NCBI RefSeq assembly: GCF_000746845.1
Contig: NZ_KN050846.1
Coordinates: 2,000,963 to 2,064,962, forward strand
Direction: 5' to 3'
Origin: Altibacter lentus
Lineage (GTDB): Bacteria; Bacteroidota; Bacteroidia; Flavobacteriales; Flavobacteriaceae
DNA: 64,000 bases
Below, one piece after another: positions 1-64,000 of this stretch. Each line of letters begins with the position of its first letter. Positions within the stretch are counted from its first letter, which is position 1. Under the pieces are notes generated by a model. That model worked only from the letters and a program-made list of their open reading frames with translations, was not told the DNA's origin and made no database searches. A program made the position numbers and the translations under genes.

Positions 1-1449
1 TTTGCACTCTTCTTTCCGGTTGTGTTTTTGCTGTATTGGACATTTGCAAAACACCTAACGGTTCGCAACGCTTTCCTTCTGGCTGCCAGTTATTTCTTCT
101 ACGGTTGGTGGGACTGGCGGTTCCTGTTCTTGATCGCTTTTAGCTCCTTGGTAGATTTTTTTGTTGGTAAGTATCTTTACAAAGCTACCGGCAACACAAG
201 GCGCAAGGTTTTACTTTGGACCAGCATTTCGGTGAATATTGGTCTGCTGGCCTATTTTAAATATGCTAATTTCTTTATAGAATCCTTTGTCGACTCATTC
301 CGCTTATTTGGACAGGACCTAGAAGTTGCACCTCTTCAGATCATCCTTCCGGTAGGGATTAGCTTTTACACCTTTCAAACGCTTAGTTACACCATAGACA
401 TTTACAAACGAAAATTAGAGCCTACCAACAACGCATTGGCTTTCTTCACTTTTGTTGCATTTTTTCCGCAGTTGGTTGCCGGGCCTATTGAACGCGCATC
501 GCATCTATTGCCCCAGTTCTTTAAAACGTATAAGTTCAATTACCATCAGGTAAAATCGGGTTTGTTATTGATGGCTTTTGGGTTGTTCAAAAAAATGGTG
601 ATAGCAGACCGTGCAGCGATACTTGTGAACCAGGTATATGGCGACCCCGGTAGTTATGACGGCTATCAATTGGTTGTCGCCACCTTCTTTTTTGCCGTTC
701 AGATCTATTGCGATTTTTCGGGATACAGTGACATTGCCATTGGGATCGCGCGCACCATGGGCTTCGATCTAATGAAGAATTTCGACAGTCCGTATTTCTC
801 CAAATCCATCACCGAGTTCTGGAGGCGCTGGCATATTTCCCTGTCTACGTGGTTTCGGGATTATGTGTACATTCCACTGGGCGGAAGCAGGGGAGGAACC
901 TATAAGACCTATGCAAATCTATTCATCGTTTTTCTAGTGAGCGGACTTTGGCACGGGGCGGCCTTCACCTTCGTGATCTGGGGGGCGATACACGGCGTGA
1001 TCATCGTACTGGAAAAAGCATTTACGAAACAAAGGGAGAATTTAAAGAACGGCTTTCAGAAATTAAAACTTAGCAAACTATACGCCTTTGGGTCCTTGCT
1101 AGTAACCTTTTTTATTGTTTGTGTAGCATGGGTGTTTTTTAGAGCGGAAAGTTTGCGAGAGGCTGGTCTAATCTTAAGGAACAGTGTCGATCTAAATTAT
1201 GGAAAACTTTTTCATGGGGGGTTGGGCACGATGGGATTGGCGGAGTCAGAAATATATTTATTATTAGTTTTGATTGTGCTGTTGGTGCTCTTTGAGCTTA
1301 GGCATAGAACAAAACCAATGGCGCATTATATTGCACGCCGACCCATTTATGTGCGTTGGAGTTTATACCTTGTAGTTGTGTTCTCTCTGCTTCTGTTTGG
1401 TATTTATGGAGACGATCAAGTATCAGAATTTATTTATTTTCAATTTTAA
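1..1449 (+). CDS. MBOAT family O-acyltransferase (AlgI-like), 5' end outside window
   Basis: Polytopic membrane O-acyltransferase of the AlgI/DltB (MBOAT) family, which moves acyl groups (usually acetyl) across the inner membrane onto exported polysaccharide. The frame is open from base 1 and reads F-A-L-F-F-P-V-V-F-L, the usual start region of AlgI-like proteins, so the true start lies upstream; the GTG at 22 is probably internal. Family signatures are the block EFWRRWHISLSTWFRDYVY (about 814-870) and LWHGAAFTFVIWGAIHG (about 946-996), which holds the invariant histidine. 482 residues are visible and no frameshift is seen. The next gene is an SGNH/AlgJ-like protein 6 bases away, so the two probably form an O-acetylation pair for the polymer made by this locus. 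Confidence 0.93.
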   Translation, partial: FALFFPVVFLLYWTFAKHLTVRNAFLLAASYFFYGWWDWRFLFLIAFSSLVDFFVGKYLYKATGNTRRKVLLWTSISVNIGLLAYFKYANFFIESFVDSFRLFGQDLEVAPLQIILPVGISFYTFQTLSYTIDIYKRKLEPTNNALAFFTFVAFFPQLVAGPIERASHLLPQFFKTYKFNYHQVKSGLLLMAFGLFKKMVIADRAAILVNQVYGDPGSYDGYQLVVATFFFAVQIYCDFSGYSDIAIGIARTMGFDLMKNFDSPYFSKSITEFWRRWHISLSTWFRDYVYIPLGGSRGGTYKTYANLFIVFLVSGLWHGAAFTFVIWGAIHGVIIVLEKAFTKQRENLKNGFQKLKLSKLYAFGSLLVTFFIVCVAWVFFRAESLREAGLILRNSVDLNYGKLFHGGLGTMGLAESEIYLLLVLIVLLVLFELRHRTKPMAHYIARRPIYVRWSLYLVVVFSLLLFGIYGDDQVSEFIYFQF

Positions 1450-1455
1450 TTACTA

Positions 1456-2907
1456 ATGAAACAATTGCTCTTAAAATCTACGCTTTTCACGATCATCGTT
1501 CTGGTGCTTCTGTTGGGTGTAATGGATCGATTGTTCCTTACCGACACGCATTTTAACAGAACAATGCGCGAACTGGATCGCTATGAGGCGGACGAGGTGG
1601 ATATTTTTTTCTGCGGAAGCTCTCATGTATTCACAGCGTTCAATCCCGAAATTATCGATAAAGAGTTACACCTGAACAGTATAAACTTAGGAAGCGGGGC
1701 ACAGAATCTTGAGACCACAGCCTTCTTATTAAGCGATATCTTAGAGCGGTATAATCCTAAGTTAATCGTGTTGGACGTATTTCCGGGGAATAACTATCAC
1801 CTCAATGCTCCCACCGCCAAAGGTTTTCAGTTGGAAGTTTTTGATAATCTGGAAAATAATCTGAAAAAATTGAAGTATTTAAGGTCAATATATTCAATTC
1901 GTGAATTTTCCAGCGTATTAAGTCCGACAATTCGAAATCATAAAGACTGGAACGACAAACTTTTTAATAGGAATGGCAATACGAAGGCCGCGGCAGAATT
2001 TGTTCGAGGCTACACGAATAACCCCGGCCATCACGTGAAAGACGAGAGCAAGAATAGTTTTAGAGATTTCAACACTAAAACTTTTGTATACGACACTGTA
2101 TCCGGTTCTTTGCCGGAACGAGTGAAAGAACTAATACTGCAGATTCACAGTCTTACAGCCGAAAAGAATGTGGAGCTTATGTTTGTTTCTACACCTTACC
2201 TGGATTGGTATAAAGATCCCAATGGCAATTACTATGAGTTTACAGCCGCAATCAAAGAAATGAGCGATAGCCTGGACATTCCATATTTAAATTTTAATAA
2301 ACAATACGTCGCTTTACCTTTGGAATTTTCAGACTTCAAAGATGTGGCTCATGTCAACTCCATTGGAGCAGAAAAAGTTTCTTTGTTTTTTGCATCCTAC
2401 CTTAAAGAACAGGACTTTACATTTAAGGACCGTCGAAACGATAGCATCTGGATGCGAAATCAAAGTGAAAACTTTGAATACGTACTAAAAACACCCAAGT
2501 TAATGGACAGACTACCCGCTACCCAAGTCGAATATACTGTTTGGGATAGTCTGAAGATAGCAAAGTTTTATGTCCATGCTAAGCCCTCCACAGTTACCAA
2601 GATCATTTTAGAGCTCAAAACACCTTTACAAATAACCGGAGAAGAATATATAGTTCAGTTTCATGGGAAACCAGTTAAGACTCAGAAGCGATACTTATCT
2701 AATGAAGCAAAATTAAAAGATCGCGATCGAAACATCTGGTATGGCCGCCCTGCTTTAAAGGAATTGGATGGAACCAAATATTTGATTTTTGAGATACCTG
2801 CATCAAAAATCACCGATTATGAAACAATTCTCTTATATTTTCAAAATGCCGAAACATTAGAAGTGGTACAGCCACCCCTTAACATTGGACCTCTTTCATT
2901 AAAATAA
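1456..2907 (+). CDS. AlgJ/SGNH-hydrolase-like protein, partner of MBOAT
   Basis: 483 residues with one N-terminal membrane anchor (about residues 4-22) and a long periplasmic part. FFCGSSHVF (about 51-59) resembles the block I Gly-x-Ser of SGNH/GDSL-type esterases and AlgJ/AlgX-like acetyltransferases. A later D-V-A-H followed by N-S-x-G (encoded near 2341-2370) resembles the block V Asp-x-x-His. In AlgI/AlgJ-type systems the MBOAT protein passes the acyl group to such a protein, which transfers it to the polymer. The 6-base spacing to the MBOAT gene supports that pairing. The C-terminal ~130 residues have no family I recognise. The acceptor sugar cannot be told from the sequence. Confidence 0.75.
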   Translation: MKQLLLKSTLFTIIVLVLLLGVMDRLFLTDTHFNRTMRELDRYEADEVDIFFCGSSHVFTAFNPEIIDKELHLNSINLGSGAQNLETTAFLLSDILERYNPKLIVLDVFPGNNYHLNAPTAKGFQLEVFDNLENNLKKLKYLRSIYSIREFSSVLSPTIRNHKDWNDKLFNRNGNTKAAAEFVRGYTNNPGHHVKDESKNSFRDFNTKTFVYDTVSGSLPERVKELILQIHSLTAEKNVELMFVSTPYLDWYKDPNGNYYEFTAAIKEMSDSLDIPYLNFNKQYVALPLEFSDFKDVAHVNSIGAEKVSLFFASYLKEQDFTFKDRRNDSIWMRNQSENFEYVLKTPKLMDRLPATQVEYTVWDSLKIAKFYVHAKPSTVTKIILELKTPLQITGEEYIVQFHGKPVKTQKRYLSNEAKLKDRDRNIWYGRPALKELDGTKYLIFEIPASKITDYETILLYFQNAETLEVVQPPLNIGPLSLK

Positions 2908-2909
2908 CG

Positions 2910-4229
2910 ATGCTAAGCAACCTTTCTTTCTTAAACCAACGCTACGCCAAGTATTTTAAAAATACGGCATGGCTTCTTATGGAGAAAGGTTTGCGAATTC
3001 TCGACGCCTTCTTTATTGGTATCTGGTTGGCAAGATACCTTGGACCAGAGCAGTTTGGTGTTTTGAGCTATGCCGAGTCTATGGTATATCTGTTTACGGC
3101 AGTTGCGGCTATGGGTTTAGATCAAATAGTGGTACGGGAGTTGGTCAAAGACATACCAAGGCAAAATGAGATCCTTGGGACAACCTTTGTTCTGCGTATA
3201 GTTGGCTTTGCGATCATGCTAGCACTACTTTGGACCACACTACAATGGCTCGACAACGATGCGCTTACCAACAGTATAGTGTTAATTATCGCCTGTTCTG
3301 TGTTCTTTAAGAGTTTCAGCGGTATCGACTATTATTTTCAAAGTAAAATAAAAAGTAAATATGTGGTTATTACCAACAGTGTCGCTGTGGGAATAGCTGC
3401 TGTGGCCAAAGTGACACTCATTCTCACACAGGCCGACCTTATTAACTTTGCCTATGTATACGTAGGGGAGGCTGTGTTAATAGCCATTGGATTGTTGCTA
3501 AGCTATTCCTATAAAAAACTTTCAGCTTTAAAATGGAAGTTTAGTTTTGACATGTCTAAGTATCTGCTAAGAAAGAGCTGGTTTTTAATCATTGGAGCCA
3601 TTGCTGCGGCTTTGTACTTTAAGATAGATCAGGTCATGATCAAGGAGATCTTAGACGAACGAGCCGTTGGTCTGTACAGTGTGGCTGTAAAACTGAGCAG
3701 TATCTGGCTTTTCGTCACTGTAGCGATCACACAGTCTGTGTTTCCTACCTTGGTAGCTCTTCGGAAACGAAGTAGAAAGGAATTTTTAGAACGTTTGCAG
3801 CAATTATATGACCTTTTAATGAAAATTGCCATCGTTGTTTCAGTATTGTATACGATATTTGCAAACTTTATCGTGACCTTCCTTTTTGGAAATGAATACG
3901 CGGAAAGTGTTGAGGTCGTGATAATTTACATCTGGTCGATTGTCTTTGTGTTTTTAAGTAATGGTTCTTGGAGTTATTATTTAAATGAGAATTTGGAGAA
4001 ATTTGCAAGCCTTAGACTTATTATTGGAGCAGTTATTAATATTGCACTTAATATCTATTTTATTGAATTGTACGGTCTCACCGGGGCGGCTTACGCAACG
4101 TTGGTCTCTTATTCAATATCGGGGTATTTTGTAAATTATTTATTTAAGAGTACACGAGCGAACTTTTATTTACAAACGTATTCGCTCTTACATTTTTTCA
4201 AGATTAGAACATGGATAAAGCCATTTTAG
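2910..4229 (+). CDS. Oligosaccharide flippase, Wzx/MATE-like
   Basis: 439-residue, very hydrophobic protein with about 12 predicted membrane spans. The N-terminal KNTAWLLMEKGLRILDAFF and WLARYLGPEQFGVLSYAES are typical of polysaccharide biosynthesis (PST) flippases, which move undecaprenyl-linked repeat units to the periplasmic face of the inner membrane. It starts 2 bases after the SGNH-like gene and overlaps the following methyltransferase gene by 19 bases, so it is translated within one operon. It is one of two flippases in the window (the other starts at 34385); this one sits with the polymerase and transferase genes and is the better candidate for exporting the locus's own repeat unit. 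Confidence 0.9.
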   Translation: MLSNLSFLNQRYAKYFKNTAWLLMEKGLRILDAFFIGIWLARYLGPEQFGVLSYAESMVYLFTAVAAMGLDQIVVRELVKDIPRQNEILGTTFVLRIVGFAIMLALLWTTLQWLDNDALTNSIVLIIACSVFFKSFSGIDYYFQSKIKSKYVVITNSVAVGIAAVAKVTLILTQADLINFAYVYVGEAVLIAIGLLLSYSYKKLSALKWKFSFDMSKYLLRKSWFLIIGAIAAALYFKIDQVMIKEILDERAVGLYSVAVKLSSIWLFVTVAITQSVFPTLVALRKRSRKEFLERLQQLYDLLMKIAIVVSVLYTIFANFIVTFLFGNEYAESVEVVIIYIWSIVFVFLSNGSWSYYLNENLEKFASLRLIIGAVINIALNIYFIELYGLTGAAYATLVSYSISGYFVNYLFKSTRANFYLQTYSLLHFFKIRTWIKPF

Positions 4230-5638
4230 AAAGTGAGTTGAAAGTGAAGGATTTAAAGACAGTGGGCTTTTCAATTGATAAAGTATGCCAGCTGTTCTTT
4301 TACAAGGACCGTGTTTTTCGCGCGATCAATACACCCTTCGAATCGCAGGTGCAAGAGATGTTCTCCAGCGGGATGATGCAAGAGCTCATCGAGAAGGATC
4401 TTCTTATCAACTCGTGGATCTCCGATGTTAAGATCGAAGGATTTAACCTGGTGGTAGAGCATCAAAAAGTATCTTTTTGGAATTATCCTTATGAATGGTC
4501 GTTCTCTATGCTGAAGGACGCTGCAAACACGGTGTTGGATATTTCTGAAATTGCACAATCCTATAATTTTGAACTTTTTGATGTCCATTCCCATAACGTG
4601 GTATTCGACATGGGGACACCAAAATTTATCGACCTCGGAAGCTTTTTCAGAAGGGATCCCAACGACGGAAGATCATGGACCGGCTACCTAAGCTTTTACA
4701 ACGCCTTTTACATTCCCACGTACCTCTACACCAAAGGGTATTCAGACCTGCCGCAAAGCATACAGTTGTTTCACGGCTACTATAGCGAGAAGGATTTTTT
4801 CAACCTTCGGTTTAAGTACGCGACATTCTTTGGATCGTGGTTGTCGAATCTGGTGTTCAAATTCTACTATAATGCCAGAAAACTTGCCAACGCAAGACAC
4901 TTTCGGGTCGTGGAAAAGTTTGGCAAGCACAAATACAGCAAGTACATTCTTTTCTTCAAGAATAACTTTCAGAATATTTTCAGCATCAAAAAGGCGCGCC
5001 GCTTGATGAAAGGGCTAAAGAACAGCAAATTCGAATCCTATTGGATGAACTATCACAATGAGATCGACCCTGCCACCAATAAACGGTTCCAACGCATCAC
5101 TCAACTTATTAACAGTGATCTAAAAGATGCCAAAAGCCTTATAGAACTGGCTTCCAACCAGGGAAAATTTGCGAACCATCTGTTGGCAAATTCCCAGATA
5201 GAAAGAGTGATCGCCACCGATTATGATAAGAATGCGGTAGATGCGATATACAAGAACAATAAAGGATCTAATAATGTTTTGCCCCTGGTATACGATTTTG
5301 TGCGCCCTAACGGCCGTATTACCGATGCCAGGATTCAAGACCGCATTAAGGCAGATGTGGTCATGGCATTGGCCGTTACACACCATCTTATCTTAACCCA
5401 GGAGATAGGTCTAAAACATATCTTTAATATACTTGAATCTTTAGCCGATAGGTATGTAGTGGTAGAATTCATGCCGCTTGGGCTGTATGCCGGAGACCTC
5501 AATACCACACCTCCTGTACCCGATTTTTATACGGTCCAGTGGTTTAAAGAGGCGTTTTCATCACATTTTGAATACCACCTGGACGAAGAATTAGAGATCA
5601 ACAGACATTTGTTTATTGGTAAGGTTAAAAAAAGCTAA
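4211..5638 (+). CDS. Kinase-like domain fused to a class I SAM methyltransferase
   Basis: 475 residues. The C-terminal ~170 residues form a Rossmann methyltransferase: motif I is LIELASNQGKF (about 310-320) and the acidic strand end is IATDYDKNA (about 334-342). The N-terminal half contains D124-V-H126-S-H-N129 followed by D133-x-G and I-D141-L-G. This matches the Brenner-type catalytic loop (D-h-H-x-x-N) and metal-binding Asp of aminoglycoside-phosphotransferase/ABC1-like kinases. NoeA-like methyltransferases share the preceding YPYEWSFSMLKDA segment. The gene overlaps the flippase gene by 19 bases. A kinase/methyltransferase pair in a polysaccharide locus recalls WbdD, which caps O-antigen chains, though here the domain order is reversed. 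The methyltransferase call is firm; kinase activity is inference. Confidence 0.8.
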   Translation: MDKAILESELKVKDLKTVGFSIDKVCQLFFYKDRVFRAINTPFESQVQEMFSSGMMQELIEKDLLINSWISDVKIEGFNLVVEHQKVSFWNYPYEWSFSMLKDAANTVLDISEIAQSYNFELFDVHSHNVVFDMGTPKFIDLGSFFRRDPNDGRSWTGYLSFYNAFYIPTYLYTKGYSDLPQSIQLFHGYYSEKDFFNLRFKYATFFGSWLSNLVFKFYYNARKLANARHFRVVEKFGKHKYSKYILFFKNNFQNIFSIKKARRLMKGLKNSKFESYWMNYHNEIDPATNKRFQRITQLINSDLKDAKSLIELASNQGKFANHLLANSQIERVIATDYDKNAVDAIYKNNKGSNNVLPLVYDFVRPNGRITDARIQDRIKADVVMALAVTHHLILTQEIGLKHIFNILESLADRYVVVEFMPLGLYAGDLNTTPPVPDFYTVQWFKEAFSSHFEYHLDEELEINRHLFIGKVKKS

Positions 5639-5654
5639 TCCTTATATTCGCACT

Positions 5655-6113
5655 ATGAAGTATTTTTTGTTTTTCCTTATAGGACTGTTTGTTTCCTGCC
5701 AAGGAGGAAAACCTTACGATACTTCTTTATATACAATTGACGAATACAATAAAGAAACCCAAGAGAACAGCCTTATTGAACATCCTTATATTTTTGAGGA
5801 AGAAGAAGTGCGACTAGAGTCACTTACCTATAAAAGACAAGATTCTGTAATCACCCTAAAGGCCGTCTATGAAGGAAATACAGAGCGGTATCGCAACACA
5901 TGTTTTCTCTTTTTTCACGCATATCCCAAAAAAGAGGGCAACCATTTGGTAAATATGGATCTTAAAAGCGTTCCCGGGGAAGGTAAATTGGTCTTTATGC
6001 GTGAAATAAAGCTTGAACAGTTTAGATTTGAGGAGATTCGGCTTGGAATGGTATGTGACGCCAAGGAAGGAAGGATATTCAAACTTAACTTTTTTGATGT
6101 AGCGTTCCAATAA
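5655..6113 (+). CDS. Small lipoprotein of unknown function
   Basis: 152 residues. The start is the ATG at 5655; an in-frame TTG at 5616 would put an extra 13 residues before a clean signal peptide and overlap the upstream gene. The signal is MKYFLFFLIGLFVSC, with the lipobox cysteine at residue 15 followed by Q-G-G. The mature part is acidic and beta-rich in appearance and I do not recognise a family. It lies 16 bases after the methyltransferase gene and 15 before a Wzy-like membrane protein, so it is co-transcribed with polysaccharide genes. It may be an envelope accessory protein of that system, but the sequence shows no specific function. Confidence 0.7.
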   Translation: MKYFLFFLIGLFVSCQGGKPYDTSLYTIDEYNKETQENSLIEHPYIFEEEEVRLESLTYKRQDSVITLKAVYEGNTERYRNTCFLFFHAYPKKEGNHLVNMDLKSVPGEGKLVFMREIKLEQFRFEEIRLGMVCDAKEGRIFKLNFFDVAFQ

Positions 6114-6128
6114 TCAAAAACAGTACAC

Positions 6129-7454
6129 GTGAAATTTTTATTTATCGTAGTAACTTTCTTGTGTTTGACCTTGTTCAGGCCGCTACTGCTGTTTACATAT
6201 CCCATCCTTGTATTTCTGTTTTTTTTGCTGCTGAAACTACGCCTAAATAAAACCGTAGGTCTGGCGTGTTTGGCTATTATAGTTGCCGGAATTATTTCTA
6301 TGATCATTGAAGGGTTTTTTATTTACAACCTCGTCTTCTCACTCTATTTGATCATTACTACGTTGATATTTGCCACGGCCAAACCGGTGCAGCGGGATAT
6401 CTTTAAAGACAAGGCTTACTTTAAATCCTTCATTAAAATATTCTCCTATTTTCTGGTAATCGTCAATATTTCGGCCGCCATCTATGCTGTTCTGGTCTTG
6501 GCAACAGCAGATTATCCTGAAGATGTGTTCACCGGATTGTACGGTAAGGGGGGCTTTGGTTCTCACAGTTTATCGGTCATTAATTTTTTGATGGCGACTT
6601 ACTATTTCTTCGAAAAGAAGTATAAGAATTTTGCTTTTTTCTTTGTTTGCGGGATCCTTGGCTTTTACGGACAAGGCCTCTTTATCTATGTGATCGCTTT
6701 CGGATTGGTCATTTTACCCTATTTGCTGAAGAACGTAGCGACCACGCTCAAGATCGTATTTATTGCCGTAAGTTTCTTTTCGGTGGTCTATCTTATTAAC
6801 CCTGCCAATTTTAAGTACATAAGGGTTAATATTGCCTACGCCGAACTCATTTTTGAAGAATACGATTACAAATATGAGATCGAGAAGATGAAAGAACACC
6901 GCAGAACCTATATCCCTCGTTACATCACCTTTCTTGACGGTTCTCGACGGTTGTTCTTCAGTGATGCTAAAGTCTTCTTCTTAGGGACTTCGCCGGGTAC
7001 TTTTAACAGCCGGGTGGCATTTTATCTCAATGGCGATTTTATTCAGAATAAGACCTATAAAAAACTATTTAATTATCAAACCGAGTATCACCACGATTAT
7101 GTGCTCCCGATATTGAACAGGAAGTATCTGGCCAATACCATGTGGAATGACGGTACAAGAAATCAGCCATTCTCATCGCTCGTCTCCGTACTTTTGGAGT
7201 ATGGGTTTATTTTTGGATCGATAATCCTTTTCTTGTTCTTTTCAAGCATACGAAGGGTAAGAAAGGCCACCACCAGGAAAGAAACATCCAATTTTGTGAA
7301 GTTTATCTTTTATTACTGTCTTATTTTATTCTTGTTTCAGTACTATCTGGAAGTGATAGAGATCGTATTTCCTATGCTGCTCATGGTAAAACTTATTGAA
7401 GTAGACTTGCTAAATTCTCAAAATAAAGAAGATGTACCAACTCTTGAATCGTAA
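6129..7454 (+). CDS. Polytopic membrane protein, Wzy/O-antigen polymerase-like
   Basis: 441 residues with about 10-12 hydrophobic spans and one large hydrophilic loop near residues 235-350. That loop carries a conserved-looking stretch (HRRTYIPRYITFLDGS; TEYHHDYVLPIL), the layout of Wzy-type polymerases, where a long periplasmic loop holds functional residues. The GTG start at 6129 gives a sensible first membrane span. It overlaps the next gene by 23 bases. Sequence identity in the Wzy class is very low, so the call rests on topology and on the neighbouring flippase, ligase-like and glycosyltransferase genes. It could instead be another polytopic envelope protein. Confidence 0.6.
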   Translation: MKFLFIVVTFLCLTLFRPLLLFTYPILVFLFFLLLKLRLNKTVGLACLAIIVAGIISMIIEGFFIYNLVFSLYLIITTLIFATAKPVQRDIFKDKAYFKSFIKIFSYFLVIVNISAAIYAVLVLATADYPEDVFTGLYGKGGFGSHSLSVINFLMATYYFFEKKYKNFAFFFVCGILGFYGQGLFIYVIAFGLVILPYLLKNVATTLKIVFIAVSFFSVVYLINPANFKYIRVNIAYAELIFEEYDYKYEIEKMKEHRRTYIPRYITFLDGSRRLFFSDAKVFFLGTSPGTFNSRVAFYLNGDFIQNKTYKKLFNYQTEYHHDYVLPILNRKYLANTMWNDGTRNQPFSSLVSVLLEYGFIFGSIILFLFFSSIRRVRKATTRKETSNFVKFIFYYCLILFLFQYYLEVIEIVFPMLLMVKLIEVDLLNSQNKEDVPTLES

Positions 7455-8697
7455 GATATGGGGGTTATTGCTGCTCCTCTTTGCTGTCGTATTGCCGTTT
7501 GGACCGGCAATACCCAACATTGTGGTGGGGCTCTTAGGTTTGTTCTGGTTGCTTCATTTGGCGACAGGAAAACTTACACTATCTAAAAAGCGAATAGGTG
7601 CAATCCTTATTTTCATAGGTTATTTCTTATGGTACCTACTTACTTTTTTTTATTCTGAAAATGTAGATTTCTTTCAACGGAAACTTACCATGCAAGGATT
7701 TTTACTGTTTTTCCCTGTACTATTCTTTACCCTGCCCTACACATTGTCAAAGAAAACCGTTTACGCTATACTACTGGGTTTTAGCACTTCTGTGGCTGTT
7801 TTAGTCCTCCTTTCACTTCTGAAACAGCTTCCTGTCTACTTTGAAGATTCCGAGCAGGGATTGCAATACCTGGTAGGGAACAGCCTTTCCACAGCAGTTA
7901 TAAGCATTCAGTATCTTTCGCTGTCACTATATGCCTCCTTTGCTGTGATCGCCTGTAGTTATATGCTTTTTGTAGATATGTCCTTTAGATTCAAAAGAAA
8001 GTATACTATTGCTATCATAGTGCTCATGGTCTTCTTGTCGGGGGCTTTGTTGGTCTTAGGAAGTCGGACGTCTATTTTCGTTACGGCACTGTTTCTCTTT
8101 GCTTTCGCTTTATACTCTGCTGTAAGACATCGCAATTTTTTAGTTCCAACTACTGTGGTCGTTGCTGTTGTGGCGGGGTGTACGTTTTTTCTGCTCAACA
8201 GCCAAACTTTTGAAGAGCGCTGGACCGAAGTATATAATTTCGAAAACGAGGAAAGTCCCGAGGATAGTTATTGGGGGGGCACCGGAATGCGCCTTTTAAT
8301 TTGGGACTGCGCTGTTAAAGTGGTAGCGAATGACCCTGTTATGGGAGTAGGTGTGGGAGATGAGATCGATCAACTTACCCTTTGCTATAAGGTATACATG
8401 AGAAATCAGTTATTGGTGGCAGGAAAAACATTTCATGCTCATAACATATTTTTGCAGGCCGCGGTTCGGGCCGGACTCATAGGGCTGTTCTTGTTCCTTC
8501 TGTTTATTATCTATACGGCATGGACGGCAAAACGCAAAAAAAATTACCTGTATCTTATTTTTATAGCAACCTTTGTAGCCTCCGGAATGACCGAATCTTT
8601 TTTGCAGGTTAATGCAGGAGTTTTATTTTTGGCGTTCTTTAGCACATTCATATATACTAATAATACAGAGGCACTTGCGGATTCTTCAGATACATAA
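7432..8697 (+). CDS. O-antigen ligase family protein (Wzy_C/WaaL-like)
   Basis: 421 residues with about 10-12 membrane spans. The signature region comprises WGGTGMRLLIWDCAVKVV, NDPVMGVGVGDE and TFHAHNIFLQAAVRAGLIG. The histidine-asparagine pair before FLQ and the R-x-x-x-W motif are typical of the Wzy_C family, which includes O-antigen ligases (WaaL), Wzy polymerases and glycoprotein oligosaccharyltransferases acting at the periplasmic face. It starts inside the end of the preceding Wzy-like gene and overlaps the following glycosyltransferase gene by 23 bases. Whether it polymerises or ligates cannot be decided from sequence; the other two polymerase-like proteins in this locus make ligation a reasonable guess. 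Confidence 0.85.
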   Translation: MYQLLNRKIWGLLLLLFAVVLPFGPAIPNIVVGLLGLFWLLHLATGKLTLSKKRIGAILIFIGYFLWYLLTFFYSENVDFFQRKLTMQGFLLFFPVLFFTLPYTLSKKTVYAILLGFSTSVAVLVLLSLLKQLPVYFEDSEQGLQYLVGNSLSTAVISIQYLSLSLYASFAVIACSYMLFVDMSFRFKRKYTIAIIVLMVFLSGALLVLGSRTSIFVTALFLFAFALYSAVRHRNFLVPTTVVVAVVAGCTFFLLNSQTFEERWTEVYNFENEESPEDSYWGGTGMRLLIWDCAVKVVANDPVMGVGVGDEIDQLTLCYKVYMRNQLLVAGKTFHAHNIFLQAAVRAGLIGLFLFLLFIIYTAWTAKRKKNYLYLIFIATFVASGMTESFLQVNAGVLFLAFFSTFIYTNNTEALADSSDT

Positions 8698-9832
8698 CAC
8701 ATACCATTTTGACGGCGGTGAGGACACGGTGGTCGAAAATGAGTATGCGATCCTAAAGTCCCATGGGGTAGAGGTCGAACGCCTTTTTTTCGACAATACG
8801 TCGGTAAATCCGTTACAACTTATTTACAACACTTCTTCGGCAAAAATCCTTCAAAAGAAATTAGAAGTATTTAAACCGGACCTTATTCACGTGCACAATC
8901 TTTTCTACAAAGCCACTCCCAGCATTTTGTATGTGGCAAAGCGACAGGGGATACCGGTGGTAATGACACTGCATAATTACCGTTTGATATGTCCTAATGC
9001 CATGTTCTTAAGAGATCACAAAGTGTGTATAAAGTGTAAGAACAAAACCTTTCCCTTTCCGGCCATTCAGCACAAATGTTTTAAAGACTCCTATCTTAAA
9101 TCTGCAACCCTCTCGGCTTCCTTGTTCGCTCACAACGTCTTTGGCACTTGGGCCGCGACGGTAGACAAGTTCATTGTACTTACGCCTTTCGCAAAAAAGA
9201 TGATAACCAGCTCAGCACTACGTGTGGAGCCGGATAAGATTGCTGTAAAACCCAACAGCACCGATGGCACATCGCATGCGATCATTCCACCAGAGGAAAG
9301 AGATGGCTATGTATTTGTGGGGCGTCTTTCAGAAGAAAAAGGAGTTGAGGTTCTCATCGATGCCTTTAATGAACTTCCTCATTTAAAACTGTTCATTTTA
9401 GGAACGGGGGAACTGGAATTGAAGCTTAAAGCACGTGCCAATACTACAATTCAGTTTATGGGACAACAGCCCGCTTCGGTGGTGCGTGAGAAAGTAAGAC
9501 ATGCCAAAGCACTGGTTTTTTCCTCTATTATCTTCGAAGGACTGCCAAATACCATTATTGAAGCGTTTTCTGCCGGCACCCCTGTAATAGCTTCAAACAT
9601 AGACAACATCAATAGTATCGTAGACGATGGCCTGGACGGACAGCTCTTTCAGGTCTCCAATTCTGAAGACCTTCGAAAGACGATACAATATTTTGAACAA
9701 AATAACGCTTTGAAATACTACGAGAACGCCCGAAGAAAATTTGAAGCAAAATATACTCACGAGAAAAATTACACTTCTTTGATGCACATCTATAAAGAAG
9801 TTCTAGCGACCCATGAAGCGGAAAATAATTAG
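8675..9832 (+). CDS. Glycosyltransferase family 4
   Basis: Retaining GT-B glycosyltransferase that adds a sugar to the lipid-linked repeat unit at the cytoplasmic face. The start chosen is TTG at 8675, giving L/M-R-I-L-Q-I-H-N-T-Y with GGEDTVVENEY, the standard beginning of this subfamily; the upstream in-frame TTG at 8612 only adds residues inside the neighbouring gene. The sugar-nucleotide domain shows YVFVGRLSEEKGVEVLIDAF and the E-x7-E region FEGLPNTIIEAFSAGTPVIA. Four cysteines (CPNA...CIKC...C, encoded about 8990-9085) are a recurrent feature of related transferases and may bind metal. 385 residues. Overlaps both neighbours. Confidence 0.9.
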   Translation: MRILQIHNTYHFDGGEDTVVENEYAILKSHGVEVERLFFDNTSVNPLQLIYNTSSAKILQKKLEVFKPDLIHVHNLFYKATPSILYVAKRQGIPVVMTLHNYRLICPNAMFLRDHKVCIKCKNKTFPFPAIQHKCFKDSYLKSATLSASLFAHNVFGTWAATVDKFIVLTPFAKKMITSSALRVEPDKIAVKPNSTDGTSHAIIPPEERDGYVFVGRLSEEKGVEVLIDAFNELPHLKLFILGTGELELKLKARANTTIQFMGQQPASVVREKVRHAKALVFSSIIFEGLPNTIIEAFSAGTPVIASNIDNINSIVDDGLDGQLFQVSNSEDLRKTIQYFEQNNALKYYENARRKFEAKYTHEKNYTSLMHIYKEVLATHEAENN

Positions 9833-10544
9833 ATCCTACATTAATCAAGGAAGTCTTGAAGAACAAACACCTCACCTCCTGGCGCTCGCTAAATCGCATA
9901 CGCCAAGCTATGTTTGTCTTACCAACGTACACATGCTCATCGAAGGGTATGATGACACCGGTTTTCAGCATGTGGTGAATTCTGCAACCATGGCTTTTCC
10001 GGACGGGACTCCGGTGGCCAAAATGTTTAAGTTGCTATACGGAGTTTCTCAAGAGCGCATAGCGGGAATGGATCTTTTTCCATATTTGTTACAACGGTGC
10101 AATGAAGAATCGCTAAAGGTTGCTTTCGTGGGTGCAACACCGGAGGTCTTGAAAGCACTCCAAAAGAAAGTGAGGGAACAATTTAAGAATATTGAGATTA
10201 CGTTTGCCGTTTCTCCTCCCTTCAATGCGACTTGGGATAATGAGGTCTATGTAGAAAGGATAAACTCCTCTAATACTCACATGGTATTTGTGGCTTTGGG
10301 CTGTCCAAAACAGGAGCGGTGGATGTTTGAACACAGTAAAAAGATCAATGCCACACTCTATGGTGTGGGGGGTGCTTTTCCCGTATTTGTAGGGGAAATA
10401 AAACGGGCGCCGCTGTGGATGCAAAAAAGCGGACTCGAATGGTTTTATCGACTCATTATGGAGCCAAAAAGAATGTTTAGGCGGTATCTGTACACTAACA
10501 CGAAATTTTTTTACCTTGCCTTACGGCAAATCCTTAACAAATGA
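9813..10544 (+). CDS. WecG/TagA/CpsF family glycosyltransferase
   Basis: 243 residues, the usual length for this GT26 family, which adds ManNAc, ManNAcA or similar sugars to polyprenyl-linked intermediates. Motifs are VCLTNVHMLIEG (about 33-44), FPDGTPVAKM (about 63-72), VALGCPKQERWM (about 158-169) and GVGGAFPVFVGE (about 186-197). It overlaps the preceding GT4 gene by 20 bases and its TGA overlaps the ATG of the next gene (ATGA). wecB, which makes UDP-ManNAc, lies on the opposite strand at 16591-17685, so a ManNAc-type donor is plausible, but no wecC is present in the window. Confidence 0.92.
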   Translation: MKRKIIRSYINQGSLEEQTPHLLALAKSHTPSYVCLTNVHMLIEGYDDTGFQHVVNSATMAFPDGTPVAKMFKLLYGVSQERIAGMDLFPYLLQRCNEESLKVAFVGATPEVLKALQKKVREQFKNIEITFAVSPPFNATWDNEVYVERINSSNTHMVFVALGCPKQERWMFEHSKKINATLYGVGGAFPVFVGEIKRAPLWMQKSGLEWFYRLIMEPKRMFRRYLYTNTKFFYLALRQILNK

Positions 10545-11764
10545 CCCTAGCTTCAATCGATGACAAGCGTTTAAAAGTGCTCTTTTATCTTTTTATTGCG
10601 ACCTTGATCATCTTCTTGTTTGGGGACATCTCAAGAAAGTTGGCCTTAAATTCACACGACAATTTTGTTCGGTATACGGCAATTTCAAAAGGATTTGTTT
10701 TAGCGTGCTACGGTGTGGTACTCGCCTATTTTTTCAGAATGTATAAAGAAGAGAAACGTAGTCGTTATCTGTTGTATGCCATTGGAGTCTTGATCGTTAC
10801 CTTCTTGCTGTCCCAAGCTGTCATCAACGATACCAGCGCATACGTGTATCGCATTCGAGAGAATTTGGTCTATCTGTCCAGGCTCTTGTTCTTACCTATC
10901 ACGTTTTTAATATTCGCTCCCTTGCTGAAGAGCGAGGAAAAAGTCAACAAGCTATTTCGGTTTTTTGAAATACTCTTTTTCATCAATTGCGGTCTTATGA
11001 TCGTTGGCGCCATTTTCGACGTGCATGTGTTCCGCACCTACATTAGCTTTAAGCGCTATGGCTACATGGGGATTTACAACTCGAACAATCAGGCGAGTTT
11101 CTATTTCATGTTCATGATCGCGGTTTACTATTATAAAACGCTCTTTCTATCCTGCAAACCTTATAAATTAATTATAGCGGTAGCCTGCTCCTTACTGCTT
11201 GGAACCAAGAAAATGTATTTTTTCTTTCCCTTGCTTTTAGCATTCGACTTTTTTTATTTTAAGCGGTATCTGCAAAAGTGGTTTTGGATTGGCCTTGTGG
11301 GTATTATTTGTTTGGGCGTTGTTTTTTATAGGGCGATAAGTAGTTTTATAACCGATAAATTTAAAGTACTGGTAGAGATTTACCACGAACAGGGATTGAT
11401 CACAAGTATTACAAGTACCCGAAATATCGAATTGTCCAATACCATCTCCCAGGTTGTCTTGCCAAAATGGAGCTTTTTGAACTACATTCTAGGCGGCTCA
11501 GAATTCTACAACCACCGACCTGAAATGGAGTTTTTTGACATTTATTTCTTTTTTGGGATAGTAGGTATATGTATTTTTGCGTGGCTTTTAAAAGATATGA
11601 TGCGGTTTTTTAACGCCGGCACCTTTTTAATAGGCATGTTGGTTATCTATTTAATAGCAGGCTTTTTTGCCAGCGGGTTTATTATAAGTGCAAATCAACC
11701 CATCATTTTTTTACTAACATTTGCTTTTATTGGGTTTTTAAAAGAACGTGAACCCGTAAAGTAG
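10541..11764 (+). CDS. Polytopic membrane protein, O-antigen polymerase (Wzy)-like
   Basis: 407 residues with about 11 hydrophobic spans. A hydrophilic stretch in the C-terminal half (about 275-325) contains SITSTRNIELSNTI and FLNYILGGSEFYNHRPEMEF, and a short motif NSNNQASFYF lies around residues 180-190. These features and the topology resemble Wzy-type polymerases in Bacteroidota polysaccharide loci. Translation is coupled to the WecG-like gene by an ATGA overlap, and the ugd gene follows 16 bases later. It is the third member of the polymerase/ligase class in 6 kb; which one polymerises the repeat unit is not decidable from sequence. Confidence 0.65.
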   Translation: MTLASIDDKRLKVLFYLFIATLIIFLFGDISRKLALNSHDNFVRYTAISKGFVLACYGVVLAYFFRMYKEEKRSRYLLYAIGVLIVTFLLSQAVINDTSAYVYRIRENLVYLSRLLFLPITFLIFAPLLKSEEKVNKLFRFFEILFFINCGLMIVGAIFDVHVFRTYISFKRYGYMGIYNSNNQASFYFMFMIAVYYYKTLFLSCKPYKLIIAVACSLLLGTKKMYFFFPLLLAFDFFYFKRYLQKWFWIGLVGIICLGVVFYRAISSFITDKFKVLVEIYHEQGLITSITSTRNIELSNTISQVVLPKWSFLNYILGGSEFYNHRPEMEFFDIYFFFGIVGICIFAWLLKDMMRFFNAGTFLIGMLVIYLIAGFFASGFIISANQPIIFLLTFAFIGFLKEREPVK

Positions 11765-11780
11765 TAAGAGGATCAAGTGA

Positions 11781-13094
11781 ATGAGAATAGCAGTAATTGG
11801 TACGGGATACGTTGGTTTGGTGACAGGAACATGCCTCGCCGAGACAGGTAATGAGGTTATATGTGTTGACATCGACCAAGAAAAGGTTGCGAAAATGCGC
11901 GCCGGGGTCGTTCCTATTTATGAACCACATTTAGATATCCTTTTTGAAAGAAACATTAAAGCCAACAGATTGCGCTTTAGCACTTCTTTGGCTGAAGGCC
12001 TTGAACATGGTGATATTATATTTCTTGCCCTTCCTACTCCCGAAGGAGATGATGGGTCGGCAGATCTTAAATATGTTTTGAATGTTTCCGAAGAAATTGG
12101 TGCATTAATTAAGGATTACAAAGTAATTGTAGATAAAAGTACGGTTCCAGTAGGCACTGCCGATAGGGTCAGGGAGGTGATTGCGAAACGTGCCGGTTGT
12201 GATTTTGACGTGGTCTCCAACCCCGAGTTTTTGCGTGAAGGCTTTGCGGTGGACGATTTCTTAAAGCCAGAACGTATTATTATTGGTTCCAGCAGTGAAC
12301 GGGCCACCAAATTGATGCAAAAGCTTTACAGTCCTTTTGTACGCTCCGGCAACCCTATTATTGTTATGGATGAGAAATCGGCAGAACTCACAAAATATGC
12401 CGCCAATGCCTTTCTTGCCACCAAGATTACTTTCATGAACGAAATTGCCAACTACTGCGAGAAAGTAGGAGCCGATGTGGATCAAGTACGTGCCGGAATT
12501 GGAGCCGATAGCCGTATCGGGAAGCGTTTTTTATTTCCCGGGATCGGTTATGGAGGATCTTGCTTTCCTAAAGATGTAAAAGCACTTCAAAAGGCAGGGA
12601 GAGATGAGGCTTATGATTTTAAGATCTTAAATGCCGTGATTGAGGTGAATGCCAGACAAAAAACGATATTAGTTCCGCAAATTCAAGCCTATTTTAAAAA
12701 CGACCTAAAAGGAAAACAAATAGCGATCTGGGGACTTGCTTTCAAGCCGGAAACCGACGATGTGCGTGAGGCTCCTTCTATCGATATTATGAAAGCACTA
12801 CTCGATCAAGGGGCGCAATTGACAGTGTTCGATCCAGAGGCCATGCCAAATATCAAAAAGCAGTTTGGAGACACGCTTACCTATGCAGCCTCTATGTACG
12901 AGGCTCTGGATAATGCTGAAGCTTTGGTGATCTGCACAGAGTGGAGTATCTTCCGAACACCAAATTATAAGGAGTTGAAGCAACGATTGAGCCATCCGGT
13001 CATCTTTGATGGTAGAAACCTTTACAATGTAGACGATATGGAAGCAGAAGGATTTACCTATATATCAATTGGCAGGAAAGCAATTCATCAATGA
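11781..13094 (+). CDS. ugd: UDP-glucose 6-dehydrogenase
   Basis: Oxidises UDP-glucose to UDP-glucuronate with two NAD+ in the cytoplasm. 437 residues, normal for the family. The N-terminal Rossmann motif [17 protein letters not shown] begins at residue 7. STVPVGT is at about 115-121, and [16 protein letters not shown] (about 252-267) includes the catalytic cysteine. The C-terminal UDP-binding domain shows [18 protein letters not shown]. The stop codon overlaps the start of the UDP-glucuronate decarboxylase gene by 4 bases. The pair converts UDP-glucose to UDP-glucuronate and then UDP-xylose, so both sugars can enter the polymer. Confidence 0.97.
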
Positions 13095-14080
13095 AGAAAA
13101 GAGTTTTAATCACAGGAGCGGCAGGATTTCTTGGGTCTCATTTATGCGACAAATTCCTCGAAGAGGGATATCAGGTTATCGCAATGGATAATCTTATTAC
13201 CGGAGATCTTAAAAATATCGAACACCTCTTCAAGTTGGAGGATTTCGAGTTCTATCACCACGATGTTACCAAGTTTGTGCATGTTCCCGGGGAGGTGGAT
13301 TACATCTTGCATTTTGCATCGCCTGCCAGCCCCATCGATTACTTAAAGATTCCCATCCAAACATTGAAGGTGGGCTCTCTCGGCACTCACAATCTTTTAG
13401 GATTGGCAAAGGAGAAGAAGGCACGTATCCTTATCGCTTCTACTTCGGAAGTGTATGGAGATCCGCTTGTACATCCTCAAACCGAAGCGTACTATGGAAA
13501 TGTAAATACCATTGGACCTCGTGGCGTTTATGATGAGGCGAAACGATTTCAGGAATCCATTACGATGGCCTATCACCGCTTTCACGGACTTGAAACAAGG
13601 ATCGCCCGAATCTTCAACACCTACGGCCCTAGAATGAGGCTCAACGATGGACGCGTGATCCCGGCTTTTATAGGACAGGCGTTACGCGGAGAAGACCTTA
13701 CCGTTTTCGGTGATGGAAGTCAGACCCGATCTTTTTGTTATGTAGATGATCAGGTAGAAGGACTTTATCGATTGCTTTTAAGCGATTACAGTCTGCCTGT
13801 AAACATCGGGAATCCGCATGAGATTACGATCCTGGAGTTTGCAAAAGAAATATTGAAACTTACCGCTTCATCGCAAAAGATCGTCTATAAAGAACTCCCG
13901 AAAGACGATCCTTTACAGCGCCAGCCGGACATTAGTAAAGCGAAAGAAATACTTCAATGGGAGCCAAAGGTGTCTCGAGAACATGGGATGAAAAAAACAT
14001 TTGAATATTTTAAGAAGCTTTCAAAAGAAGAATTGTTCAAAAGCGAACATAAGGATTTCTCAAAGCACATTAGGCAATAG
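13091..14080 (+). CDS. uxs: UDP-glucuronate decarboxylase (UDP-xylose synthase)
   Basis: Extended short-chain dehydrogenase, 329 residues. [14 protein letters not shown] (about 8-21) is the NAD-binding G-x-x-G-x-x-G. The catalytic Ser/Tyr/Lys are visible in [10 protein letters not shown] (about 115-124) and [10 protein letters not shown] (about 147-156). [17 protein letters not shown] and [12 protein letters not shown] are highly typical of UDP-glucuronate decarboxylases, which oxidise, decarboxylate and reduce UDP-GlcA to UDP-xylose. Overlap with ugd (ATGA) places product and substrate enzymes in one unit. A dTDP-glucose dehydratase is less likely because of the ugd linkage and these motifs. 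Confidence 0.93.
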
Positions 14081-14082
14081 CA

Positions 14083-15438
14083 ATGTTATTTAAAAGAGGA
14101 AGATATTCAGGATTTCTGCGACCTATCTCATATGGGATCGATTTGGCCATCATTCATATTCTGGCCTATCAATTCTTTGGGTATTCCATTCCTTTTATCA
14201 AATATGTTTTGCTAGTAAGCATTGCCTGGATCATCCTGTCGCTTAAATCCAATTTCTACGAAATATATCGTTTTACACACGTGACCAAGATCATGTCGCT
14301 TGTTGGAAAACAGGGAGTGGTCTTTTTCTTAATTGTTTTTTCCTTCTTTGGCTTTTATAAGGATCTGGACAATAGACCCATAGATATCTTAAAATACGTG
14401 GCGTTGGCCATGTTCTTGATCTCCATAGTAAAACTGACTATCTACTACCTGCTTAAAAAGTATCGATTGTTGCTGGGAGGTAATTCCAGAAAGGTAGTGA
14501 TTATTGGGCTGAATCAAAAAACCGACCAGTTACGCAAATTTTTCAACGACAATCCTTCGTATGGGTATAAACTAAAACATACGTTCGATTTACACGGCCC
14601 GGAGAAGACCACCATCGAAGATTGCTTCGATTATATTATTGAGAACAAGATCGAAGAGATCTATTCTTCCGTAGCACAAATAAGCAACCGCGACCTTATC
14701 AAACTCATCGATTTTGCCGATAATAACCTACGGATACTAAAATTCCTTCCGGATAATAAAGAGATCTACAGCAAGAAGCTGGATTTTAGCTATTATGGTT
14801 TTCTTCCCATTTTATCCCTTCGGAAAATTCCTATGGACGAGCCTTTCAATAAGTTTATTAAGCGAAGTTTCGATATCCTCTTATCGTTAATTGTGATCGT
14901 TGGGATTCTATCGTGGCTCACCCCCATTTTGGGATTGATCATAAAGCTGGAATCCAAGGGGCCGGTGTTTTTTAAACAACGCCGAAACGGTCTGGATTAT
15001 CAGGAGTTTTATTGCTATAAATTTCGTTCTATGAAGCCCAATCCGTTAGCCCACATTCACCAGGTGCGCAAAGGGGACGAACGTATTACGCGCGTGGGTA
15101 GAATTATTAGAAAGACCAGTATAGACGAACTGCCGCAATTCATTAACGTGCTCAAGGGCGATATGTCTGTGGTCGGCCCCCGACCTCACATGGTAAGCCA
15201 CACCCACATGTACGCCGAACGTATCGATAAGTTCATGGTACGCCACTTCATAAAGCCGGGGATCACAGGTCTGGCGCAGGTAAGTGGGTATCGTGGAGAA
15301 GTGGAAAGTGATAATGATATCATCAACCGTGTGAAGTACGATATTTTCTATCTCGAAAACTGGTCTATGTTCTTAGATCTAAAAGTTGTTTTCCAAACGA
15401 TTTACAATGCCTTGCGAGGCGAAGAGAAGGCGTATTAA
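14083..15438 (+). CDS. Polyprenyl-phosphate sugar-1-phosphate transferase (WcaJ-like)
   Basis: Initiating enzyme that transfers a sugar-1-phosphate from a UDP-sugar to undecaprenyl phosphate. 451 residues: four or five N-terminal membrane helices (to about residue 130), a cytoplasmic Rossmann-like CoA-binding-type domain (about 140-245), then the catalytic bacterial sugar transferase domain. The catalytic domain begins with KRSFDILLSLIVI and contains KGPVFFKQRRNGLDYQEF, YKFRSM, SIDELPQFINVLKGDMSVVG (the DE pair is catalytic) and ITGLAQVSGYRGE. It is the last + strand gene of the locus; its TAA shares a TTAA palindrome with the stop of the convergent glycosyltransferase gene. Confidence 0.95.
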   Translation: MLFKRGRYSGFLRPISYGIDLAIIHILAYQFFGYSIPFIKYVLLVSIAWIILSLKSNFYEIYRFTHVTKIMSLVGKQGVVFFLIVFSFFGFYKDLDNRPIDILKYVALAMFLISIVKLTIYYLLKKYRLLLGGNSRKVVIIGLNQKTDQLRKFFNDNPSYGYKLKHTFDLHGPEKTTIEDCFDYIIENKIEEIYSSVAQISNRDLIKLIDFADNNLRILKFLPDNKEIYSKKLDFSYYGFLPILSLRKIPMDEPFNKFIKRSFDILLSLIVIVGILSWLTPILGLIIKLESKGPVFFKQRRNGLDYQEFYCYKFRSMKPNPLAHIHQVRKGDERITRVGRIIRKTSIDELPQFINVLKGDMSVVGPRPHMVSHTHMYAERIDKFMVRHFIKPGITGLAQVSGYRGEVESDNDIINRVKYDIFYLENWSMFLDLKVVFQTIYNALRGEEKAY

Positions 15439-16601
15439 ACGGCTTCAATGGCCTGAATGAGTGCCTCAATTTGCTTGTTAAATTGAAATGCCGATACAGA
15501 GGATTCCTGAACCGCTGTTTTTGGATGCTTTTGTAGTGTTTCAAAAGAAAGAGAATCTATAAAAGATTGAAGCTCTTGTATATTATTCACAGGAATTACC
15601 CAGCCCAGTTCATGATCACGCACCAGATCACCACCTTCTCCCCCTGCAAAATAAAGTACAGGCAGACCCAAACGTGTATACTCGAATATCTTTGAAGGAA
15701 CCGAACCATAAATACGGCTGGTCAATGGAATGAATGCCATGTCATAACAGGAGATTACGCTGTGAAGTGCTGCTCTCGATATTTCTCCGTGATATATCAC
15801 TTGGTTGTACGATGCGTTTTTAATACTGTTAGCCTCCGGACCGGAACCATATATATGAAATGTAACGTGTTCAGGAAAAGTAATTTTTTCACAAATAGCC
15901 TTAACTCCTTGCGCTAACCCAAGTAATCCCGCATAAACGAGAGATATCGTGCTTTTTCCATCGTTTTCTGAAATTTCGGGAACAGAGAAGTCGGGAATGT
16001 TCCGGTAGAGGAAGCTTTTCTTCTTTGGCTCCAATACAGCCACGTGTTGCAGGATCTCTTCAGATTGCCCCAAGATTAAATGCGCTTTGCGGTAACAAAA
16101 ACGCTCCATCTTTTCCAGAATGGAATAGTAGAACCCTTTCTTTAACAATCCCATTTCCAAACCTGCAAGAGGCCAGAGATCCGATATGTTTAATATAATT
16201 CGTTTTTGAAAGCACCATGACCAAAACACAGCCGTGAACCCAACAAACACGGGTGAATATTGAATGAGTATCTTTTTTGGAAGCTTCTTCAGAAGAAAAA
16301 ATAATTTTAAACTTACAGCAAAGGAGAGCATGGACAACAAGCGCACTACTTTGTTGCTTGAGTTGCTGGGCCATACCCACAGGCGATGGATCACCATTCC
16401 TTCCATTTCGGTCTTTTGGTATAGCTTTCCGCGGAAGTCCTTAAAAACAGTGCCAGAAGGGTAATTAGGAAAAGGACACACAACATGAACATGGTATGCC
16501 GCATTCTTTAACGCATACGCCAGGGACTCCATTCTATTGGCCGCAGCTCCTTTTTCCGGGGGGAAATAGTTTGTGACAAGTAAGATGTCTTTAGTGGTCA
16601 T
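15435..16601 (-). CDS. Glycosyltransferase family 4, WbuB-like
   Basis: 388-residue GT-B glycosyltransferase. The N-terminus LLVTNYFPPEKGAAANRMES is typical of WbuB/WcaI-like enzymes that act on amino-sugar or deoxy-sugar acceptors. The second domain has LVYAGLLGLAQGVKAICEKI, and PSKIFEYTRLGLPVLYFAGG supplies the conserved nucleotide-sugar glutamate region. It overlaps the 3' end of wecB by 11 bases, so the two are translationally coupled on the - strand. No donor or acceptor can be inferred. Its stop codon overlaps the stop of the convergent WcaJ-like gene by 4 bases and no hairpin terminator lies between them. Confidence 0.9.
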   Translation of the reverse strand: MTTKDILLVTNYFPPEKGAAANRMESLAYALKNAAYHVHVVCPFPNYPSGTVFKDFRGKLYQKTEMEGMVIHRLWVWPSNSSNKVVRLLSMLSFAVSLKLFFLLKKLPKKILIQYSPVFVGFTAVFWSWCFQKRIILNISDLWPLAGLEMGLLKKGFYYSILEKMERFCYRKAHLILGQSEEILQHVAVLEPKKKSFLYRNIPDFSVPEISENDGKSTISLVYAGLLGLAQGVKAICEKITFPEHVTFHIYGSGPEANSIKNASYNQVIYHGEISRAALHSVISCYDMAFIPLTSRIYGSVPSKIFEYTRLGLPVLYFAGGEGGDLVRDHELGWVIPVNNIQELQSFIDSLSFETLQKHPKTAVQESSVSAFQFNKQIEALIQAIEAV

Positions 16602-17685
16602 AGCATTGCAAGATATGCGTTACAATACGTTGTGCAGCTTTTCCATCCCACTTTTCAATGGGCTGTGTTTGTTTCCATTGGCCGGCTTCCAACGTGCGAA
16701 ACGCTCTGTCTATGGCCTCAGGATCTGTACCGACCAAAGTGTTGGTTCCTTGCGTGATCGTTTCGGGTCGCTCGGTGCTGTCCCTAAAGGTTAGGCACGG
16801 GATGTTAAGAATGGAGGCTTCTTCGGTGATTCCCCCGGAATCGGTAAGCACGGCTTTGGCGTGTTTTACCAGATAGATAAAGTGCAGATACCCTTGTGGC
16901 TCTATACAGTGTAAATTTTTAAAGGACATGGAAGTGTCACGCAATAATTTTTGAGTTCTGGGATGAACAGGAAAGATTACCGGCGCACCGTTGGCATTCT
17001 TTAAAATATGTGAAAGCAGTGAAGTGAAAGCCTCCAAAGCGTCCACATTGGAAGGGCGATGCAACGTGAGGACGTAATACTCATTAGCCGCCAAGGCCAG
17101 TCCCTCCCAAAACGAGGGTTTTTTGATACGATGTAGATTGTTCTTTAGCGTGTCGATCATGACATTGCCTACAAAATGGATTTGCTCCTTCGGAGTCCCT
17201 ATGCTTTGTAAATGTTCGCTTGCCTGTTGGGAAGTTGTATAGAAATAGTCTGTGATACTGTCTGTAACAATTCTATTGATCTCTTCCGGCATGGATCGAT
17301 CCCCTGAACGAATTCCTGCTTCTACATGTGCAACTTTTACATGAGCTTTCTTTGCCACTAAGGTACAGGCCATGGTTGACGTAACATCGCCTACCACCAG
17401 TACAAGATCGGGAGGATTTTCTTCCAGTTCTTTTTCGAATCCTACCATAATTCCGCCGGTCTGCTCTGCCTGGGTACCACTATGAACTTCCAGGTTTTGA
17501 TGCGGCACAGGAATATTGAGCTCCTCAAAGAATGTTGCGCTTAAGTTGGAGTCGTAGTGCTGACCGGTGTGGATCAATCGATACGATATAGACGCCCCGG
17601 CTTCCTGCTGCCGTTCGATCTCATGAATAATGGGAGCGATCTTCATAAAATTGGGACGTGCACCGGCGACAATCGTAATTCTCAT
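16591..17685 (-). CDS. wecB: UDP-N-acetylglucosamine 2-epimerase (non-hydrolysing)
   Basis: Interconverts UDP-GlcNAc and UDP-ManNAc for surface polysaccharides. 364 residues, the usual size. Visible family motifs are GARPNFMKIAPIIHE at the N-terminus, LIHTGQHYDSNLS, AHVEAGIRSGDRSMPEEINR (catalytic acidic and histidine region, about 118-138) and LTDSGGITEEASILNIPCLT (about 282-301). It lies between the PaaK-like ligase gene upstream and a GT4 gene it overlaps downstream. The WecG-type transferase at 9813 would be a natural consumer of a ManNAc donor. No wecC dehydrogenase gene is in the window, so UDP-ManNAc itself or a product made elsewhere would be used. Confidence 0.96.
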   Translation of the reverse strand: MRITIVAGARPNFMKIAPIIHEIERQQEAGASISYRLIHTGQHYDSNLSATFFEELNIPVPHQNLEVHSGTQAEQTGGIMVGFEKELEENPPDLVLVVGDVTSTMACTLVAKKAHVKVAHVEAGIRSGDRSMPEEINRIVTDSITDYFYTTSQQASEHLQSIGTPKEQIHFVGNVMIDTLKNNLHRIKKPSFWEGLALAANEYYVLTLHRPSNVDALEAFTSLLSHILKNANGAPVIFPVHPRTQKLLRDTSMSFKNLHCIEPQGYLHFIYLVKHAKAVLTDSGGITEEASILNIPCLTFRDSTERPETITQGTNTLVGTDPEAIDRAFRTLEAGQWKQTQPIEKWDGKAAQRIVTHILQCYDH

Positions 17686-17737
17686 TGAGGTCTCTGTTCG
17701 TTATTGGTTCAAAAATAAGAAATAAGCACAGCAGTGA

Positions 17738-19048
17738 CTACTTCAGCAAGGTATTAAATTGTTTCAGCTTACCCCGGCTGCTTCGGTCGAGCACCGGAAC
17801 ACGCTCGAACTCCAAGGTGAGCTGGGGTGCTACGTATTGGTGCAACGCGTTCTTAATCGTATCGATCTCCTCATCCTTCAAAAGTCTTTCAGAAACATAT
17901 ATTATTTTAAAGGTGGAAGGCCTGGTCTGTTCCACGACAAACTCTTTTACATTGCCATCGTCTTCTATCACACTCTTAGTGACATAGTAAAAGGTAAGTC
18001 CGGGGATGGTCTTTCCGTCAGGCAACATCGCAACATCATTCGTTCGGCCAATGAGTTGCTGCAATACAGGGGTTTTAAGCGTGCTCTCCGCAGCTAATAT
18101 ACCTGTGTCTCCTATATCGTAGCGAATCATGGGGTGCGCACGATTATACAAAGAGGTGATCACGATGCGTCCAGCTGTACCGTTAGGCACGGGTTGGTCG
18201 TTCGAGTCTACGATCTCCACGAAGAGCGAAGCACTGTTCACTAAAAACCGGTTATCTATACCGGTAAATGCGATGAGGTCCAATTCGCTGGCACCATATT
18301 CATTGATGACAGGCACGCCAAGGACACGTTGCAACAGTTCTTTGTCTTCATCGAACAACATTTCGCTGGTTACGATACAATGACACAGCGACGGACATAC
18401 ATCTTTAAGGTGAATTCCTTTTTTCTGAAGGAATTTTGCAAATAGCACCAAAGAGCTTGTGTAGCCATTGATATAATCGAATTGTTTTCTTCGGAAGGAT
18501 TCCAGAAAGCCCTCTAACTTAATGTCTGAAAGGTCAAAGATCGGAAAGCGATAGCGGCGGCTTAACCAATCTTTCAAACGCTCTTTGCGATATCCTTTGC
18601 GATCCAGCGGTATCCCGTAAAAACGGGCTTCCAACGATTGTGAATACACAATGCCGTGACCTTTATACCGGTCCATGATAATTGCCCAGGTTAGCGCGTG
18701 AGAAAACCGATCTTTGGCAAAAATAAAGGGATGTCCGCTCGATCCTGAAGTTTTATTGACATAAACGTTCTGTGGTGTAAAACCATGTGATAAGCGTTCG
18801 GTAAGGGGTCGTTGTAAGTCTTTTTTTGAAAGTATGGGAATACTGTTCCAATCGGTAAAAGGCCGGGATCCGGCAAACTCTTGATACCATGGATTTTCCC
18901 GTTGATGATATGCGACGATATCGTTTTTTAGGCGTGACAAATAAGTCGGATAATCGTCTGTGGAGATGTCTTGGATCTTCGCCAATCGCTTTTTAGCTTC
19001 CGCAATGGGAAAACCTTTTAACCGTAACGTAAGTTCGAAAAGATTCAA
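17738..19048 (-). CDS. PaaK/CapK-like adenylate-forming enzyme
   Basis: 436 residues in the phenylacetate-CoA ligase-like branch of the ANL superfamily. The phosphate-binding loop is KTSGSSGHPFIFAKD (about 100-114); VINEYGASELDLIAF and PMIRYDIGDTG are the adenylation-domain and hinge motifs; LIGRTNDVAMLPDGKTIPG begins the C-terminal domain. Start is TTG at 19048. CapK-type homologues occur in capsule loci and have been linked to acyl or amino-acid modification of polysaccharides; true phenylacetate catabolism is unlikely with no paa genes here. It is the first gene of the - strand operon with wecB and a GT4. Confidence 0.85.
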   Translation of the reverse strand: MNLFELTLRLKGFPIAEAKKRLAKIQDISTDDYPTYLSRLKNDIVAYHQRENPWYQEFAGSRPFTDWNSIPILSKKDLQRPLTERLSHGFTPQNVYVNKTSGSSGHPFIFAKDRFSHALTWAIIMDRYKGHGIVYSQSLEARFYGIPLDRKGYRKERLKDWLSRRYRFPIFDLSDIKLEGFLESFRRKQFDYINGYTSSLVLFAKFLQKKGIHLKDVCPSLCHCIVTSEMLFDEDKELLQRVLGVPVINEYGASELDLIAFTGIDNRFLVNSASLFVEIVDSNDQPVPNGTAGRIVITSLYNRAHPMIRYDIGDTGILAAESTLKTPVLQQLIGRTNDVAMLPDGKTIPGLTFYYVTKSVIEDDGNVKEFVVEQTRPSTFKIIYVSERLLKDEEIDTIKNALHQYVAPQLTLEFERVPVLDRSSRGKLKQFNTLLK

Positions 19049-19163
19049 CCGAAAAAAGTATTAATAGCTCAAGGTACTGAAACTCTATATCGAAAAAAAG
19101 ACATCCGGCTATTTTTCTAAAATTAGGATGACCGGATGCGTTTCGAAAAGGACAGTTCCATCA

Positions 19164-19193
19164 TTGTTAACGTATAAAAATCCCGTATTTTTG
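19164..19193 (+). promoter_or_regulatory. Bacteroidota-type promoter of purD
   Basis: TTG at 19164-19166, a 19-base spacer and TATTTTTG at 19186-19193 fit the known Bacteroidota consensus (-33 TTG, -7 TAnnTTTG) exactly. Transcription would begin near 19197-19200, leaving a leader of about 20 bases before the ATG at 19218. This also argues against a purD start at 19128. Confidence 0.75.
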
Positions 19194-19217
19194 AACCGAA
19201 TTAAACGGCTTGACAAC

Positions 19218-20492
19218 ATGAATATATTAGTACTTGGTTCTGGCGGAAGAGAACATACCTTTGCCTATATGCTCGCACAAAGTGATCGATGCGATACACT
19301 TTATGTCGCACCTGGAAATGCCGGAACGGCAAGAATAGCGACCAATGTGCCCATTTCTGTAACCGATTTCGAGGCTATTAAGGAATGTGTACTAAAGAAC
19401 GACATAGGCATGGTGGTGGTAGGTCCCGAAGATCCTTTGGTACAAGGAATAGCCGATTATTTTTCAGAAACAGAAGCCTTAAAAAACATACTGCTCATCG
19501 GTCCTTCAAAACGGGGAGCCTTGCTCGAAGGCAGTAAGGAACGGGCCAAAGAATTCATGTTGCAACATTCCATTCCCACAGCTGCCTATGCCAGCTTTAC
19601 AAAGGAATCATTGAATGCAGGTAAAGCATTTCTCGACACCTTAAAACCTCCCTACGTTCTAAAAGCAGATGGACTGGCTGCCGGAAAAGGTGTATTGATC
19701 CTACAAGACATCAATGACGCCAAACAGGAGCTGGAAAATATGCTGGCACATCAAAAATTTGGTGATGCAAGTAATACGGTGGTCATTGAAGAATTTCTGG
19801 ACGGGATAGAACTGTCAATTTTTGTACTCACCGATGGTGAGGATTACAAGATTCTTCCTACGGCCAAAGATTACAAGCGAATAGGAGAAGGAGATAAAGG
19901 TCTCAACACAGGAGGGATGGGAGCCATTTCGCCGGTGCCTTTTGCAGACACTACCTTAATGAACAAGATAGAGGAGCGCATAGTAAAACCTACCATAATG
20001 GGGTTGAAAAAAGAGAAAATCGATTACAAGGGTTTTGTTTTTATCGGACTTATAAAAGTGGGGGATGAGCCGTATGTGATCGAATACAATGTACGCATGG
20101 GAGACCCGGAAACCGAAGTCGTTTTGCCCAGAATAAAGACCGATCTCGTTGATCTGTTAGAAGCCGCTTACCGTAAGGAGTTGCACCGTATTGCACTTGA
20201 AGTCGATGCGAGGGCAGCGACCACAGTGATGGTTGTTTCGGGAGGATATCCGGAGGCATACGAGAAAGGGAAGGAGATCTCAGGTATTTCCTCTGTTGAA
20301 GATTCAATCGTCTTTCATGCGGGGACGGCTGTAAAAGACGGAGCGGTGGTAACGAACGGGGGCAGGGTTCTCGCAGTAACCTCTTTGGATAGTGATTTCA
20401 GAAAAGCGCTAAAAAAATCCTACCAAAACATAGAAAAACTATCTTTTGACAGGATGTATTATAGAACCGATATCGGTTTTGATCTATCCTAG
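19218..20492 (+). CDS. purD: Phosphoribosylamine--glycine ligase (GAR synthetase)
   Basis: ATP-grasp enzyme of de novo purine synthesis that joins glycine to phosphoribosylamine. 424 residues starting at ATG 19218 (MNILVLGSGGREHTFAYML). An in-frame ATG at 19128 would add 30 residues spanning the promoter and is rejected. Motifs are VVVGPEDPLVQGIADYF (about 66-82), LKADGLAAGKGV (ATP-grasp loop, about 145-156), GGMGAISPVPF and YNVRMGDPETEV (metal-binding Glu/Asn). It is the only purine gene here. Its TAG overlaps by 9 bases the stop of the convergent small membrane-protein gene. Confidence 0.97.
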   Translation: MNILVLGSGGREHTFAYMLAQSDRCDTLYVAPGNAGTARIATNVPISVTDFEAIKECVLKNDIGMVVVGPEDPLVQGIADYFSETEALKNILLIGPSKRGALLEGSKERAKEFMLQHSIPTAAYASFTKESLNAGKAFLDTLKPPYVLKADGLAAGKGVLILQDINDAKQELENMLAHQKFGDASNTVVIEEFLDGIELSIFVLTDGEDYKILPTAKDYKRIGEGDKGLNTGGMGAISPVPFADTTLMNKIEERIVKPTIMGLKKEKIDYKGFVFIGLIKVGDEPYVIEYNVRMGDPETEVVLPRIKTDLVDLLEAAYRKELHRIALEVDARAATTVMVVSGGYPEAYEKGKEISGISSVEDSIVFHAGTAVKDGAVVTNGGRVLAVTSLDSDFRKALKKSYQNIEKLSFDRMYYRTDIGFDLS

Positions 20493-20717
20493 ATATGAAT
20501 GAGATGTCGAACTTTTATCTTCCTCACCATTGTCATTGAATTTCTTCAATTGACCCATCCAGTAGATAAAGGCAACAACGCCAATTAACATCAACAACCA
20601 ACTCACGATATTAGAAATCCACCAGCTATCAACACCTAAACGCAAGGCATCATAGGGTAAAAACAAAACATCTTCAGCAAATGATTGTATTCCTTCAAAA
20701 AACCCTTTCCAAGTCAT
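20484..20717 (-). CDS. Small conserved single-pass membrane protein (DUF6341-like)
   Basis: 77 residues from ATG 20717 (MTWKGFFEGIQSFAEDVLF). One hydrophobic helix, SNIVSWLLMLIGVVAFIYW (about 36-54), is followed by a short acidic, serine-rich tail (NDNGEEDKSSTS). Small proteins of this shape are found beside purD in many Flavobacteriaceae; my recollection is that they are catalogued as DUF6341, which I could not verify. The function is unknown. It is divergent from the following membrane-protein gene with about 39 bases between starts, so the two probably share a regulatory region, and it converges on purD with overlapping stops. Confidence 0.75.
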   Translation of the reverse strand: MTWKGFFEGIQSFAEDVLFLPYDALRLGVDSWWISNIVSWLLMLIGVVAFIYWMGQLKKFNDNGEEDKSSTSHSYLG

Positions 20718-20756
20718 ATCTTTATATTTATAACGCAAAAGTATAAATTACCCTTC

Positions 20757-21683
20757 ATGCTTACAAGCTTTTTTGGCAAATCTAATCCCGTGAATTATTT
20801 ATTGCTTGGGATCTTTATATTCTTAGGATGCTTAGTGACCCTGCTTCATGGGCTTCCTGAGGTTTTTAGCTGGTCCTTTGCCCTTCGTTCGATAGTGGTG
20901 ATTGTACTTTGCATTTTTTCAATGTTACTTGTAGATTTTATCATTCGTAAAAACGGTCTCACACGCTCCAACACGTACGGGATCTTGTTCTTTAGTTGCT
21001 TTTTAGTAATGTTTCCTGCGGTTTTTTCTGAAGTAGATATACTTCTTGCCAATGTTTTTTTGTTACTCGCCACGCGAAGGATTCTAAGCTTAAAATCTGA
21101 AAAGAACACCGAAAAGAAAGTGCTGGATGCGACCCTTTGGATCACAATAGGTGCCTTTTTCTATTTTTATGCCATTCTTTTCTTTGCCGTACTGATAATT
21201 GCCATCCTTCGGAAAAAGCACACTACCTATAAACACACGCTTATTCCGCTGGTCGGGTTCTTTGGAGTCTTTATAGTAGTTACTGCCTATAAATATTTGT
21301 GGGATGATTCTTTTGACTGGTATTTCTCATGGCGCAAGAGTATAAGCTTCGATTTTTCTATTTATAATTCAGCCTCGATTTTAATTCCTACCACGGTGCT
21401 GCTTACGCTTATGGTTTGGACAGGGGTGTATCGCGTGATCTCTTTTTCTTCGGTATCAAAAAAAGAGCGGCCCAACTATTTGCTCATGGTCTTTATGGCA
21501 GGAGTCGCAATTGTCATGGCCCTTGCCAGCCCCGTAAAGACGGGAGCCGAAGTTCTTTTTCTATTGGCACCGGCTGCCATAATTATTACCAACTACATAG
21601 AACACCTAAAGGAGTTTTGGTTTAAAGAATTGCTTGTGGCCTTAACGGTTCTGCTTCCTGTTGTACTATTCTTCTTCTTATAA
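20757..21683 (+). CDS. Polytopic membrane protein, conserved in Flavobacteriaceae (DUF6427-like)
   Basis: 308 residues with about 8-9 hydrophobic spans. Start is ATG 20757 (MLTSFFGKSNPVNYLLLGIF); an upstream in-frame start at 20685 would overlap the divergent gene and add an unlikely tail. The beginning TSFFGKSNPVNY is characteristic of a flavobacterial membrane protein family that I recall as DUF6427, unverified. Such proteins are linked to purD and the small membrane protein on the other strand. No enzymatic motif is visible. The overall topology is somewhat like dolichyl-mannosyltransferase-type or polymerase-like proteins, but this is not enough for a functional call. Confidence 0.75.
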   Translation: MLTSFFGKSNPVNYLLLGIFIFLGCLVTLLHGLPEVFSWSFALRSIVVIVLCIFSMLLVDFIIRKNGLTRSNTYGILFFSCFLVMFPAVFSEVDILLANVFLLLATRRILSLKSEKNTEKKVLDATLWITIGAFFYFYAILFFAVLIIAILRKKHTTYKHTLIPLVGFFGVFIVVTAYKYLWDDSFDWYFSWRKSISFDFSIYNSASILIPTTVLLTLMVWTGVYRVISFSSVSKKERPNYLLMVFMAGVAIVMALASPVKTGAEVLFLLAPAAIIITNYIEHLKEFWFKELLVALTVLLPVVLFFFL

Positions 21684-21724
21684 GCAATTAGCACTCCCTA
21701 TTCCCGTACTTTCACAAAATATGA

Positions 21725-21732
21725 TACCTTTG
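21725..21732 (+). promoter_or_regulatory. Probable -7 promoter element for the DUF4254/GT9 genes
   Basis: TACCTTTG matches TAnnTTTG. A weak TTC stands 21 bases upstream in place of TTG (21701-21703). It lies about 100 bases before the DUF4254 gene, in the gap after the preceding membrane-protein gene. Confidence 0.45.
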
Positions 21733-21832
21733 TGGGCGGATCGGTATACACCTTCACAAGGGCCGTATTTAATTTGGTTTTCGAAGCCAATGGGTCCGTT
21801 TTTTAGTATTGAAAATATAGAACACTGTAGTT

Positions 21833-22441
21833 ATGTTTAGCGAAAAAGCCAATAAAATCTTTTCTGAAGTGATCACAACCTATCATGTTGTGAATACCGT
21901 AGAACAACCATTTTCCAACCCGTATAACGAGAAGAGCCATCTTTTGGAGCATTTGTTATACCGAAAGTGTTGGATCGACACAGTTCAATGGCATTATGAG
22001 GATATTATTCGGGATCCCAACATCGATCCCGTAGCCGCCTTGAAATTGAAGCGATTGATCGATGCCTCTAATCAGGACCGTACCGATATGGTCGAATATA
22101 TTGACAGTTATTTCTTGGAAAAGTACAAGGATGTTTCGGTACAGGAAAATGCACGCATCAATACCGAAAGTCCGGCATGGGGTGTCGACAGGCTGTCCAT
22201 TTTGGCATTAAAGATCTATCACATGAACGAAGAAGCAACCAGAAACTCTGCTTCCGAAGCACATAGAAAAGCGTGTCAAACAAAACTGAACGTCCTCTTG
22301 GAACAACGCGTGGACTTAAGTACTGCCATCGACCAGTTATTGGACGATATTGCACACGGAAGAAAATATATGAAGGTGTACAAACAAATGAAAATGTACA
22401 ACGACGACGAGCTTAATCCTGTATTACGGGGAGAAAAATAA
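21833..22441 (+). CDS. DUF4254 domain protein
   Basis: 202 residues, soluble and alpha-helical in appearance, matching what I know of the DUF4254 family: NPYNEKSHLLEHLLYRKCWID near the start, EDIIRDPNIDP, and VDRLSILALKIYHMNEEATR in the middle. The family has no assigned biochemical role but is commonly paired with glycosyltransferase family 9 genes in Bacteroidota, as here (GT9 start 27 bases downstream). The linkage suggests a role in lipopolysaccharide core or related glycan synthesis; that is inference. It has no signal peptide. Confidence 0.85.
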   Translation: MFSEKANKIFSEVITTYHVVNTVEQPFSNPYNEKSHLLEHLLYRKCWIDTVQWHYEDIIRDPNIDPVAALKLKRLIDASNQDRTDMVEYIDSYFLEKYKDVSVQENARINTESPAWGVDRLSILALKIYHMNEEATRNSASEAHRKACQTKLNVLLEQRVDLSTAIDQLLDDIAHGRKYMKVYKQMKMYNDDELNPVLRGEK

Positions 22442-22468
22442 ATCCTTTTTTTGCTGCTGAAAACAACC

Positions 22469-23500
22469 ATGTCTAAACCCAAGCACATACTGGTCATCCG
22501 CCTTTCTGCCATGGGGGATGTGGCCATGACCGTTCCTGTACTTCGCACCTTTGCACAGACCTATCCCAATGTATCGCTCACCGTACTTACTCGTCCTTTC
22601 TACCAACCTTTTTTTGATGATATCCCGAATGTGGAGGTTTTAGAGGCAGATGTCTACGGAAAACACAAAGGTTTGGGGCTCTTTCATCTGGCCCGCGATG
22701 CGAAAAGTAACGGCATTGACGCAGTAGCCGATCTGCACAATGTGATACGTTCAAAATTTATCACTAAATACCTGTGGGCCATGGGAGTTAGAACGGCTAC
22801 TTTAAATAAAGGTCGTGCCCAAAAGAAGAAATTGATCAAAGCAAAGGGAGCAGCCCTTACCCCACTAAAAAGCACGCATCAACGGTATGCCGATGTTTTT
22901 GCGCAACTTGGATATCCTTTGGATCTCCAAACACAGGTCTTCCCGGAGCGTAAACCGCTTACCTCCCGATTACACGACATTATGGGAAATCACACTCAAA
23001 AAGCGATAGGGATTGCACCTTTTGCAGCCTATAAAAGCAAAGTGTACCCCTTCGAGCTTATGAAGGATGTTGTAAAGAAGCTGGATGCAAGTGAAAAGTA
23101 TCGCATCTTTTTGTTTGGTGGCGGTAAAGAAGAGATCGCAGACCTTAACACTTTGGCGTTATTATTTCCCAGTGTCACGAATGTGGCAGGTAAATTGACC
23201 ATTGAAGAGGAGCTTGCACTCATTTCTAATCTGGACCTTATGCTTTCCATGGACAGCAGCAATGGGCATCTGGCGGCCATGTTCGGGATTCCGGTGATAA
23301 CCTTATGGGGCGTGACCCATCCGTATGCCGGCTTCGTTCCTTTTCGGCAGCCGGAAACCAATCAGTTGTTGGCAGACCGCTCCAAATATCCAAAGATCCC
23401 TACATCGGTTTACGGGAACAAATATCCTTCGGCGTATGAAAATGCTATGGAAACAATTGCTCCGGATCGGATTGTCACAAAAATCAAAGAGTTGCTATAA
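22469..23500 (+). CDS. Glycosyltransferase family 9 (heptosyltransferase-like)
   Basis: 343 residues from ATG 22469 (MSKPKHILVIRLSAMGDVAM). The first motif, RLSAMGDVAMTVPVLRTF, is the GT9 signature shared with lipopolysaccharide heptosyltransferases WaaC/WaaF. AIGIAPFAAYKSKVYP, FLFGGGKEEI and LSMDSSNGHLAAMFGIPVITLWG (nucleotide-sugar domain, encoded about 23235-23310) complete the family pattern. It probably adds a sugar to lipid A core oligosaccharide at the cytoplasmic face of the inner membrane. The sugar is not determined. It follows the DUF4254 gene in an apparent two-gene unit. Confidence 0.92.
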   Translation: MSKPKHILVIRLSAMGDVAMTVPVLRTFAQTYPNVSLTVLTRPFYQPFFDDIPNVEVLEADVYGKHKGLGLFHLARDAKSNGIDAVADLHNVIRSKFITKYLWAMGVRTATLNKGRAQKKKLIKAKGAALTPLKSTHQRYADVFAQLGYPLDLQTQVFPERKPLTSRLHDIMGNHTQKAIGIAPFAAYKSKVYPFELMKDVVKKLDASEKYRIFLFGGGKEEIADLNTLALLFPSVTNVAGKLTIEEELALISNLDLMLSMDSSNGHLAAMFGIPVITLWGVTHPYAGFVPFRQPETNQLLADRSKYPKIPTSVYGNKYPSAYENAMETIAPDRIVTKIKELL

Positions 23501-23549
23501 TCCATAAACTTACTTCAGAAAAGACGCGGCTCTAATTCCTCAGTGCTCC

Positions 23550-24599
23550 TTACACATCATCATAATCCACCACCAGCGTGGGGGTTGATGGATGTGCCTG
23601 ACAGGTTAAGATCAAACCTTCTGCGATCTCACTGTCTGTTAAAATTTGGTTTTTCCGCATTTCGGCCTTGCCTTCAACGATACGAGCGATACATGTGCTG
23701 CAGATCCCTCCCTGGCAACTGTACGGGGCATCGATCTTTTGATCCAGGACAGCTTCCAACACCGACTTCTTTTGAGGCATTACAAAGGTTTGTGTTTCAT
23801 CGTCTACTGTAACAGTCAAGGTAGTATTGCCATCATGACTTTCAAGAAGCAGTCCCTTTTCAGCAGTGGAGAACAGTTCCGTGCGTATTTGTTTTTCGTT
23901 CACCCCATGCTCCTTTAACACCGCCGAAACAGCATCGATCATAGGTTCGGGACCACAAAGGTAAAAGGTTTCAAAATTTCGGTCTTTAAACTTGTTCTTC
24001 AGGACAAAATTTACCGTAGACCGTTCGATCCTTCCAAACATGGCATTCTCTTCCTGCTTTCGGCTGTAGAGGAACTGTAAATAGAATCGATCGGGATATT
24101 GTTTTTGAAGTGATAAAAGCTCACTGTGGAACATCGTCTCTCGTAAGGTTTGGTTTCCGTAGACAAGAACAAAGGTGCTGTTGGGTTCTTCTATAAGTGC
24201 AGTACGAATTATGGAAAGCACCGGCGTAATCCCACTTCCAGCCACAAAAGCGGCATAATGATGTTGGGACTGAGGATGAGGATTAAGAACGAACTTCCCT
24301 TCTGGGGGCATTACCTCCAGCATATCACCTTCTTTTAACCGGGTATTCGCATACACCGAAAAGGCTCCATTTTCCACTCTTTTTATCCCTACAGTTATTG
24401 TATCGCCACCCGGAGCATTACAAATAGAATATGCTCTTCGCATCTCTTTTCCGTTCGCCATGTGTTTTATGGTAATATATTGTCCGGACTCAAACTGAAA
24501 CGTTTCTTTTAGTTCGGCAGGGATCTTAAAAGTAACGGACACAGAATTGGGGGTTTGTTGTTGTATTTCTGAAACACGTAACGCATAGAAGGCACTCAT
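23550..24599 (-). CDS. PaaE-like NAD(P)H:2Fe-2S oxidoreductase
   Basis: 349 residues from ATG 24599 (MSAFYALRVSEIQQQTPNSV); the extra 11 residues possible upstream are not needed. Three domains are visible: a FAD-binding barrel with RRAYSICNAPG (about 65-75), an NAD(P) domain beginning AAFVAGSGITPVLSIIR (about 113-129), and a C-terminal plant-type ferredoxin with PYSCQGGICSTC and a fourth Cys in LTCQAHPS. This is the order of the phenylacetyl-CoA epoxidase reductase PaaE and related reductases. No paaABCD genes are nearby, so its electron acceptor is unknown. A TAnnTTTG box lies 14 bases before the start. Confidence 0.93.
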   Translation of the reverse strand: MSAFYALRVSEIQQQTPNSVSVTFKIPAELKETFQFESGQYITIKHMANGKEMRRAYSICNAPGGDTITVGIKRVENGAFSVYANTRLKEGDMLEVMPPEGKFVLNPHPQSQHHYAAFVAGSGITPVLSIIRTALIEEPNSTFVLVYGNQTLRETMFHSELLSLQKQYPDRFYLQFLYSRKQEENAMFGRIERSTVNFVLKNKFKDRNFETFYLCGPEPMIDAVSAVLKEHGVNEKQIRTELFSTAEKGLLLESHDGNTTLTVTVDDETQTFVMPQKKSVLEAVLDQKIDAPYSCQGGICSTCIARIVEGKAEMRKNQILTDSEIAEGLILTCQAHPSTPTLVVDYDDV

Positions 24600-24613
24600 A
24601 GTAAAATTTTTGG

Positions 24614-24621
24614 CAAAAGTA
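24614..24621 (-). promoter_or_regulatory. -7 promoter element of the PaaE-like gene
   Basis: On the - strand this reads TACTTTTG, matching TAnnTTTG, 14 bases before the ATG at 24599. No good TTG is seen at the right distance upstream. It supports the 24599 start, because the longer frame would begin upstream of the promoter. Confidence 0.55.
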
Positions 24622-24843
24622 CTAAAACTCACTATTAGGTAATAGGTTTAGCGTGATAAAATAGGTACAGGCGAGGTGCTTCCAAAAAATAGTCCTTTTC
24701 ATTCCGAAGCACTGATTCTTATTGATTTTTTAACCGAATCTCCATGAGATATTAAAAAGAAACGTATTTTTACGCTTCCGCTGCGTTTTTACATACTAAA
24801 ACCGAAGCTTTTAAGTTACAGTATCATATAAACTGAAAGTATT

Positions 24844-27414
24844 TTGAAAGGGAAGTATACCATTACACTTATTTTGCTGGCTGTGGTTGTGCTAACAGCT
24901 TGTTCCAGAAAGAAAAACACCTTTATGAGCCGCAATTTTCATGCGGTGACCGCCGAATATAACACATTATACAATGGAGAGTTAGCGTTCGAGAACGGGA
25001 AAGAGCAACTTGCGCTTACCTATCGCGATAACTTTTGGGAGATCCTTCCCGTCGAGCGTATTCAGCTCGATGAAGAGTCGATGTTGCCGGGAGATTCTAA
25101 GAACCCCGACTTTAATCGCGCCGAGGAGAAATCGGCTAAAGCGATCCAAAAACACGCTATCTATATTGACGGTAAGGAATATAATCCACAGATCGATGAA
25201 GCGTATATGTTATTGGGAAAATCACGCTATTACGATCAGCGGTTCGTGCCGGCATTGGACGCTTTTAATTTTATTCTGAATAAATACCCCACCAGTAACA
25301 ATATCAACCGTGCTAAAGTGTGGAAAGCGAAGACCAACATTCGCTTAAAGAACGAGGATGTAGCTCTGGAAGAGCTTCAGGATATGTTCAAGAATGCCGA
25401 TCTGGACGATGAGGAATTGGCAGACGGAGCTGCTATCATGGCACAGGCATATATCAACTTAGATTCTATAGAGGAAGCAGTGCCCTATATTAAAATGGCT
25501 TCAGAATACGTGCAAGACAATGAACTAAAAGGACGCTATGCATATATCAAAGGGCAATTGTACAACCACTTGGGGCAAAAGGATAGTGCGAACCTGGCTT
25601 TCGATGAAGTGATCGAGCTCAACAGAAAATCGCCAAGGGCATATATGATCAACGCTTACATCGCTAAAGCAAAGAATTTTAACTACGACAAAGAGGACCG
25701 AATTGCGTTGTTGGAGTTACTACAAGACCTTGAGAAGAACCGCGAGAATCGGCCTTTTCTGGACAAGATCTATAACCAGATGGGGGAATATTATCGCAGC
25801 ACCAAGAATATAGACACGGCTGTGATGTTCTACAATAAATCCATCAAGAATTTTAAGGAAGATCGCGTGCTTCAATCTGTGAACTACCAGACTTTGGCAG
25901 AGATCAATTTTGATGCAGCCGAATATAAGAACGCAGGAGCATATTACGACAGCACCCTTACCTTCTTGGAGGAAAACACGCGTCCCTGGCGTCGTGTGAA
26001 GAAGAAGCGTGAGAATTTGGACGATGTGATCAAGTACGAGGACATCGCCACTACCAATGATAGTATACTGCAGCTTGCTAATATGACAGAGGCTCAGCAA
26101 TTGGCCTATTTTACTGAATACACTAAGGAGCTGAAAGAAAAAGCGATCGCTGATTCCATTGCTAATGTGAAACAGGAAAAAGCGTTTGCCAACAAAGAGT
26201 TTTATAAGAAACAGGGAAAAGCTTCTGGAAATAACCCACAGGCAGGAGGCTCCTTTTATTTCTATAACACCACCACCTTGGCCTTTGGACGACAAGAGTT
26301 CAAAAAGACCTGGGGAGACCGAAAACTGGAAGATAACTGGAGACGTTCCAGCAAGCAATCAACAGGCATTAGCAATGAAGAGGAAGCTGTTGTAGAGGCA
26401 GTGGTGATTTCAGAAAGTGAATTGTTCAAGCCAGAAACCTATATTTCGAAGATCCCAACCGATCAAACCGTGATCGATAGTTTAGCAAAGGATCGTAATT
26501 TTGCATATTACCAATTAGGATTGATATACAAGGAAAAGTTCAAGGAATACGGCCTTGCTGCAAATCGTCTGGAGAAACTACTAACGCTCAATCCGGAAGA
26601 ACGATTGATTCTTCCAACAAAGTATAACTTGTACAAGATATATAACCAAACCGAACAGACCGACTTGGCAGACCAGTACAAGAACGACATTATTAACAAT
26701 CACCCTAATTCGCGATATGCCGAAATTCTAAAGAATCCTAATACGCAATTGGCAACCGACGAATCCAGCCCCGAGTTTAAGTACAAGGCACTGTATAAAG
26801 AGTTTGAGGCAGGGAAGTATCAATACGTTATTGATACCAGTGACGACTATATAGATCTCTATAATGGGAATGATATTGTTCCGAAACTTGAAATGCTAAA
26901 AGCAACAGCCATTGCTCGAAAGGATGGTTTTGAAGCATATAAAAAAGCCTTGAATTACGTTTCATTGAACTATCCTAATTCTGAAGAAGGAAAACAAGCA
27001 CAGCTTATTTATGCCACTATTCTGCCTACGCTTGCCAATAAAGAGTTTCTTCCCGAAGAAGAAAGTAATAGCTGGAAAGCGGTCTATACGTTCGCTTCAG
27101 AAGAACAGGAAGCTGCGGAAGCCTTAAAAGAGAAGCTGGACGGCGCCATCGAAGAGTACCGGTATACCAACTTAAGCACCTCCATTGACTATTACGACCC
27201 CAATACTCTGTTTGTGATTATTCATGGTCTAAATTCCAAGATGGGCAGCAAAGGATTTGCAGAGATATTAAAGGAGAATAAAAAGTACAAGATCAAAAGA
27301 CCTTACTTTGAAATAGCAACACCTAATTATAAGACCATTCAGATTCATAAGAATCTCGAAGACTATTTGAACCGAAGTTCAGAAGAAGAGAAGAATAGTA
27401 ATCCCCAAAAGTAA
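24844..27414 (+). CDS. sprE: T9SS/gliding motility TPR lipoprotein SprE (PorW)
   Basis: 856 residues from TTG 24844. Signal MKGKYTITLILLAVVVLTAC, with the lipobox Cys at residue 20, then SRKKNTFMSRNFHAVTAEYN, the characteristic start of SprE/PorW. The remainder is a long series of TPR-like helical repeats (for example EEALRYLQD-type pairs around 100-340 and 540-760) interrupted by a charged linker with a poly-E/K stretch. SprE is an outer-membrane-associated lipoprotein needed for type IX secretion and gliding in Flavobacterium johnsoniae; PorW is its Porphyromonas gingivalis counterpart. It precedes a bactofilin gene by 5 bases and so heads the segment leading into the ATP synthase genes. 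T9SS cargo is encoded at 40856-43591. Confidence 0.88.
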   Translation: MKGKYTITLILLAVVVLTACSRKKNTFMSRNFHAVTAEYNTLYNGELAFENGKEQLALTYRDNFWEILPVERIQLDEESMLPGDSKNPDFNRAEEKSAKAIQKHAIYIDGKEYNPQIDEAYMLLGKSRYYDQRFVPALDAFNFILNKYPTSNNINRAKVWKAKTNIRLKNEDVALEELQDMFKNADLDDEELADGAAIMAQAYINLDSIEEAVPYIKMASEYVQDNELKGRYAYIKGQLYNHLGQKDSANLAFDEVIELNRKSPRAYMINAYIAKAKNFNYDKEDRIALLELLQDLEKNRENRPFLDKIYNQMGEYYRSTKNIDTAVMFYNKSIKNFKEDRVLQSVNYQTLAEINFDAAEYKNAGAYYDSTLTFLEENTRPWRRVKKKRENLDDVIKYEDIATTNDSILQLANMTEAQQLAYFTEYTKELKEKAIADSIANVKQEKAFANKEFYKKQGKASGNNPQAGGSFYFYNTTTLAFGRQEFKKTWGDRKLEDNWRRSSKQSTGISNEEEAVVEAVVISESELFKPETYISKIPTDQTVIDSLAKDRNFAYYQLGLIYKEKFKEYGLAANRLEKLLTLNPEERLILPTKYNLYKIYNQTEQTDLADQYKNDIINNHPNSRYAEILKNPNTQLATDESSPEFKYKALYKEFEAGKYQYVIDTSDDYIDLYNGNDIVPKLEMLKATAIARKDGFEAYKKALNYVSLNYPNSEEGKQAQLIYATILPTLANKEFLPEEESNSWKAVYTFASEEQEAAEALKEKLDGAIEEYRYTNLSTSIDYYDPNTLFVIIHGLNSKMGSKGFAEILKENKKYKIKRPYFEIATPNYKTIQIHKNLEDYLNRSSEEEKNSNPQK

Positions 27415-27419
27415 CGACT

Positions 27420-27899
27420 ATGTTTTCAGACAAAAAAGAGAAGAGTATGAATGAACCCACCACAGGACAAAATCGTATTAATGAAGGAACCAAACTAAAA
27501 GGCGACATCCAGTCTCAGGGTTTTTTCAGAATTGACGGGACAATTGAAGGTAATGTGAACACTCCTTCTAAAGTAGTGATTGGAAAAAGCGGATTCATCA
27601 ATGGCACGCTCACCTGTGAGAACGCAGATATCGAGGGTCGATTTGAAGGCGAACTACACGTTTCTGGCACACTATCCTTAAAGGAAACGGCTCATATTGA
27701 GGGACAGGTAGTAGTAGGAAAACTTGCGGTAGAGCCCGGAGCCACTTTTAATGCAACATGCGCTATGAAGGGCAGTACCAAAAAGAGTCTGGGAGCAGAA
27801 GCCAACATCACTCTCGACAAAGATATCAAAGGTCAGAACCATCCTTTCGACAGGTCGCAGCGCGTACAGTCGGTTAAGGCAGAATCGAAAACAGAGTGA
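27420..27899 (+). CDS. Bactofilin (polymer-forming cytoskeletal protein)
   Basis: 159 residues. The central ~100 residues are a bactofilin-type right-handed beta-helix with regularly spaced glycines: EGTKLKGDIQSQGFFRIDGT, IEGNVNTPSKVVIGKSGFIN, CENADIEGRFEGELHVSGTL and AHIEGQVVVGKL. Both tails are short and polar. Bactofilins self-assemble into nucleotide-independent filaments, often membrane associated, that organise cell-wall enzymes or polar complexes. It starts 5 bases after sprE and its stop overlaps the GTG of atpZ by 4 bases. An alternative internal ATG at 27447 (MNEPTTG) would remove 9 residues; both are possible. Confidence 0.92.
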   Translation: MFSDKKEKSMNEPTTGQNRINEGTKLKGDIQSQGFFRIDGTIEGNVNTPSKVVIGKSGFINGTLTCENADIEGRFEGELHVSGTLSLKETAHIEGQVVVGKLAVEPGATFNATCAMKGSTKKSLGAEANITLDKDIKGQNHPFDRSQRVQSVKAESKTE

Positions 27900-28123
27900 G
27901 TCCGGAACCTTCCAAAGACCCAAAGAATTCATTAAAAAGATGGGCCATTCTTTCAGCCATAGCGCTTGAAATGGGAGTCATCATCTATCTTTTTGTGCAA
28001 TTGGGAAAATGGTTGGACAGCCAGTATAGTGACGGCAGACTTTTCACCATTGTTTGTACCCTGGCCGGGGTTGGTATTTCCCTTTTTCTGGTGGTGAAAC
28101 AAACCAACCGGTTGAATTCATAA
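27896..28123 (+). CDS. atpZ: AtpZ/AtpI-type F0F1 ATPase accessory membrane protein
   Basis: 75 residues from GTG 27896, overlapping the bactofilin stop (GTGA). Two membrane helices are seen: WAILSAIALEMGVIIYLFV and FTIVCTLAGVGISLFLVV, joined by a short loop with GKWLDSQY. This is the AtpZ/AtpI family of small two-helix proteins at the head of F-type ATPase operons, implicated in c-ring assembly or Mg2+ uptake. Position immediately before the atp structural genes supports the call. Its translation is coupled to the bactofilin gene. Confidence 0.85.
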   Translation: MSPEPSKDPKNSLKRWAILSAIALEMGVIIYLFVQLGKWLDSQYSDGRLFTIVCTLAGVGISLFLVVKQTNRLNS

Positions 28124-28130
28124 GGTGAAC

Positions 28131-28526
28131 ATGACAGGTAAAGGTATTGTGTTTCTTGGGGTGCTGTTTGTATTATTGCTCATTGCTTTTTTTATTCATA
28201 TTGGACTTCTTAACTATTTGGATCTTCCCCTGTTCGAAGCAAGAATTATTCCTTCCTATCTCATCAATTTTGCGCTTGCCGCCATCATTTTATGGTTGGT
28301 GAAATCCAATTTAAACAAAAAATCATCCTATACCGGCTTTATCTTCATGCTGGGAAGCGGAATAAAATTTTTAGTATTCTTCTTGTTTTTCTATCCGTTC
28401 TATCAACAAGACGATACCATGGGAAGGGTTGAATTTGCAGCGTTTTTCGTGCCTTACGCTCTATGTCTCATTTCTGAAGTTTACTATCTCTCGAAACTGC
28501 TTAATAATCAGTCTTATTCTGATTAG
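28131..28526 (+). CDS. Small four-helix membrane protein, AtpI-position
   Basis: 131 residues from ATG 28131 (MTGKGIVFLGVLFVLLLIAF); a GTG two codons upstream is also possible. Four hydrophobic helices lie at about 5-25, 40-60, 68-88 and 101-122. It occupies the place of AtpI between atpZ and atpB and is presumably an ATP-synthase-associated protein. Flavobacterial databases may list it as a DUF6168-type protein, which is recollection and unverified. There are no charged catalytic motifs and few conserved polar residues. The function is unassigned. Confidence 0.7.
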   Translation: MTGKGIVFLGVLFVLLLIAFFIHIGLLNYLDLPLFEARIIPSYLINFALAAIILWLVKSNLNKKSSYTGFIFMLGSGIKFLVFFLFFYPFYQQDDTMGRVEFAAFFVPYALCLISEVYYLSKLLNNQSYSD

Positions 28527-28579
28527 CTCTTGCGGAAAAAAAAGAAATAAAATAGTTTTTTCTTTCTCCGAAAGTACCC

Positions 28580-28587
28580 TATTTTTG
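28580..28587 (+). promoter_or_regulatory. -7 promoter element before atpB
   Basis: TATTTTTG matches TAnnTTTG, 34 bases before the atpB ATG (28622). No TTG lies at the expected -33 position (a T-rich run is there instead). It suggests atpBEFHAG can be transcribed apart from the sprE-bactofilin-atpZ segment. Confidence 0.55.
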
Positions 28588-28621
28588 CACCGATTTTAAG
28601 GACACTTTAATTTGTTCGGAA

Positions 28622-29770
28622 ATGCAAAGAAACACATTGGTTAGAATACTTTCAGTTTTATTGTTTATCACTTCGTTTTCTGCTGTGGCACAAGATGAGC
28701 ACGTGAAGGAGGCTAAAGAAATCCTACCGGCCACTAAAACCAAGAAAGAAGAAATAAAGGAATTTATAAACCACCACCTGATGGATTCGCATGATTTTAA
28801 TCTTTTCGGATCCACAGATGAAGAAACTGGAGAAACCCACCATTACGGTTTTCCACTTCCGGTCATTCTTTGGGATGAAGGGCTTCACACCTTTATGTCT
28901 TCTGAATTTGATCATGGCAAAAGCGTGGTTGAGTCAAACGGAAACTACTACAAACTTTACCACAGCAAAATATACAGGACTGATGCTGACGGAACCATCA
29001 ATTATGATGAATCGCATCATCCAACAAACGTTCGACCCTTAGATTTCTCAATTACCAAAAGTGTTTTAATGATGCTTGTGGTTGGTCTTTTACTTGTATG
29101 GTTATTCCGCAGCCTTGCAAAAAGCTACGCGAAAAACGGAAGTATTCCACGCGGTATTGGCCGTTTTTTCGAGCCTGTTGTGCTTTACATTCGTGATGAT
29201 ATTGCTATTGCAAACATCGGGGAGAACAAATACAAAAAATACATGCCATTCCTTTTAACCGTATTCTTTTTTATATGGTTTTTGAATATGTTCGGCCTTA
29301 CGCCACTTGGTGTAAACGTTACCGGAAACATTGCAGTTACCACTGCTTTGGCTATAATTGTATTTTTTATTACAACTTTTACTGGAACTAAAGATTATTG
29401 GCTACATATAGTGGATCCATTAGGTAAAAGCTTGCCTTGGTATGGTAAAGTGGCTTTATATCCAATTTTAGTATTAATTGAAATTTTAGGAATGTTCATT
29501 AAGCCGTTCGCACTGCTTATCCGTTTGTATGCCAACATGACAGCGGGGCACGTGGTAATGATGAGCTTGATCGGGCTGATATTTATTTTCAAAAGTTGGA
29601 TTGGCGGACCCTTGTCCTTCGGACTAGCATTTGCAATCATGCTTATTGAATTATTGGTCGCATTGCTACAGGCATATATTTTCACCATGTTGGCAGCCCT
29701 TTATTTCGGTTTTGCGAGTGTATCCCACGAGCATCACGAAGAGCACGAGGGTGAAATCCAGCATTTATAA
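28622..29770 (+). CDS. atpB: ATP synthase F0 subunit a, with N-terminal signal peptide and extension
   Basis: Forms the proton half-channels against the c-ring. 382 residues, far longer than the ~270 of E. coli. The extra part is an N-terminal signal-like helix (MQRNTLVRILSVLLFITSFS, ending at AVAQ) followed by about 120 polar residues rich in His, Asp and Glu. The membrane part starts near residue 140. The essential arginine lies in PFALLIRLYANMTAGH (encoded about 29505-29552), and later helices contain IMLIELLVALLQAYIFTML. Bacteroidota subunit a proteins are known to have such an extension. A His/Glu-rich C-terminus (SHEHHEEHEGE) is also present. Confidence 0.96.
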   Translation: MQRNTLVRILSVLLFITSFSAVAQDEHVKEAKEILPATKTKKEEIKEFINHHLMDSHDFNLFGSTDEETGETHHYGFPLPVILWDEGLHTFMSSEFDHGKSVVESNGNYYKLYHSKIYRTDADGTINYDESHHPTNVRPLDFSITKSVLMMLVVGLLLVWLFRSLAKSYAKNGSIPRGIGRFFEPVVLYIRDDIAIANIGENKYKKYMPFLLTVFFFIWFLNMFGLTPLGVNVTGNIAVTTALAIIVFFITTFTGTKDYWLHIVDPLGKSLPWYGKVALYPILVLIEILGMFIKPFALLIRLYANMTAGHVVMMSLIGLIFIFKSWIGGPLSFGLAFAIMLIELLVALLQAYIFTMLAALYFGFASVSHEHHEEHEGEIQHL

Positions 29771-29784
29771 TTACGAGTGTTTAA

Positions 29785-29994
<210 letters not shown>

Positions 29995-30006
29995 TCAAAA
30001 AAATTG

Positions 30007-30041
30007 ACAAACGGCTGTGACGGTTGGTTACAGCTGTTTGT
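30007..30041 (+). promoter_or_regulatory. Stem-loop between atpE and atpF (12 bp)
   Basis: ACAAACGGCTGT (30007-30018) pairs with ACAGCTGTTTGT (30030-30041) through 11 Watson-Crick pairs and one G-U pair around an 11-base loop. It begins 12 bases after the atpE stop. Downstream is A-rich rather than a T-run, so it looks more like an mRNA-stabilising or processing hairpin than a terminator for the + strand. Confidence 0.65.
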
Positions 30042-30077
30042 TAAAAAATTTAGTCATTACGTTGAATTAAAAAGATA

Positions 30078-30091
30078 CCCGCTTTTGCGGG
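30078..30091 (+). promoter_or_regulatory. CCCGC-TTTT-GCGGG hairpin before atpF
   Basis: A perfect 5-bp GC stem with a TTTT loop ends 7 bases before the atpF ATG at 30099, inside the expected ribosome-binding zone. It could lower atpF translation compared with atpE. Confidence 0.5.
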
Positions 30092-30098
30092 CATAAAT

Positions 30099-30599
30099 AT
30101 GGAAAAATTAGTTAACGACTTTTCATTCGGACTTTTCTTTTGGCAAATCATCATTTTTGTGTTACTGCTTTTGTTGCTGCGCAAATTTGCTTGGAAACCT
30201 ATTTTAAACGCTGTTAATGCACGTGAAGAAGGCATTAAAGATGCATTAGCTTCGGCAGAAAAAGCAAAATTAGAAATGGCCAATCTGCAGGCAGATAATG
30301 AAAAGATGCTTCAAAGTGCACGTGCAGAACGTGAGACGATGATGAAAGAAGCACGCGAGATCAAAGCCAAAATGATCGCCGATGCCAAAGATGAAGCGCA
30401 AGAAGCTGCGAACAAGATAATTACCAACGCTCAAGCAGCGATCGAGAGCGAGAAGAAAGCTGCGATCTCAGAATTAAAAGAGCAGGTGGCCAGTCTTTCA
30501 ATAGAAATTGCCGAAAAAGTCGTTAAGGCCGAACTTTCAGATAATGAAAAGCAATTGAAATTGGTTCGTAACATGCTTGATAATGCAACTTTAAACTAA
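30099..30599 (+). CDS. atpF: ATP synthase F0 subunit b
   Basis: 166 residues. One N-terminal membrane helix (FFWQIIIFVLLLLLLRKFAW, about 11-30) is followed by a long charged coiled coil rich in Ala, Glu and Lys (about 40-150), the peripheral stalk. It links subunit a to the delta subunit and F1. Length and pattern are normal. It lies 6 bases before atpH. The start is preceded by a GC hairpin (30078-30091). Confidence 0.95.
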   Translation: MEKLVNDFSFGLFFWQIIIFVLLLLLLRKFAWKPILNAVNAREEGIKDALASAEKAKLEMANLQADNEKMLQSARAERETMMKEAREIKAKMIADAKDEAQEAANKIITNAQAAIESEKKAAISELKEQVASLSIEIAEKVVKAELSDNEKQLKLVRNMLDNATLN

Positions 30600-30605
30600 G
30601 CCAAA

Positions 30606-31145
30606 ATGAGTAACAGAGCAGCCGTTCGATACGCAAAAGCAGTCCTTCAGCAGGCCAACGAGGCAGATCTTGCCAATGTGGTTTTTGGGGATATGCAATC
30701 TGTACACGCGACCATTACAGGCAGTAAAGAATTACGTGCGGTGCTCAAGAGCCCCGTAGTAAAGTCATCCGACAAAAAGGAGGCCTTACTTAAAATATTT
30801 TCGGCCCAATCCGATCAAACCAAATCCCTTATTAAGGTATTAGTGGATAACAAAAGGATTGAAACTCTGGACGCCGTGGCCGAAAGCTATATCGCCCTGT
30901 ACAACGACTCTAAAGGAGTGAAGGTTGCTAAAGTGACCACAGCCGTACCCCTTTCGGAAGAATTGAAGAAAAAAGTATTGGCCAAAGTAAAAGAATTGAC
31001 CGGGAGCGACAGTGTTACTCTCGAGAATTCAATTGATGCGTCTATCATTGGAGGATTTATTCTTCGGGTGGGAGATTTGCAGTACAATGCAAGCATCGCG
31101 AATCAGTTAGGAAATTTAAAAAGAGAATTTAGTAAATCATTGTAG
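30606..31145 (+). CDS. atpH: ATP synthase F1 subunit delta
   Basis: 179 residues; peripheral-stalk protein joining subunit b to the top of F1. The N-terminus AAVRYAKAVLQQANE is the typical OSCP/delta beginning, and the C-terminal DASIIGGFILRVGDLQYNAS (about 143-162) is the family's conserved end region. It is 6 bases after atpF and 44 before atpA. Sequence, length and order atpB-E-F-H-A-G are as expected. Confidence 0.96.
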   Translation: MSNRAAVRYAKAVLQQANEADLANVVFGDMQSVHATITGSKELRAVLKSPVVKSSDKKEALLKIFSAQSDQTKSLIKVLVDNKRIETLDAVAESYIALYNDSKGVKVAKVTTAVPLSEELKKKVLAKVKELTGSDSVTLENSIDASIIGGFILRVGDLQYNASIANQLGNLKREFSKSL

Positions 31146-31189
31146 TCATTTGGCGATCAAGCTAGAGACTATACCTATAATGTAACAAC

Positions 31190-32770
31190 ATGGCAGAAGT
31201 TAAACCAGCTGAAGTATCAGCAATCTTAAAGCAACAACTTTCAGGTTTTGAAGCAACCGCTTCATTAGACGAAGTAGGAACTGTATTAACCGTAGGAGAC
31301 GGTATTGCTCGCGTTTACGGACTTTCAAATGCACAGTACGGAGAACTTGTGGAATTTGAAGGAGGTCTTGAAGGGATCGTTTTGAACCTGGAAGAAGACA
31401 ACGTTGGGGTGGTATTGTTAGGTCCTTCTAAGGAGATCAAAGAAGGCGGTACCGTAAAGCGTACGCAGCGAATTGCATCTCTTAAAGTGGGAGAAGGTAT
31501 TGTAGGGCGTGTTGTAAACACCCTGGGACAGCCTATCGACGGAAAGGGACCTATATCCGGAGACACTTACGAAATGCCACTGGAGCGTAAAGCACCTGGG
31601 GTAATCTATCGTCAGCCGGTAACCGAGCCGTTACAAACAGGTATTAAATCTATCGATGCGATGATCCCTGTTGGTAGAGGACAGCGTGAGCTTGTAATTG
31701 GTGACCGTCAAACAGGTAAATCGACCGTTTGTATCGATACCATCTTGAATCAGAAGGAATTTTACGATGCAGGAGAGCCTGTTTATTGTATTTATGTTGC
31801 GATTGGACAAAAAGCGTCTACGGTAGCGAACATCGCTAACGTATTGGAAGAAAAAGGAGCCTTGGCCTATACAACTATTGTTGCGGCAAACGCTTCCGAC
31901 CCTGCACCTATGCAGGTATATGCTCCTTTTGCCGGAGCGGCGATCGGAGAGTATTTTAGAGATACGGGTCGTCCTGCATTGATCATTTATGATGATCTTT
32001 CAAAGCAAGCGGTTGCATATCGTGAGGTATCGTTGTTGCTTCGTCGTCCACCGGGACGTGAGGCGTATCCAGGAGACGTTTTCTACTTACACTCCCGTTT
32101 GTTGGAGCGTTCGGCTAAGATCATTGCCGATGACGATATCGCAAAAGAAATGAACGACCTTCCGGAAGTATTGAAGCCTATGGTTAAAGGAGGAGGATCA
32201 TTAACAGCACTTCCTATCATTGAAACACAGGCAGGAGACGTTTCGGCCTATATTCCAACCAACGTGATCTCCATTACCGACGGACAGATCTTTTTGGAAT
32301 CCGATCTTTTTAACGCAGGGGTACGTCCGGCGATTAACGTAGGTATTTCAGTATCTCGAGTGGGAGGTAATGCACAGATCAAATCGATGAAGAAGGTAGC
32401 CGGTACCTTGAAGCTGGATCAGGCACAGTTCCGTGAATTGGAAGCGTTTGCTAAATTTGGTAGTGATTTGGATGCTGCAACCTTAAATGTGATTGAAAAA
32501 GGAAGACGTAATGTAGAGATCTTGAAACAGGCTCAGAACGATCCTTATACCGTAGAAGATCAGATCGCTATTATTTATGCAGGTTCAAAAAACTTGTTGC
32601 GAAATGTTCCCGTAGAGAAAGTGAAGGAATTTGAAAGAGATTATCTGGAAATGTTGAATGCCAAACACAGAGACACCCTCGACACCTTGAAGGCCGGAAA
32701 GCTTACCGATGAAGTGATCGATGTGTTATCAAGCGTAGCAGCTGACCTTTCGGCGAAATATAAAAAATAA
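31190..32770 (+). CDS. atpA: ATP synthase F1 subunit alpha
   Basis: 526 residues, normal length. It forms the alternating hexamer with beta and binds non-catalytic nucleotide. [15 protein letters not shown] (about 172-186) is the Walker A loop; [20 protein letters not shown] contains the alpha-subunit signature and the region of the arginine finger follows. The N-terminal barrel carries [20 protein letters not shown]. The beta subunit gene is not in this operon. Confidence 0.98.
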
Positions 32771-32784
32771 TTAAGAATGCAGAG

Positions 32785-32831
32785 TTAAGAAGTATGAACA
32801 CTCATACTTCTTAATTCACAATTCATAATTG
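32785..32831. repeat. Perfect 13-bp palindrome and AT-rich repeats between atpA and atpG
   Basis: TTAAGAAGTATGA (32785-32797) and its exact reverse complement (32102-like arm at 32102 does not apply; the arm is 32802-32814, TCATACTTCTTAA) surround a 4-base ACAC loop. It is flanked by related AT-rich pieces (TTAAGAATG at 32771 and AATTCACAATTCATAATTG at 32813-32831). This kind of element recurs in flavobacterial intergenic DNA; compare 52806-52838. It occupies nearly the whole 65-base gap and lies inside the operon. Confidence 0.7.
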
Positions 32832-32835
32832 AAAC

Positions 32836-33702
32836 ATGGCGAATTTAAAGGAAATAAGAAACAGGATATCATCGGTAGGATCAACAATGCAGATCACCAG
32901 TGCCATGAAAATGGTATCTGCTGCCAAGTTGAAGAAAGCACAGGATGCCATTACCGCTATGCGCCCTTATTCTGAAAAGCTTACGGAATTACTACAAAAC
33001 CTTAGCGCTACGTTAGACAGCGATACGGGAAGTAAGTATTCCGATCAGCGAGAAGTGAAGAAGGTCTTGGTTGTGGCGATTACTTCAAACCGTGGTTTGG
33101 CGGGAGCTTTCAACAGTAATATCGTAAAGGAAGCAAAGCAGCTGGCTGCCCAAACCTATGCCGGTAAGCAGGTCGATTTTATGACTTTGGGAAAGAAAGG
33201 GAACGATATCTTGAAAAAGACCGGGACCATCTATCAAAATAATAACGGAATTTTTGATGACCTTTCCTTTGAAGCGACAGCCGATATCGCTGAAAAATTG
33301 ATGGAACTTTTCGCAAACGGAAGTTACGACAAGATCATTCTGGTATACAACCACTTCAAGAATGCTGCGACACAACTTGTAATGAAAGAGCAATTTTTGC
33401 CCATTCTTCCTCCGGAAGTTTCAGAAACAAGTACTTCTTCGGCCGATTATATTTTTGAACCTTCCAAAGAAGCCATTGTAGAAGGTCTTATTCCGAAGAG
33501 CTTGAAAACCCAGCTTTTTAAGGCCTTGCGTGACAGTGTGGCGAGTGAGCACGGAGCTCGTATGACTGCCATGCACAAGGCAACAGACAATGCAACCGAA
33601 TTACGCGATGCATTGAAATTACAATATAACAAAGCACGTCAGGCCGCTATTACCAATGAGATCTTGGAGATCGTTGGTGGAGCCGAAGCCTTAGCGGGTT
33701 AA
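32836..33702 (+). CDS. atpG: ATP synthase F1 subunit gamma
   Basis: 288 residues; the rotating central shaft. The N-terminal helix has LKEIRNRISSVGSTMQITSA and MKMVSAAKLKKAQ, and the C-terminal helix has SEHGARMTAMHKATDNATE and YNKARQAAITNEILEIVGG, both diagnostic for gamma. It is the last gene of the operon: a clear terminator follows (33731-33759) and the next gene is an unrelated lipoprotein. atpD and atpC must therefore be elsewhere on the chromosome. Confidence 0.98.
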   Translation: MANLKEIRNRISSVGSTMQITSAMKMVSAAKLKKAQDAITAMRPYSEKLTELLQNLSATLDSDTGSKYSDQREVKKVLVVAITSNRGLAGAFNSNIVKEAKQLAAQTYAGKQVDFMTLGKKGNDILKKTGTIYQNNNGIFDDLSFEATADIAEKLMELFANGSYDKIILVYNHFKNAATQLVMKEQFLPILPPEVSETSTSSADYIFEPSKEAIVEGLIPKSLKTQLFKALRDSVASEHGARMTAMHKATDNATELRDALKLQYNKARQAAITNEILEIVGGAEALAG

Positions 33703-33730
33703 CAATAGACGACCTACTTTATGTGAAAAG

Positions 33731-33759
33731 GCCTTCTGTTCTATACAGAAGGCTTTTTT
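33731..33759 (+). terminator. Rho-independent terminator of the atp operon
   Basis: GCCTTCTGT (33731-33739), loop TCTAT, ACAGAAGGC (33745-33753) and a run of six T. The 9-bp stem is perfect. It lies 28 bases after the atpG stop. Confidence 0.9.
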
Positions 33760-33805
33760 GTATCTTTAGGGACAGAAGCAATGTTCCCAATAAGAATCCG
33801 ATCGC

Positions 33806-34327
33806 ATGAACTATAGACACCTTTTTATCTACTTCTTAACCCTTTTTCCAATAGCACCTGGCCTGTATAGTTGTAAAAGCACGAAAAAGGAAGCTTCAGC
33901 GTATGTACTAACCCAAGATCCGCCGTTTTCGATCTTAGAGGCATATTCGCAGCCATGGACTGCCGGAATCCCGGAAGGAGGCTCTGGTATTCAACTTCAT
34001 ATTACCTTCGAAACATTTTCAGAGGATGTTGTGATACAGACATTCTTCTTCAGAAATAAGAAAACAAATGCACAGCTTTCACCTCAAAACCGGAACAAAT
34101 ATGTTGGGTATTTCACAAACATGGTTCGTGGGGATGTTATTATGGACAGTGACCCGCTCGAGGAAGCAAAGAACAGTCCGCCTAAGGCATTTCCATTCGA
34201 TCTAAAGGACGATGAAGCCGTGATAGGGTATTTGCAACAAGGGGAAGTTAAATACACACTTATTTCAGAAATAGAGCAAAAACCCATGCTTGCCTACCCC
34301 CAAAGCAACACGAAGAACACCCCTTAA
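33806..34327 (+). CDS. Lipoprotein of unknown function
   Basis: 173 residues. Signal sequence MNYRHLFIYFLTLFPIAPGLYSC with the lipobox Cys at residue 23, followed by K-S-T-K-K. The mature part is beta-rich with Q-P-W-T-A-G-I-P-E-G-G-S-G (about 50-62) and FFFRNKKTNAQLS (about 85-97), and I do not recognise a named family. It is bounded by the atp terminator upstream and has its own short gap before the next operon, so it may be monocistronic. Lysine after the lipid cysteine is common in Bacteroidota lipoproteins, and outer-membrane placement is likely. Confidence 0.7.
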   Translation: MNYRHLFIYFLTLFPIAPGLYSCKSTKKEASAYVLTQDPPFSILEAYSQPWTAGIPEGGSGIQLHITFETFSEDVVIQTFFFRNKKTNAQLSPQNRNKYVGYFTNMVRGDVIMDSDPLEEAKNSPPKAFPFDLKDDEAVIGYLQQGEVKYTLISEIEQKPMLAYPQSNTKNTP

Positions 34328-34357
34328 CATTTCTTCGTATCACAAGTGTAATTTCAA

Positions 34358-34365
34358 TACTTTTG
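34358..34365 (+). promoter_or_regulatory. -7 promoter element of the 34385 operon
   Basis: TACTTTTG matches TAnnTTTG, 19 bases before the TTG start at 34385. No clean TTG is seen at -33. It would start the flippase-dut-nucleotidyltransferase run. Confidence 0.5.
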
Positions 34366-34384
34366 TGTTCAAATATCTAAGCTC

Positions 34385-35845
34385 TTGAGCGTTTTTAAAA
34401 AGCTATTTCAACAAACTTTTATTTACGGCCTCGCCACGATCCTGCCTCGCGCGCTGGCGTTTATACTCGTCCCGCTCTATACGTCGGTACTGGTCCCGGA
34501 AGAATTTGGGGTCTATGCGACCATCATGTCCTATCTTATCTTGGGGAACGTATTTCTTTCGTATGGAATGGAAACGGCTTTTTTTCGCTTTATTAACAAA
34601 GAATCTGCTCAACGTGATCTCGTTCAGTCTACAGCCCTCACTTCGCTTACCGTAACAACACTGTTGTTCTTGGGGCTGTCGCTTTTCTTTAGTGAACCCT
34701 TGGCCCGGCTACTGGAGTTCAAGACTGAATATGTAGTATATGGTCTCTTGATCCTGGCGCTCGACGCATGGGCCGTTCTTCCTTTTGTTTGGTTTCGTGC
34801 CAACGAGCGGCCTACCCGATATGCAGTGATCAAGATTTTCAATGTGCTTATAAACCTTGGGTTCAATGTCTTTTTCTTTTTAATGCTTCCCGGATGGGCC
34901 GAAGGAGATCCTGCCTCTTTTTGGAATGACATCTATTCTGAAGAAAACAAAGTAATGTACGTGTTTATCGCAAATATTATCGCCAGCGCGATCACGCTGC
35001 TCGTCTTGTTGCCGCTGTATGTGCGTATCGGGTTCAAATTTAATACGCTGCTTTGGAAACGAATGCTCCAATATGCATTTCCTGTACTCATTGCTGGGAT
35101 CGCTTTTTCAGTGAACGAGGCCTTCGACAAGATCCTGCTGAAATATTTATTACCAGAAGCTATCGCCGAAGCAGAAGTAGGGGTATATGCCGCCTGCTAT
35201 AAACTAGGTGTCTTCATGACCTTATTCGCCACAGCCTTTCGCCTTGGTATCGAGCCCTTCTTCTTCAATCATGCTGCCAGTGCAAACGCAAAGAGTACCT
35301 ATGCGACTATCACCAAATATTTCACGGTTTTCGGGAGCCTTATCATGTTGTTCGTAGTTGTTTATATAGACTTCTTTAAGCGGATTCTGATCACCAACCC
35401 CGATTATTGGGAAGCGCTATCCATTGTACCTATCATCCTATTGGCGAACCTATGCCTAGGCATCTATCACAATCTTTCGGTGTGGTACAAAGTCACGGAC
35501 AGGACACGATTTGGAGCGTATATTTCGGTGGTGGGAGCGATTTTGACCATTGTTCTCAACTTTGTTTTAATTCCCTATATAAGCTATATAGGGTCTGCCA
35601 TTGCTACACTCGCAGCGTACGGTAGCATGATGGTCCTATCTTATGTTTTTGGGCAACGACTCTATGCGATCCCTTACAACCTAAAACGAATAGGAGGTTA
35701 CTTGCTGTTGTCCATTGGATTTTCTGCACTTTCCTTTTATGTATTTGACGGAGATTTAATCATAGGGACTGTATTATTATTGGTATTTTTGTCCGTGCTC
35801 TTTTTTGCTGAAAAAAAAGAACTACTTAGAATAATGAACCGATGA
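34385..35845 (+). CDS. Lipopolysaccharide/polysaccharide flippase (MOP superfamily)
   Basis: 486 residues with about 14 membrane helices. Starts at TTG 34385 ([21 protein letters not shown]). [20 protein letters not shown] is the standard N-terminal signature of RfbX/Wzx-like exporters, and [18 protein letters not shown] is a typical C-terminal segment. It overlaps dut by 4 bases and belongs to an envelope operon rather than to the polysaccharide locus at 1-19048. Conserved flavobacterial operons pair this flippase with dut and a sugar nucleotidyltransferase; the lipid-linked substrate is unknown. Confidence 0.9.
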
Positions 35846-36276
35846 AGATTAAAATTATAAATAGATCGCAACACGCCTTGCCTTCTTATGAAACTATTTT
35901 CAGCGCAGGAATGGATCTAAGAGCCAGTGTTCCTGAGCCCTCCACACTCAAGCCGTTGCAACGCGCAATTGTAAAGACAGGTTTGTTTATCGAACTTCCC
36001 ATTGGCTATGAAGCTCAGGTGCGTCCACGAAGTGGTCTGGCTGCGAAAAAGGGAATCACGGTCCTTAATTCACCGGGAACCATCGATGCTGATTATCGCG
36101 GAGAGATAGGCGTGATCCTGGTGAATCTATCCAACGAAGATTTTACCATTGAGAATGGAGAACGGATCGCGCAATTGGTCATTGCCAAACACGAACGTGC
36201 CAATTGGGAGGAAGTAGAAGTCCTGGAAGAAACAGAAAGAGGATCCGGAGGATTTGGCAGTACCGGATTGAAATAA
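35842..36276 (+). CDS. dut: dUTP diphosphatase
   Basis: 144 residues; hydrolyses dUTP to dUMP and pyrophosphate, keeping uracil out of DNA. Motifs I-V of trimeric dUTPases are visible: SAGMDLRA (about 21-28), [12 protein letters not shown] (about 61-72), [20 protein letters not shown] (about 76-95, catalytic Asp), RIAQLVI and [10 protein letters not shown] at the C-terminus (flexible motif V). Its start overlaps the flippase stop (ATGA). Confidence 0.97.
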
Positions 36277-36305
36277 TGACGTATAATTAAACCTACAATA
36301 CAGTA

Positions 36306-37325
36306 ATGAAGATCATTGTTCCCATGGCAGGTCGCGGTTCTCGCCTTCGCCCTCACACTCTAACGGTTCCAAAACCTCTTATTCCGGTAGCAGGAAAACC
36401 TATTGTTCATCGTTTAGTAGCCGATATTGTAAACGTCTTGGAAGAAGAGATCGAAGAGATCGCATTTATCTTGGGTGATCCTGCATTCTTTGGTGAAGAG
36501 GTGGTCGAGAGTTTAAAACAATTAGCAAATGATCTGGGGGCAAAAGCTAGCATCTATCGACAATTGGATCCAAAAGGAACCGGCCATGCCATCATGTGCG
36601 CAGAACCGTCACTATCGGGGCCTGCCGTGATCGCTTATGCCGATACGCTCATAAAGGCCAACTTTGATCTTGATAAAGATGCAGACAGTGTGATCTGGAC
36701 AAAGAAAGTAGAAAATCCGGAAGCCTACGGTGTTGTCAATCTTAACGAACGTAATGAGATCACCGAGTTGGTAGAAAAACCCACTCAATTTGTGAGCGAC
36801 CAGGCCGTTATAGGAATCTACTATTTTAAAGAGGTGGGAGACCTAAAGAAAGAACTTCAACATGTTTTGGATAACAATATTCTTAACGGAGGGGAATACC
36901 AGATCAATGATGGTATCAAAAGGATGATGGCCGAAGGAAAAGTATTTAAAACAGGCACGGTAGACGAGTGGATGGATTGCGGCAATAAGGAAGTAACGGT
37001 AGAGACGAATCGGCGTATGCTGGGCTTTTTGGCAGAACGCGGCGAAGTCCTAATCTCCAATAAAATCAGATCTCAGGATGCCACCATTATAGAACCTTGC
37101 TTTATTGGGGATGAAGTAACTTTAAAAAATTGTACCGTGGGCCCCTTTGCTTCAATTGGAGAGGGCACAATAATTGAGGATAGTAACGTTAAAAATAGTA
37201 TAATCCAAACATACGCAGTGGTTAAAAATGCTACTTTAGATAATGCAATGATAGGGAATCATGCAACCTTCGATGGCAAATTCAACAATGTTAGTATTGG
37301 GGATTATAGCGAATTGAAACAATAA
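36306..37325 (+). CDS. Sugar nucleotidyltransferase with left-handed beta-helix domain
   Basis: 339 residues. The N-terminal nucleotidyltransferase has IIVPMAGRGSRLRPHTLTVP then KPLIPVAGKPIV (the G-x-G-x-R and P-K-P-L motifs of RmlA/GlmU-like enzymes), GTGHAIMCAEPS and the metal-site sequence AYADTLI. The C-terminal ~80 residues are hexapeptide-like repeats (IGDEVTLKNCTVGPFASIGE, VKNSIIQTYAVVKNATLDNA). It may make a nucleotide sugar for envelope glycans; the substrate (glucose-1-P, GlcNAc-1-P or mannose-1-P) cannot be assigned from sequence. It follows dut by 29 bases. Confidence 0.88.
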   Translation: MKIIVPMAGRGSRLRPHTLTVPKPLIPVAGKPIVHRLVADIVNVLEEEIEEIAFILGDPAFFGEEVVESLKQLANDLGAKASIYRQLDPKGTGHAIMCAEPSLSGPAVIAYADTLIKANFDLDKDADSVIWTKKVENPEAYGVVNLNERNEITELVEKPTQFVSDQAVIGIYYFKEVGDLKKELQHVLDNNILNGGEYQINDGIKRMMAEGKVFKTGTVDEWMDCGNKEVTVETNRRMLGFLAERGEVLISNKIRSQDATIIEPCFIGDEVTLKNCTVGPFASIGEGTIIEDSNVKNSIIQTYAVVKNATLDNAMIGNHATFDGKFNNVSIGDYSELKQ

Positions 37326-37401
37326 GTATAGGTTTCAGGAGAATCCGGAACAAAAGGTTAGAAATTAATTGAGACAGTAAGAAGACACCGCAAACAACAC
37401 T

Positions 37402-38787
37402 TTGAAACAGTACGGCAACATTTGGTATTTTTTTCTCTTCGGAATTATTTTAGTTCCGCAGTTCCTTTTTGCACAGGTAATCCCAACTGAAACCGACGAA
37501 CAACCCACCGATGATCTGGGCAATGTAAGTGACGCATTTCAAGAGAATTTTTTTGAAGCTTTAAAGCAAAAGGGGATAGAGAATTATGAACTGGCCCTAG
37601 AAGCATTGGCAAAGGCCGAAAAAGCGGCACAAAAGGATGCCCAGAACGAGGCCGTTGTCTACTTTGAAATGGGAAAGAACCTTACCCAATTAAAGCGTTA
37701 TGACGAAGCAGAGGCTAATTTCAACAAGGTATTGAGATCGGAAGGAGATCGCTTGGATGTACTCGAAGCTCTCTATGACCTTTATTATCTCGAGCAGGAT
37801 TATCAGGCGGCGATCCCATTGGTACAAAAGCTTACGGTCTATGACGACGATTACAAGGAAGATCTGGCCAATCTGTACGCCCGTACCAAGCAATATAACA
37901 AGGCACTTATGGTACTGGATGAACTGGATGACACTTGGGGTGAGAGTGACTATCGCGACGCGCTGCGCTCTCAGATCTATCGTGAAACCGGAGATACTTC
38001 AGGGCAGATTGAAAAGCTGGAAGAAAAGGTTATCGCCAATACCAGGAACGAAAAGGACTATCTTAATTTGATCTTTTTATACAGCGATCAGGGAAACTCC
38101 CAAAAAGCTTTCGAAACAGCTCAGGAATTGCTCAAGAACAAACCTGATTCACAACTGGTACATCTGGCGCTCTATAAGTTCTATTTAGATAAACAACAAA
38201 CTACAGAGGCACTAAACTCGATGAAAATTGTCTTTAAAGCTTCAGAGATTGACAATGAAAGTAAGTACAGGGTTCTAAGTGATTTTCTAAATTTTGTGAA
38301 TACCAACCCTCAATATGAAAAAGACCTGGATGCTGTAGTGGCCTTGTTCTCTTCAGAAAATAACGCTAAGGTATACGAACAGTTGGGAGGGTATTATTTT
38401 TCCAAAGAGATGCGGGAAACGGCGCTTAAATTCTATGAGAAAGGTGTACAAGGGGACCCGGACAATTACAATTTGCTCAAAAACACCTTACTCCTGCAAA
38501 TTCAGTTTGAAAAACACAACGAAGCCGCCACCTTAAGTGCGGACGCTTTAGAGATATTTCCTTCCCAACCCCTTTTATACTTGGTAAGCGGTGTCTCGAA
38601 TATTGCACTGGGGAATCTTGATACAGCCATTGAGAAACTGGAAACAGGGTTGGATTACCTCTTAGACGATCCAAAAATGGAAAAGGATTATTATGAGCAG
38701 TTATCCATAGCGTATTCCCAAAAAGGGGATCAAAAGAAAGCAGATGCATTCGCGACAAAGGCCGCTCAAGTTAAAGACACTAATTAA
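37402..38787 (+). CDS. TPR repeat protein, exported
   Basis: 461 residues from TTG 37402. N-terminal signal peptide (YGNIWYFFLFGIILVPQFLF, cleavage probably after FAQ) followed by about ten TPR-like helical pairs, for example ENYELALEALAKAEKAAQ, AVVYFEMGKNLTQLKRYDEA and AETALKFYEKGVQGDPDNYN. No lipobox. It presumably acts in the periplasm as a scaffold. It sits between the nucleotidyltransferase and the DUF4292/EnvC genes, a cluster found in several flavobacteria; a role in lipoprotein or cell-wall handling is inference only. Confidence 0.85.
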   Translation: MKQYGNIWYFFLFGIILVPQFLFAQVIPTETDEQPTDDLGNVSDAFQENFFEALKQKGIENYELALEALAKAEKAAQKDAQNEAVVYFEMGKNLTQLKRYDEAEANFNKVLRSEGDRLDVLEALYDLYYLEQDYQAAIPLVQKLTVYDDDYKEDLANLYARTKQYNKALMVLDELDDTWGESDYRDALRSQIYRETGDTSGQIEKLEEKVIANTRNEKDYLNLIFLYSDQGNSQKAFETAQELLKNKPDSQLVHLALYKFYLDKQQTTEALNSMKIVFKASEIDNESKYRVLSDFLNFVNTNPQYEKDLDAVVALFSSENNAKVYEQLGGYYFSKEMRETALKFYEKGVQGDPDNYNLLKNTLLLQIQFEKHNEAATLSADALEIFPSQPLLYLVSGVSNIALGNLDTAIEKLETGLDYLLDDPKMEKDYYEQLSIAYSQKGDQKKADAFATKAAQVKDTN

Positions 38788-38791
38788 TGCT

Positions 38792-39568
38792 ATGAAGTAC
38801 CCACTTATACTCTTAGTTGCTTGCGTCTATTTACTAAGTTCCTGCGGGGCAGGAAAAGGAGCAGGAGCCGGTAACAACGCCAATGCTGCTCTTTCGGTCA
38901 AGGAAATCATGGCTGCACACCAAATGGCTTCGCCTAACTTCTCAACCCTTGCGGCACGACTTCAAGTGGTGTACGAGGACGACAGTAAGTTGCAAAGTAT
39001 TACCGTGAGCTTGCGTATGGAAAAGGATAAGACCATTTGGATCAAGGCCTCTTTACTAGGGATCACTTTGTCCAAAGTGCTAATCACCCCGGATCGCGTT
39101 AGTTATTATGAAACCATTGGGAACACCTATTTTGACGGAGATTTCTCCTTGTTGAGTACATGGCTGGGAACCGAGATCAATTTTGAGAAGGCACAAGCGA
39201 TCCTTTTGGGACAGTCTATTTTTAACGTTGATACTGCCACCTACACTTCCAAGGTGTATCAAAATAAATACCAGGTGGCCCCTAAGAAACAACCTTTGGA
39301 TTTTATACATTATTTGCTGTTACACCCACAGAATTATAAAGTGGCATCGGGGTCGCTATCCCAGCCTTCAGAAAAGCGGTTGCTCACTATTCGGTATGGG
39401 GAGTATCAACAGATAGGAAATGACTTTTATCCTTCTGATATTCTAATAAATGCTTCGGAAGAAGACACAAATACAAAGATCGAACTTAATTATAAAGACA
39501 TCGACCTCAATGTTTCGCTAAGTTTTCCGTTTACTATTCCGGAAGGGTATGAAGAAATTCAGTTATAA
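38792..39568 (+). CDS. DUF4292 lipoprotein, LolB-like
   Basis: 258 residues from ATG 38792 (an upstream start at 38744 lies inside the TPR gene and breaks the signal). Signal MKYPLILLVACVYLLSSC with the lipobox Cys at residue 18, followed by a Gly/Ala-rich linker (GAGKGAGAGNN). The mature domain shows FSTLAARLQVVYEDDSKLQS, SLRMEKDKTIWIKASLLGIT and YYETIGNTYFDGDFS. It resembles the half-barrel of LolA/LolB-type lipid-binding proteins and matches DUF4292 as I know it. A LolB-like role in inserting lipoproteins into the outer membrane is plausible, since Bacteroidota lack a classical LolB, but unproven. Confidence 0.8.
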   Translation: MKYPLILLVACVYLLSSCGAGKGAGAGNNANAALSVKEIMAAHQMASPNFSTLAARLQVVYEDDSKLQSITVSLRMEKDKTIWIKASLLGITLSKVLITPDRVSYYETIGNTYFDGDFSLLSTWLGTEINFEKAQAILLGQSIFNVDTATYTSKVYQNKYQVAPKKQPLDFIHYLLLHPQNYKVASGSLSQPSEKRLLTIRYGEYQQIGNDFYPSDILINASEEDTNTKIELNYKDIDLNVSLSFPFTIPEGYEEIQL

Positions 39569-39571
39569 AGT

Positions 39572-40804
39572 ATGAACAAACAGGTCATTTTAGGGCTTTT
39601 CTTTTTCTGTATACTTACAGGATGGAGTGCGATAGCACAGCCTAATAAACAAGCACAGCTCGAAGAAAAACGGCAAACAATTCTTGAAGAGATCAAGCAA
39701 ATAAATTCGCTGCTCTTTAAGACACAAGGAAAGAAGAAATCCATTCTCACCAACGTGGAGGATTTGAATCATCGCATCGCTGCGCGGGAGAATTTGATCA
39801 AGGTGACCAATCAACAAGCGAATCTTCTAACGCGTGAGATCAATGAGAATCGTACAAAAATATCCGAGCTGCAGAACGAGTTGGAAGTGTTAAAAGAGGA
39901 TTACGCTGCGATGATCAATAAGTCTTATAAGAGCAAATCGCAACAGAGCAGAGTCATGTTTTTGTTGTCTTCGGAAAACTTTTTACAAGCCTACAAGCGA
40001 TTGCAATATATGAAGCAGTATGCAAAACACCGTAAAGAACAAGGAGAGAGTATCAAGGAGAAAACTATTTTACTTGAAATTTTGAACAAGGACCTAACCG
40101 AACAAAAACAAAAAAAGCAGGTCTTGATAGAAGAAAACCGATTGGCACGAGAAAAACTGAATAGTGAAAAAAAAGACCATCAAGAACTTATTGCTTCACT
40201 CAAGAAAGAAGAGGGAACATTTTCCAGGCAGATTCGTGACAAACAAAAGGAAGCCGATGCCATCGACAGACAGATCGAAGAGATCATTCGCGCTGCCATA
40301 GCTAAATCGAATAAAGAATCTATTACCACAACTGCTGTAAAGACGTCTTCAACGGCTTTCGCCCTTACAGCCGAAGCCAAGGCGTTGGCCGCAAGTTTTA
40401 CAAATAACAAAGGGAAACTTCCCTGGCCTGTAGAAAAGGGTGTCGTTGTAAGGCGGTACGGGAAACAGCAACATCCGCAATTAGCCAATGTAACTACGTT
40501 TAACAGTGGTGTGGAGATCGCTACCGAAGCGAATGCAAAAGCTAGAGCTGTCTTTAACGGCGAAGTAATGGAGATACAGCAATTAAAGGGCGCCAATATG
40601 GCTGTGTATATCCAACACGGAAGTTATATTACGGTATATAATAATTTGATCAATATAACTGTAAAAAAAGGAGACAAAGTAAGTACCAAACAGAATATTG
40701 GAACGGTCTATACCAATGCAGCCACAGGAAAAACAATTTTAAAATTCTTGATCTACCAGAACAGGGATCGAATGAACCCGGCCGATTGGGTCTTCCAGAT
40801 GTAA
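39572..40804 (+). CDS. EnvC-like murein hydrolase activator, degenerate LytM domain
   Basis: 410 residues. Signal peptide MNKQVILGLFFFCILTGWSA (cleavage about residue 23), long coiled coil about 25-250, linker, then a LytM/M23 domain about 285-408. Zinc ligands of active M23 peptidases are missing: the H-x-G-x-D motif reads N-S-G-V-E, and Y-A-H-L reads Y-N-N-L. This is the pattern of EnvC/NlpD-type proteins that activate amidases during cell separation. It follows the DUF4292 gene by 3 bases and ends in a strong terminator. The absence of catalytic residues is seen directly; the target amidase is not in the window. Confidence 0.88.
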   Translation: MNKQVILGLFFFCILTGWSAIAQPNKQAQLEEKRQTILEEIKQINSLLFKTQGKKKSILTNVEDLNHRIAARENLIKVTNQQANLLTREINENRTKISELQNELEVLKEDYAAMINKSYKSKSQQSRVMFLLSSENFLQAYKRLQYMKQYAKHRKEQGESIKEKTILLEILNKDLTEQKQKKQVLIEENRLAREKLNSEKKDHQELIASLKKEEGTFSRQIRDKQKEADAIDRQIEEIIRAAIAKSNKESITTTAVKTSSTAFALTAEAKALAASFTNNKGKLPWPVEKGVVVRRYGKQQHPQLANVTTFNSGVEIATEANAKARAVFNGEVMEIQQLKGANMAVYIQHGSYITVYNNLINITVKKGDKVSTKQNIGTVYTNAATGKTILKFLIYQNRDRMNPADWVFQM

Positions 40805-40835
40805 AAAAAAAGGGCTGTTATAAACAGCCCTTTTT
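40803..40835 (+). terminator. Bidirectional terminator between envC-like and protease genes
   Basis: AGGGCTGTT (40811-40819), loop ATA, AACAGCCCT (40823-40831), with an A-run before (40803-40811) and a T-run after (40831-40835). It can stop both the + strand EnvC-like operon and the - strand protease gene, which converge here. Confidence 0.85.
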
Positions 40836-40855
40836 CAATAATTATTATACTATTC

Positions 40856-43591
40856 TTATTCAATAAGTAACTTTTTGGTAGTCGATTGAGTACCACTTTC
40901 GATGGTCACGAAATACAATCCTGTTTGCAATTGAGATACATTTAATGAGATCTCGTTCGATCCGTTTGGAGCACGTTCTACCTGTTGTAATTGCTGTCCC
41001 AAACTGTTCACGATACGAACACTTAATGTTTCTGAAAGGGTTTCTTTTAGAGCGATAAATACTTCGTTCGTTGCCGGATTAGGGTACATAGAGATCGCAT
41101 CTGCAGCAAATTCCTCTACCGAAAGCACACAATTTAAAACACCTCCTGCATAATCATCGGCATCGCTTCGTTCAGTTTCCCAGCCATCCGTAGTACTTCT
41201 AGCGGCGATCGCATACCAGATCGTATCATCGAAATCAGCCACAGGTACGGTAATCTCAGTATTGGAAGTGCTTCCAGCGACCTCCATATACTTTGTTCCC
41301 AAAATATACAGATCGTACATTTCAGCACCGGCTATCGGGTTCCACTGGAATGAGGCTGTGTTGTCAGGACATACCTCCGTAAGTACCAGACCGGTAACCA
41401 GCGGTGCTATTGAAAACGTTCCGTCGCTTACATCCTGAAAAGCCCCACTTGTTACACGTACAAGAGCTTCTCCGCTCAATTCAGCAGGAACGGTCCAGTC
41501 GAAATAGTGTTGTGAGTTTGGCACGGTTCCAAGATTTGTCCAGCTTCCACCATTATCTATAGAATAATCGATTACAAAGGATGCAGTCGTATTTACAGCA
41601 TCCCAATGAATTGTTCTTGGTACTCCAGAAGGAAACTTTTCTCCGGCATTTGGATAGGTCACTACCAGATTATCTGTGATGATCTCGTATGTTATAACAT
41701 AATCTTGCGGACCTACAGGAACGTTAAAACCTGTAATTTCTACGGTATAATTTCCTGCAGCCGGATTGTCCAACACAACCTGCTCCATATTATTTAAATG
41801 GTCAATACCATTTGTAGCGGGTTGATTTAAAGCAGCCGCGTTGGGCGTGGAATCCAATATGTACGGGAAATGATCTGTAGACCCCGGATCTGTTACAATC
41901 ATGTCTAAGTCATTTACCAAAGCAGGATTTGCGCCGTTTGCTCCGGCAGGATCGTTCCAGTATACCATAAAGCGTACTTCTTTTGTATTGGCAGGAACTG
42001 CAATAGTATGAGAATTGCTATTTCCCTGAGTCACATCATCTAAAAGGAATCGACCGTCCTCAATAAGTAAACCGGCACGAAGACCATTGATGATACCCCA
42101 TCCAAACTGAAAATCGGGACCCGCATTTCCTTTATCTTGGGCAGTATTCATCATTGCCGACTTAATAAGCGCGGCAGGAGGAAGTGTTCCACCATTAGCA
42201 TCCGCATAGGCTTGATAAAGTTGAGCTGCAACTCCGGCAACACCTGGAGCAGCTCCCGAGGTTCCACTAAAGGTCTGGTATAAATTATTAGGCGCTGTAG
42301 AAATTTGTAAATGCCCGTTTGCGGTAAGATCGGGTTTAATACGTCCGTCAGCTGCCGGACCTCGGCTACTACTGTTCTCTAAAACACCTCTGTAATCTGT
42401 ATTTGCTGTTGCAATAACATTTTTTCCTTGCTTATGACCTCCGGTAATATTTCCCCAACCACTTCCGGCACCATATCCACAATTTGAAGTTCCCGAATTT
42501 CCTGCCGAGAACACGTGTAATAAGGTAGGCTCTGTATTCATTTGCATATCAACGGTTCTTGCACGCGTGGTATAACCATCGTTACAACCATCTCCATAAG
42601 ATGAATTAGTAATTTGAACCGTTCCGTCATTTATAAGATTAGTGGTTGCCGGATCCAAAAAGCTTGAAATATAATTTACAACGTGAAGATCGGCTCCTGC
42701 TGCCATTCCTCTTCGATACGGAAAAATATTACCCGCACCACATAAGATTCCGGCAACTCCGTCTCCGTGCGTACCCGCTGTGGAATTTGTATAATTAGTG
42801 ATTCTTCCTTCAAAATCAATATGGGGTCCTACACGACCATCATCTCTTACCATTACTCCTATTCCTTCACCGGTATAATTGCGTCCGGCAGTAGTTTGAG
42901 TGTCTAAACCACTAGAACGATGAAGGCTTTTACCACGAATATCTTCAGGCACTGCAGGAGGAGCAATCAATTCAACCCATTCTACATAAGGAAGGCTTGA
43001 AAGTTCATTCAAACAATTGTTAGGAATAGAAAGCTCTAAATTAGTTGAGTTCCCTAATCTCGCTACAAGCGCAATTTGTTTTTGTGCCAAATCTTGAATA
43101 ACATAGTTTGTGCTTACATTCTTATTGTGAACTAAGGTCACCAAGATGTTATCACCGTCCATGGCATAATCTTCATAAGGAGGATTTTTTAAGGCAGTAG
43201 ACAGCTTGAAACTGCTTACCACAGGTACAATGGATCGCACCCCTTGATTTTGAAGATAACTTACAGAAACTTCAGAAGGGAAATAAAACAAATACGCTTT
43301 GTTTGGGATATAATTCAATAACTGATAGCCACGCGCTTTAAAATCATTTTGAATTTGCTGCGTTGGGGTTTGAAAAAATTGAATCCATCCTACATATCCA
43401 TCATTTAACCTTGCCGAGTCAGGCATGTCACTCCACTGGAATGTTGAAATATTCTCAGGAATCTCAATGGCATCCCCTTGTAACTGAATGGCATACGGGT
43501 TTTGAGCAAAGGACAGTGACACCATTAACAGCATCACCATAGCTGCAACAAATCTCGATGTAAAACTTGTTGATTTTGTACTTTTTTTCAT
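40856..43591 (-). CDS. Secreted S8 (subtilisin-like) serine protease with T9SS type A sorting domain
   Basis: 911 residues from ATG 43591; the in-frame ATG three codons upstream is also possible. Signal peptide to about residue 29 (LLMVSLSFAQ). Long propeptide (about 30-240), then a subtilisin domain with catalytic Asp near 250-251 (VMVRDDGRV), His275 (GTHGDGVAG), oxyanion Asn365 (FSAGNSG) and Ser445 in GTSGAAP, a variant of the usual GTSMASP. Beta-sandwich domains follow. The end (about 828-911) contains SMYPNPATNEVFI and a final QSTTKKLLIE, the type A sorting signal used for export by the type IX system and surface attachment. Neighbouring terminator and promoter show it is monocistronic. 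Confidence 0.93.
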   Translation of the reverse strand: MKKSTKSTSFTSRFVAAMVMLLMVSLSFAQNPYAIQLQGDAIEIPENISTFQWSDMPDSARLNDGYVGWIQFFQTPTQQIQNDFKARGYQLLNYIPNKAYLFYFPSEVSVSYLQNQGVRSIVPVVSSFKLSTALKNPPYEDYAMDGDNILVTLVHNKNVSTNYVIQDLAQKQIALVARLGNSTNLELSIPNNCLNELSSLPYVEWVELIAPPAVPEDIRGKSLHRSSGLDTQTTAGRNYTGEGIGVMVRDDGRVGPHIDFEGRITNYTNSTAGTHGDGVAGILCGAGNIFPYRRGMAAGADLHVVNYISSFLDPATTNLINDGTVQITNSSYGDGCNDGYTTRARTVDMQMNTEPTLLHVFSAGNSGTSNCGYGAGSGWGNITGGHKQGKNVIATANTDYRGVLENSSSRGPAADGRIKPDLTANGHLQISTAPNNLYQTFSGTSGAAPGVAGVAAQLYQAYADANGGTLPPAALIKSAMMNTAQDKGNAGPDFQFGWGIINGLRAGLLIEDGRFLLDDVTQGNSNSHTIAVPANTKEVRFMVYWNDPAGANGANPALVNDLDMIVTDPGSTDHFPYILDSTPNAAALNQPATNGIDHLNNMEQVVLDNPAAGNYTVEITGFNVPVGPQDYVITYEIITDNLVVTYPNAGEKFPSGVPRTIHWDAVNTTASFVIDYSIDNGGSWTNLGTVPNSQHYFDWTVPAELSGEALVRVTSGAFQDVSDGTFSIAPLVTGLVLTEVCPDNTASFQWNPIAGAEMYDLYILGTKYMEVAGSTSNTEITVPVADFDDTIWYAIAARSTTDGWETERSDADDYAGGVLNCVLSVEEFAADAISMYPNPATNEVFIALKETLSETLSVRIVNSLGQQLQQVERAPNGSNEISLNVSQLQTGLYFVTIESGTQSTTKKLLIE

Positions 43592-43656
43592 AGGAATCAT
43601 TTTTAATTATCTAATGCAGAATGAATCATGCACGGTTAAGAAATTTTTAAGAATTT

Positions 43657-43689
43657 CAAATATATTCAATTGTGTTAAAAAAACCACAA
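43657..43689 (-). promoter_or_regulatory. Bacteroidota-type promoter of the S8 protease gene
   Basis: On the - strand TTG (43689-43687), a 22-base spacer and TATATTTG (43664-43657). The spacer is at the long end of the known range. The ATG at 43591 follows about 65 bases later. Confidence 0.65.
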
Positions 43690-43719
43690 GAAAAAAAGTT
43701 AATTCCTAGTAGGGAAGTA

Positions 43720-43745
43720 AAAATAAAACGCTAGCTAACAGCTAG
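43720..43745 (-). terminator. Terminator of the thioesterase gene (- strand)
   Basis: CTAGCT (43731-43736), loop AAC, AGCTAG (43740-43745); read on the - strand the stem is followed by CGTTTTATTTTTA. It lies about 40 bases past the thioesterase stop at 43784. Confidence 0.6.
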
Positions 43746-43783
43746 ATTGACACCACTAAAGGGCTACATAAGTGTGGCAGAAC

Positions 43784-44293
43784 CTATTTGAATAATGCCT
43801 TAAGCTCGGTGGCTTCTTTTGGCTTCAATTTTCCCGCAAGGACCAAACTTAGTTGCCGTCTTCGCAGTGCAGCATCGAACCTTTCTTTCTCCAGATCGGT
43901 TTCGGGGATTAATTGAGGTACAGGTACCGGATTTCCCATTTCATCTACAGCAACAAAGGTATAAATACCTTCGTTGGCCTTACTGCGCCTTCCGCTTTCG
44001 CGGTCCTCGATCCAAACATCCATGAAAACCTCCATAGAGCTGTTAAAAGCTCTGGAAACATGAGCTTCTACCGTTACCACACTTCCCAGGGGGATCATTT
44101 TGTTAAAGGCAACATGATTTACAGCAGCGGTCATGACGATGCGTCGGCTATGCCTTCTCGCGGCAATGCTAGCAGCTCGATCCATACGAGCCAGAAGTTC
44201 GCCTCCAAACATATTCCCTATGGGATTGGTCTCGCTGGGGAGGACAAGGTCTGTAATAACAGTTCGGGATTCTTTAGGTGTTTTTGGTTCCAT
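43784..44293 (-). CDS. Acyl-CoA thioesterase, hotdog fold (YciA/BACH-like)
   Basis: 169 residues. Hydrolyses acyl-CoA to free acid and CoA. Signature GNMFGGELLARMDRAASIAAR (about 27-47) carries the conserved Gly-x-x-Asp-x-x-Ala pattern of hotdog thioesterases; VVTVEAHVSRAFNSSMEVFM (about 73-92) and NEGIYTFVAVDE (about 106-117) complete the fold. Single gene with its own promoter (TACCTTTG, 44310-44317) and terminator. The chain-length specificity is not visible. Confidence 0.92.
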   Translation of the reverse strand: MEPKTPKESRTVITDLVLPSETNPIGNMFGGELLARMDRAASIAARRHSRRIVMTAAVNHVAFNKMIPLGSVVTVEAHVSRAFNSSMEVFMDVWIEDRESGRRSKANEGIYTFVAVDEMGNPVPVPQLIPETDLEKERFDAALRRRQLSLVLAGKLKPKEATELKALFK

Positions 44294-44309
44294 TCTAGCT
44301 ATTTTTTTG

Positions 44310-44317
44310 CAAAGGTA
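44310..44317 (-). promoter_or_regulatory. -7 promoter element of the thioesterase gene
   Basis: On the - strand this reads TACCTTTG, 16 bases before the ATG at 44293. The -33 partner is not clear. Confidence 0.5.
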
Positions 44318-44361
44318 GTATTTCCCTTAGAGCTAAAAATAGTTATGTAAAAGAAAAGTGG

Positions 44362-45300
44362 TTAATCGAGCTCTTGTACGAGCAACCAAGCGTCCTTGTT
44401 CTCTGTTTGCTGAATAGTATACAGCGCACGCAAGGCGTCAAGTCGCTGCTCGTGACTACTGTAGATCACCTGGTGGAGGCCATATCTGTTCTTGCCTATT
44501 AGCCGCGGGGTAAATCCCTTATCAGTAAGTTGAAGTATTTTTTTTGCTGCATTCTCTTCTATGCGGAAAGCACCGGCTACTACATGATATTTCCCTGTCT
44601 CCTTCGGGAGTGTGAGACTTAAAGTAGGCAACGGATTTTCGATCACAAAAGTGGCTTCCTGAATTTGATTCTCAACCAGCGTATTGGCTTTTTGCTTTTC
44701 GGCGAAATTGTGTTTCTGGACTTCATTCTCATACCATTTCATGCCGCCAAAGCCTGAAAGTGCCACAGCGATAAGCCCGATGGCAGCATATTTCAGGTAC
44801 GGTACTGCGGTTCTCTTTTCTGTCGAGAGCACGAGAGGAGCCTTTTCTTCCTTGTTGACCACTTCTTTTTTATGGACGTCACGAGAGATTTGCGCAGAGA
44901 TAAAGGAGCTTAGCCCAAACGAGGCTGCACTATAATTTTCTGAATCGCTGGGGATGAATTGAACGGAACGCTCCGTGTTTAACTCAAATTCGCCAATTTT
45001 TGGAAGCACCACGGTCTCACCTTCGGAAAGCTGTAAAGAGAGTTTGCCGGTAAAGTTTCGGATCTTCTGAAGTGCTGTTTCGTAGCTGCAACCTTCTACT
45101 GAAGCCACATAACTGGCAAGCAGTCCGTCATTGGTTTGTAGCTGTCTGTTGAAAGCCAATGTCTTTCCCGGTGGATAAAACGTATGGTCTTCAGAATCAA
45201 TACGCGCAGAATGATATTGTGTCAAGAATGCCCCGAACCCGGGAATGATCACACATTCATAACGGTACAATAAATCGTTTATGTAGGTTGTCAACTGCAT
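44362..45300 (-). CDS. HU-CCDC81 and SPOR domain membrane protein
   Basis: 312 residues from ATG 45300 (MQLTTYINDLLYRYECVIIP). Two N-terminal HU-like CCDC81-type domains: VIIPGFGAFLTQYHSARID (about 18-36) and GETVVLPKIGEFELNTERSV (about 98-117). Then a charged linker, one membrane helix YLKYAAIGLIAVALSGFGGM (about 168-187) and a C-terminal SPOR domain (GKYHVVAGAFRIEENAAKKI onward, about 240-312), which binds denuded peptidoglycan glycan strands at division sites. The order DNA-binding-like domain / membrane / SPOR is typical of this Bacteroidota family. Whether the HU-like part binds DNA is unknown. Confidence 0.88.
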   Translation of the reverse strand: MQLTTYINDLLYRYECVIIPGFGAFLTQYHSARIDSEDHTFYPPGKTLAFNRQLQTNDGLLASYVASVEGCSYETALQKIRNFTGKLSLQLSEGETVVLPKIGEFELNTERSVQFIPSDSENYSAASFGLSSFISAQISRDVHKKEVVNKEEKAPLVLSTEKRTAVPYLKYAAIGLIAVALSGFGGMKWYENEVQKHNFAEKQKANTLVENQIQEATFVIENPLPTLSLTLPKETGKYHVVAGAFRIEENAAKKILQLTDKGFTPRLIGKNRYGLHQVIYSSHEQRLDALRALYTIQQTENKDAWLLVQELD

Positions 45301-45412
45301 CGATAACAAACTTAATTTTTTTTTGAGTTTCATTCAATGAGAATTTCGCTAACTTATTAACAACAGATTTTTCGTATTTTTAAAGACTCCCCGGTTCGTT
45401 TAAACATTCCAT

Positions 45413-46519
45413 ATGCTATCTGAAAACGAATTAAGGTACACGCTTGCCCTTCAACGCATTCCAAATTTAGGGGACGCTTCTGCAAAAAAATTAATCCATA
45501 TTATTGGTTCTGCGGAAGGTATTTTCAAAGAAAAGAAACATCGGCTTCTCAAGATCGACGGGATTGGAGCTCATAAAATAAAGGACCTTCGGGAAGCAGA
45601 ATTTTTAGATCAGGCCGAAGAAGAGTTACAATTCCTGAAAACGCAAGGAATTTCCTTCAGTTATTTTCAGGACACAAGCTACCCCACACGATTAAAGCAC
45701 TGTCTTGACGGGCCCATTCTTTTTTTTCACAAAGGAAATATCGATCTTCAGCAAAAACATATCGTGAGTATCGTGGGCACCCGAAACATTACTGCCTACG
45801 GTCGCAGCTTCTGCGCACAGCTCATCGAAGAACTGGCGCCCTTAAAACCTGTTATTGTTTCAGGCTTTGCCTATGGGGTGGATATTGAGGCACATAAAAT
45901 GGCCATGGACTGTGGCCTTCAAACCATAGCCTGTTTAGCACATGGCTTTGAACAGATCTATCCCAAGACGCATAAGAAGTATATGAAAATGGTAGAAGAG
46001 AACGGAGGGTTCATCACCGAATTTTGGAGCTGTGACGCTTTTGATCGCACAAACTTTTTAAAGCGAAACCGCATTATTGCAGGTATTAGTGAAGCTACGG
46101 TGGTGATCGAATCTGCCGAAAAAGGCGGCAGCTTGGTCACAGCAGATATCGCCAACTCATACAACCGTGAGGTATTTGCCGTTCCCGGCCGTGCGACCGA
46201 CCTTCAAAGTCAGGGTTGTAATAACCTCATCAAATCTCAACAGGCACATCTGCTCACCCAGGCAGCAGACCTTGTTTATATGTTAGGCTGGGCGTTGGAG
46301 GTACCTGCCCCGAAACCTCGCCAAACCCAGTTATTTGTAGATCTTACCACCGATGAGAACAAGATACATCAGTTCTTAAAAACGAGAGAAAAGGAGGGAT
46401 TAGACCTGATTGCTCTGGAATGTAAGTTGCCTACCCACCAAACAGCATCCTTACTGCTGCAATTAGAACTAAAAGGGGTTGTGAGACCGTTACCGGGGAA
46501 AATGTTTGAAGTGATCTAG
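45413..46519 (+). CDS. dprA: DNA-processing protein DprA
   Basis: 368 residues. The Rossmann-like core shows VGTRNITAYGRSFC (about 118-131), SGFAYGVDIEAHKMAM (about 148-163), TIACLAHGFEQIYPKTHK and NRIIAGISEATVVIESAEKG (about 220-239), all diagnostic for DprA/Smf. N-terminal helix-hairpin-helix region (LQRIPNLGDASAKKLI) and a C-terminal winged-helix (about 305-366) complete the usual three-part layout. DprA loads RecA onto incoming ssDNA in transformation; recA is about 4 kb away. Its TAG overlaps the trpS stop in a shared CTAG. Confidence 0.95.
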   Translation: MLSENELRYTLALQRIPNLGDASAKKLIHIIGSAEGIFKEKKHRLLKIDGIGAHKIKDLREAEFLDQAEEELQFLKTQGISFSYFQDTSYPTRLKHCLDGPILFFHKGNIDLQQKHIVSIVGTRNITAYGRSFCAQLIEELAPLKPVIVSGFAYGVDIEAHKMAMDCGLQTIACLAHGFEQIYPKTHKKYMKMVEENGGFITEFWSCDAFDRTNFLKRNRIIAGISEATVVIESAEKGGSLVTADIANSYNREVFAVPGRATDLQSQGCNNLIKSQQAHLLTQAADLVYMLGWALEVPAPKPRQTQLFVDLTTDENKIHQFLKTREKEGLDLIALECKLPTHQTASLLLQLELKGVVRPLPGKMFEVI

Positions 46520-47484
46520 TACCCCAGTACAGTTCGCACTCTTTGCAAGACGCCTTCTGCAACCGAAGTTGCTTTTTTGGCTCCTACTTGCAGTGCATTC
46601 TCGATCTCCTGTTGGTTCTCCATGTAATAGGTGTAACGTTTACGTTCTTCGGAAAAGCGTTCGGTGATAAGTTCAAATAAAGCTTGTTTGGCATGACCAT
46701 ACCCGTATCCTCCGGCTTCGTACTTTTTGCGCATTTCTGCAACTGCTTCCGGTGTCGCTAAAAGGGAATAAATAGCGAACACATTACATGTATCGGGATT
46801 CTTAGGGGATTCCAGCGGCGTACTGTCTGTTTCTATGCCCATTACTTGCTTGCGCAACTGTTTGTCCGGCAAGAAGATATTGATGATATTGTTCTTCGAT
46901 TTGCTCATTTTTTCCCCATCAGTGCCGGGGATCAACATAGTATGTTCCTGTACTTTTGCTTCAGGAAGGACGAATACTTCACCCATTTGTGCATGCAATC
47001 GAGAGGCTACATCTCGGGTCATTTCCAGATGTTGCAACTGGTCCTTGCCTACGGGAACTATTTCGGCATCATACAACAAGATATCTGCTGCCATAAGCAT
47101 TGGATAAGTGAACAATCCGGCGTTTACGTCCTCCAATCGATCGGCTTTGTCCTTGAACGAATGTGCCAGTGTAAGACGTTGATACGGAAAAAAACAACTA
47201 AGGTACCACGAGAGTTCCGTGACCTGCGGAATATCGCTCTGGCGATAGAAAACGGTCTTTGAAATATCAAGTCCAAAGGCTAACCAGGTTGCAGCCGTAC
47301 TGTACGTGTTGGTCCTTAGGGTAGTTGCATCCTTTATCTGTGTTAAAGAATGCATGTTCGCAATAAATAAGAAGGATTCGTTCTTAGGATCATTGGCCAT
47401 TTCAATAGCCGGTATGATAGCTCCCAATAAATTTCCCAAATGCGGAGTTCCTGTACTTTGTATCCCGGTGAGTATTCTGGACAT
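46516..47484 (-). CDS. trpS: Tryptophanyl-tRNA synthetase
   Basis: 322 residues, class I synthetase charging tRNA-Trp. The HIGH-type motif is TGTPHLGNLLGAI (about 11-23); KMSKS is in GTDGEKMSKSKNNIIN (about 189-204); DILLYDAEIVPVGKDQLQHL (about 134-153) contains the tryptophan and ATP pocket residues. Compact bacterial form. Convergent with dprA with a 4-base overlap of stop codons. Confidence 0.97.
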   Translation of the reverse strand: MSRILTGIQSTGTPHLGNLLGAIIPAIEMANDPKNESFLFIANMHSLTQIKDATTLRTNTYSTAATWLAFGLDISKTVFYRQSDIPQVTELSWYLSCFFPYQRLTLAHSFKDKADRLEDVNAGLFTYPMLMAADILLYDAEIVPVGKDQLQHLEMTRDVASRLHAQMGEVFVLPEAKVQEHTMLIPGTDGEKMSKSKNNIINIFLPDKQLRKQVMGIETDSTPLESPKNPDTCNVFAIYSLLATPEAVAEMRKKYEAGGYGYGHAKQALFELITERFSEERKRYTYYMENQQEIENALQVGAKKATSVAEGVLQRVRTVLGY

Positions 47485-47504
47485 GGTTCTTGCTTAAATT
47501 TTGG

Positions 47505-47512
47505 CAAAGTTA
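47505..47512 (-). promoter_or_regulatory. -7 promoter element of trpS
   Basis: Reads TAACTTTG on the - strand (TAnnTTTG), 20 bases before the trpS ATG. A possible TTG partner (47540-47538) is 25 bases away, slightly too far. Confidence 0.5.
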
Positions 47513-47545
47513 CTTTTTTTCGCCTATTCTCCTGTTCCAAATCAC

Positions 47546-47553
47546 TATTTTTG
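47546..47553 (+). promoter_or_regulatory. -7 promoter element of the PlsC-like gene
   Basis: TATTTTTG ends 7 bases before the ATG at 47561, so the mRNA would be leaderless or nearly so. No TTG stands at -33. Confidence 0.5.
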
Positions 47554-47560
47554 ACCTTCT

Positions 47561-48310
47561 ATGATCGTACTCCGACACATCTTTAACTTTTTCTATCGCA
47601 TTTGGTTTTATGTGTTGGTCACAGTTCCTATCATTGTCCTTTTTCCTGTATTACTAGTTAGTATTTTAAGGGAGTCGTGGTACCCTTTTTTCTTCAAATT
47701 GGCTCGTCTGTGGGCGATTTTGATTTTGTTCGGGATGGGGTTTTACCCTAAAGTACGTCGCGAGGAGCGTTACGAGCGAGGAAAGAGCTATGTATTTGTC
47801 TCTAACCACACCTCTATGACAGATATTATGCTAATGCTGTATGTAACTAAGAACCCCTTTGTATTTGTCGGGAAGATGGAATTGGCCAAAATCCCATTAT
47901 TCGGATTCTTCTATAAGCGTACGTGTATCTTGGTGAACAGGAACAGTCCTAAAAGCAGAAAAGAAGTGTTTGAGCAGGCGCAACACAAACTCAATCAAGG
48001 GTTGGGGGTTTGTATATTCCCGGAAGGCGGTGTACCCGACGATTCTCAAGACCTGCTACTTGATACATTTAAGGATGGGGCGTTTCGACTGGCAATAGAG
48101 CATCATATCGCAATAGCTCCAATGACCTTTCATGATAACCAAAAACGATTTTCCTATCGCTTTACCTCTCTTAAAGCAGGCCCGGGACGGATGCGCGTGA
48201 AGGTACATAAGACCATACCCACAGGGATCTTGGAGATGGAGGACCGTCGGATGCTGCGAGAGCAAACCCGAAACATTATTCTAAAGGAGCTGCAAAAACC
48301 AACGGTATAA
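47561..48310 (+). CDS. 1-acyl-sn-glycerol-3-phosphate acyltransferase (PlsC family)
   Basis: 249 residues. Transfers an acyl group to lysophosphatidic acid to form phosphatidic acid at the inner membrane. N-terminal hydrophobic segment (about 3-35), then SNHTSMTDIMLML (H-x4-D catalytic motif, about 85-97), FVGKMELAKIPLFGFFYKRT (about 104-123) and CIFPEGGVPDD (about 153-163, the FPEG motif). One gene flanked by a bidirectional terminator downstream. Divergent from trpS across a 76-base region with two -7 boxes. Other glycerolipid or ornithine-lipid acyltransferase roles remain possible. Confidence 0.9.
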   Translation: MIVLRHIFNFFYRIWFYVLVTVPIIVLFPVLLVSILRESWYPFFFKLARLWAILILFGMGFYPKVRREERYERGKSYVFVSNHTSMTDIMLMLYVTKNPFVFVGKMELAKIPLFGFFYKRTCILVNRNSPKSRKEVFEQAQHKLNQGLGVCIFPEGGVPDDSQDLLLDTFKDGAFRLAIEHHIAIAPMTFHDNQKRFSYRFTSLKAGPGRMRVKVHKTIPTGILEMEDRRMLREQTRNIILKELQKPTV

Positions 48311-48342
48311 AAAAACCGTTCTATGGCGAAGAACGGTTTTTT
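48311..48342 (+). terminator. Bidirectional terminator
   Basis: AAAAACCGTTCT (48311-48322) and AGAACGGTTTTTT (48330-48342) form a stem of at least 11 bp around ATGGCGA. A-run and T-run on the two sides let it terminate both the PlsC-like gene and the convergent beta-barrel gene. Confidence 0.9.
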
Positions 48343-48391
48343 CTGTCATCATTGTTTGGTATTTCCAAACCTAACCAACTAAAAAACTAAC

Positions 48392-49915
48392 CTAAAACTT
48401 AAAACTCAATCCGCTGTAAACACCTACATAGTAGGGTTTAAAATCTACAGACGAATCTGTATACGGGTTGAGCTGGTATTTAAACATAGGCTCAATATTA
48501 AACTTTAGCTTTTTACTTATTTTATAATCGAAGCCAATCCCCACATTCGTGGTAAAACTTACAGAAGATAGATTGTTGGCTTCCCCCAAAGTATCTCTAA
48601 AATCACCGGCTTGCACCGATACGTCATTATTTCCTAAAAACAGCGTGCTCATCCCGCCAATTACATTCACACCTAATTTGGTGTCTAACAAGGCATATTT
48701 CAGTTCTAAGGGAACCTCATAATAGGTAATGTTCTGTCTTAGCTCTACCTCGCCCATAGTCGATTTAGGTGTAACGTTGTCCAAGGGGTTTCCTCCTTCG
48801 GAGGTCATTCCGAGGGTGCCTTTATCCACGGCAATAAGGACTGTTTGCCGCCCGCCGTAGTCTATGGATCTCAGAGCTGAAGAAACAGGACCTGTTCCCA
48901 GTTCCAGACCACTGGTTGCATAACTTAGGTCTACATTGCTTATACCGGAGCGAACACTCAAACGATCGCTAAGGGCATAACTTACTTGCACACCATAACT
49001 TAGATTCACATCGCCGCTTTGCGCATTATCTGAAAAAGAGGGGTCGATGGAAGAGCCTTGTCCAATACTACTGTAATAAACAGGTCCCACATTGGGAGCA
49101 ACGTCCCAGCGATCGGTTGCTTCTTTCTTTGTGTCAACGACCGCTTCTTCGCTGTCCTTTTCATTGATGGCATCCAGCAACGAGCGTTTTTTGATCTCTT
49201 CGGTTTTTGTTTCTTCGGAAGTGTTTTTATCACCGGCTTCTTTGGTATTCTTTTCTGTAACTCCTATCGCAGTCGCATCGTCGATCTTCAGCTCTTTTTT
49301 AATGAGCGGGTCATTCTTTTCGGCTATTTTTTGAGTTGTCTTTTCTTTTTCTGAAACAGTTGCGATCGCTTCTTTTTCTTTTTTGGCTGCGGTTACAGTT
49401 TCGGTATCTTGCCCGATCCGGGGGTCTGTTATAGCGTTCTTCTTTTTATTCTTTTGTATTTCTGAAGCAGTTGTCGTTGCCACCGCTTCCCGCGCAGTAA
49501 TTGAAGCAGGGTCTTTTGTCGCATTCACCGCTTTTTTCTTTTCTTTTTCTGAAGTTTCATTATTGTTTTCAGGAAGTGAAGATGCTTCGGTTGCGATCCC
49601 TTCTTTATACGGGGCATCCTTTAAGATGGGAGTTTTCTTGGTTTCAACATCGGTTGATTCCGGCACCGAGGTCTCTTCCGAAGAAATACTTGTAGTAGGA
49701 GCAAAGGGGTCGAACACAGCGTTACCTATGGTCAACAGCAAGGCAAGCAAAGCTGCCACCCCGGCGGCTTTCCACCAAATAGGAATGACTTTGCGGTCCT
49801 CTTTCTCCTCTTGTAATTGCGCCTGGATATTTTCCCAAACGCGTGGGGAAGGGGTTGCTTCAAAATTTTTAAAGCGGTCTTTAAAAAGCTCGTCTATGTG
49901 CTTTTTGTCTTTCAT
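48392..49915 (-). CDS. Anti-sigma-like N-terminus, membrane helix, long linker and outer-membrane beta-barrel
   Basis: 507 residues, partner of the ECF sigma factor gene 5 bases upstream. Residues 1-47 are cytoplasmic-looking, with the FKNFEATPSPRVWENIQAQL motif found in Bacteroidota anti-sigma-like proteins. Residues about 49-67 form one membrane helix (KAAGVAALLALLLTIGNAVF). Residues about 68-270 are a low-complexity Lys/Glu/Thr/Ala linker. Residues about 271-507 look like an eight-stranded-type beta-barrel (alternating pattern, VSYALSDRLSVRSGISNVDL, FDYKISKKLKFNIEPMFKYQ, final SGLSFKF ending in Phe), matching PF13568-like porin domains. The combination suggests a protein reaching from cytoplasm to outer membrane. 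No N-terminal signal peptide precedes the helix. Confidence 0.8.
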   Translation of the reverse strand: MKDKKHIDELFKDRFKNFEATPSPRVWENIQAQLQEEKEDRKVIPIWWKAAGVAALLALLLTIGNAVFDPFAPTTSISSEETSVPESTDVETKKTPILKDAPYKEGIATEASSLPENNNETSEKEKKKAVNATKDPASITAREAVATTTASEIQKNKKKNAITDPRIGQDTETVTAAKKEKEAIATVSEKEKTTQKIAEKNDPLIKKELKIDDATAIGVTEKNTKEAGDKNTSEETKTEEIKKRSLLDAINEKDSEEAVVDTKKEATDRWDVAPNVGPVYYSSIGQGSSIDPSFSDNAQSGDVNLSYGVQVSYALSDRLSVRSGISNVDLSYATSGLELGTGPVSSALRSIDYGGRQTVLIAVDKGTLGMTSEGGNPLDNVTPKSTMGEVELRQNITYYEVPLELKYALLDTKLGVNVIGGMSTLFLGNNDVSVQAGDFRDTLGEANNLSSVSFTTNVGIGFDYKISKKLKFNIEPMFKYQLNPYTDSSVDFKPYYVGVYSGLSFKF

Positions 49916-49920
49916 TCAAT

Positions 49921-50457
49921 TTATTCTGCTTTTGTTACCGTGTTATAGGTTTCAATCTTTGTCTTTAATATCATTCGTGCTCTTGCCAGGTTTGATTTAG
50001 ACGTTCCGTCTGAGATTCCTAACATATCTGCGATCTCTTTATGAGAATAATCATCCAGAACATACATGGTGAAAACCAGCCGATACCTATCCGGTAATTC
50101 TTGAATGATCTTCAGCAAAAAGTTCAAAGGAACACCGGCATCTTCTATTTCTTCCTCTGCGGCTTCCAGTTGCTCCTCGTTGGGTATGTCAAAAACACGT
50201 TGTTTGCGGTATTTTTGAAGCACTGTATTCACGGTGATCCGTTTCATCCAACCTTCAAAAGAACCTTTGTCCTTAAACTGCTCAATCTTTTTAAAAATGG
50301 TAAGAAACGCATCCTGTAGGCTGTCTTCAGCTTCAGCATGGTTGGGCGAATACTTCAGGCAAATAGAGAACAACGTGTTCGAATAGCGTTTATAAAGTTC
50401 TCCTTGTGCCTTTGCATCCTGCTTCTTACATTGTAGTATGAGCTCGTCTAAAGTCAA
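49921..50457 (-). CDS. ECF-type sigma-70 factor
   Basis: 178 residues. Region 2: QGELYKRYSNTLFSICLKYS and AEDSLQDAFLTIFKKIEQFK with GSFEGWMKRITVNTVLQKYR (about 16-80), which recognise the -10-type element. Region 4: LPDRYRLVFTMYVLDDYSHKEIADMLGI and SKSNLARARMILK (about 118-166), the helix-turn-helix for the -35-type element. No anti-sigma gene of the FecR type is adjacent; the beta-barrel protein downstream is the likely regulator because of the 5-base spacing. Target promoters are unknown. Confidence 0.94.
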   Translation of the reverse strand: MTLDELILQCKKQDAKAQGELYKRYSNTLFSICLKYSPNHAEAEDSLQDAFLTIFKKIEQFKDKGSFEGWMKRITVNTVLQKYRKQRVFDIPNEEQLEAAEEEIEDAGVPLNFLLKIIQELPDRYRLVFTMYVLDDYSHKEIADMLGISDGTSKSNLARARMILKTKIETYNTVTKAE

Positions 50458-50574
50458 ATGCAGTACCTAAAATTATTAGTAATCACACAGTATCGCACGG
50501 GCAACCATAATAATTGAGGGTTCTACAGTACGTAGATGCCGAATGGTGTAAAGGGTTGCGTGCCAACCTAAAAT

Positions 50575-51582
50575 TTATGCGTTCAAAGCTTTGATGGCTT
50601 CTTTGATTTTTTGTTCCAGTTCTTCCATAAGATCCGGATTGTCCAGCAACAGAGCTTTTACGGCATCGCGACCTTGTCCCAGCTTGGTCTCATCATAACT
50701 AAACCAGGAACCACTTTTTTTAACGATCTCGAAATCAACCCCAAGATCGATCACCTCTCCAACTTTAGAGATCCCTTCTCCGTACATAATGTCGAATTCA
50801 GCTGTTTTAAAGGGAGGCGCGACCTTGTTCTTTACAACCTTTACTCGGGTCTTGTTTCCTTTTACGTTACTGTCTGTGTCTTTTATTTGAGTAGATCGTC
50901 GAATGTCCAAGCGTACCGATGCATAGAATTTCAAGGCATTTCCACCGGTAGTGGTTTCGGGATTTCCAAACATTACCCCGATCTTTTCGCGCAATTGGTT
51001 GATGAAGATAACGGTACAATGGGTCTTGCTTATAGAGCCTGTCAATTTCCGAAGAGCCTGAGACATTAAACGTGCATGCAGTCCCATCTTGCTGTCTCCC
51101 ATTTCTCCTTCGATCTCACTTTTTGGTGTTAATGCAGCTACCGAGTCGATCACAATAATGTCAATGGCGCCACTTCTTATAAGGTTGTCGGTGATCTCCA
51201 GCGCCTGTTCTCCATTGTCGGGCTGAGAGATGATGAGGTTCTCGATATCCACGCCCAGCTTCTCGGCATAATAACGATCAAAGGCATGTTCTGCATCAAT
51301 AAATGCGGCAATGCCTCCTTTTTTTTGTGCTTCCGCGATCGCGTGCAGGGTCAATGTGGTCTTACCGGAAGATTCCGGTCCGTAGATCTCGATCACCCGT
51401 CCACGCGGATACCCTCCTACGCCTAAGGCTACGTCAAGGCCCAAAGAGCCGGTTGGGATCACTTCCACCTCTTGTACGGCCGAATCACCCATTTTCATGA
51501 CTGTGCCTTTTCCGTAGGTCTTATCTAACTTATCTAAAGTAAGCTTTAGTGCTTTTAATTTTGCGTCTTTTTCGGTGCTCAT
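50575..51582 (-). CDS. recA: Recombinase RecA
   Basis: 335 residues. Walker A is [15 protein letters not shown] (about 68-82), FIDAEHAFD follows, and [20 protein letters not shown] is the Walker B/MAW region. [27 protein letters not shown] is the L2/DNA-binding loop area. Standard length. The gene forms ssDNA filaments for recombination and SOS induction. A -7 box (TATTTTTG) 5 bases before its ATG implies a leaderless mRNA. A 117-base gap without a clear hairpin separates it from the sigma gene downstream. Confidence 0.98.
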
Positions 51583-51587
51583 GAATT

Positions 51588-51595
51588 CAAAAATA
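51588..51595 (-). promoter_or_regulatory. -7 promoter element directly before recA
   Basis: Reads TATTTTTG on the - strand and ends 5 bases before the ATG at 51582. No TTG is found 17-23 bases upstream. Confidence 0.5.
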
Positions 51596-51673
51596 TTTAG
51601 TGAGAAATCTAATCAGCTAAGGTAACATTTCTTTAGGTCTGCCCCAAAAGGAAAAAACCGCTTGCAGGGTTTT

Positions 51674-51703
51674 TTGTCAACAACACAGAAAGTGGTATTT
51701 TTG
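51674..51703 (+). promoter_or_regulatory. Bacteroidota-type promoter of trhO
   Basis: TTG at 51674-51676, a 19-base spacer and TATTTTTG at 51696-51703 match the consensus. The start codon is at 51749, giving a leader of about 40 bases. Confidence 0.75.
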
Positions 51704-51748
51704 CATGATTTTTAAATCTAATTCTTTTACACTCAAAATTAGTATAGC

Positions 51749-52780
51749 ATGCAACTGTACAATACCTTAAGTGCAAAAGAGCGGGAAGCCTTATTGGAAG
51801 AGGCCGGCGAAGACCGACTCACCCTCTCTTTTTATCAATATGCCAAAATTGGCAATCCACACCTTTTTAGAAACCATTTGTTTGTAGCTTGGGACGCTAT
51901 GGAGGTCCTGGGACGCATTTATGTGGCCCATGAAGGGATCAATGCGCAACTTTCGGTGCCGGCAAAAAGGTTCAATGAATTTAAGGCATTCCTGGACGGT
52001 ATTTATTTTCTGAAAGACGTCCGACTCAACATTGCCATTGAGCACGACCTGAAATCGTTTTTGAAACTGAAAGTAAAAGTGCGTCATAAGATCGTGGCCG
52101 ATGGCCTCAATGACGATACGTTTGATGTTCGAAACAAAGGCGTGCATGTCGATGCCGAAACCTTCAACCGGCTTATCGAAGATCCCGATACCGTGCTCGT
52201 CGATATGCGAAACCACTACGAAAGTGAGATCGGGCATTTTAAGAATGCGGTTACCCCCGATGTGGATACATTTAGAGATTCTCTGGATATTATCGAAGCC
52301 GACCTAAAAGACCATAAGGAAGATAAGAAACTGGTGATGTACTGTACCGGAGGAATACGTTGCGAAAAGGCAAGTGCCTACTACAAACACAAAGGGTTCA
52401 AACAGGTCTATCAGCTGGAAGGTGGTATTATTGAGTATGCCAGGCAGGTGCAAAACAAGGGCCTGGAGAATAAATTCATTGGAAAGAACTTCGTATTCGA
52501 CCACCGCAGGGGTGAGCGTATCACAGAAGATGTAATTGCACAATGCCATCAATGCGGTGCAGCCTGCGACACACACACCAACTGTGCGAACGAGGCTTGT
52601 CATTTGCTCTTTATTCAATGCGAATCATGTGCTTCAGAAATGGAAAATTGCTGTTCTGCAGATTGTCAAGAAATCATCCAATTGCCCTATGAAGAGCAAA
52701 AACGACTTCGTCAAGGCATTCCAAACAGCAATAAGATCTTTAAAAAGGGTCGTTCAGAAAAGCTAAAGTTCAAAAAATAG
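51749..52780 (+). CDS. trhO: tRNA uridine hydroxylase TrhO (rhodanese family, YceA)
   Basis: 343 residues. N-terminal acylphosphatase-like domain with YVAHEGINAQLSVP (about 52-65), then the rhodanese domain: DTVLVDMRNHYESEIGHFKN (about 149-168) and MYCTGGIRCEKAS with the active Cys (about 197-209). A C-terminal cysteine-rich part (CHQCGAACDTHTNCANEAC, later CESCASEMENCC) forms a zinc-binding-type region found in many members. TrhO uses O2 to form 5-hydroxyuridine at tRNA position 34. It has its own consensus promoter at 51674-51703. Confidence 0.95.
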   Translation: MQLYNTLSAKEREALLEEAGEDRLTLSFYQYAKIGNPHLFRNHLFVAWDAMEVLGRIYVAHEGINAQLSVPAKRFNEFKAFLDGIYFLKDVRLNIAIEHDLKSFLKLKVKVRHKIVADGLNDDTFDVRNKGVHVDAETFNRLIEDPDTVLVDMRNHYESEIGHFKNAVTPDVDTFRDSLDIIEADLKDHKEDKKLVMYCTGGIRCEKASAYYKHKGFKQVYQLEGGIIEYARQVQNKGLENKFIGKNFVFDHRRGERITEDVIAQCHQCGAACDTHTNCANEACHLLFIQCESCASEMENCCSADCQEIIQLPYEEQKRLRQGIPNSNKIFKKGRSEKLKFKK

Positions 52781-52805
52781 GCGATAGTTTCAGAGGGATC
52801 GTGAA

Positions 52806-52838
52806 AATTCAGAATTCAGAATTCAGAATTCAGAATTA
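52806..52838. repeat. Tandem 7-bp repeat (AATTCAG)4 plus partial
   Basis: Four exact copies of AATTCAG (52806-52833) followed by AATTA. It lies between trhO and the PSP1 gene. Similar AT-rich pieces appear at 32813-32831. Short tandem AATTCAG/AATTCAT repeats are familiar in flavobacterial intergenic regions; copy number can vary between strains. Confidence 0.85.
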
Positions 52839-52841
52839 ATA

Positions 52842-52857
52842 TAGGTATCTTTACCTA
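52842..52857. promoter_or_regulatory. Perfect 16-base palindrome upstream of the PSP1 gene
   Basis: TAGGTA-TCTT-TACCTA: 6-bp arms, 4-base centre. It overlaps TATCTTTA, a near match to the -7 box, about 60 bases before the ATG at 52918, so it may be an operator or simply chance. Confidence 0.35.
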
Positions 52858-52917
52858 CTAAATAGAATGTTTAATCTACGTCTCTTTTCTTCTGAAAAAG
52901 AGCTATATATAAAAAAT

Positions 52918-54141
52918 ATGGGCTGTACAAGCTGTGCCACGGGTGCCAATGGTCAGCCAAAGGGATGCAAGAACAATGGTACTTGCGGAACGGATGGCTG
53001 CAATAAATTAACGGTGTTCGACTGGCTTTCCAACATGTCACTTCCCGGGAATCAGGAACCTTTCAACGGCGTTGAAGTTCGCTTTAAGAACGGCCGTAAG
53101 CACTTTTATCAAAATCCCGAAAAGATAACGTTAAGTATTGGTGATGTAGTAGCTACGGAAGCAACCAGCGGTCACGATATTGGTATCGTAACACTTACCG
53201 GCGAACTGGTGCGTGTACAGATGAAAAAGAAAAAGGAGAATCCCAATCCTGAAGCATTGCCCAAGATATACCGGAAAGCCTCTCAAAAGGACATAGACAT
53301 GTGGCAAAAAGTACGGGACAGGGAAGCAGAGGTTCAAAAGCGTTCGCGTGAGATCGCAATTCGATTAGGATTGCAAATGAAGATCTCCGACGTTGAATTT
53401 CAGGGAGACGGCTCGAAAGTGATCTTTTACTACACCGCCGAGGAGCGCGTGGATTTCAGGGAATTGATCAAGGAATTTGCCCGTGCTTTCAGTACCCGTA
53501 TTGAAATGAAACAAGTAGGCTTTCGTCAGGAAGCCGCGCGTTTGGGAGGCATTGGCTCTTGCGGAAGGGAATTGTGCTGTTCTACCTGGTTGACCGATTT
53601 CCGATCGGTGAACACCTCAGCTGCGCGATACCAACAGTTATCTTTGAATCCGCAGAAATTAGCGGGACAGTGCGGGAAATTAAAATGCTGCCTCAATTAT
53701 GAACTGGATACCTATCTGGAGGCGCTGGAAGAGTTTCCGAAGAGTGACGTAAAACTCTTCACCGAAAAAGGTGCCGCCGTGTGTCAAAAATCAGATATCT
53801 TTAAACGCATGCTTTGGTATGCCTACGAAAAGGAAGGCATGAATTGGCATCCGCTGGATTTGGATAAGGTCAATGAGATCATTGAACTTAATAAGAAAGG
53901 GAAAAAAGTTGCCAGTCTCGAAGAGTTTATTGTTGATATCGAAAAACCCGAAGAGGAGATCTACAGCAATGTCGTAGGTCAAGACAGTTTAACGCGTTTC
54001 GACAGACCTAAGCGTTCACGAAACAAGAAACGCAGTCGATCCAAAAATCAAAATAAGGGGCAGAATAAAAATCAGGGCAACAAACAAAACCCGAACAAAA
54101 ACAAGAATAGAAAGAGAAATACAAAGAAAAAGAATGCTTAG
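52918..54141 (+). CDS. PSP1/RicT (YaaT)-like protein
   Basis: 407 residues from ATG 52918 (MGCTSCATGANGQPKGCKNN); an in-frame start at 52867 adds 17 residues that do not match the family. A cysteine-rich N-terminus is followed by the PSP1 domain with the paired cysteine motifs GSCGRELCCSTWL (encoded about 53556-53590) and GQCGKLKCCLNYE (about 53670-53700), possible Fe-S or metal ligands as in Bacillus RicT. The C-terminal tail is Lys/Asn/Arg-rich, likely nucleic-acid-binding or disordered. In Bacteroidota this gene commonly precedes gldH, as here with an 8-base overlap. Confidence 0.9.
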   Translation: MGCTSCATGANGQPKGCKNNGTCGTDGCNKLTVFDWLSNMSLPGNQEPFNGVEVRFKNGRKHFYQNPEKITLSIGDVVATEATSGHDIGIVTLTGELVRVQMKKKKENPNPEALPKIYRKASQKDIDMWQKVRDREAEVQKRSREIAIRLGLQMKISDVEFQGDGSKVIFYYTAEERVDFRELIKEFARAFSTRIEMKQVGFRQEAARLGGIGSCGRELCCSTWLTDFRSVNTSAARYQQLSLNPQKLAGQCGKLKCCLNYELDTYLEALEEFPKSDVKLFTEKGAAVCQKSDIFKRMLWYAYEKEGMNWHPLDLDKVNEIIELNKKGKKVASLEEFIVDIEKPEEEIYSNVVGQDSLTRFDRPKRSRNKKRSRSKNQNKGQNKNQGNKQNPNKNKNRKRNTKKKNA

Positions 54142-54619
54142 ATTTCTAATTGTATTATTGTGTATTGTAAGTTTCGCTTCCTGTAGTTCAGACACAATGG
54201 TGAGCGAAACAAAGAATCTGCCGGGATACTGGAAAGCTTCAGACGCGGTTTCTTTTAACATCCCACAACTGGATTCCCTTAAAAGATACAACGTCTTTTT
54301 GCAGCTTCGGAACACGAACGATTATCCTTTCAATAACATATTTTTAATCGTCTCTATGGAATTTCCGCAGGGCAAGACACTGGTAGATACATTGGAGTAC
54401 CGCATGGCAAATCCCGACGGTAGCTGGTTAGGAGAAGGCATTGGGAGTGTGAAAGACAACAAGCTGTGGTATAAGGAGAACGTCTCTTTTAAAGAAGAAG
54501 GCAATTATAACATAACTATAACACATGCAGTTCGCAATAACGGTGATGTGGAAGGCGTTACCCAACTAGAGGGCATTACAGATATTGGCTATAGTATAGA
54601 AGAGGCCAACCAACAGTAA
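54134..54619 (+). CDS. gldH: Gliding motility lipoprotein GldH
   Basis: 161 residues. Signal MLRFLIVLLCIVSFASC with lipobox Cys at residue 17, then SSDTMVSETKNLPGYWKASD; the beta-sandwich body has VFLQLRNTNDYPFNNIFLIV (about 55-74) and NPDGSWLGEGIGSVKDNKLW (about 92-111), the known GldH pattern. GldH is needed for gliding and chitin utilisation in Flavobacterium johnsoniae, and belongs to the gliding-associated set linked to the T9SS. Its start lies 8 bases inside the PSP1 gene and the PBP1A gene begins 7 bases after its stop. Confidence 0.93.
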   Translation: MLRFLIVLLCIVSFASCSSDTMVSETKNLPGYWKASDAVSFNIPQLDSLKRYNVFLQLRNTNDYPFNNIFLIVSMEFPQGKTLVDTLEYRMANPDGSWLGEGIGSVKDNKLWYKENVSFKEEGNYNITITHAVRNNGDVEGVTQLEGITDIGYSIEEANQQ

Positions 54620-54626
54620 CGATCGT

Positions 54627-56939
54627 ATGGCAAAGAAATCCACAAAGAAGAAAACAGCAGTGCAACCCGAAGAAAAGCGTCATATTAAAACGTTTTGGAA
54701 GATCTTTGGAGGCTTCCTCTTATTGGTATTATTGATATTTTTACTCGCCTCTTGGGGGGTGTTTGGAAGTCTTCCCGATGAAACCAGCTTAGAGAATCCT
54801 GAAAAGAACTTGGCCACAGAGATCATTGCTTCGGACGGGAAAGTGATTGGAAAATTCTATCAGGAGAATCGTACGCCTGTGCAATATGAGGAGCTTCCGG
54901 ACCACTTGATTAACGCTTTGATCGCCACCGAGGATGTACGTTTTTACGATCATTCCGGGATCGATGCCCGCGGTACCGTTCGAGCAGTAGCATTCTTAGG
55001 CTCAAAAGGAGGTGCCAGTACGATCTCACAACAGTTGGCAAAACTTTTCTTTACGGAGCAGGTCTCTAGGAATAAATTAGAGCGTGGTATTCAGAAAATA
55101 AAGGAATGGATCATCGCAACCCGCCTGGAACGACGCTACACCAAAGAGGAGATCATCACGATGTATTTCAATGAATACGATTTTCTTAATCAGGCGGTTG
55201 GTATCGAATCGGCGGCGAACATCTATTTTGCAAAGGATCCTTCAGACCTTACGACATTAGAATCGGCGGTTCTGGTTGGGATGTTCAAGAACTCTTCACT
55301 GTATAATCCGCGTCGTAATCCGGAAGGGGTTCGCAATCGCAGGAATGTGGTGTTGGCACAAATGGCCAAATACGATTACATAACCGAACAAGTTAAAGAT
55401 TCATTGCAGGCATTACCCCTCAACATCAAATTCACACCACAGGGGCACGACGAAGGTATTGCTACTTACTTTAGGGAGTATGCCCGAGCGTTCATGGCAG
55501 ATTGGATTAAAGAAAATCCAAAAAGTGACGGGTCCTTCTACGATATCTACAGCGACGGTCTAAAAGTTTATACTACCATCGACTCTAAGATGCAGGAATA
55601 TGCCGAAGAAGCGGTGACCATGCATATGGCTAACCTTCAAAAGGAATTTGCCAAGCAGAACGAGAAGAACAAGACGGCTCCATTTCGGGACATTACTCCC
55701 GAAGAGACCGAAATGATCTTGAATACTGCCATGCGCCGAAGTGATCGATGGAAAGTGATGAAAGCACAAGGTAAGTCTGAAGCAGAGATCATAAAGAGTT
55801 TTTCAAAGAAAACACCCATGAGCATCTTTTCATGGAAAGGTGATATCGATACAACCATGACGCCTATGGATTCCATTCGGTACTACAAATCCATCTTACA
55901 GGCATCCTTGATGTCTATGACACCACAAACTGGCGAAGTAAAAGCGTGGGTTGGCGGTATTAATTATAAGCACTTTAAATACGACATGGTAAAGAAGGGC
56001 AAGCGTCAAATTGGGTCTACCTTTAAGCCTTTTGTCTATGCTACTGTGATCGATCAAATGCACATGTCACCCTGTGACACCTTGCCGAATACCATGTATA
56101 CCATACCGGCAGGTAAATACGGATTGCTAAAACCTTGGACCCCCAAAAATGCCGGCGGAGGATACGGGGGTATGGTCTCCTTGCGCAGTGCCTTGGCACA
56201 ATCCATTAATACGGTTACAGCCCGCTTGATCGACAGGGTAGGTCCGCAACCGGTGATCGACCTTGTCAAGAAGATGGATGTGGATACAAATGACATGCCG
56301 GTGGCCCCATCGATTGCTTTGGGAACACCAGACGTGTCATTGTATGAGATGGTTGGAGCCTACAGCACATTTGCCAATGAAGGGGTGTATGTAAAACCTA
56401 CGTTGATCTCTCGCATTGAAGATAAAAACGGAACAGTCTTGTTCCAAAATGTTCCGGAGACACGGGACGTCATTGGAAATGAGACTGCTTACGTTACGGT
56501 TAGTCTTATGGAGGGTGTCACACAAGCAGGATCGGGAAGCAGATTACGAGGCTCGGGGCGTGAAGGTGCTGCCGTATATAAGAATGCCGTTACCGGATAT
56601 CCGTACAAATTTGAAAACCCTATAGCCGGAAAGACCGGAACTACCCAAAACAATAGTGATGGATGGTTCATGGGCATGGTTCCCAACTTGGTAACCGGGG
56701 TGTGGGTTGGTGGTGAAGACCGTGCGACACATTTTGGATCGACCGCTTACGGGCAAGGAGCAACAATGGCCCTCCCTATATGGGCGATCTATATGCGTAA
56801 ATGCTACGAAAATGAAGAGCTGGGGGTTTCTACCGGTCGATTCCCAAGACCGTCCAATCTTTCCATTATTACAGATTGTGGTGCATTCCGGGAAGGGAAT
56901 TCGGATGTGGAAGGCATTCCCGACGAGTTGGATTTCTAG
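54627..56939 (+). CDS. Class A penicillin-binding protein (PBP1A family)
   Basis: 770 residues. Builds and cross-links peptidoglycan in the periplasm. One N-terminal membrane helix (about 31-50). GT51 glycosyltransferase: TEDVRFYDHSGIDARGTVRA (about 92-111, catalytic Glu), GASTISQQLAKLFFTE and RRYTKEEIITMYFNEYDF. Transpeptidase: QIGSTFKPFVYATVI (S-x-x-K), SIN motif in AQSINTVTARLI and KTGTTQNNSDGWFMG. All active-site residues are present. The stop is followed by a strong terminator, so it ends the PSP1-gldH-PBP1A unit. Confidence 0.96.
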   Translation: MAKKSTKKKTAVQPEEKRHIKTFWKIFGGFLLLVLLIFLLASWGVFGSLPDETSLENPEKNLATEIIASDGKVIGKFYQENRTPVQYEELPDHLINALIATEDVRFYDHSGIDARGTVRAVAFLGSKGGASTISQQLAKLFFTEQVSRNKLERGIQKIKEWIIATRLERRYTKEEIITMYFNEYDFLNQAVGIESAANIYFAKDPSDLTTLESAVLVGMFKNSSLYNPRRNPEGVRNRRNVVLAQMAKYDYITEQVKDSLQALPLNIKFTPQGHDEGIATYFREYARAFMADWIKENPKSDGSFYDIYSDGLKVYTTIDSKMQEYAEEAVTMHMANLQKEFAKQNEKNKTAPFRDITPEETEMILNTAMRRSDRWKVMKAQGKSEAEIIKSFSKKTPMSIFSWKGDIDTTMTPMDSIRYYKSILQASLMSMTPQTGEVKAWVGGINYKHFKYDMVKKGKRQIGSTFKPFVYATVIDQMHMSPCDTLPNTMYTIPAGKYGLLKPWTPKNAGGGYGGMVSLRSALAQSINTVTARLIDRVGPQPVIDLVKKMDVDTNDMPVAPSIALGTPDVSLYEMVGAYSTFANEGVYVKPTLISRIEDKNGTVLFQNVPETRDVIGNETAYVTVSLMEGVTQAGSGSRLRGSGREGAAVYKNAVTGYPYKFENPIAGKTGTTQNNSDGWFMGMVPNLVTGVWVGGEDRATHFGSTAYGQGATMALPIWAIYMRKCYENEELGVSTGRFPRPSNLSIITDCGAFREGNSDVEGIPDELDF

Positions 56940-56959
56940 TAATTCTGAAAAAATTAGCA

Positions 56960-56984
56960 ACCCGATCTCCCGATCGGGTTTTTT
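56960..56984 (+). terminator. Terminator of the PSP1-gldH-PBP1A unit
   Basis: ACCCGATC (56960-56967), loop TCCC, GATCGGGT (56972-56979) and a T-run to 56984. The 8-bp stem is perfect and lies 20 bases after the PBP1A stop. Confidence 0.9.
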
Positions 56985-57056
56985 ATAAATGGACGTTTCT
57001 AATCTGGGTTTTTCTGAAGCAATTTCAGTATTTTTATAAAATATTAAACAGATCTG

Positions 57057-57082
57057 CCGGTGCCTTTCGCCGGAGGTTTTTT
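57057..57082 (+). terminator. Possible attenuator before the CoA-transferase genes
   Basis: CCGGTG (57057-57062) pairs with CGCCGG (57068-57073) with one G-U pair, loop CCTTT, then AGG and six T. The structure ends 17 bases before the ATG at 57100, inside the leader, so it could be an attenuator rather than a gene-end terminator. Confidence 0.4.
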
Positions 57083-57099
57083 CAGAAAAAATTACGAAT

Positions 57100-57798
57100 A
57101 TGATCAATAAAACGGTTGCCAATGTTTCCGAAGCATGCGAAGGTATTGCAGATGGTATGACCTTCATGCTGGGAGGCTTTGGCCTTAGCGGTATTCCCGA
57201 GAATGCGATCGCGCAACTTGTGAAGCGCGGCGTAAAAGACGTTACCTGTATTTCCAACAATGCGGGGGTGGATGATTTTGGACTGGGGCTATTACTTCAG
57301 AAGCGTCAAATTAAAAAAATGATCTCCTCCTACGTTGGGGAGAACGCCGAATTCGAACGACAGATGTTAAGTGGCGAACTGGAAGTAGAGCTCATCCCTC
57401 AAGGAACACTAGCGCAGCGTTGCCAGGCAGCACAGAGCGGGATTCCCGGATTCTATACTCCTGCGGGCTATGGAACTGAAGTAGCAGAAGGCAAGGAAGC
57501 TAGAGAATTCAACGGTAAGATGCATATTCTCGAACATGCCTTTAAAGCCGATTTTGCCTTTGTAAAAGCATGGAAAGGCGATACAGCAGGCAATCTTATC
57601 TTTAAAGGGACCGCACGCAATTTTAACCCGAATATGTGTGGTGCCGCAGCGATCACTGTAGCCGAAGTTGAGGAACTTGTTCCCGCCGGCACACTGGACC
57701 CTAATCACATTCACATCCCCGGTATCTTTGTGCAACGTATATTCCAGGGCGAACATTATGAGAAGCGAATAGAACAACGAACCGTAAGAAAAAAGTAA
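57100..57798 (+). CDS. scoA: 3-oxoacid CoA-transferase subunit A
   Basis: 232 residues. Family I CoA-transferase alpha subunit, which with subunit B moves CoA between succinyl-CoA and acetoacetate or related oxoacids. The signature [20 protein letters not shown] (about 22-41, glycine-rich CoA loop) is diagnostic; [16 protein letters not shown] and [16 protein letters not shown] also match. The gene precedes subunit B by 2 bases. The pair probably serves ketone or branched-chain amino acid degradation; the exact oxoacid cannot be read from sequence. Confidence 0.94.
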
Positions 57799-57800
57799 AG

Positions 57801-58457
57801 ATGAGTTTATCCAAAGAACAGATCGCACAGCGTATCGCAAAAGAGGTCAAGGACGGTTATTATGTGAACCTTGGAATAGGAATACCAACCTTAGTTGCGA
57901 ACTTTGTACGCAATGATATTGAAGTCGAGTTTCAGAGTGAGAATGGTATTTTGGGTATGGGACCGTTCCCCTTCGATGGCGAAGAAGACCCAGACCTTAT
58001 CAATGCGGGGAAACAAACGATCACCGCCTTACCCGGTGCATCCTTCTTCGACTCTGCCATGAGCTTTTCAATGATCCGCGGTCAGCACGTCGACCTAACC
58101 ATTCTGGGGGCTATGGAAGTAGCTCAAAATGGAGACATAGCCAATTGGAAGATACCCGGAAAGATGGTGAAAGGGATGGGCGGAGCAATGGATTTGGTAG
58201 CATCTGCAGAGAATATTATTGTGGCCATGATGCATACCAACCGCGTCGGCGAATCAAAACTGCTAAAGAGCTGCAGCCTTCCTCTTACGGGAGTGAACTG
58301 CGTTAAGAAGATCGTTACAGATCTGGCCGTTCTTGAAATCGTAGACAATACCTTTAAATTATTGGAGCGGGCACCGGGTGTGACCGTGGAACAAATTAAA
58401 GAAGCTACCGAGGGAGACCTTATTGTGGAAGGGACCATTCCCGAAATCGCCTTTTAA
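57801..58457 (+). CDS. scoB: 3-oxoacid CoA-transferase subunit B
   Basis: 218 residues. LGIGIPTLVANFV (about 22-34) starts the nucleotide-like fold, and FQSENGILGMGPFPF (about 49-63) contains the catalytic glutamate that forms the covalent CoA thioester. GGAMDLVASAENIIVAMMHT and EIVDNTFKLLERAPGVT follow as expected. It lies 2 bases after subunit A and ends at a terminator (58478-58503). Confidence 0.95.
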   Translation: MSLSKEQIAQRIAKEVKDGYYVNLGIGIPTLVANFVRNDIEVEFQSENGILGMGPFPFDGEEDPDLINAGKQTITALPGASFFDSAMSFSMIRGQHVDLTILGAMEVAQNGDIANWKIPGKMVKGMGGAMDLVASAENIIVAMMHTNRVGESKLLKSCSLPLTGVNCVKKIVTDLAVLEIVDNTFKLLERAPGVTVEQIKEATEGDLIVEGTIPEIAF

Positions 58458-58477
58458 ACAACTGAAAAAGAAGGAGA

Positions 58478-58503
58478 ACCAATGTGAGAACATTGGTTTT
58501 TTT
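58478..58503 (+). terminator. Terminator of the CoA-transferase operon
   Basis: ACCAATGT (58478-58485), loop GAGA, ACATTGGT (58490-58497) and seven T. The 8-bp stem is perfect. Confidence 0.9.
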
Positions 58504-58555
58504 ATTTCATAAATGTAAGAAAAACCTTAATAGTATTTCATTAATGTTAAAATAA

Positions 58556-58583
58556 AATGCATTACATCGAATAATAATGCATT
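58556..58583. promoter_or_regulatory. Dyad AATGCATTA-N10-TAATGCATT
   Basis: Perfect 9-bp inverted arms (58556-58564 and 58575-58583) with a 10-base centre, in an AT-rich region about 65 bases before a 29-codon reading frame. Arm spacing of about two helical turns centre-to-centre is compatible with binding by a dimeric regulator. No bound protein is known to me. Confidence 0.4.
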
Positions 58584-58648
58584 TAATCGTTTTTATTTAA
58601 AAAAGTTTTCATCTTAGCAGTCCCAATCGTAACTAACATAACCTACTT

Positions 58649-58738
58649 ATGAAACCCGTTATAAGTTCAATTAAAAGTACCATGCGTCTCTTGCGAAATG
58701 TATTGTACGTAGCGAAAAAAGTTTTTTTATTGATGTAA
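58649..58738 (+). CDS. Possible 29-residue cationic peptide gene
   Basis: ATG 58649 to TAA 58738. The predicted peptide, beginning MKPVISSIKSTMRLLRNV and ending VAKKVFLLM, has six Lys/Arg, no acidic residues and alternating hydrophobic residues, so it could be an amphipathic helix. It lies alone between two terminators (58478-58503 and 58789-58826), with a 9-bp dyad upstream. A frame of this length is expected by chance now and then, and no family is recognised. Alternatives are a small regulatory RNA from the same interval, or noise. Confidence 0.3.
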   Translation: MKPVISSIKSTMRLLRNVLYVAKKVFLLM

Positions 58739-58788
58739 TTTTTTAGAGAGTACATTACCCCCGAATCTTTCATGATTCAAATAGTGAG

Positions 58789-58826
58789 TCCCGTTCTTTG
58801 TGAGGTTAGAACGGGGCTTTTTTTTT
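58789..58826 (+). terminator. Terminator between the small unit and the ABC gene
   Basis: GTCCCGTTCT (58789-58798) pairs with AGAACGGGGC (58808-58817; one G-U pair) and is followed by nine T. It faces the + strand, so something in 58504-58788 is transcribed rightward. It lies only 5 bases beyond the ABC gene stop on the other strand. Confidence 0.85.
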
Positions 58827-58831
58827 ACATA

Positions 58832-60520
58832 TTAGATTCCTTTCGGGATGGCTTCGATCAATCTCTTGGTATAGGCATGGGTAGGATTGGCATAGATCTC
58901 GTCGGCATCACCCACTTCTACAATGGCGCCTTCTTTCATCACCACTAGTTGATCTGCCATATATTTAACTACCGCAAGATCATGGGAGATAAAGATATAA
59001 GTGAATCCAAAATCATCTTTTAGCTCATTTAGTAGATTCAACACCTGTGCTTGTACCGAAATATCCAAAGCCGAGACCGATTCGTCACAAATAACCAGTT
59101 TTGGCTCCATGGCAATGGTACGGGCAATTCCTACCCGTTGTCGCTGCCCACCGGAAAGTTCATGCGCATATCGGTAATAGTACGACTCGTCCAGTCCCAC
59201 ACGTTCCAACAAATTGAGGGCCCTCTTTTTTCGGTCCCTTTTGTCGCGACCAATACGGTGTACCTTCATAGGCTCTATTAATGCTTCTCCAATAAGTATT
59301 CGGGGGTTCAAGGAAGAATAGGGGTCTTGAAAGATAAGCTGAAGCTCTTTTCGCAGCCTCCTAATATCTGTATTTGAAAGTTCTAAAAGAGATTTCCCGC
59401 GATATAGTATTTTTCCCGCTGTAGCCTTGTCCAATTGTAAAATGGCTTTTCCTAAAGTAGATTTTCCACAACCCGATTCGCCCACCAGTCCTAAGGTTTC
59501 TCCTTCAAAGACCTTAAAGCTCACCCCATCCACGGCCTTTACAATTCTTTTTTTCTGAAATAGCCCCGTATTGCTATAGTAAACCTTCTCTAAATTATGG
59601 ATCTCTAAGAGAGGTTCTTTGGTATAGAGCTCCTTATGTCGCATAGCGCGTTGCTGCGGCGTTATTTCGGAAGGCACAAATGTTTTATTCGCCAATGAGG
59701 CAATGGTGGGAAGTTTTGCCAAGCGTTTGTTTAGTGTAGGTCGCGAGGCCAGTAATGCTTTGGTATAAGAATTTTGAGGACTTTTAAAAATTTGCGTTAC
59801 ACTTCCTTTTTCTACAACCTCACCTTGGTACATGACAACCACTTTGTCTGCGATCTCCGACACAAGACTAAGATCATGAGAGATAAAAAGGAGGCTCATA
59901 TTGGTCTCTTTCTGAAGCGATTTTAACAATAATAATATCTCTTTTTGTACGGTGACGTCCAAAGCGGTCGTTGGCTCGTCGGCAATCAATAATTTCGGTT
60001 TGCAGGCAATAGCCATGGCGATCATGACGCGTTGCATTTGCCCCCCGCTAATTTGATGCGGATAACTGCTGAAAATCTCTCGAGGTCGTGGAAGTTTTAC
60101 TTTCTCGAATAGAGAAATGGTCTCTTTTTTTGCTTCGGAAAAGCTCAACTTCTCATGCTGCCGAAGGATCTCTGAAACTTGAAACCCACAGGTGAGCGAA
60201 GGATTTAACGCACTCATGGGTTCCTGAAAGATCATGGCGATCTCCTTACCCCTTAATTTACGCAGCGCTTTAGCATCTTGTTTCAACAGATCTTTTCCGT
60301 TGAAGATTATTTCGCCGGTACATTGTGCGGTTTTTTTGGGAAGGAGCCCCATCACGGCCATAGAAGTAACCGATTTACCCGACCCCGATTCGCCTACAAT
60401 TCCAACGATCTCATTTTCAGAAACATCAAAAGAAATGTTATGAATAACAGTCACTTTGGACTTTTTAGGGCCAAAGGAAACAGACAGGTCCCGTACTGCT
60501 AATAGTGGATTTTGCAACAT
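58832..60520 (-). CDS. Peptide-type ABC transporter, two fused ATPase domains (DppD-DppF/YejF-like)
   Basis: 562 residues from ATG 60520 (MLQNPLLAVRDLSVSFGPKK); a promoter box just upstream supports this start over the in-frame start at 60583. Domain 1: Walker A GESGSGKSV (about 43-51), signature SGGQMQRVMIAMAI, Walker B KLLIADEPTTALD. Domain 2 (from about residue 310): GESGCGKSTLGKAI, SGGQRQRVGIARTI, KLVICDESVSALD. All ATPase motifs are intact in both halves. Such fusions power oligopeptide or microcin uptake, but no permease or binding-protein gene is nearby in the window, so the substrate is unknown. Confidence 0.94.
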   Translation of the reverse strand: MLQNPLLAVRDLSVSFGPKKSKVTVIHNISFDVSENEIVGIVGESGSGKSVTSMAVMGLLPKKTAQCTGEIIFNGKDLLKQDAKALRKLRGKEIAMIFQEPMSALNPSLTCGFQVSEILRQHEKLSFSEAKKETISLFEKVKLPRPREIFSSYPHQISGGQMQRVMIAMAIACKPKLLIADEPTTALDVTVQKEILLLLKSLQKETNMSLLFISHDLSLVSEIADKVVVMYQGEVVEKGSVTQIFKSPQNSYTKALLASRPTLNKRLAKLPTIASLANKTFVPSEITPQQRAMRHKELYTKEPLLEIHNLEKVYYSNTGLFQKKRIVKAVDGVSFKVFEGETLGLVGESGCGKSTLGKAILQLDKATAGKILYRGKSLLELSNTDIRRLRKELQLIFQDPYSSLNPRILIGEALIEPMKVHRIGRDKRDRKKRALNLLERVGLDESYYYRYAHELSGGQRQRVGIARTIAMEPKLVICDESVSALDISVQAQVLNLLNELKDDFGFTYIFISHDLAVVKYMADQLVVMKEGAIVEVGDADEIYANPTHAYTKRLIEAIPKGI

Positions 60521-60525
60521 TGAAC

Positions 60526-60533
60526 CAAAGATA
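60526..60533 (-). promoter_or_regulatory. -7 promoter element of the ABC gene
   Basis: Reads TATCTTTG on the - strand, ending 5 bases before the ATG at 60520. It implies a leaderless mRNA and fixes the likely start. Confidence 0.5.
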
Positions 60534-60808
60534 GGATTTTTATGGTCACACTTTAAAATTTTGAAGTATCCCACTAAAACCATAGGGTTTTACATGCTAA
60601 ATAGTTCATTGTTAATAAATTCTTAATGTAGTTTGTCGAAAAGATTTTTAATTTCGTAATTAAATTCCTTTTTTCGTACGGATTTATTTATAAATACTCC
60701 CTATCCTTAGCAATTAGAAAGCATAGTGTCAAAAATATTGCTTTTTATTCGACTTTAATTTCTGTAAATAGATCACGAACATGTTTAATTTAAAACAAAC
60801 CTAACATT
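60534..60808. other. AT-rich intergenic region
   Basis: 275 bases between divergent genes. It has no open frame worth reporting, no terminator-like hairpin and no full TTG/TAnnTTTG pair toward the protease gene. It presumably holds the promoter of the protease at 60809, which I could not pinpoint. Confidence 0.5.
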
Positions 60809-63800
60809 ATGAGAACAAAACTTCTTTTTCCGAAGCAATTTCTAGTCGCTTCGGCACTCTTAACGTGTGGGATGCTATTTGCCCAAACACCTACAGAGCG
60901 AGCAAAGATCACCAGCAGATACGATGCTCAGGCATTGGATCAACTGGAAAACACACTACGCTCCAAAGCAACTTTACAAAAGCAGGAGGCAGTCACCATC
61001 GCCCAACAGCGCAACTTACAACAGCGTATGGTCCTTCCGGACGGGGGCATTGCAGAACTTCAGTACATCGCTCCGGACGGGAGTCCTATCTATTACCGTA
61101 CATTCAACGTGAATGCTGCGATCTCCACCAGGGCGAATTATTTAAATAGTGGCGGCGGACTAGGTCTTTCGCTTGACGGCCAAAGCATGATCTGTTATGT
61201 ATGGGACGGAGGTCACGCACGCGTTTCCCACCAGGAATATGATGGCCCCGGCGGGACCAACCGTGTTACTGTAGAAGATGCTGCTTCCGAAGGAGGTACG
61301 CAACTCAATTACCATGCGGCACACGTAACCGGAACCATTACAGCTTCGGGGGTACAAGCGAATGCCAAAGGAATGGCACCGCATTCACGTGTACGCGGGT
61401 ACATGTGGAATGACGATAAAGCAGAAGCAACCGCTGCCGCGGCAGCAGGGATGTTACTATCCAACCACAGTTACGGGTATCGCTCAGATCTGGTTCCCGA
61501 CTATTATTTTGGAGCTTATATCACCGAATCTCGCGATTGGGATGAGATCATGTATAACGCACCTTATTACCTTATGGTAGTGGCAGGCGGGAACGACGGG
61601 AACAACAACAGTTACAACGGCGCCCCACTGGATGGTAATTCGGCATATGATAAACTTACAGGTCATTCCACTTCCAAGAATAATCTGGTAGTGGCAAACG
61701 GTCAGGATGCCAATATCGATGGTAGTGGTAATTTAGTAAGTGTGACCATTAGCAGCTCCAGTAGTGAAGGTCCCACCGACGATTACCGTATTAAACCGGA
61801 TATTACCGGAAACGGTACTTCAGTAACCTCAACCTACGATTCGAGCAATTCGGCCTACGGAACCATCTCTGGAACATCCATGGCTTCCCCCAACGTAGCA
61901 GGAACACTTTTGCTATTACAACAACACGCAAATAATACCTTCGGAAATTATATGAGGGCAGCGACCTTAAAAGGGCTTGCACTACATACGGCAGATGATG
62001 CAGGACCTACGGGCCCTGATGCTGTTTACGGATGGGGACTTTTGAACGCCAAGCGCGCAGCCGAAGCGATCACCGCCGAAGGGGTAAATTCTAAAATCGA
62101 AGAATTGACGTTAACTGCAGGACAAACGTATACTATTAACGTAGACTCAGACGGCGTTAATGCCTTGATGGCTTCCATCTCCTGGACCGATCCTGCCGGA
62201 ACAGCCACCACACAAACCAATTCCAACACTCCTCGTTTGGTAAACGACCTTGATATACGTGTCTCTAAGGGCGGTACCACCTACTTTCCATATCGTTTAA
62301 CCGGCGTTACTACGAATGGACTGGGGGATAACAACGTGGATCCTTTTGAACGAATTTCGGTGGCGAATGCTTCGGGAACTTATACCATTACGATCACTCA
62401 CAAAGGATCCCTTAGCGGAGGAAGCCAGAATTACAGTTTGATCGTTACCGGTATCATTGACAGTGGCGCTGTGTGTACCGCAACGACTCCGGGCAATGTG
62501 AATGTAAGCGGAATTGGATCGAACTCGGCCATAATTAGTTATGACGCAGTATCGGCTGCAACATACGATGTGCGATACAGAGTAACAGGAACAAGTCCTT
62601 GGACTGTTGTTGCTTCAGCGTCAACCTCCACTACTTTGAACGGATTGAATCCCGAGACCTCTTACGAAGCACAAGTACGAAGCAAATGTAACGACGGAAC
62701 GACCTCTTCATATTCGGCTTCTGTAAACTTTACCACCACTCAGGTACAGCTTAACTATTGTGCCTCACAAGGGAACAATGTCAATGACGAATATATTAGC
62801 CGTGTACAACTGGGAACTATTAATAATAGCAGTGGTTCGGGGAACGGATATTCAGATTTCACAAATATAAGTACGAACCTTACGAAATCGGATAATGTTA
62901 CGATTACTGTGACACCTACCTGGACGGGGACTGTATATGCTGAAGGCTATGCCGTTTGGATAGACTACAATCAGGATGGTGATTTCGGGGATTCCGGAGA
63001 ACAAGTATGGAGCCTGGCCGCAACTACAAGTACACCTGTGAGCGGAAGTTTTACAATTCCTGCTTCTGCTGCAGATGGAAATACTAGGATGCGTGTTTCA
63101 ATGAAATACAACGGGATTCCAACTTCGTGCGAAACTTTTACCTATGGTGAAGTTGAGGACTATACTGTGAACATTTTGGGTGCGACACCGGATACGCAAG
63201 CACCGTCTAATCCTACAGGACTATCAGCTTCGGGTGTAACCGAAACGACCGTGAACCTATCTTGGAATGCATCTACAGATAATGTGGGAGTGACCGGCTA
63301 CGACGTGTATCAAGGATCAACGAACTTGGGAACAGTGACCGGAACCTCGACTCAAATAACGGGTCTCACAGCTGCTACAGCGTATTCGTTCCGTGTGCGT
63401 GCACGCGATGCCGCCGGGAATGTTTCGGGTTATAGCAATACCGTAAATGTAACCACAAATACGCCGCCGGACACCCAGGCGCCTTCGGCTCCAACAAGTT
63501 TGTCGGCTTCTAATATTACAGATACAACTGTAGATCTGTCCTGGAATGCATCCACAGATAATGTGGGAGTGACCGGATACGACGTGTATCAAGGAGCTAC
63601 GAATATTGGTTCTGTTACCGGGACATCAGCTCAGGTTACCGGCTTATTGGCAGGAACGGCATACTCTTTCAGCGTACGGGCTAAAGACGCTGCAGGGAAC
63701 ATTTCCGCAGCAAGCAATACGGTAAATATTACCACCACAGGTGGAAGTACAGGAGGTTGTAGCGGCGGTATAACCGGCTTCCCTTATACTGAAAGTTTTG

Positions 63801-64000
63801 AAAGCGGACTGGGTGCATGGACGCAATCTACAGCCGATGATATCAATTGGACACGTGATTCCGGAGGAACGCCTTCCAGTAATACAGGTCCTTCAAACGG
63901 TGCAGCCGGGGCTTGGTATATGTATGTTGAAGCTTCGTCCCCAAATTACCCAAATAAACGTGCGATCTTGAACTCTCCATGTTATGACCTAAGCGGTGAA
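60809..64000 (+). CDS. Secreted S8 serine protease with FnIII, GEVED and MAM-like domains, 3' end outside window
   Basis: Open for 1064 codons from ATG 60809 to the window end without a stop. Signal peptide about 1-25 (FLVASALLTCGMLFAQ). Subtilisin-like domain with Asp133 (YVWDGGHARVS), His172 (YHAAHVTGT), Asn262 (GGNDG) and Ser357 (SGTSMASPNVAG). Then a P-domain-like beta region (about 400-550), one fibronectin type III domain (about 555-645), a GEVED-type domain (about 650-790, ending YGEVEDYTVNI), two near-identical FnIII domains (about 792-977) and the start of a MAM-like domain (GFPYTESFESGLGAW onward). The arrangement is typical of T9SS-exported flavobacterial proteases; the expected C-terminal sorting signal would lie beyond 64000. 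Confidence 0.93.
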   Translation, partial: MRTKLLFPKQFLVASALLTCGMLFAQTPTERAKITSRYDAQALDQLENTLRSKATLQKQEAVTIAQQRNLQQRMVLPDGGIAELQYIAPDGSPIYYRTFNVNAAISTRANYLNSGGGLGLSLDGQSMICYVWDGGHARVSHQEYDGPGGTNRVTVEDAASEGGTQLNYHAAHVTGTITASGVQANAKGMAPHSRVRGYMWNDDKAEATAAAAAGMLLSNHSYGYRSDLVPDYYFGAYITESRDWDEIMYNAPYYLMVVAGGNDGNNNSYNGAPLDGNSAYDKLTGHSTSKNNLVVANGQDANIDGSGNLVSVTISSSSSEGPTDDYRIKPDITGNGTSVTSTYDSSNSAYGTISGTSMASPNVAGTLLLLQQHANNTFGNYMRAATLKGLALHTADDAGPTGPDAVYGWGLLNAKRAAEAITAEGVNSKIEELTLTAGQTYTINVDSDGVNALMASISWTDPAGTATTQTNSNTPRLVNDLDIRVSKGGTTYFPYRLTGVTTNGLGDNNVDPFERISVANASGTYTITITHKGSLSGGSQNYSLIVTGIIDSGAVCTATTPGNVNVSGIGSNSAIISYDAVSAATYDVRYRVTGTSPWTVVASASTSTTLNGLNPETSYEAQVRSKCNDGTTSSYSASVNFTTTQVQLNYCASQGNNVNDEYISRVQLGTINNSSGSGNGYSDFTNISTNLTKSDNVTITVTPTWTGTVYAEGYAVWIDYNQDGDFGDSGEQVWSLAATTSTPVSGSFTIPASAADGNTRMRVSMKYNGIPTSCETFTYGEVEDYTVNILGATPDTQAPSNPTGLSASGVTETTVNLSWNASTDNVGVTGYDVYQGSTNLGTVTGTSTQITGLTAATAYSFRVRARDAAGNVSGYSNTVNVTTNTPPDTQAPSAPTSLSASNITDTTVDLSWNASTDNVGVTGYDVYQGATNIGSVTGTSAQVTGLLAGTAYSFSVRAKDAAGNISAASNTVNITTTGGSTGGCSGGITGFPYTESFESGLGAWTQSTADDINWTRDSGGTPSSNTGPSNGAAGAWYMYVEASSPNYPNKRAILNSPCYDLSGE
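63182..63739 (+). repeat. Two tandem 279-bp FnIII-coding repeats
   Basis: Copy 1 is 63182-63460 and copy 2 is 63461-63739, each 93 codons. Shared blocks include GCATC(T/C)ACAGATAATG and GTGGGAGTGACCGG. The proteins share NASTDNVGVTGYDVYQG and differ at scattered positions, which suggests a fairly recent duplication kept in frame. Confidence 0.85.

Follow-up and report, generated by a model that had tools for sequence, protein, structure and literature searches.

Our analyses indicate that two adjoining genes of the window (the whole 64,000-nt stretch of Altibacter lentus DNA analysed here) very probably form an autoregulated outer-membrane surveillance system of the Dma (dual membrane-spanning anti-sigma) family, in which an ECF sigma factor is paired with a 507-residue protein whose single chain would reach from the cytoplasm to the outer membrane. 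The case is built on the computed architecture of the protein, its conservation across the Flavobacteriaceae, a modelled and covarying contact with the sigma factor, and a promoter motif that accompanies Dma from genome to genome. An envelope-spanning sigma regulator had been proposed by an earlier, sequence-only reading of the locus; this proposal is supported as largely right and coincides with the published Dma model. The open reading frames lie exactly where that reading had placed them, at 48392-49915 and 49921-50457 on the minus strand, with one unbroken 507-residue frame following the sigma gene after a spacer of 5 nt. The features are:

50575-51582, minus strand: recA, a conserved upstream neighbour, given as context and outside the system proper
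50533-50559, minus strand: ECF-type promoter GCAACCCTTTACACCATTCGGCATCTA, an exact match occurring once in the window, presumed autoregulatory
49921-50457, minus strand: Das-like ECF sigma factor gene, 178 aa, TTG start (ORF call; Pfam Sigma70_r2 and r4_2)
48392-49915, minus strand: dma-type gene, 507 aa, ATG start (ORF, Pfam, AlphaFold; orthologues in 134 of 151 family genomes)
49793-49915, minus strand: two-helix anti-sigma domain, aa 1-41 (helices 7-14 and 24-36), with a predicted position between sigma regions 2 and 4 (AlphaFold, joint model, covariation)
49715-49780, minus strand: single inner-membrane helix, aa 46-67 (AlphaFold helix, hydropathy; conservation 0.67)
49196-49711, minus strand: disordered periplasmic tether, rich in K, T, E and A, aa 69-240 (pLDDT < 50; conservation 0.27)
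49148-49183, minus strand: short conserved helix SLLDAINE ahead of the barrel, aa 245-256 (AlphaFold helix 246-254; conservation 0.55 vs 0.27 in the linker)
48395-49108, minus strand: OmpA/NspA/OmpW-like 8-stranded outer-membrane barrel with C-terminal Phe, aa 270-507 (PF13568, AlphaFold strands, Foldseek)
47561-48310, plus strand: plsC-type acyltransferase, a conserved convergent neighbour, given as context

The sigma factor is recognised by Pfam in both of its conserved regions (region 2, E 3e-17; region 4, E 2e-17), and in NCBIfam only the general ECF superfamily exceeds the cut-off. It is separated from recA, on the same minus strand, by 117 nt. An Rfam search of 47500-51900 gave no RNA elements. 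In the gap between plsC and dma, at 48314-48338, an inverted repeat AACCGTTCT/AGAACGGTT is bordered by runs of A and T and looks like a two-way terminator; it was spotted by eye, and the scan returned only a weaker, overlapping stem.

The partner protein has the four parts of a Dma protein in the expected order. The membrane helix, earlier put at residues 49-67, agrees with both the hydropathy maximum (50-68) and the AlphaFold helix (46-67), and the basic residues on its N-terminal side point to an N-in, C-out orientation. The linker had been drawn from residue 68 to 270: its disorder stands, as pLDDT is below 50 across most of residues 69-263 in an AlphaFold model built with 61 orthologues, whereas its end has to be moved, the conserved helix at 246-254 lying inside it and the low-complexity part stopping nearer 240. 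From membrane to barrel the relatives measure 120-328 residues, with a median of 201. The C-terminal barrel ending in Phe (the last residues are ...YSGLSFKF) is confirmed: Pfam OMP_b-brl_2 (PF13568) matches residues 269-474 with E 1.3e-7, above its cut-off, and the block 270-506 is modelled with a pLDDT of about 80-97. By our own grouping of the DSSP elements it has eight strands, at 270-284, 303-314, 319-343, 390-411, 414-436, 439-465, 470-482 and 493-506. Foldseek matches the barrel to OmpA, NspA and OmpW with target-normalised TM scores of about 0.57-0.68 (OmpA, 0.65-0.68), and the search for solved-structure relatives by sequence gave nothing meaningful. With an N-terminal anti-sigma domain assigned by computation, a single transmembrane helix, a disordered tether, a C-terminal barrel and an adjacent ECF sigma gene, the protein is, by domain order, a member of the known Dma family.

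The turns at one end of the barrel are short and the loops at the opposite end long; as the tether must meet it from the periplasmic side, the long loops should point outwards. This orientation bears on what the barrel is for. It may merely anchor the chain, with the signal being read in the periplasm, for instance by the tether or by the helix at 245-256; the position of that conserved helix next to the barrel is in keeping with this, as is another anti-sigma gene, the third in this genome (L002), that has the N-terminus and the membrane helix without a barrel. We consider an anchoring role alone unlikely, since the outer loops L1, L3 and L4 are about as conserved (0.64-0.71) as the strands (0.66-0.80), which is unusual for outer loops and suggests that they are functional. 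The anti-sigma part and the membrane helix, at 0.67 each, are conserved to a similar degree, and low values are confined to the tether (0.27) and the one variable loop, L2 (0.36).

The arrangement is near-universal within the family as sampled. A protein search found a match in 134 of the 151 Flavobacteriaceae genomes sampled, among them relatives in Ulvibacter, Aequorivita, Aquimarina and Winogradskyella besides Altibacter itself, and 15 of the 17 genomes without a match are no larger than 2.7 Mb. The four-part layout recurs in the same order in the 134 genomes, with the transmembrane segment at residues 40-62 in relatives, and this recurrence means that the architecture is not a product of chance. 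The two-gene pair, which the sequence-only reading had suggested looking for across the Flavobacteriia, was examined in 210 distinct orthologous pairs with a median Dma length of 511 residues; the barrel, whose absence from close homologues would have spoken against the proposal, is retained in the 134 genomes and the 210 pairs, 207 of the proteins ending in Phe and the other three in Leu. Most fetched loci retain the gene order recA-sigma-Dma-plsC. Farther away in the phylum, three loci (L289, L290 and L305) are hit by the N-terminal profile as well as by that of the barrel. As the PF13568 barrel family is very common, the protein might be taken for a plain outer-membrane barrel whose signal anchor stays uncleaved and whose gene follows a sigma gene by accident, with no regulatory link to it; yet the sigma gene stands immediately upstream of Dma in 210 of 210 pairs, with spacers mostly of 60 nt or less, the N-terminus shares homology with proteins that partner other ECF sigma factors and have no barrel (hhalign probability 98.8), and contact with the sigma factor is both modelled and seen in covariation, which makes such a coincidence highly improbable.

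That contact, proposed earlier from the position of the two genes, is predicted by a confident joint model and by covariation. For the model, relatives whose sigma stop and Dma start share one frame were taken and the stop was read as Gln, the query being the orthologous locus L135 (alignment A3), whose Dma is 51% identical to that of the window; this read-through is a computing device and claims no real fusion protein, and natural sigma-Dma fusions of the Dma3 kind were absent among the fetched loci. The joint model reaches a pTM of 0.76, and Dma residues 2-35 rise to a pLDDT of 93-96 in the presence of the sigma factor, compared with 64-76 in the window's Dma modelled without it. The model has a short strand at sigma 104-106 and another at Dma 4-6, and these may pair with each other. 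The modelled sigma factor resembles sigma factors held by their inhibitors, with target-normalised TM scores of 0.61-0.68 for SigW/RsiW, 0.59-0.60 for RpoE/NepR, 0.56 for SigK/RskA and 0.54 for CnrH/CnrY, and it is less like the sigma chains of RNA polymerase holoenzymes (0.30-0.43); as the chains of sigmaE/RseA and AlgU/MucA score in between, at 0.43-0.47, the fold comparison is a graded one.

Covariation was measured as mean-field couplings over the 210 sigma-Dma pairs. E44-S23 ranks first and R161-D8 second among all residue pairs, within or between the proteins, with z of 13.1 and 11.1, while the controls go up to 8.3 for sigma against barrel and up to 10.8 for within-clade shuffles. Weaker pairs, with z of 6.5-7.7, do not beat the sigma-versus-barrel control, and most pairs below the first two were dropped; phylogeny therefore accounts for a part of the signal. 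In a set of 85 independent, divergent pairs, R161-D8, mostly of opposite charges, ranks 30 of 8319 and E44-S23 just 202 of 8319, and the leaders include Q48-V26, Q48-I30 and L52-I30, which put Dma helix 2 on the same region 2 helix of the sigma factor as E44. Taken together, the joint model and the covariation would have Dma helix 1 facing sigma region 4 and helix 2 facing sigma region 2.

The sigma gene is set apart by its start codon. With starts placed by alignment, TTG or GTG opens the sigma gene in 201 of 209 orthologues, the window's own TTG being at 50457, and such codons are found in only 4 of 210 Dma genes, 10 of 105 plsC genes and no recA or trpS gene. The long conservation of a weak start suggests a sigma factor kept less abundant than its anti-sigma partner.

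A predicted promoter motif would tie the sigma factor to its own operon and to candidate targets elsewhere. Upstream of the sigma genes the strict form ACGCAACC-N16-ATCTA is present in 144 of 210 loci (none in shuffles) and the looser GCAAC-N17-ATCT in 191 of 210, the family consensus reading ACGCAACCtTTT...G(C/T)ATCTA. It begins about 90-120 nt ahead of the sigma gene, or about 500 nt where a putative lipoprotein gene intervenes. Genome-wide, the extended form CGCAACC-N16-ATCTA gives 93 sites, spread over 28 of 29 Dma-bearing genomes (the reversed pattern gives none), and a single site in the 17 genomes that lack a Dma match. Two of these 17 (G020 and G030) show under a sensitive profile only a weak N-terminal match, which belongs to other anti-sigma proteins; a genome with a divergent Dma (G112) has four sites, one of them about 1.9 kb upstream of its own Dma gene and beside the sigma-Dma pair. 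From its position and its co-occurrence with Dma, we infer that the Dma-partner sigma factor reads the motif. In one genome (G110; L393 and L404) an insertion-sequence-like repeat carries the exact motif in 13 copies, which make up 13 of the 93 sites and where its presence is possibly coincidental. In the genome of the window just three exact matches are found, and allowing one mismatch gave no excess over the control, so exact sites alone were used.

Directly behind the motif stands the sigma gene or a lipoprotein-sigma operon and, in five genomes with our own among them, a gene for a DegT/DnrJ aminotransferase. In two genomes, again including our own, the first gene is that of a SIS+CBS KdsD-type protein of the Kdo pathway, and in five it is a UPF0176/rhodanese gene that runs divergently from recA; small putative lipoproteins of several unrelated kinds also take this place. 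In several genera (as in L391, L398 and L402) a motif on the far side of recA is aimed at the UPF0176/rhodanese gene, and thus two copies of the motif flank recA. In about 137 loci, covering most Flavobacteriaceae sampled, a conserved gene for a putative lipoprotein of about 137 residues and of no Pfam family lies between recA and sigma and heads the sigma-Dma operon (L380, L389 and L397 among others). It is absent from this position in the window, and a genome-wide single-sequence search, run with no positive control, gave no match to it. Since Dma1 of Bacteroides thetaiotaomicron acts via NigD1, a NigD identity was tried for this lipoprotein and rejected, three members having no NigD Pfam match; PF12667 is absent from our genome.

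Two further sigma/anti-sigma pairs in the same genome share the Dma N-terminal domain and show how the parts can be distributed. In one (L003, 933-3404; G000:C1, about 2761.0-2764.6 kb), an ECF sigma factor is followed by a 260-aa anti-sigma protein that stops after the tether and by a separately encoded protein of 352 aa, whose start resembles a signal peptide and whose end resembles a barrel. This three-gene layout was found at 23 loci of four families, L003 included. Homology between the split anti-sigma proteins and Dma is found by hhalign (probability 98.8 over 76 residues), and PF13568 matches 14 of the 23 split barrels at E <= 0.1; direct profile comparison of the split barrels with the Dma barrel gave a probability of 6.7, and we make no claim of homology between them. 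In the other pair (L002, 1252-2416) the anti-sigma protein has the same N-terminal domain and a membrane helix; the product of the gene that follows matches Lcl_C weakly and starts like a lipoprotein.

The split homologues imply that physical continuity is dispensable in principle, and the linker of the window protein, being long, disordered and poorly conserved, should be readily cut. The chain might thus be severed in the periplasm soon after export, leaving an anti-sigma stump in the inner membrane that signals by contact with a separate barrel, as in classical cell-surface signalling. Nevertheless, tether and barrel are fused in 210 of 210 recA-linked pairs, and the Dma protein has been treated as a continuous chain (Pardue 2026, PMC13088901), and we regard such cleavage as quite improbable. 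A broader picture, which we put forward tentatively and hold a little short of an even chance, is that the Bacteroidota deploy a single family of anti-sigma N-termini in two or more trans-envelope arrangements, fused and split with a separate signal-peptide barrel, and that in the Flavobacteriaceae the fused, recA-linked form governs a core regulon for outer-membrane surveillance from ACGCAACC-N16-ATCTA, made up largely of small lipoproteins and with the sigma factor kept scarce through its weak start.

With the continuous chain as the preferred reading, the system could work as follows. The single N-in, C-out helix would anchor the protein in the inner membrane, the cytoplasmic N-terminus would clamp the co-encoded sigma factor between its regions 2 and 4, keeping it away from RNA polymerase, and the tether of about 200 residues would span the periplasm to the barrel. 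The barrel might detect a change in the outer membrane, either through a ligand that meets the conserved surface loops or through failed barrel assembly, and the tether would relay the change, probably by becoming exposed to proteolysis, the step we prefer from its likeness to what is generally known of other ECF systems. The freed sigma factor would then transcribe its own operon together with genes for small lipoproteins and for the glycan/Kdo functions. Outer-membrane localisation and sigma inhibition are expected for the window protein by analogy with its Dma relatives.

Little is known of how Bacteroidota convey the condition of their outer membrane to transcription, and the Dma-type studies in the literature searched are confined to Bacteroides and Phocaeicola of the gut. 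With a near-universal, syntenic copy in the Flavobacteriaceae and a predicted promoter and targets, the question becomes testable in other organisms: the promoter motif is a ready reporter, the split relatives are a natural experiment on the need for a continuous chain between the membranes, and the conserved outer loops mark a possible place of signal binding.

The Dma1/Das1 and Dma2/Das2 systems of B. thetaiotaomicron, reportedly the subject of a 2024 PNAS paper by Pardue, resemble ours in the anti-sigma domain, the transmembrane helix, the disordered tether, the C-terminal barrel and the adjacent ECF sigma gene, and occur in Bacteroidota only; loss of a Dma protein is reported to free the sigma factor and to alter vesiculation. 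The window type differs in belonging to the Flavobacteriaceae, in being linked to recA and near-universal, and in the short putative lipoprotein gene ahead of sigma, not NigD by Pfam, at about 137 of its loci. The predicted conformation of the sigma factor resembles those in SigW/RsiW, RpoE/NepR, CnrH/CnrY and SigK/RskA; to our knowledge, those anti-sigma factors have no outer-membrane barrel. In the published Bacteroides model an outer-membrane barrel, a tether crossing the periplasm and an N-terminus on the sigma factor dispense with any FecR/TonB relay, and for Dma1 and Dma2 the sigma factor is released on anti-sigma loss or signalling (PMC13088901). The Phocaeicola vulgatus pair M0N98_03760/03761, from another order of the phylum, likewise includes an anti-sigma factor that, by prediction, crosses the periplasm and carries an outer-membrane barrel at its C-terminus; its sigma gene is induced 33-fold by an envelope-acting toxin, the downstream response including longer O-antigen and a link to NigD, and EcfO of B. 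fragilis is cited there as a similar system (Evans 2022, PMC9308784). The layout is already published (2022-2024). Within the literature searched, what seems new is the promoter of the Flavobacteriaceae with its list of targets, the bias in sigma start codons and the split arrangement, their priority being uncertain. FecIR-type signalling follows the same route from outer membrane to ECF sigma factor, yet it needs a separate TonB-dependent receptor and a FecR protein; neither domain was found at the locus by ORF, Pfam or NCBIfam searches, as the sequence-only reading had anticipated, and the barrel has 8 strands, not 22, so that signalling of the FecR/TonB type is scarcely credible here and the direct, Dma-type connection remains the closest parallel.
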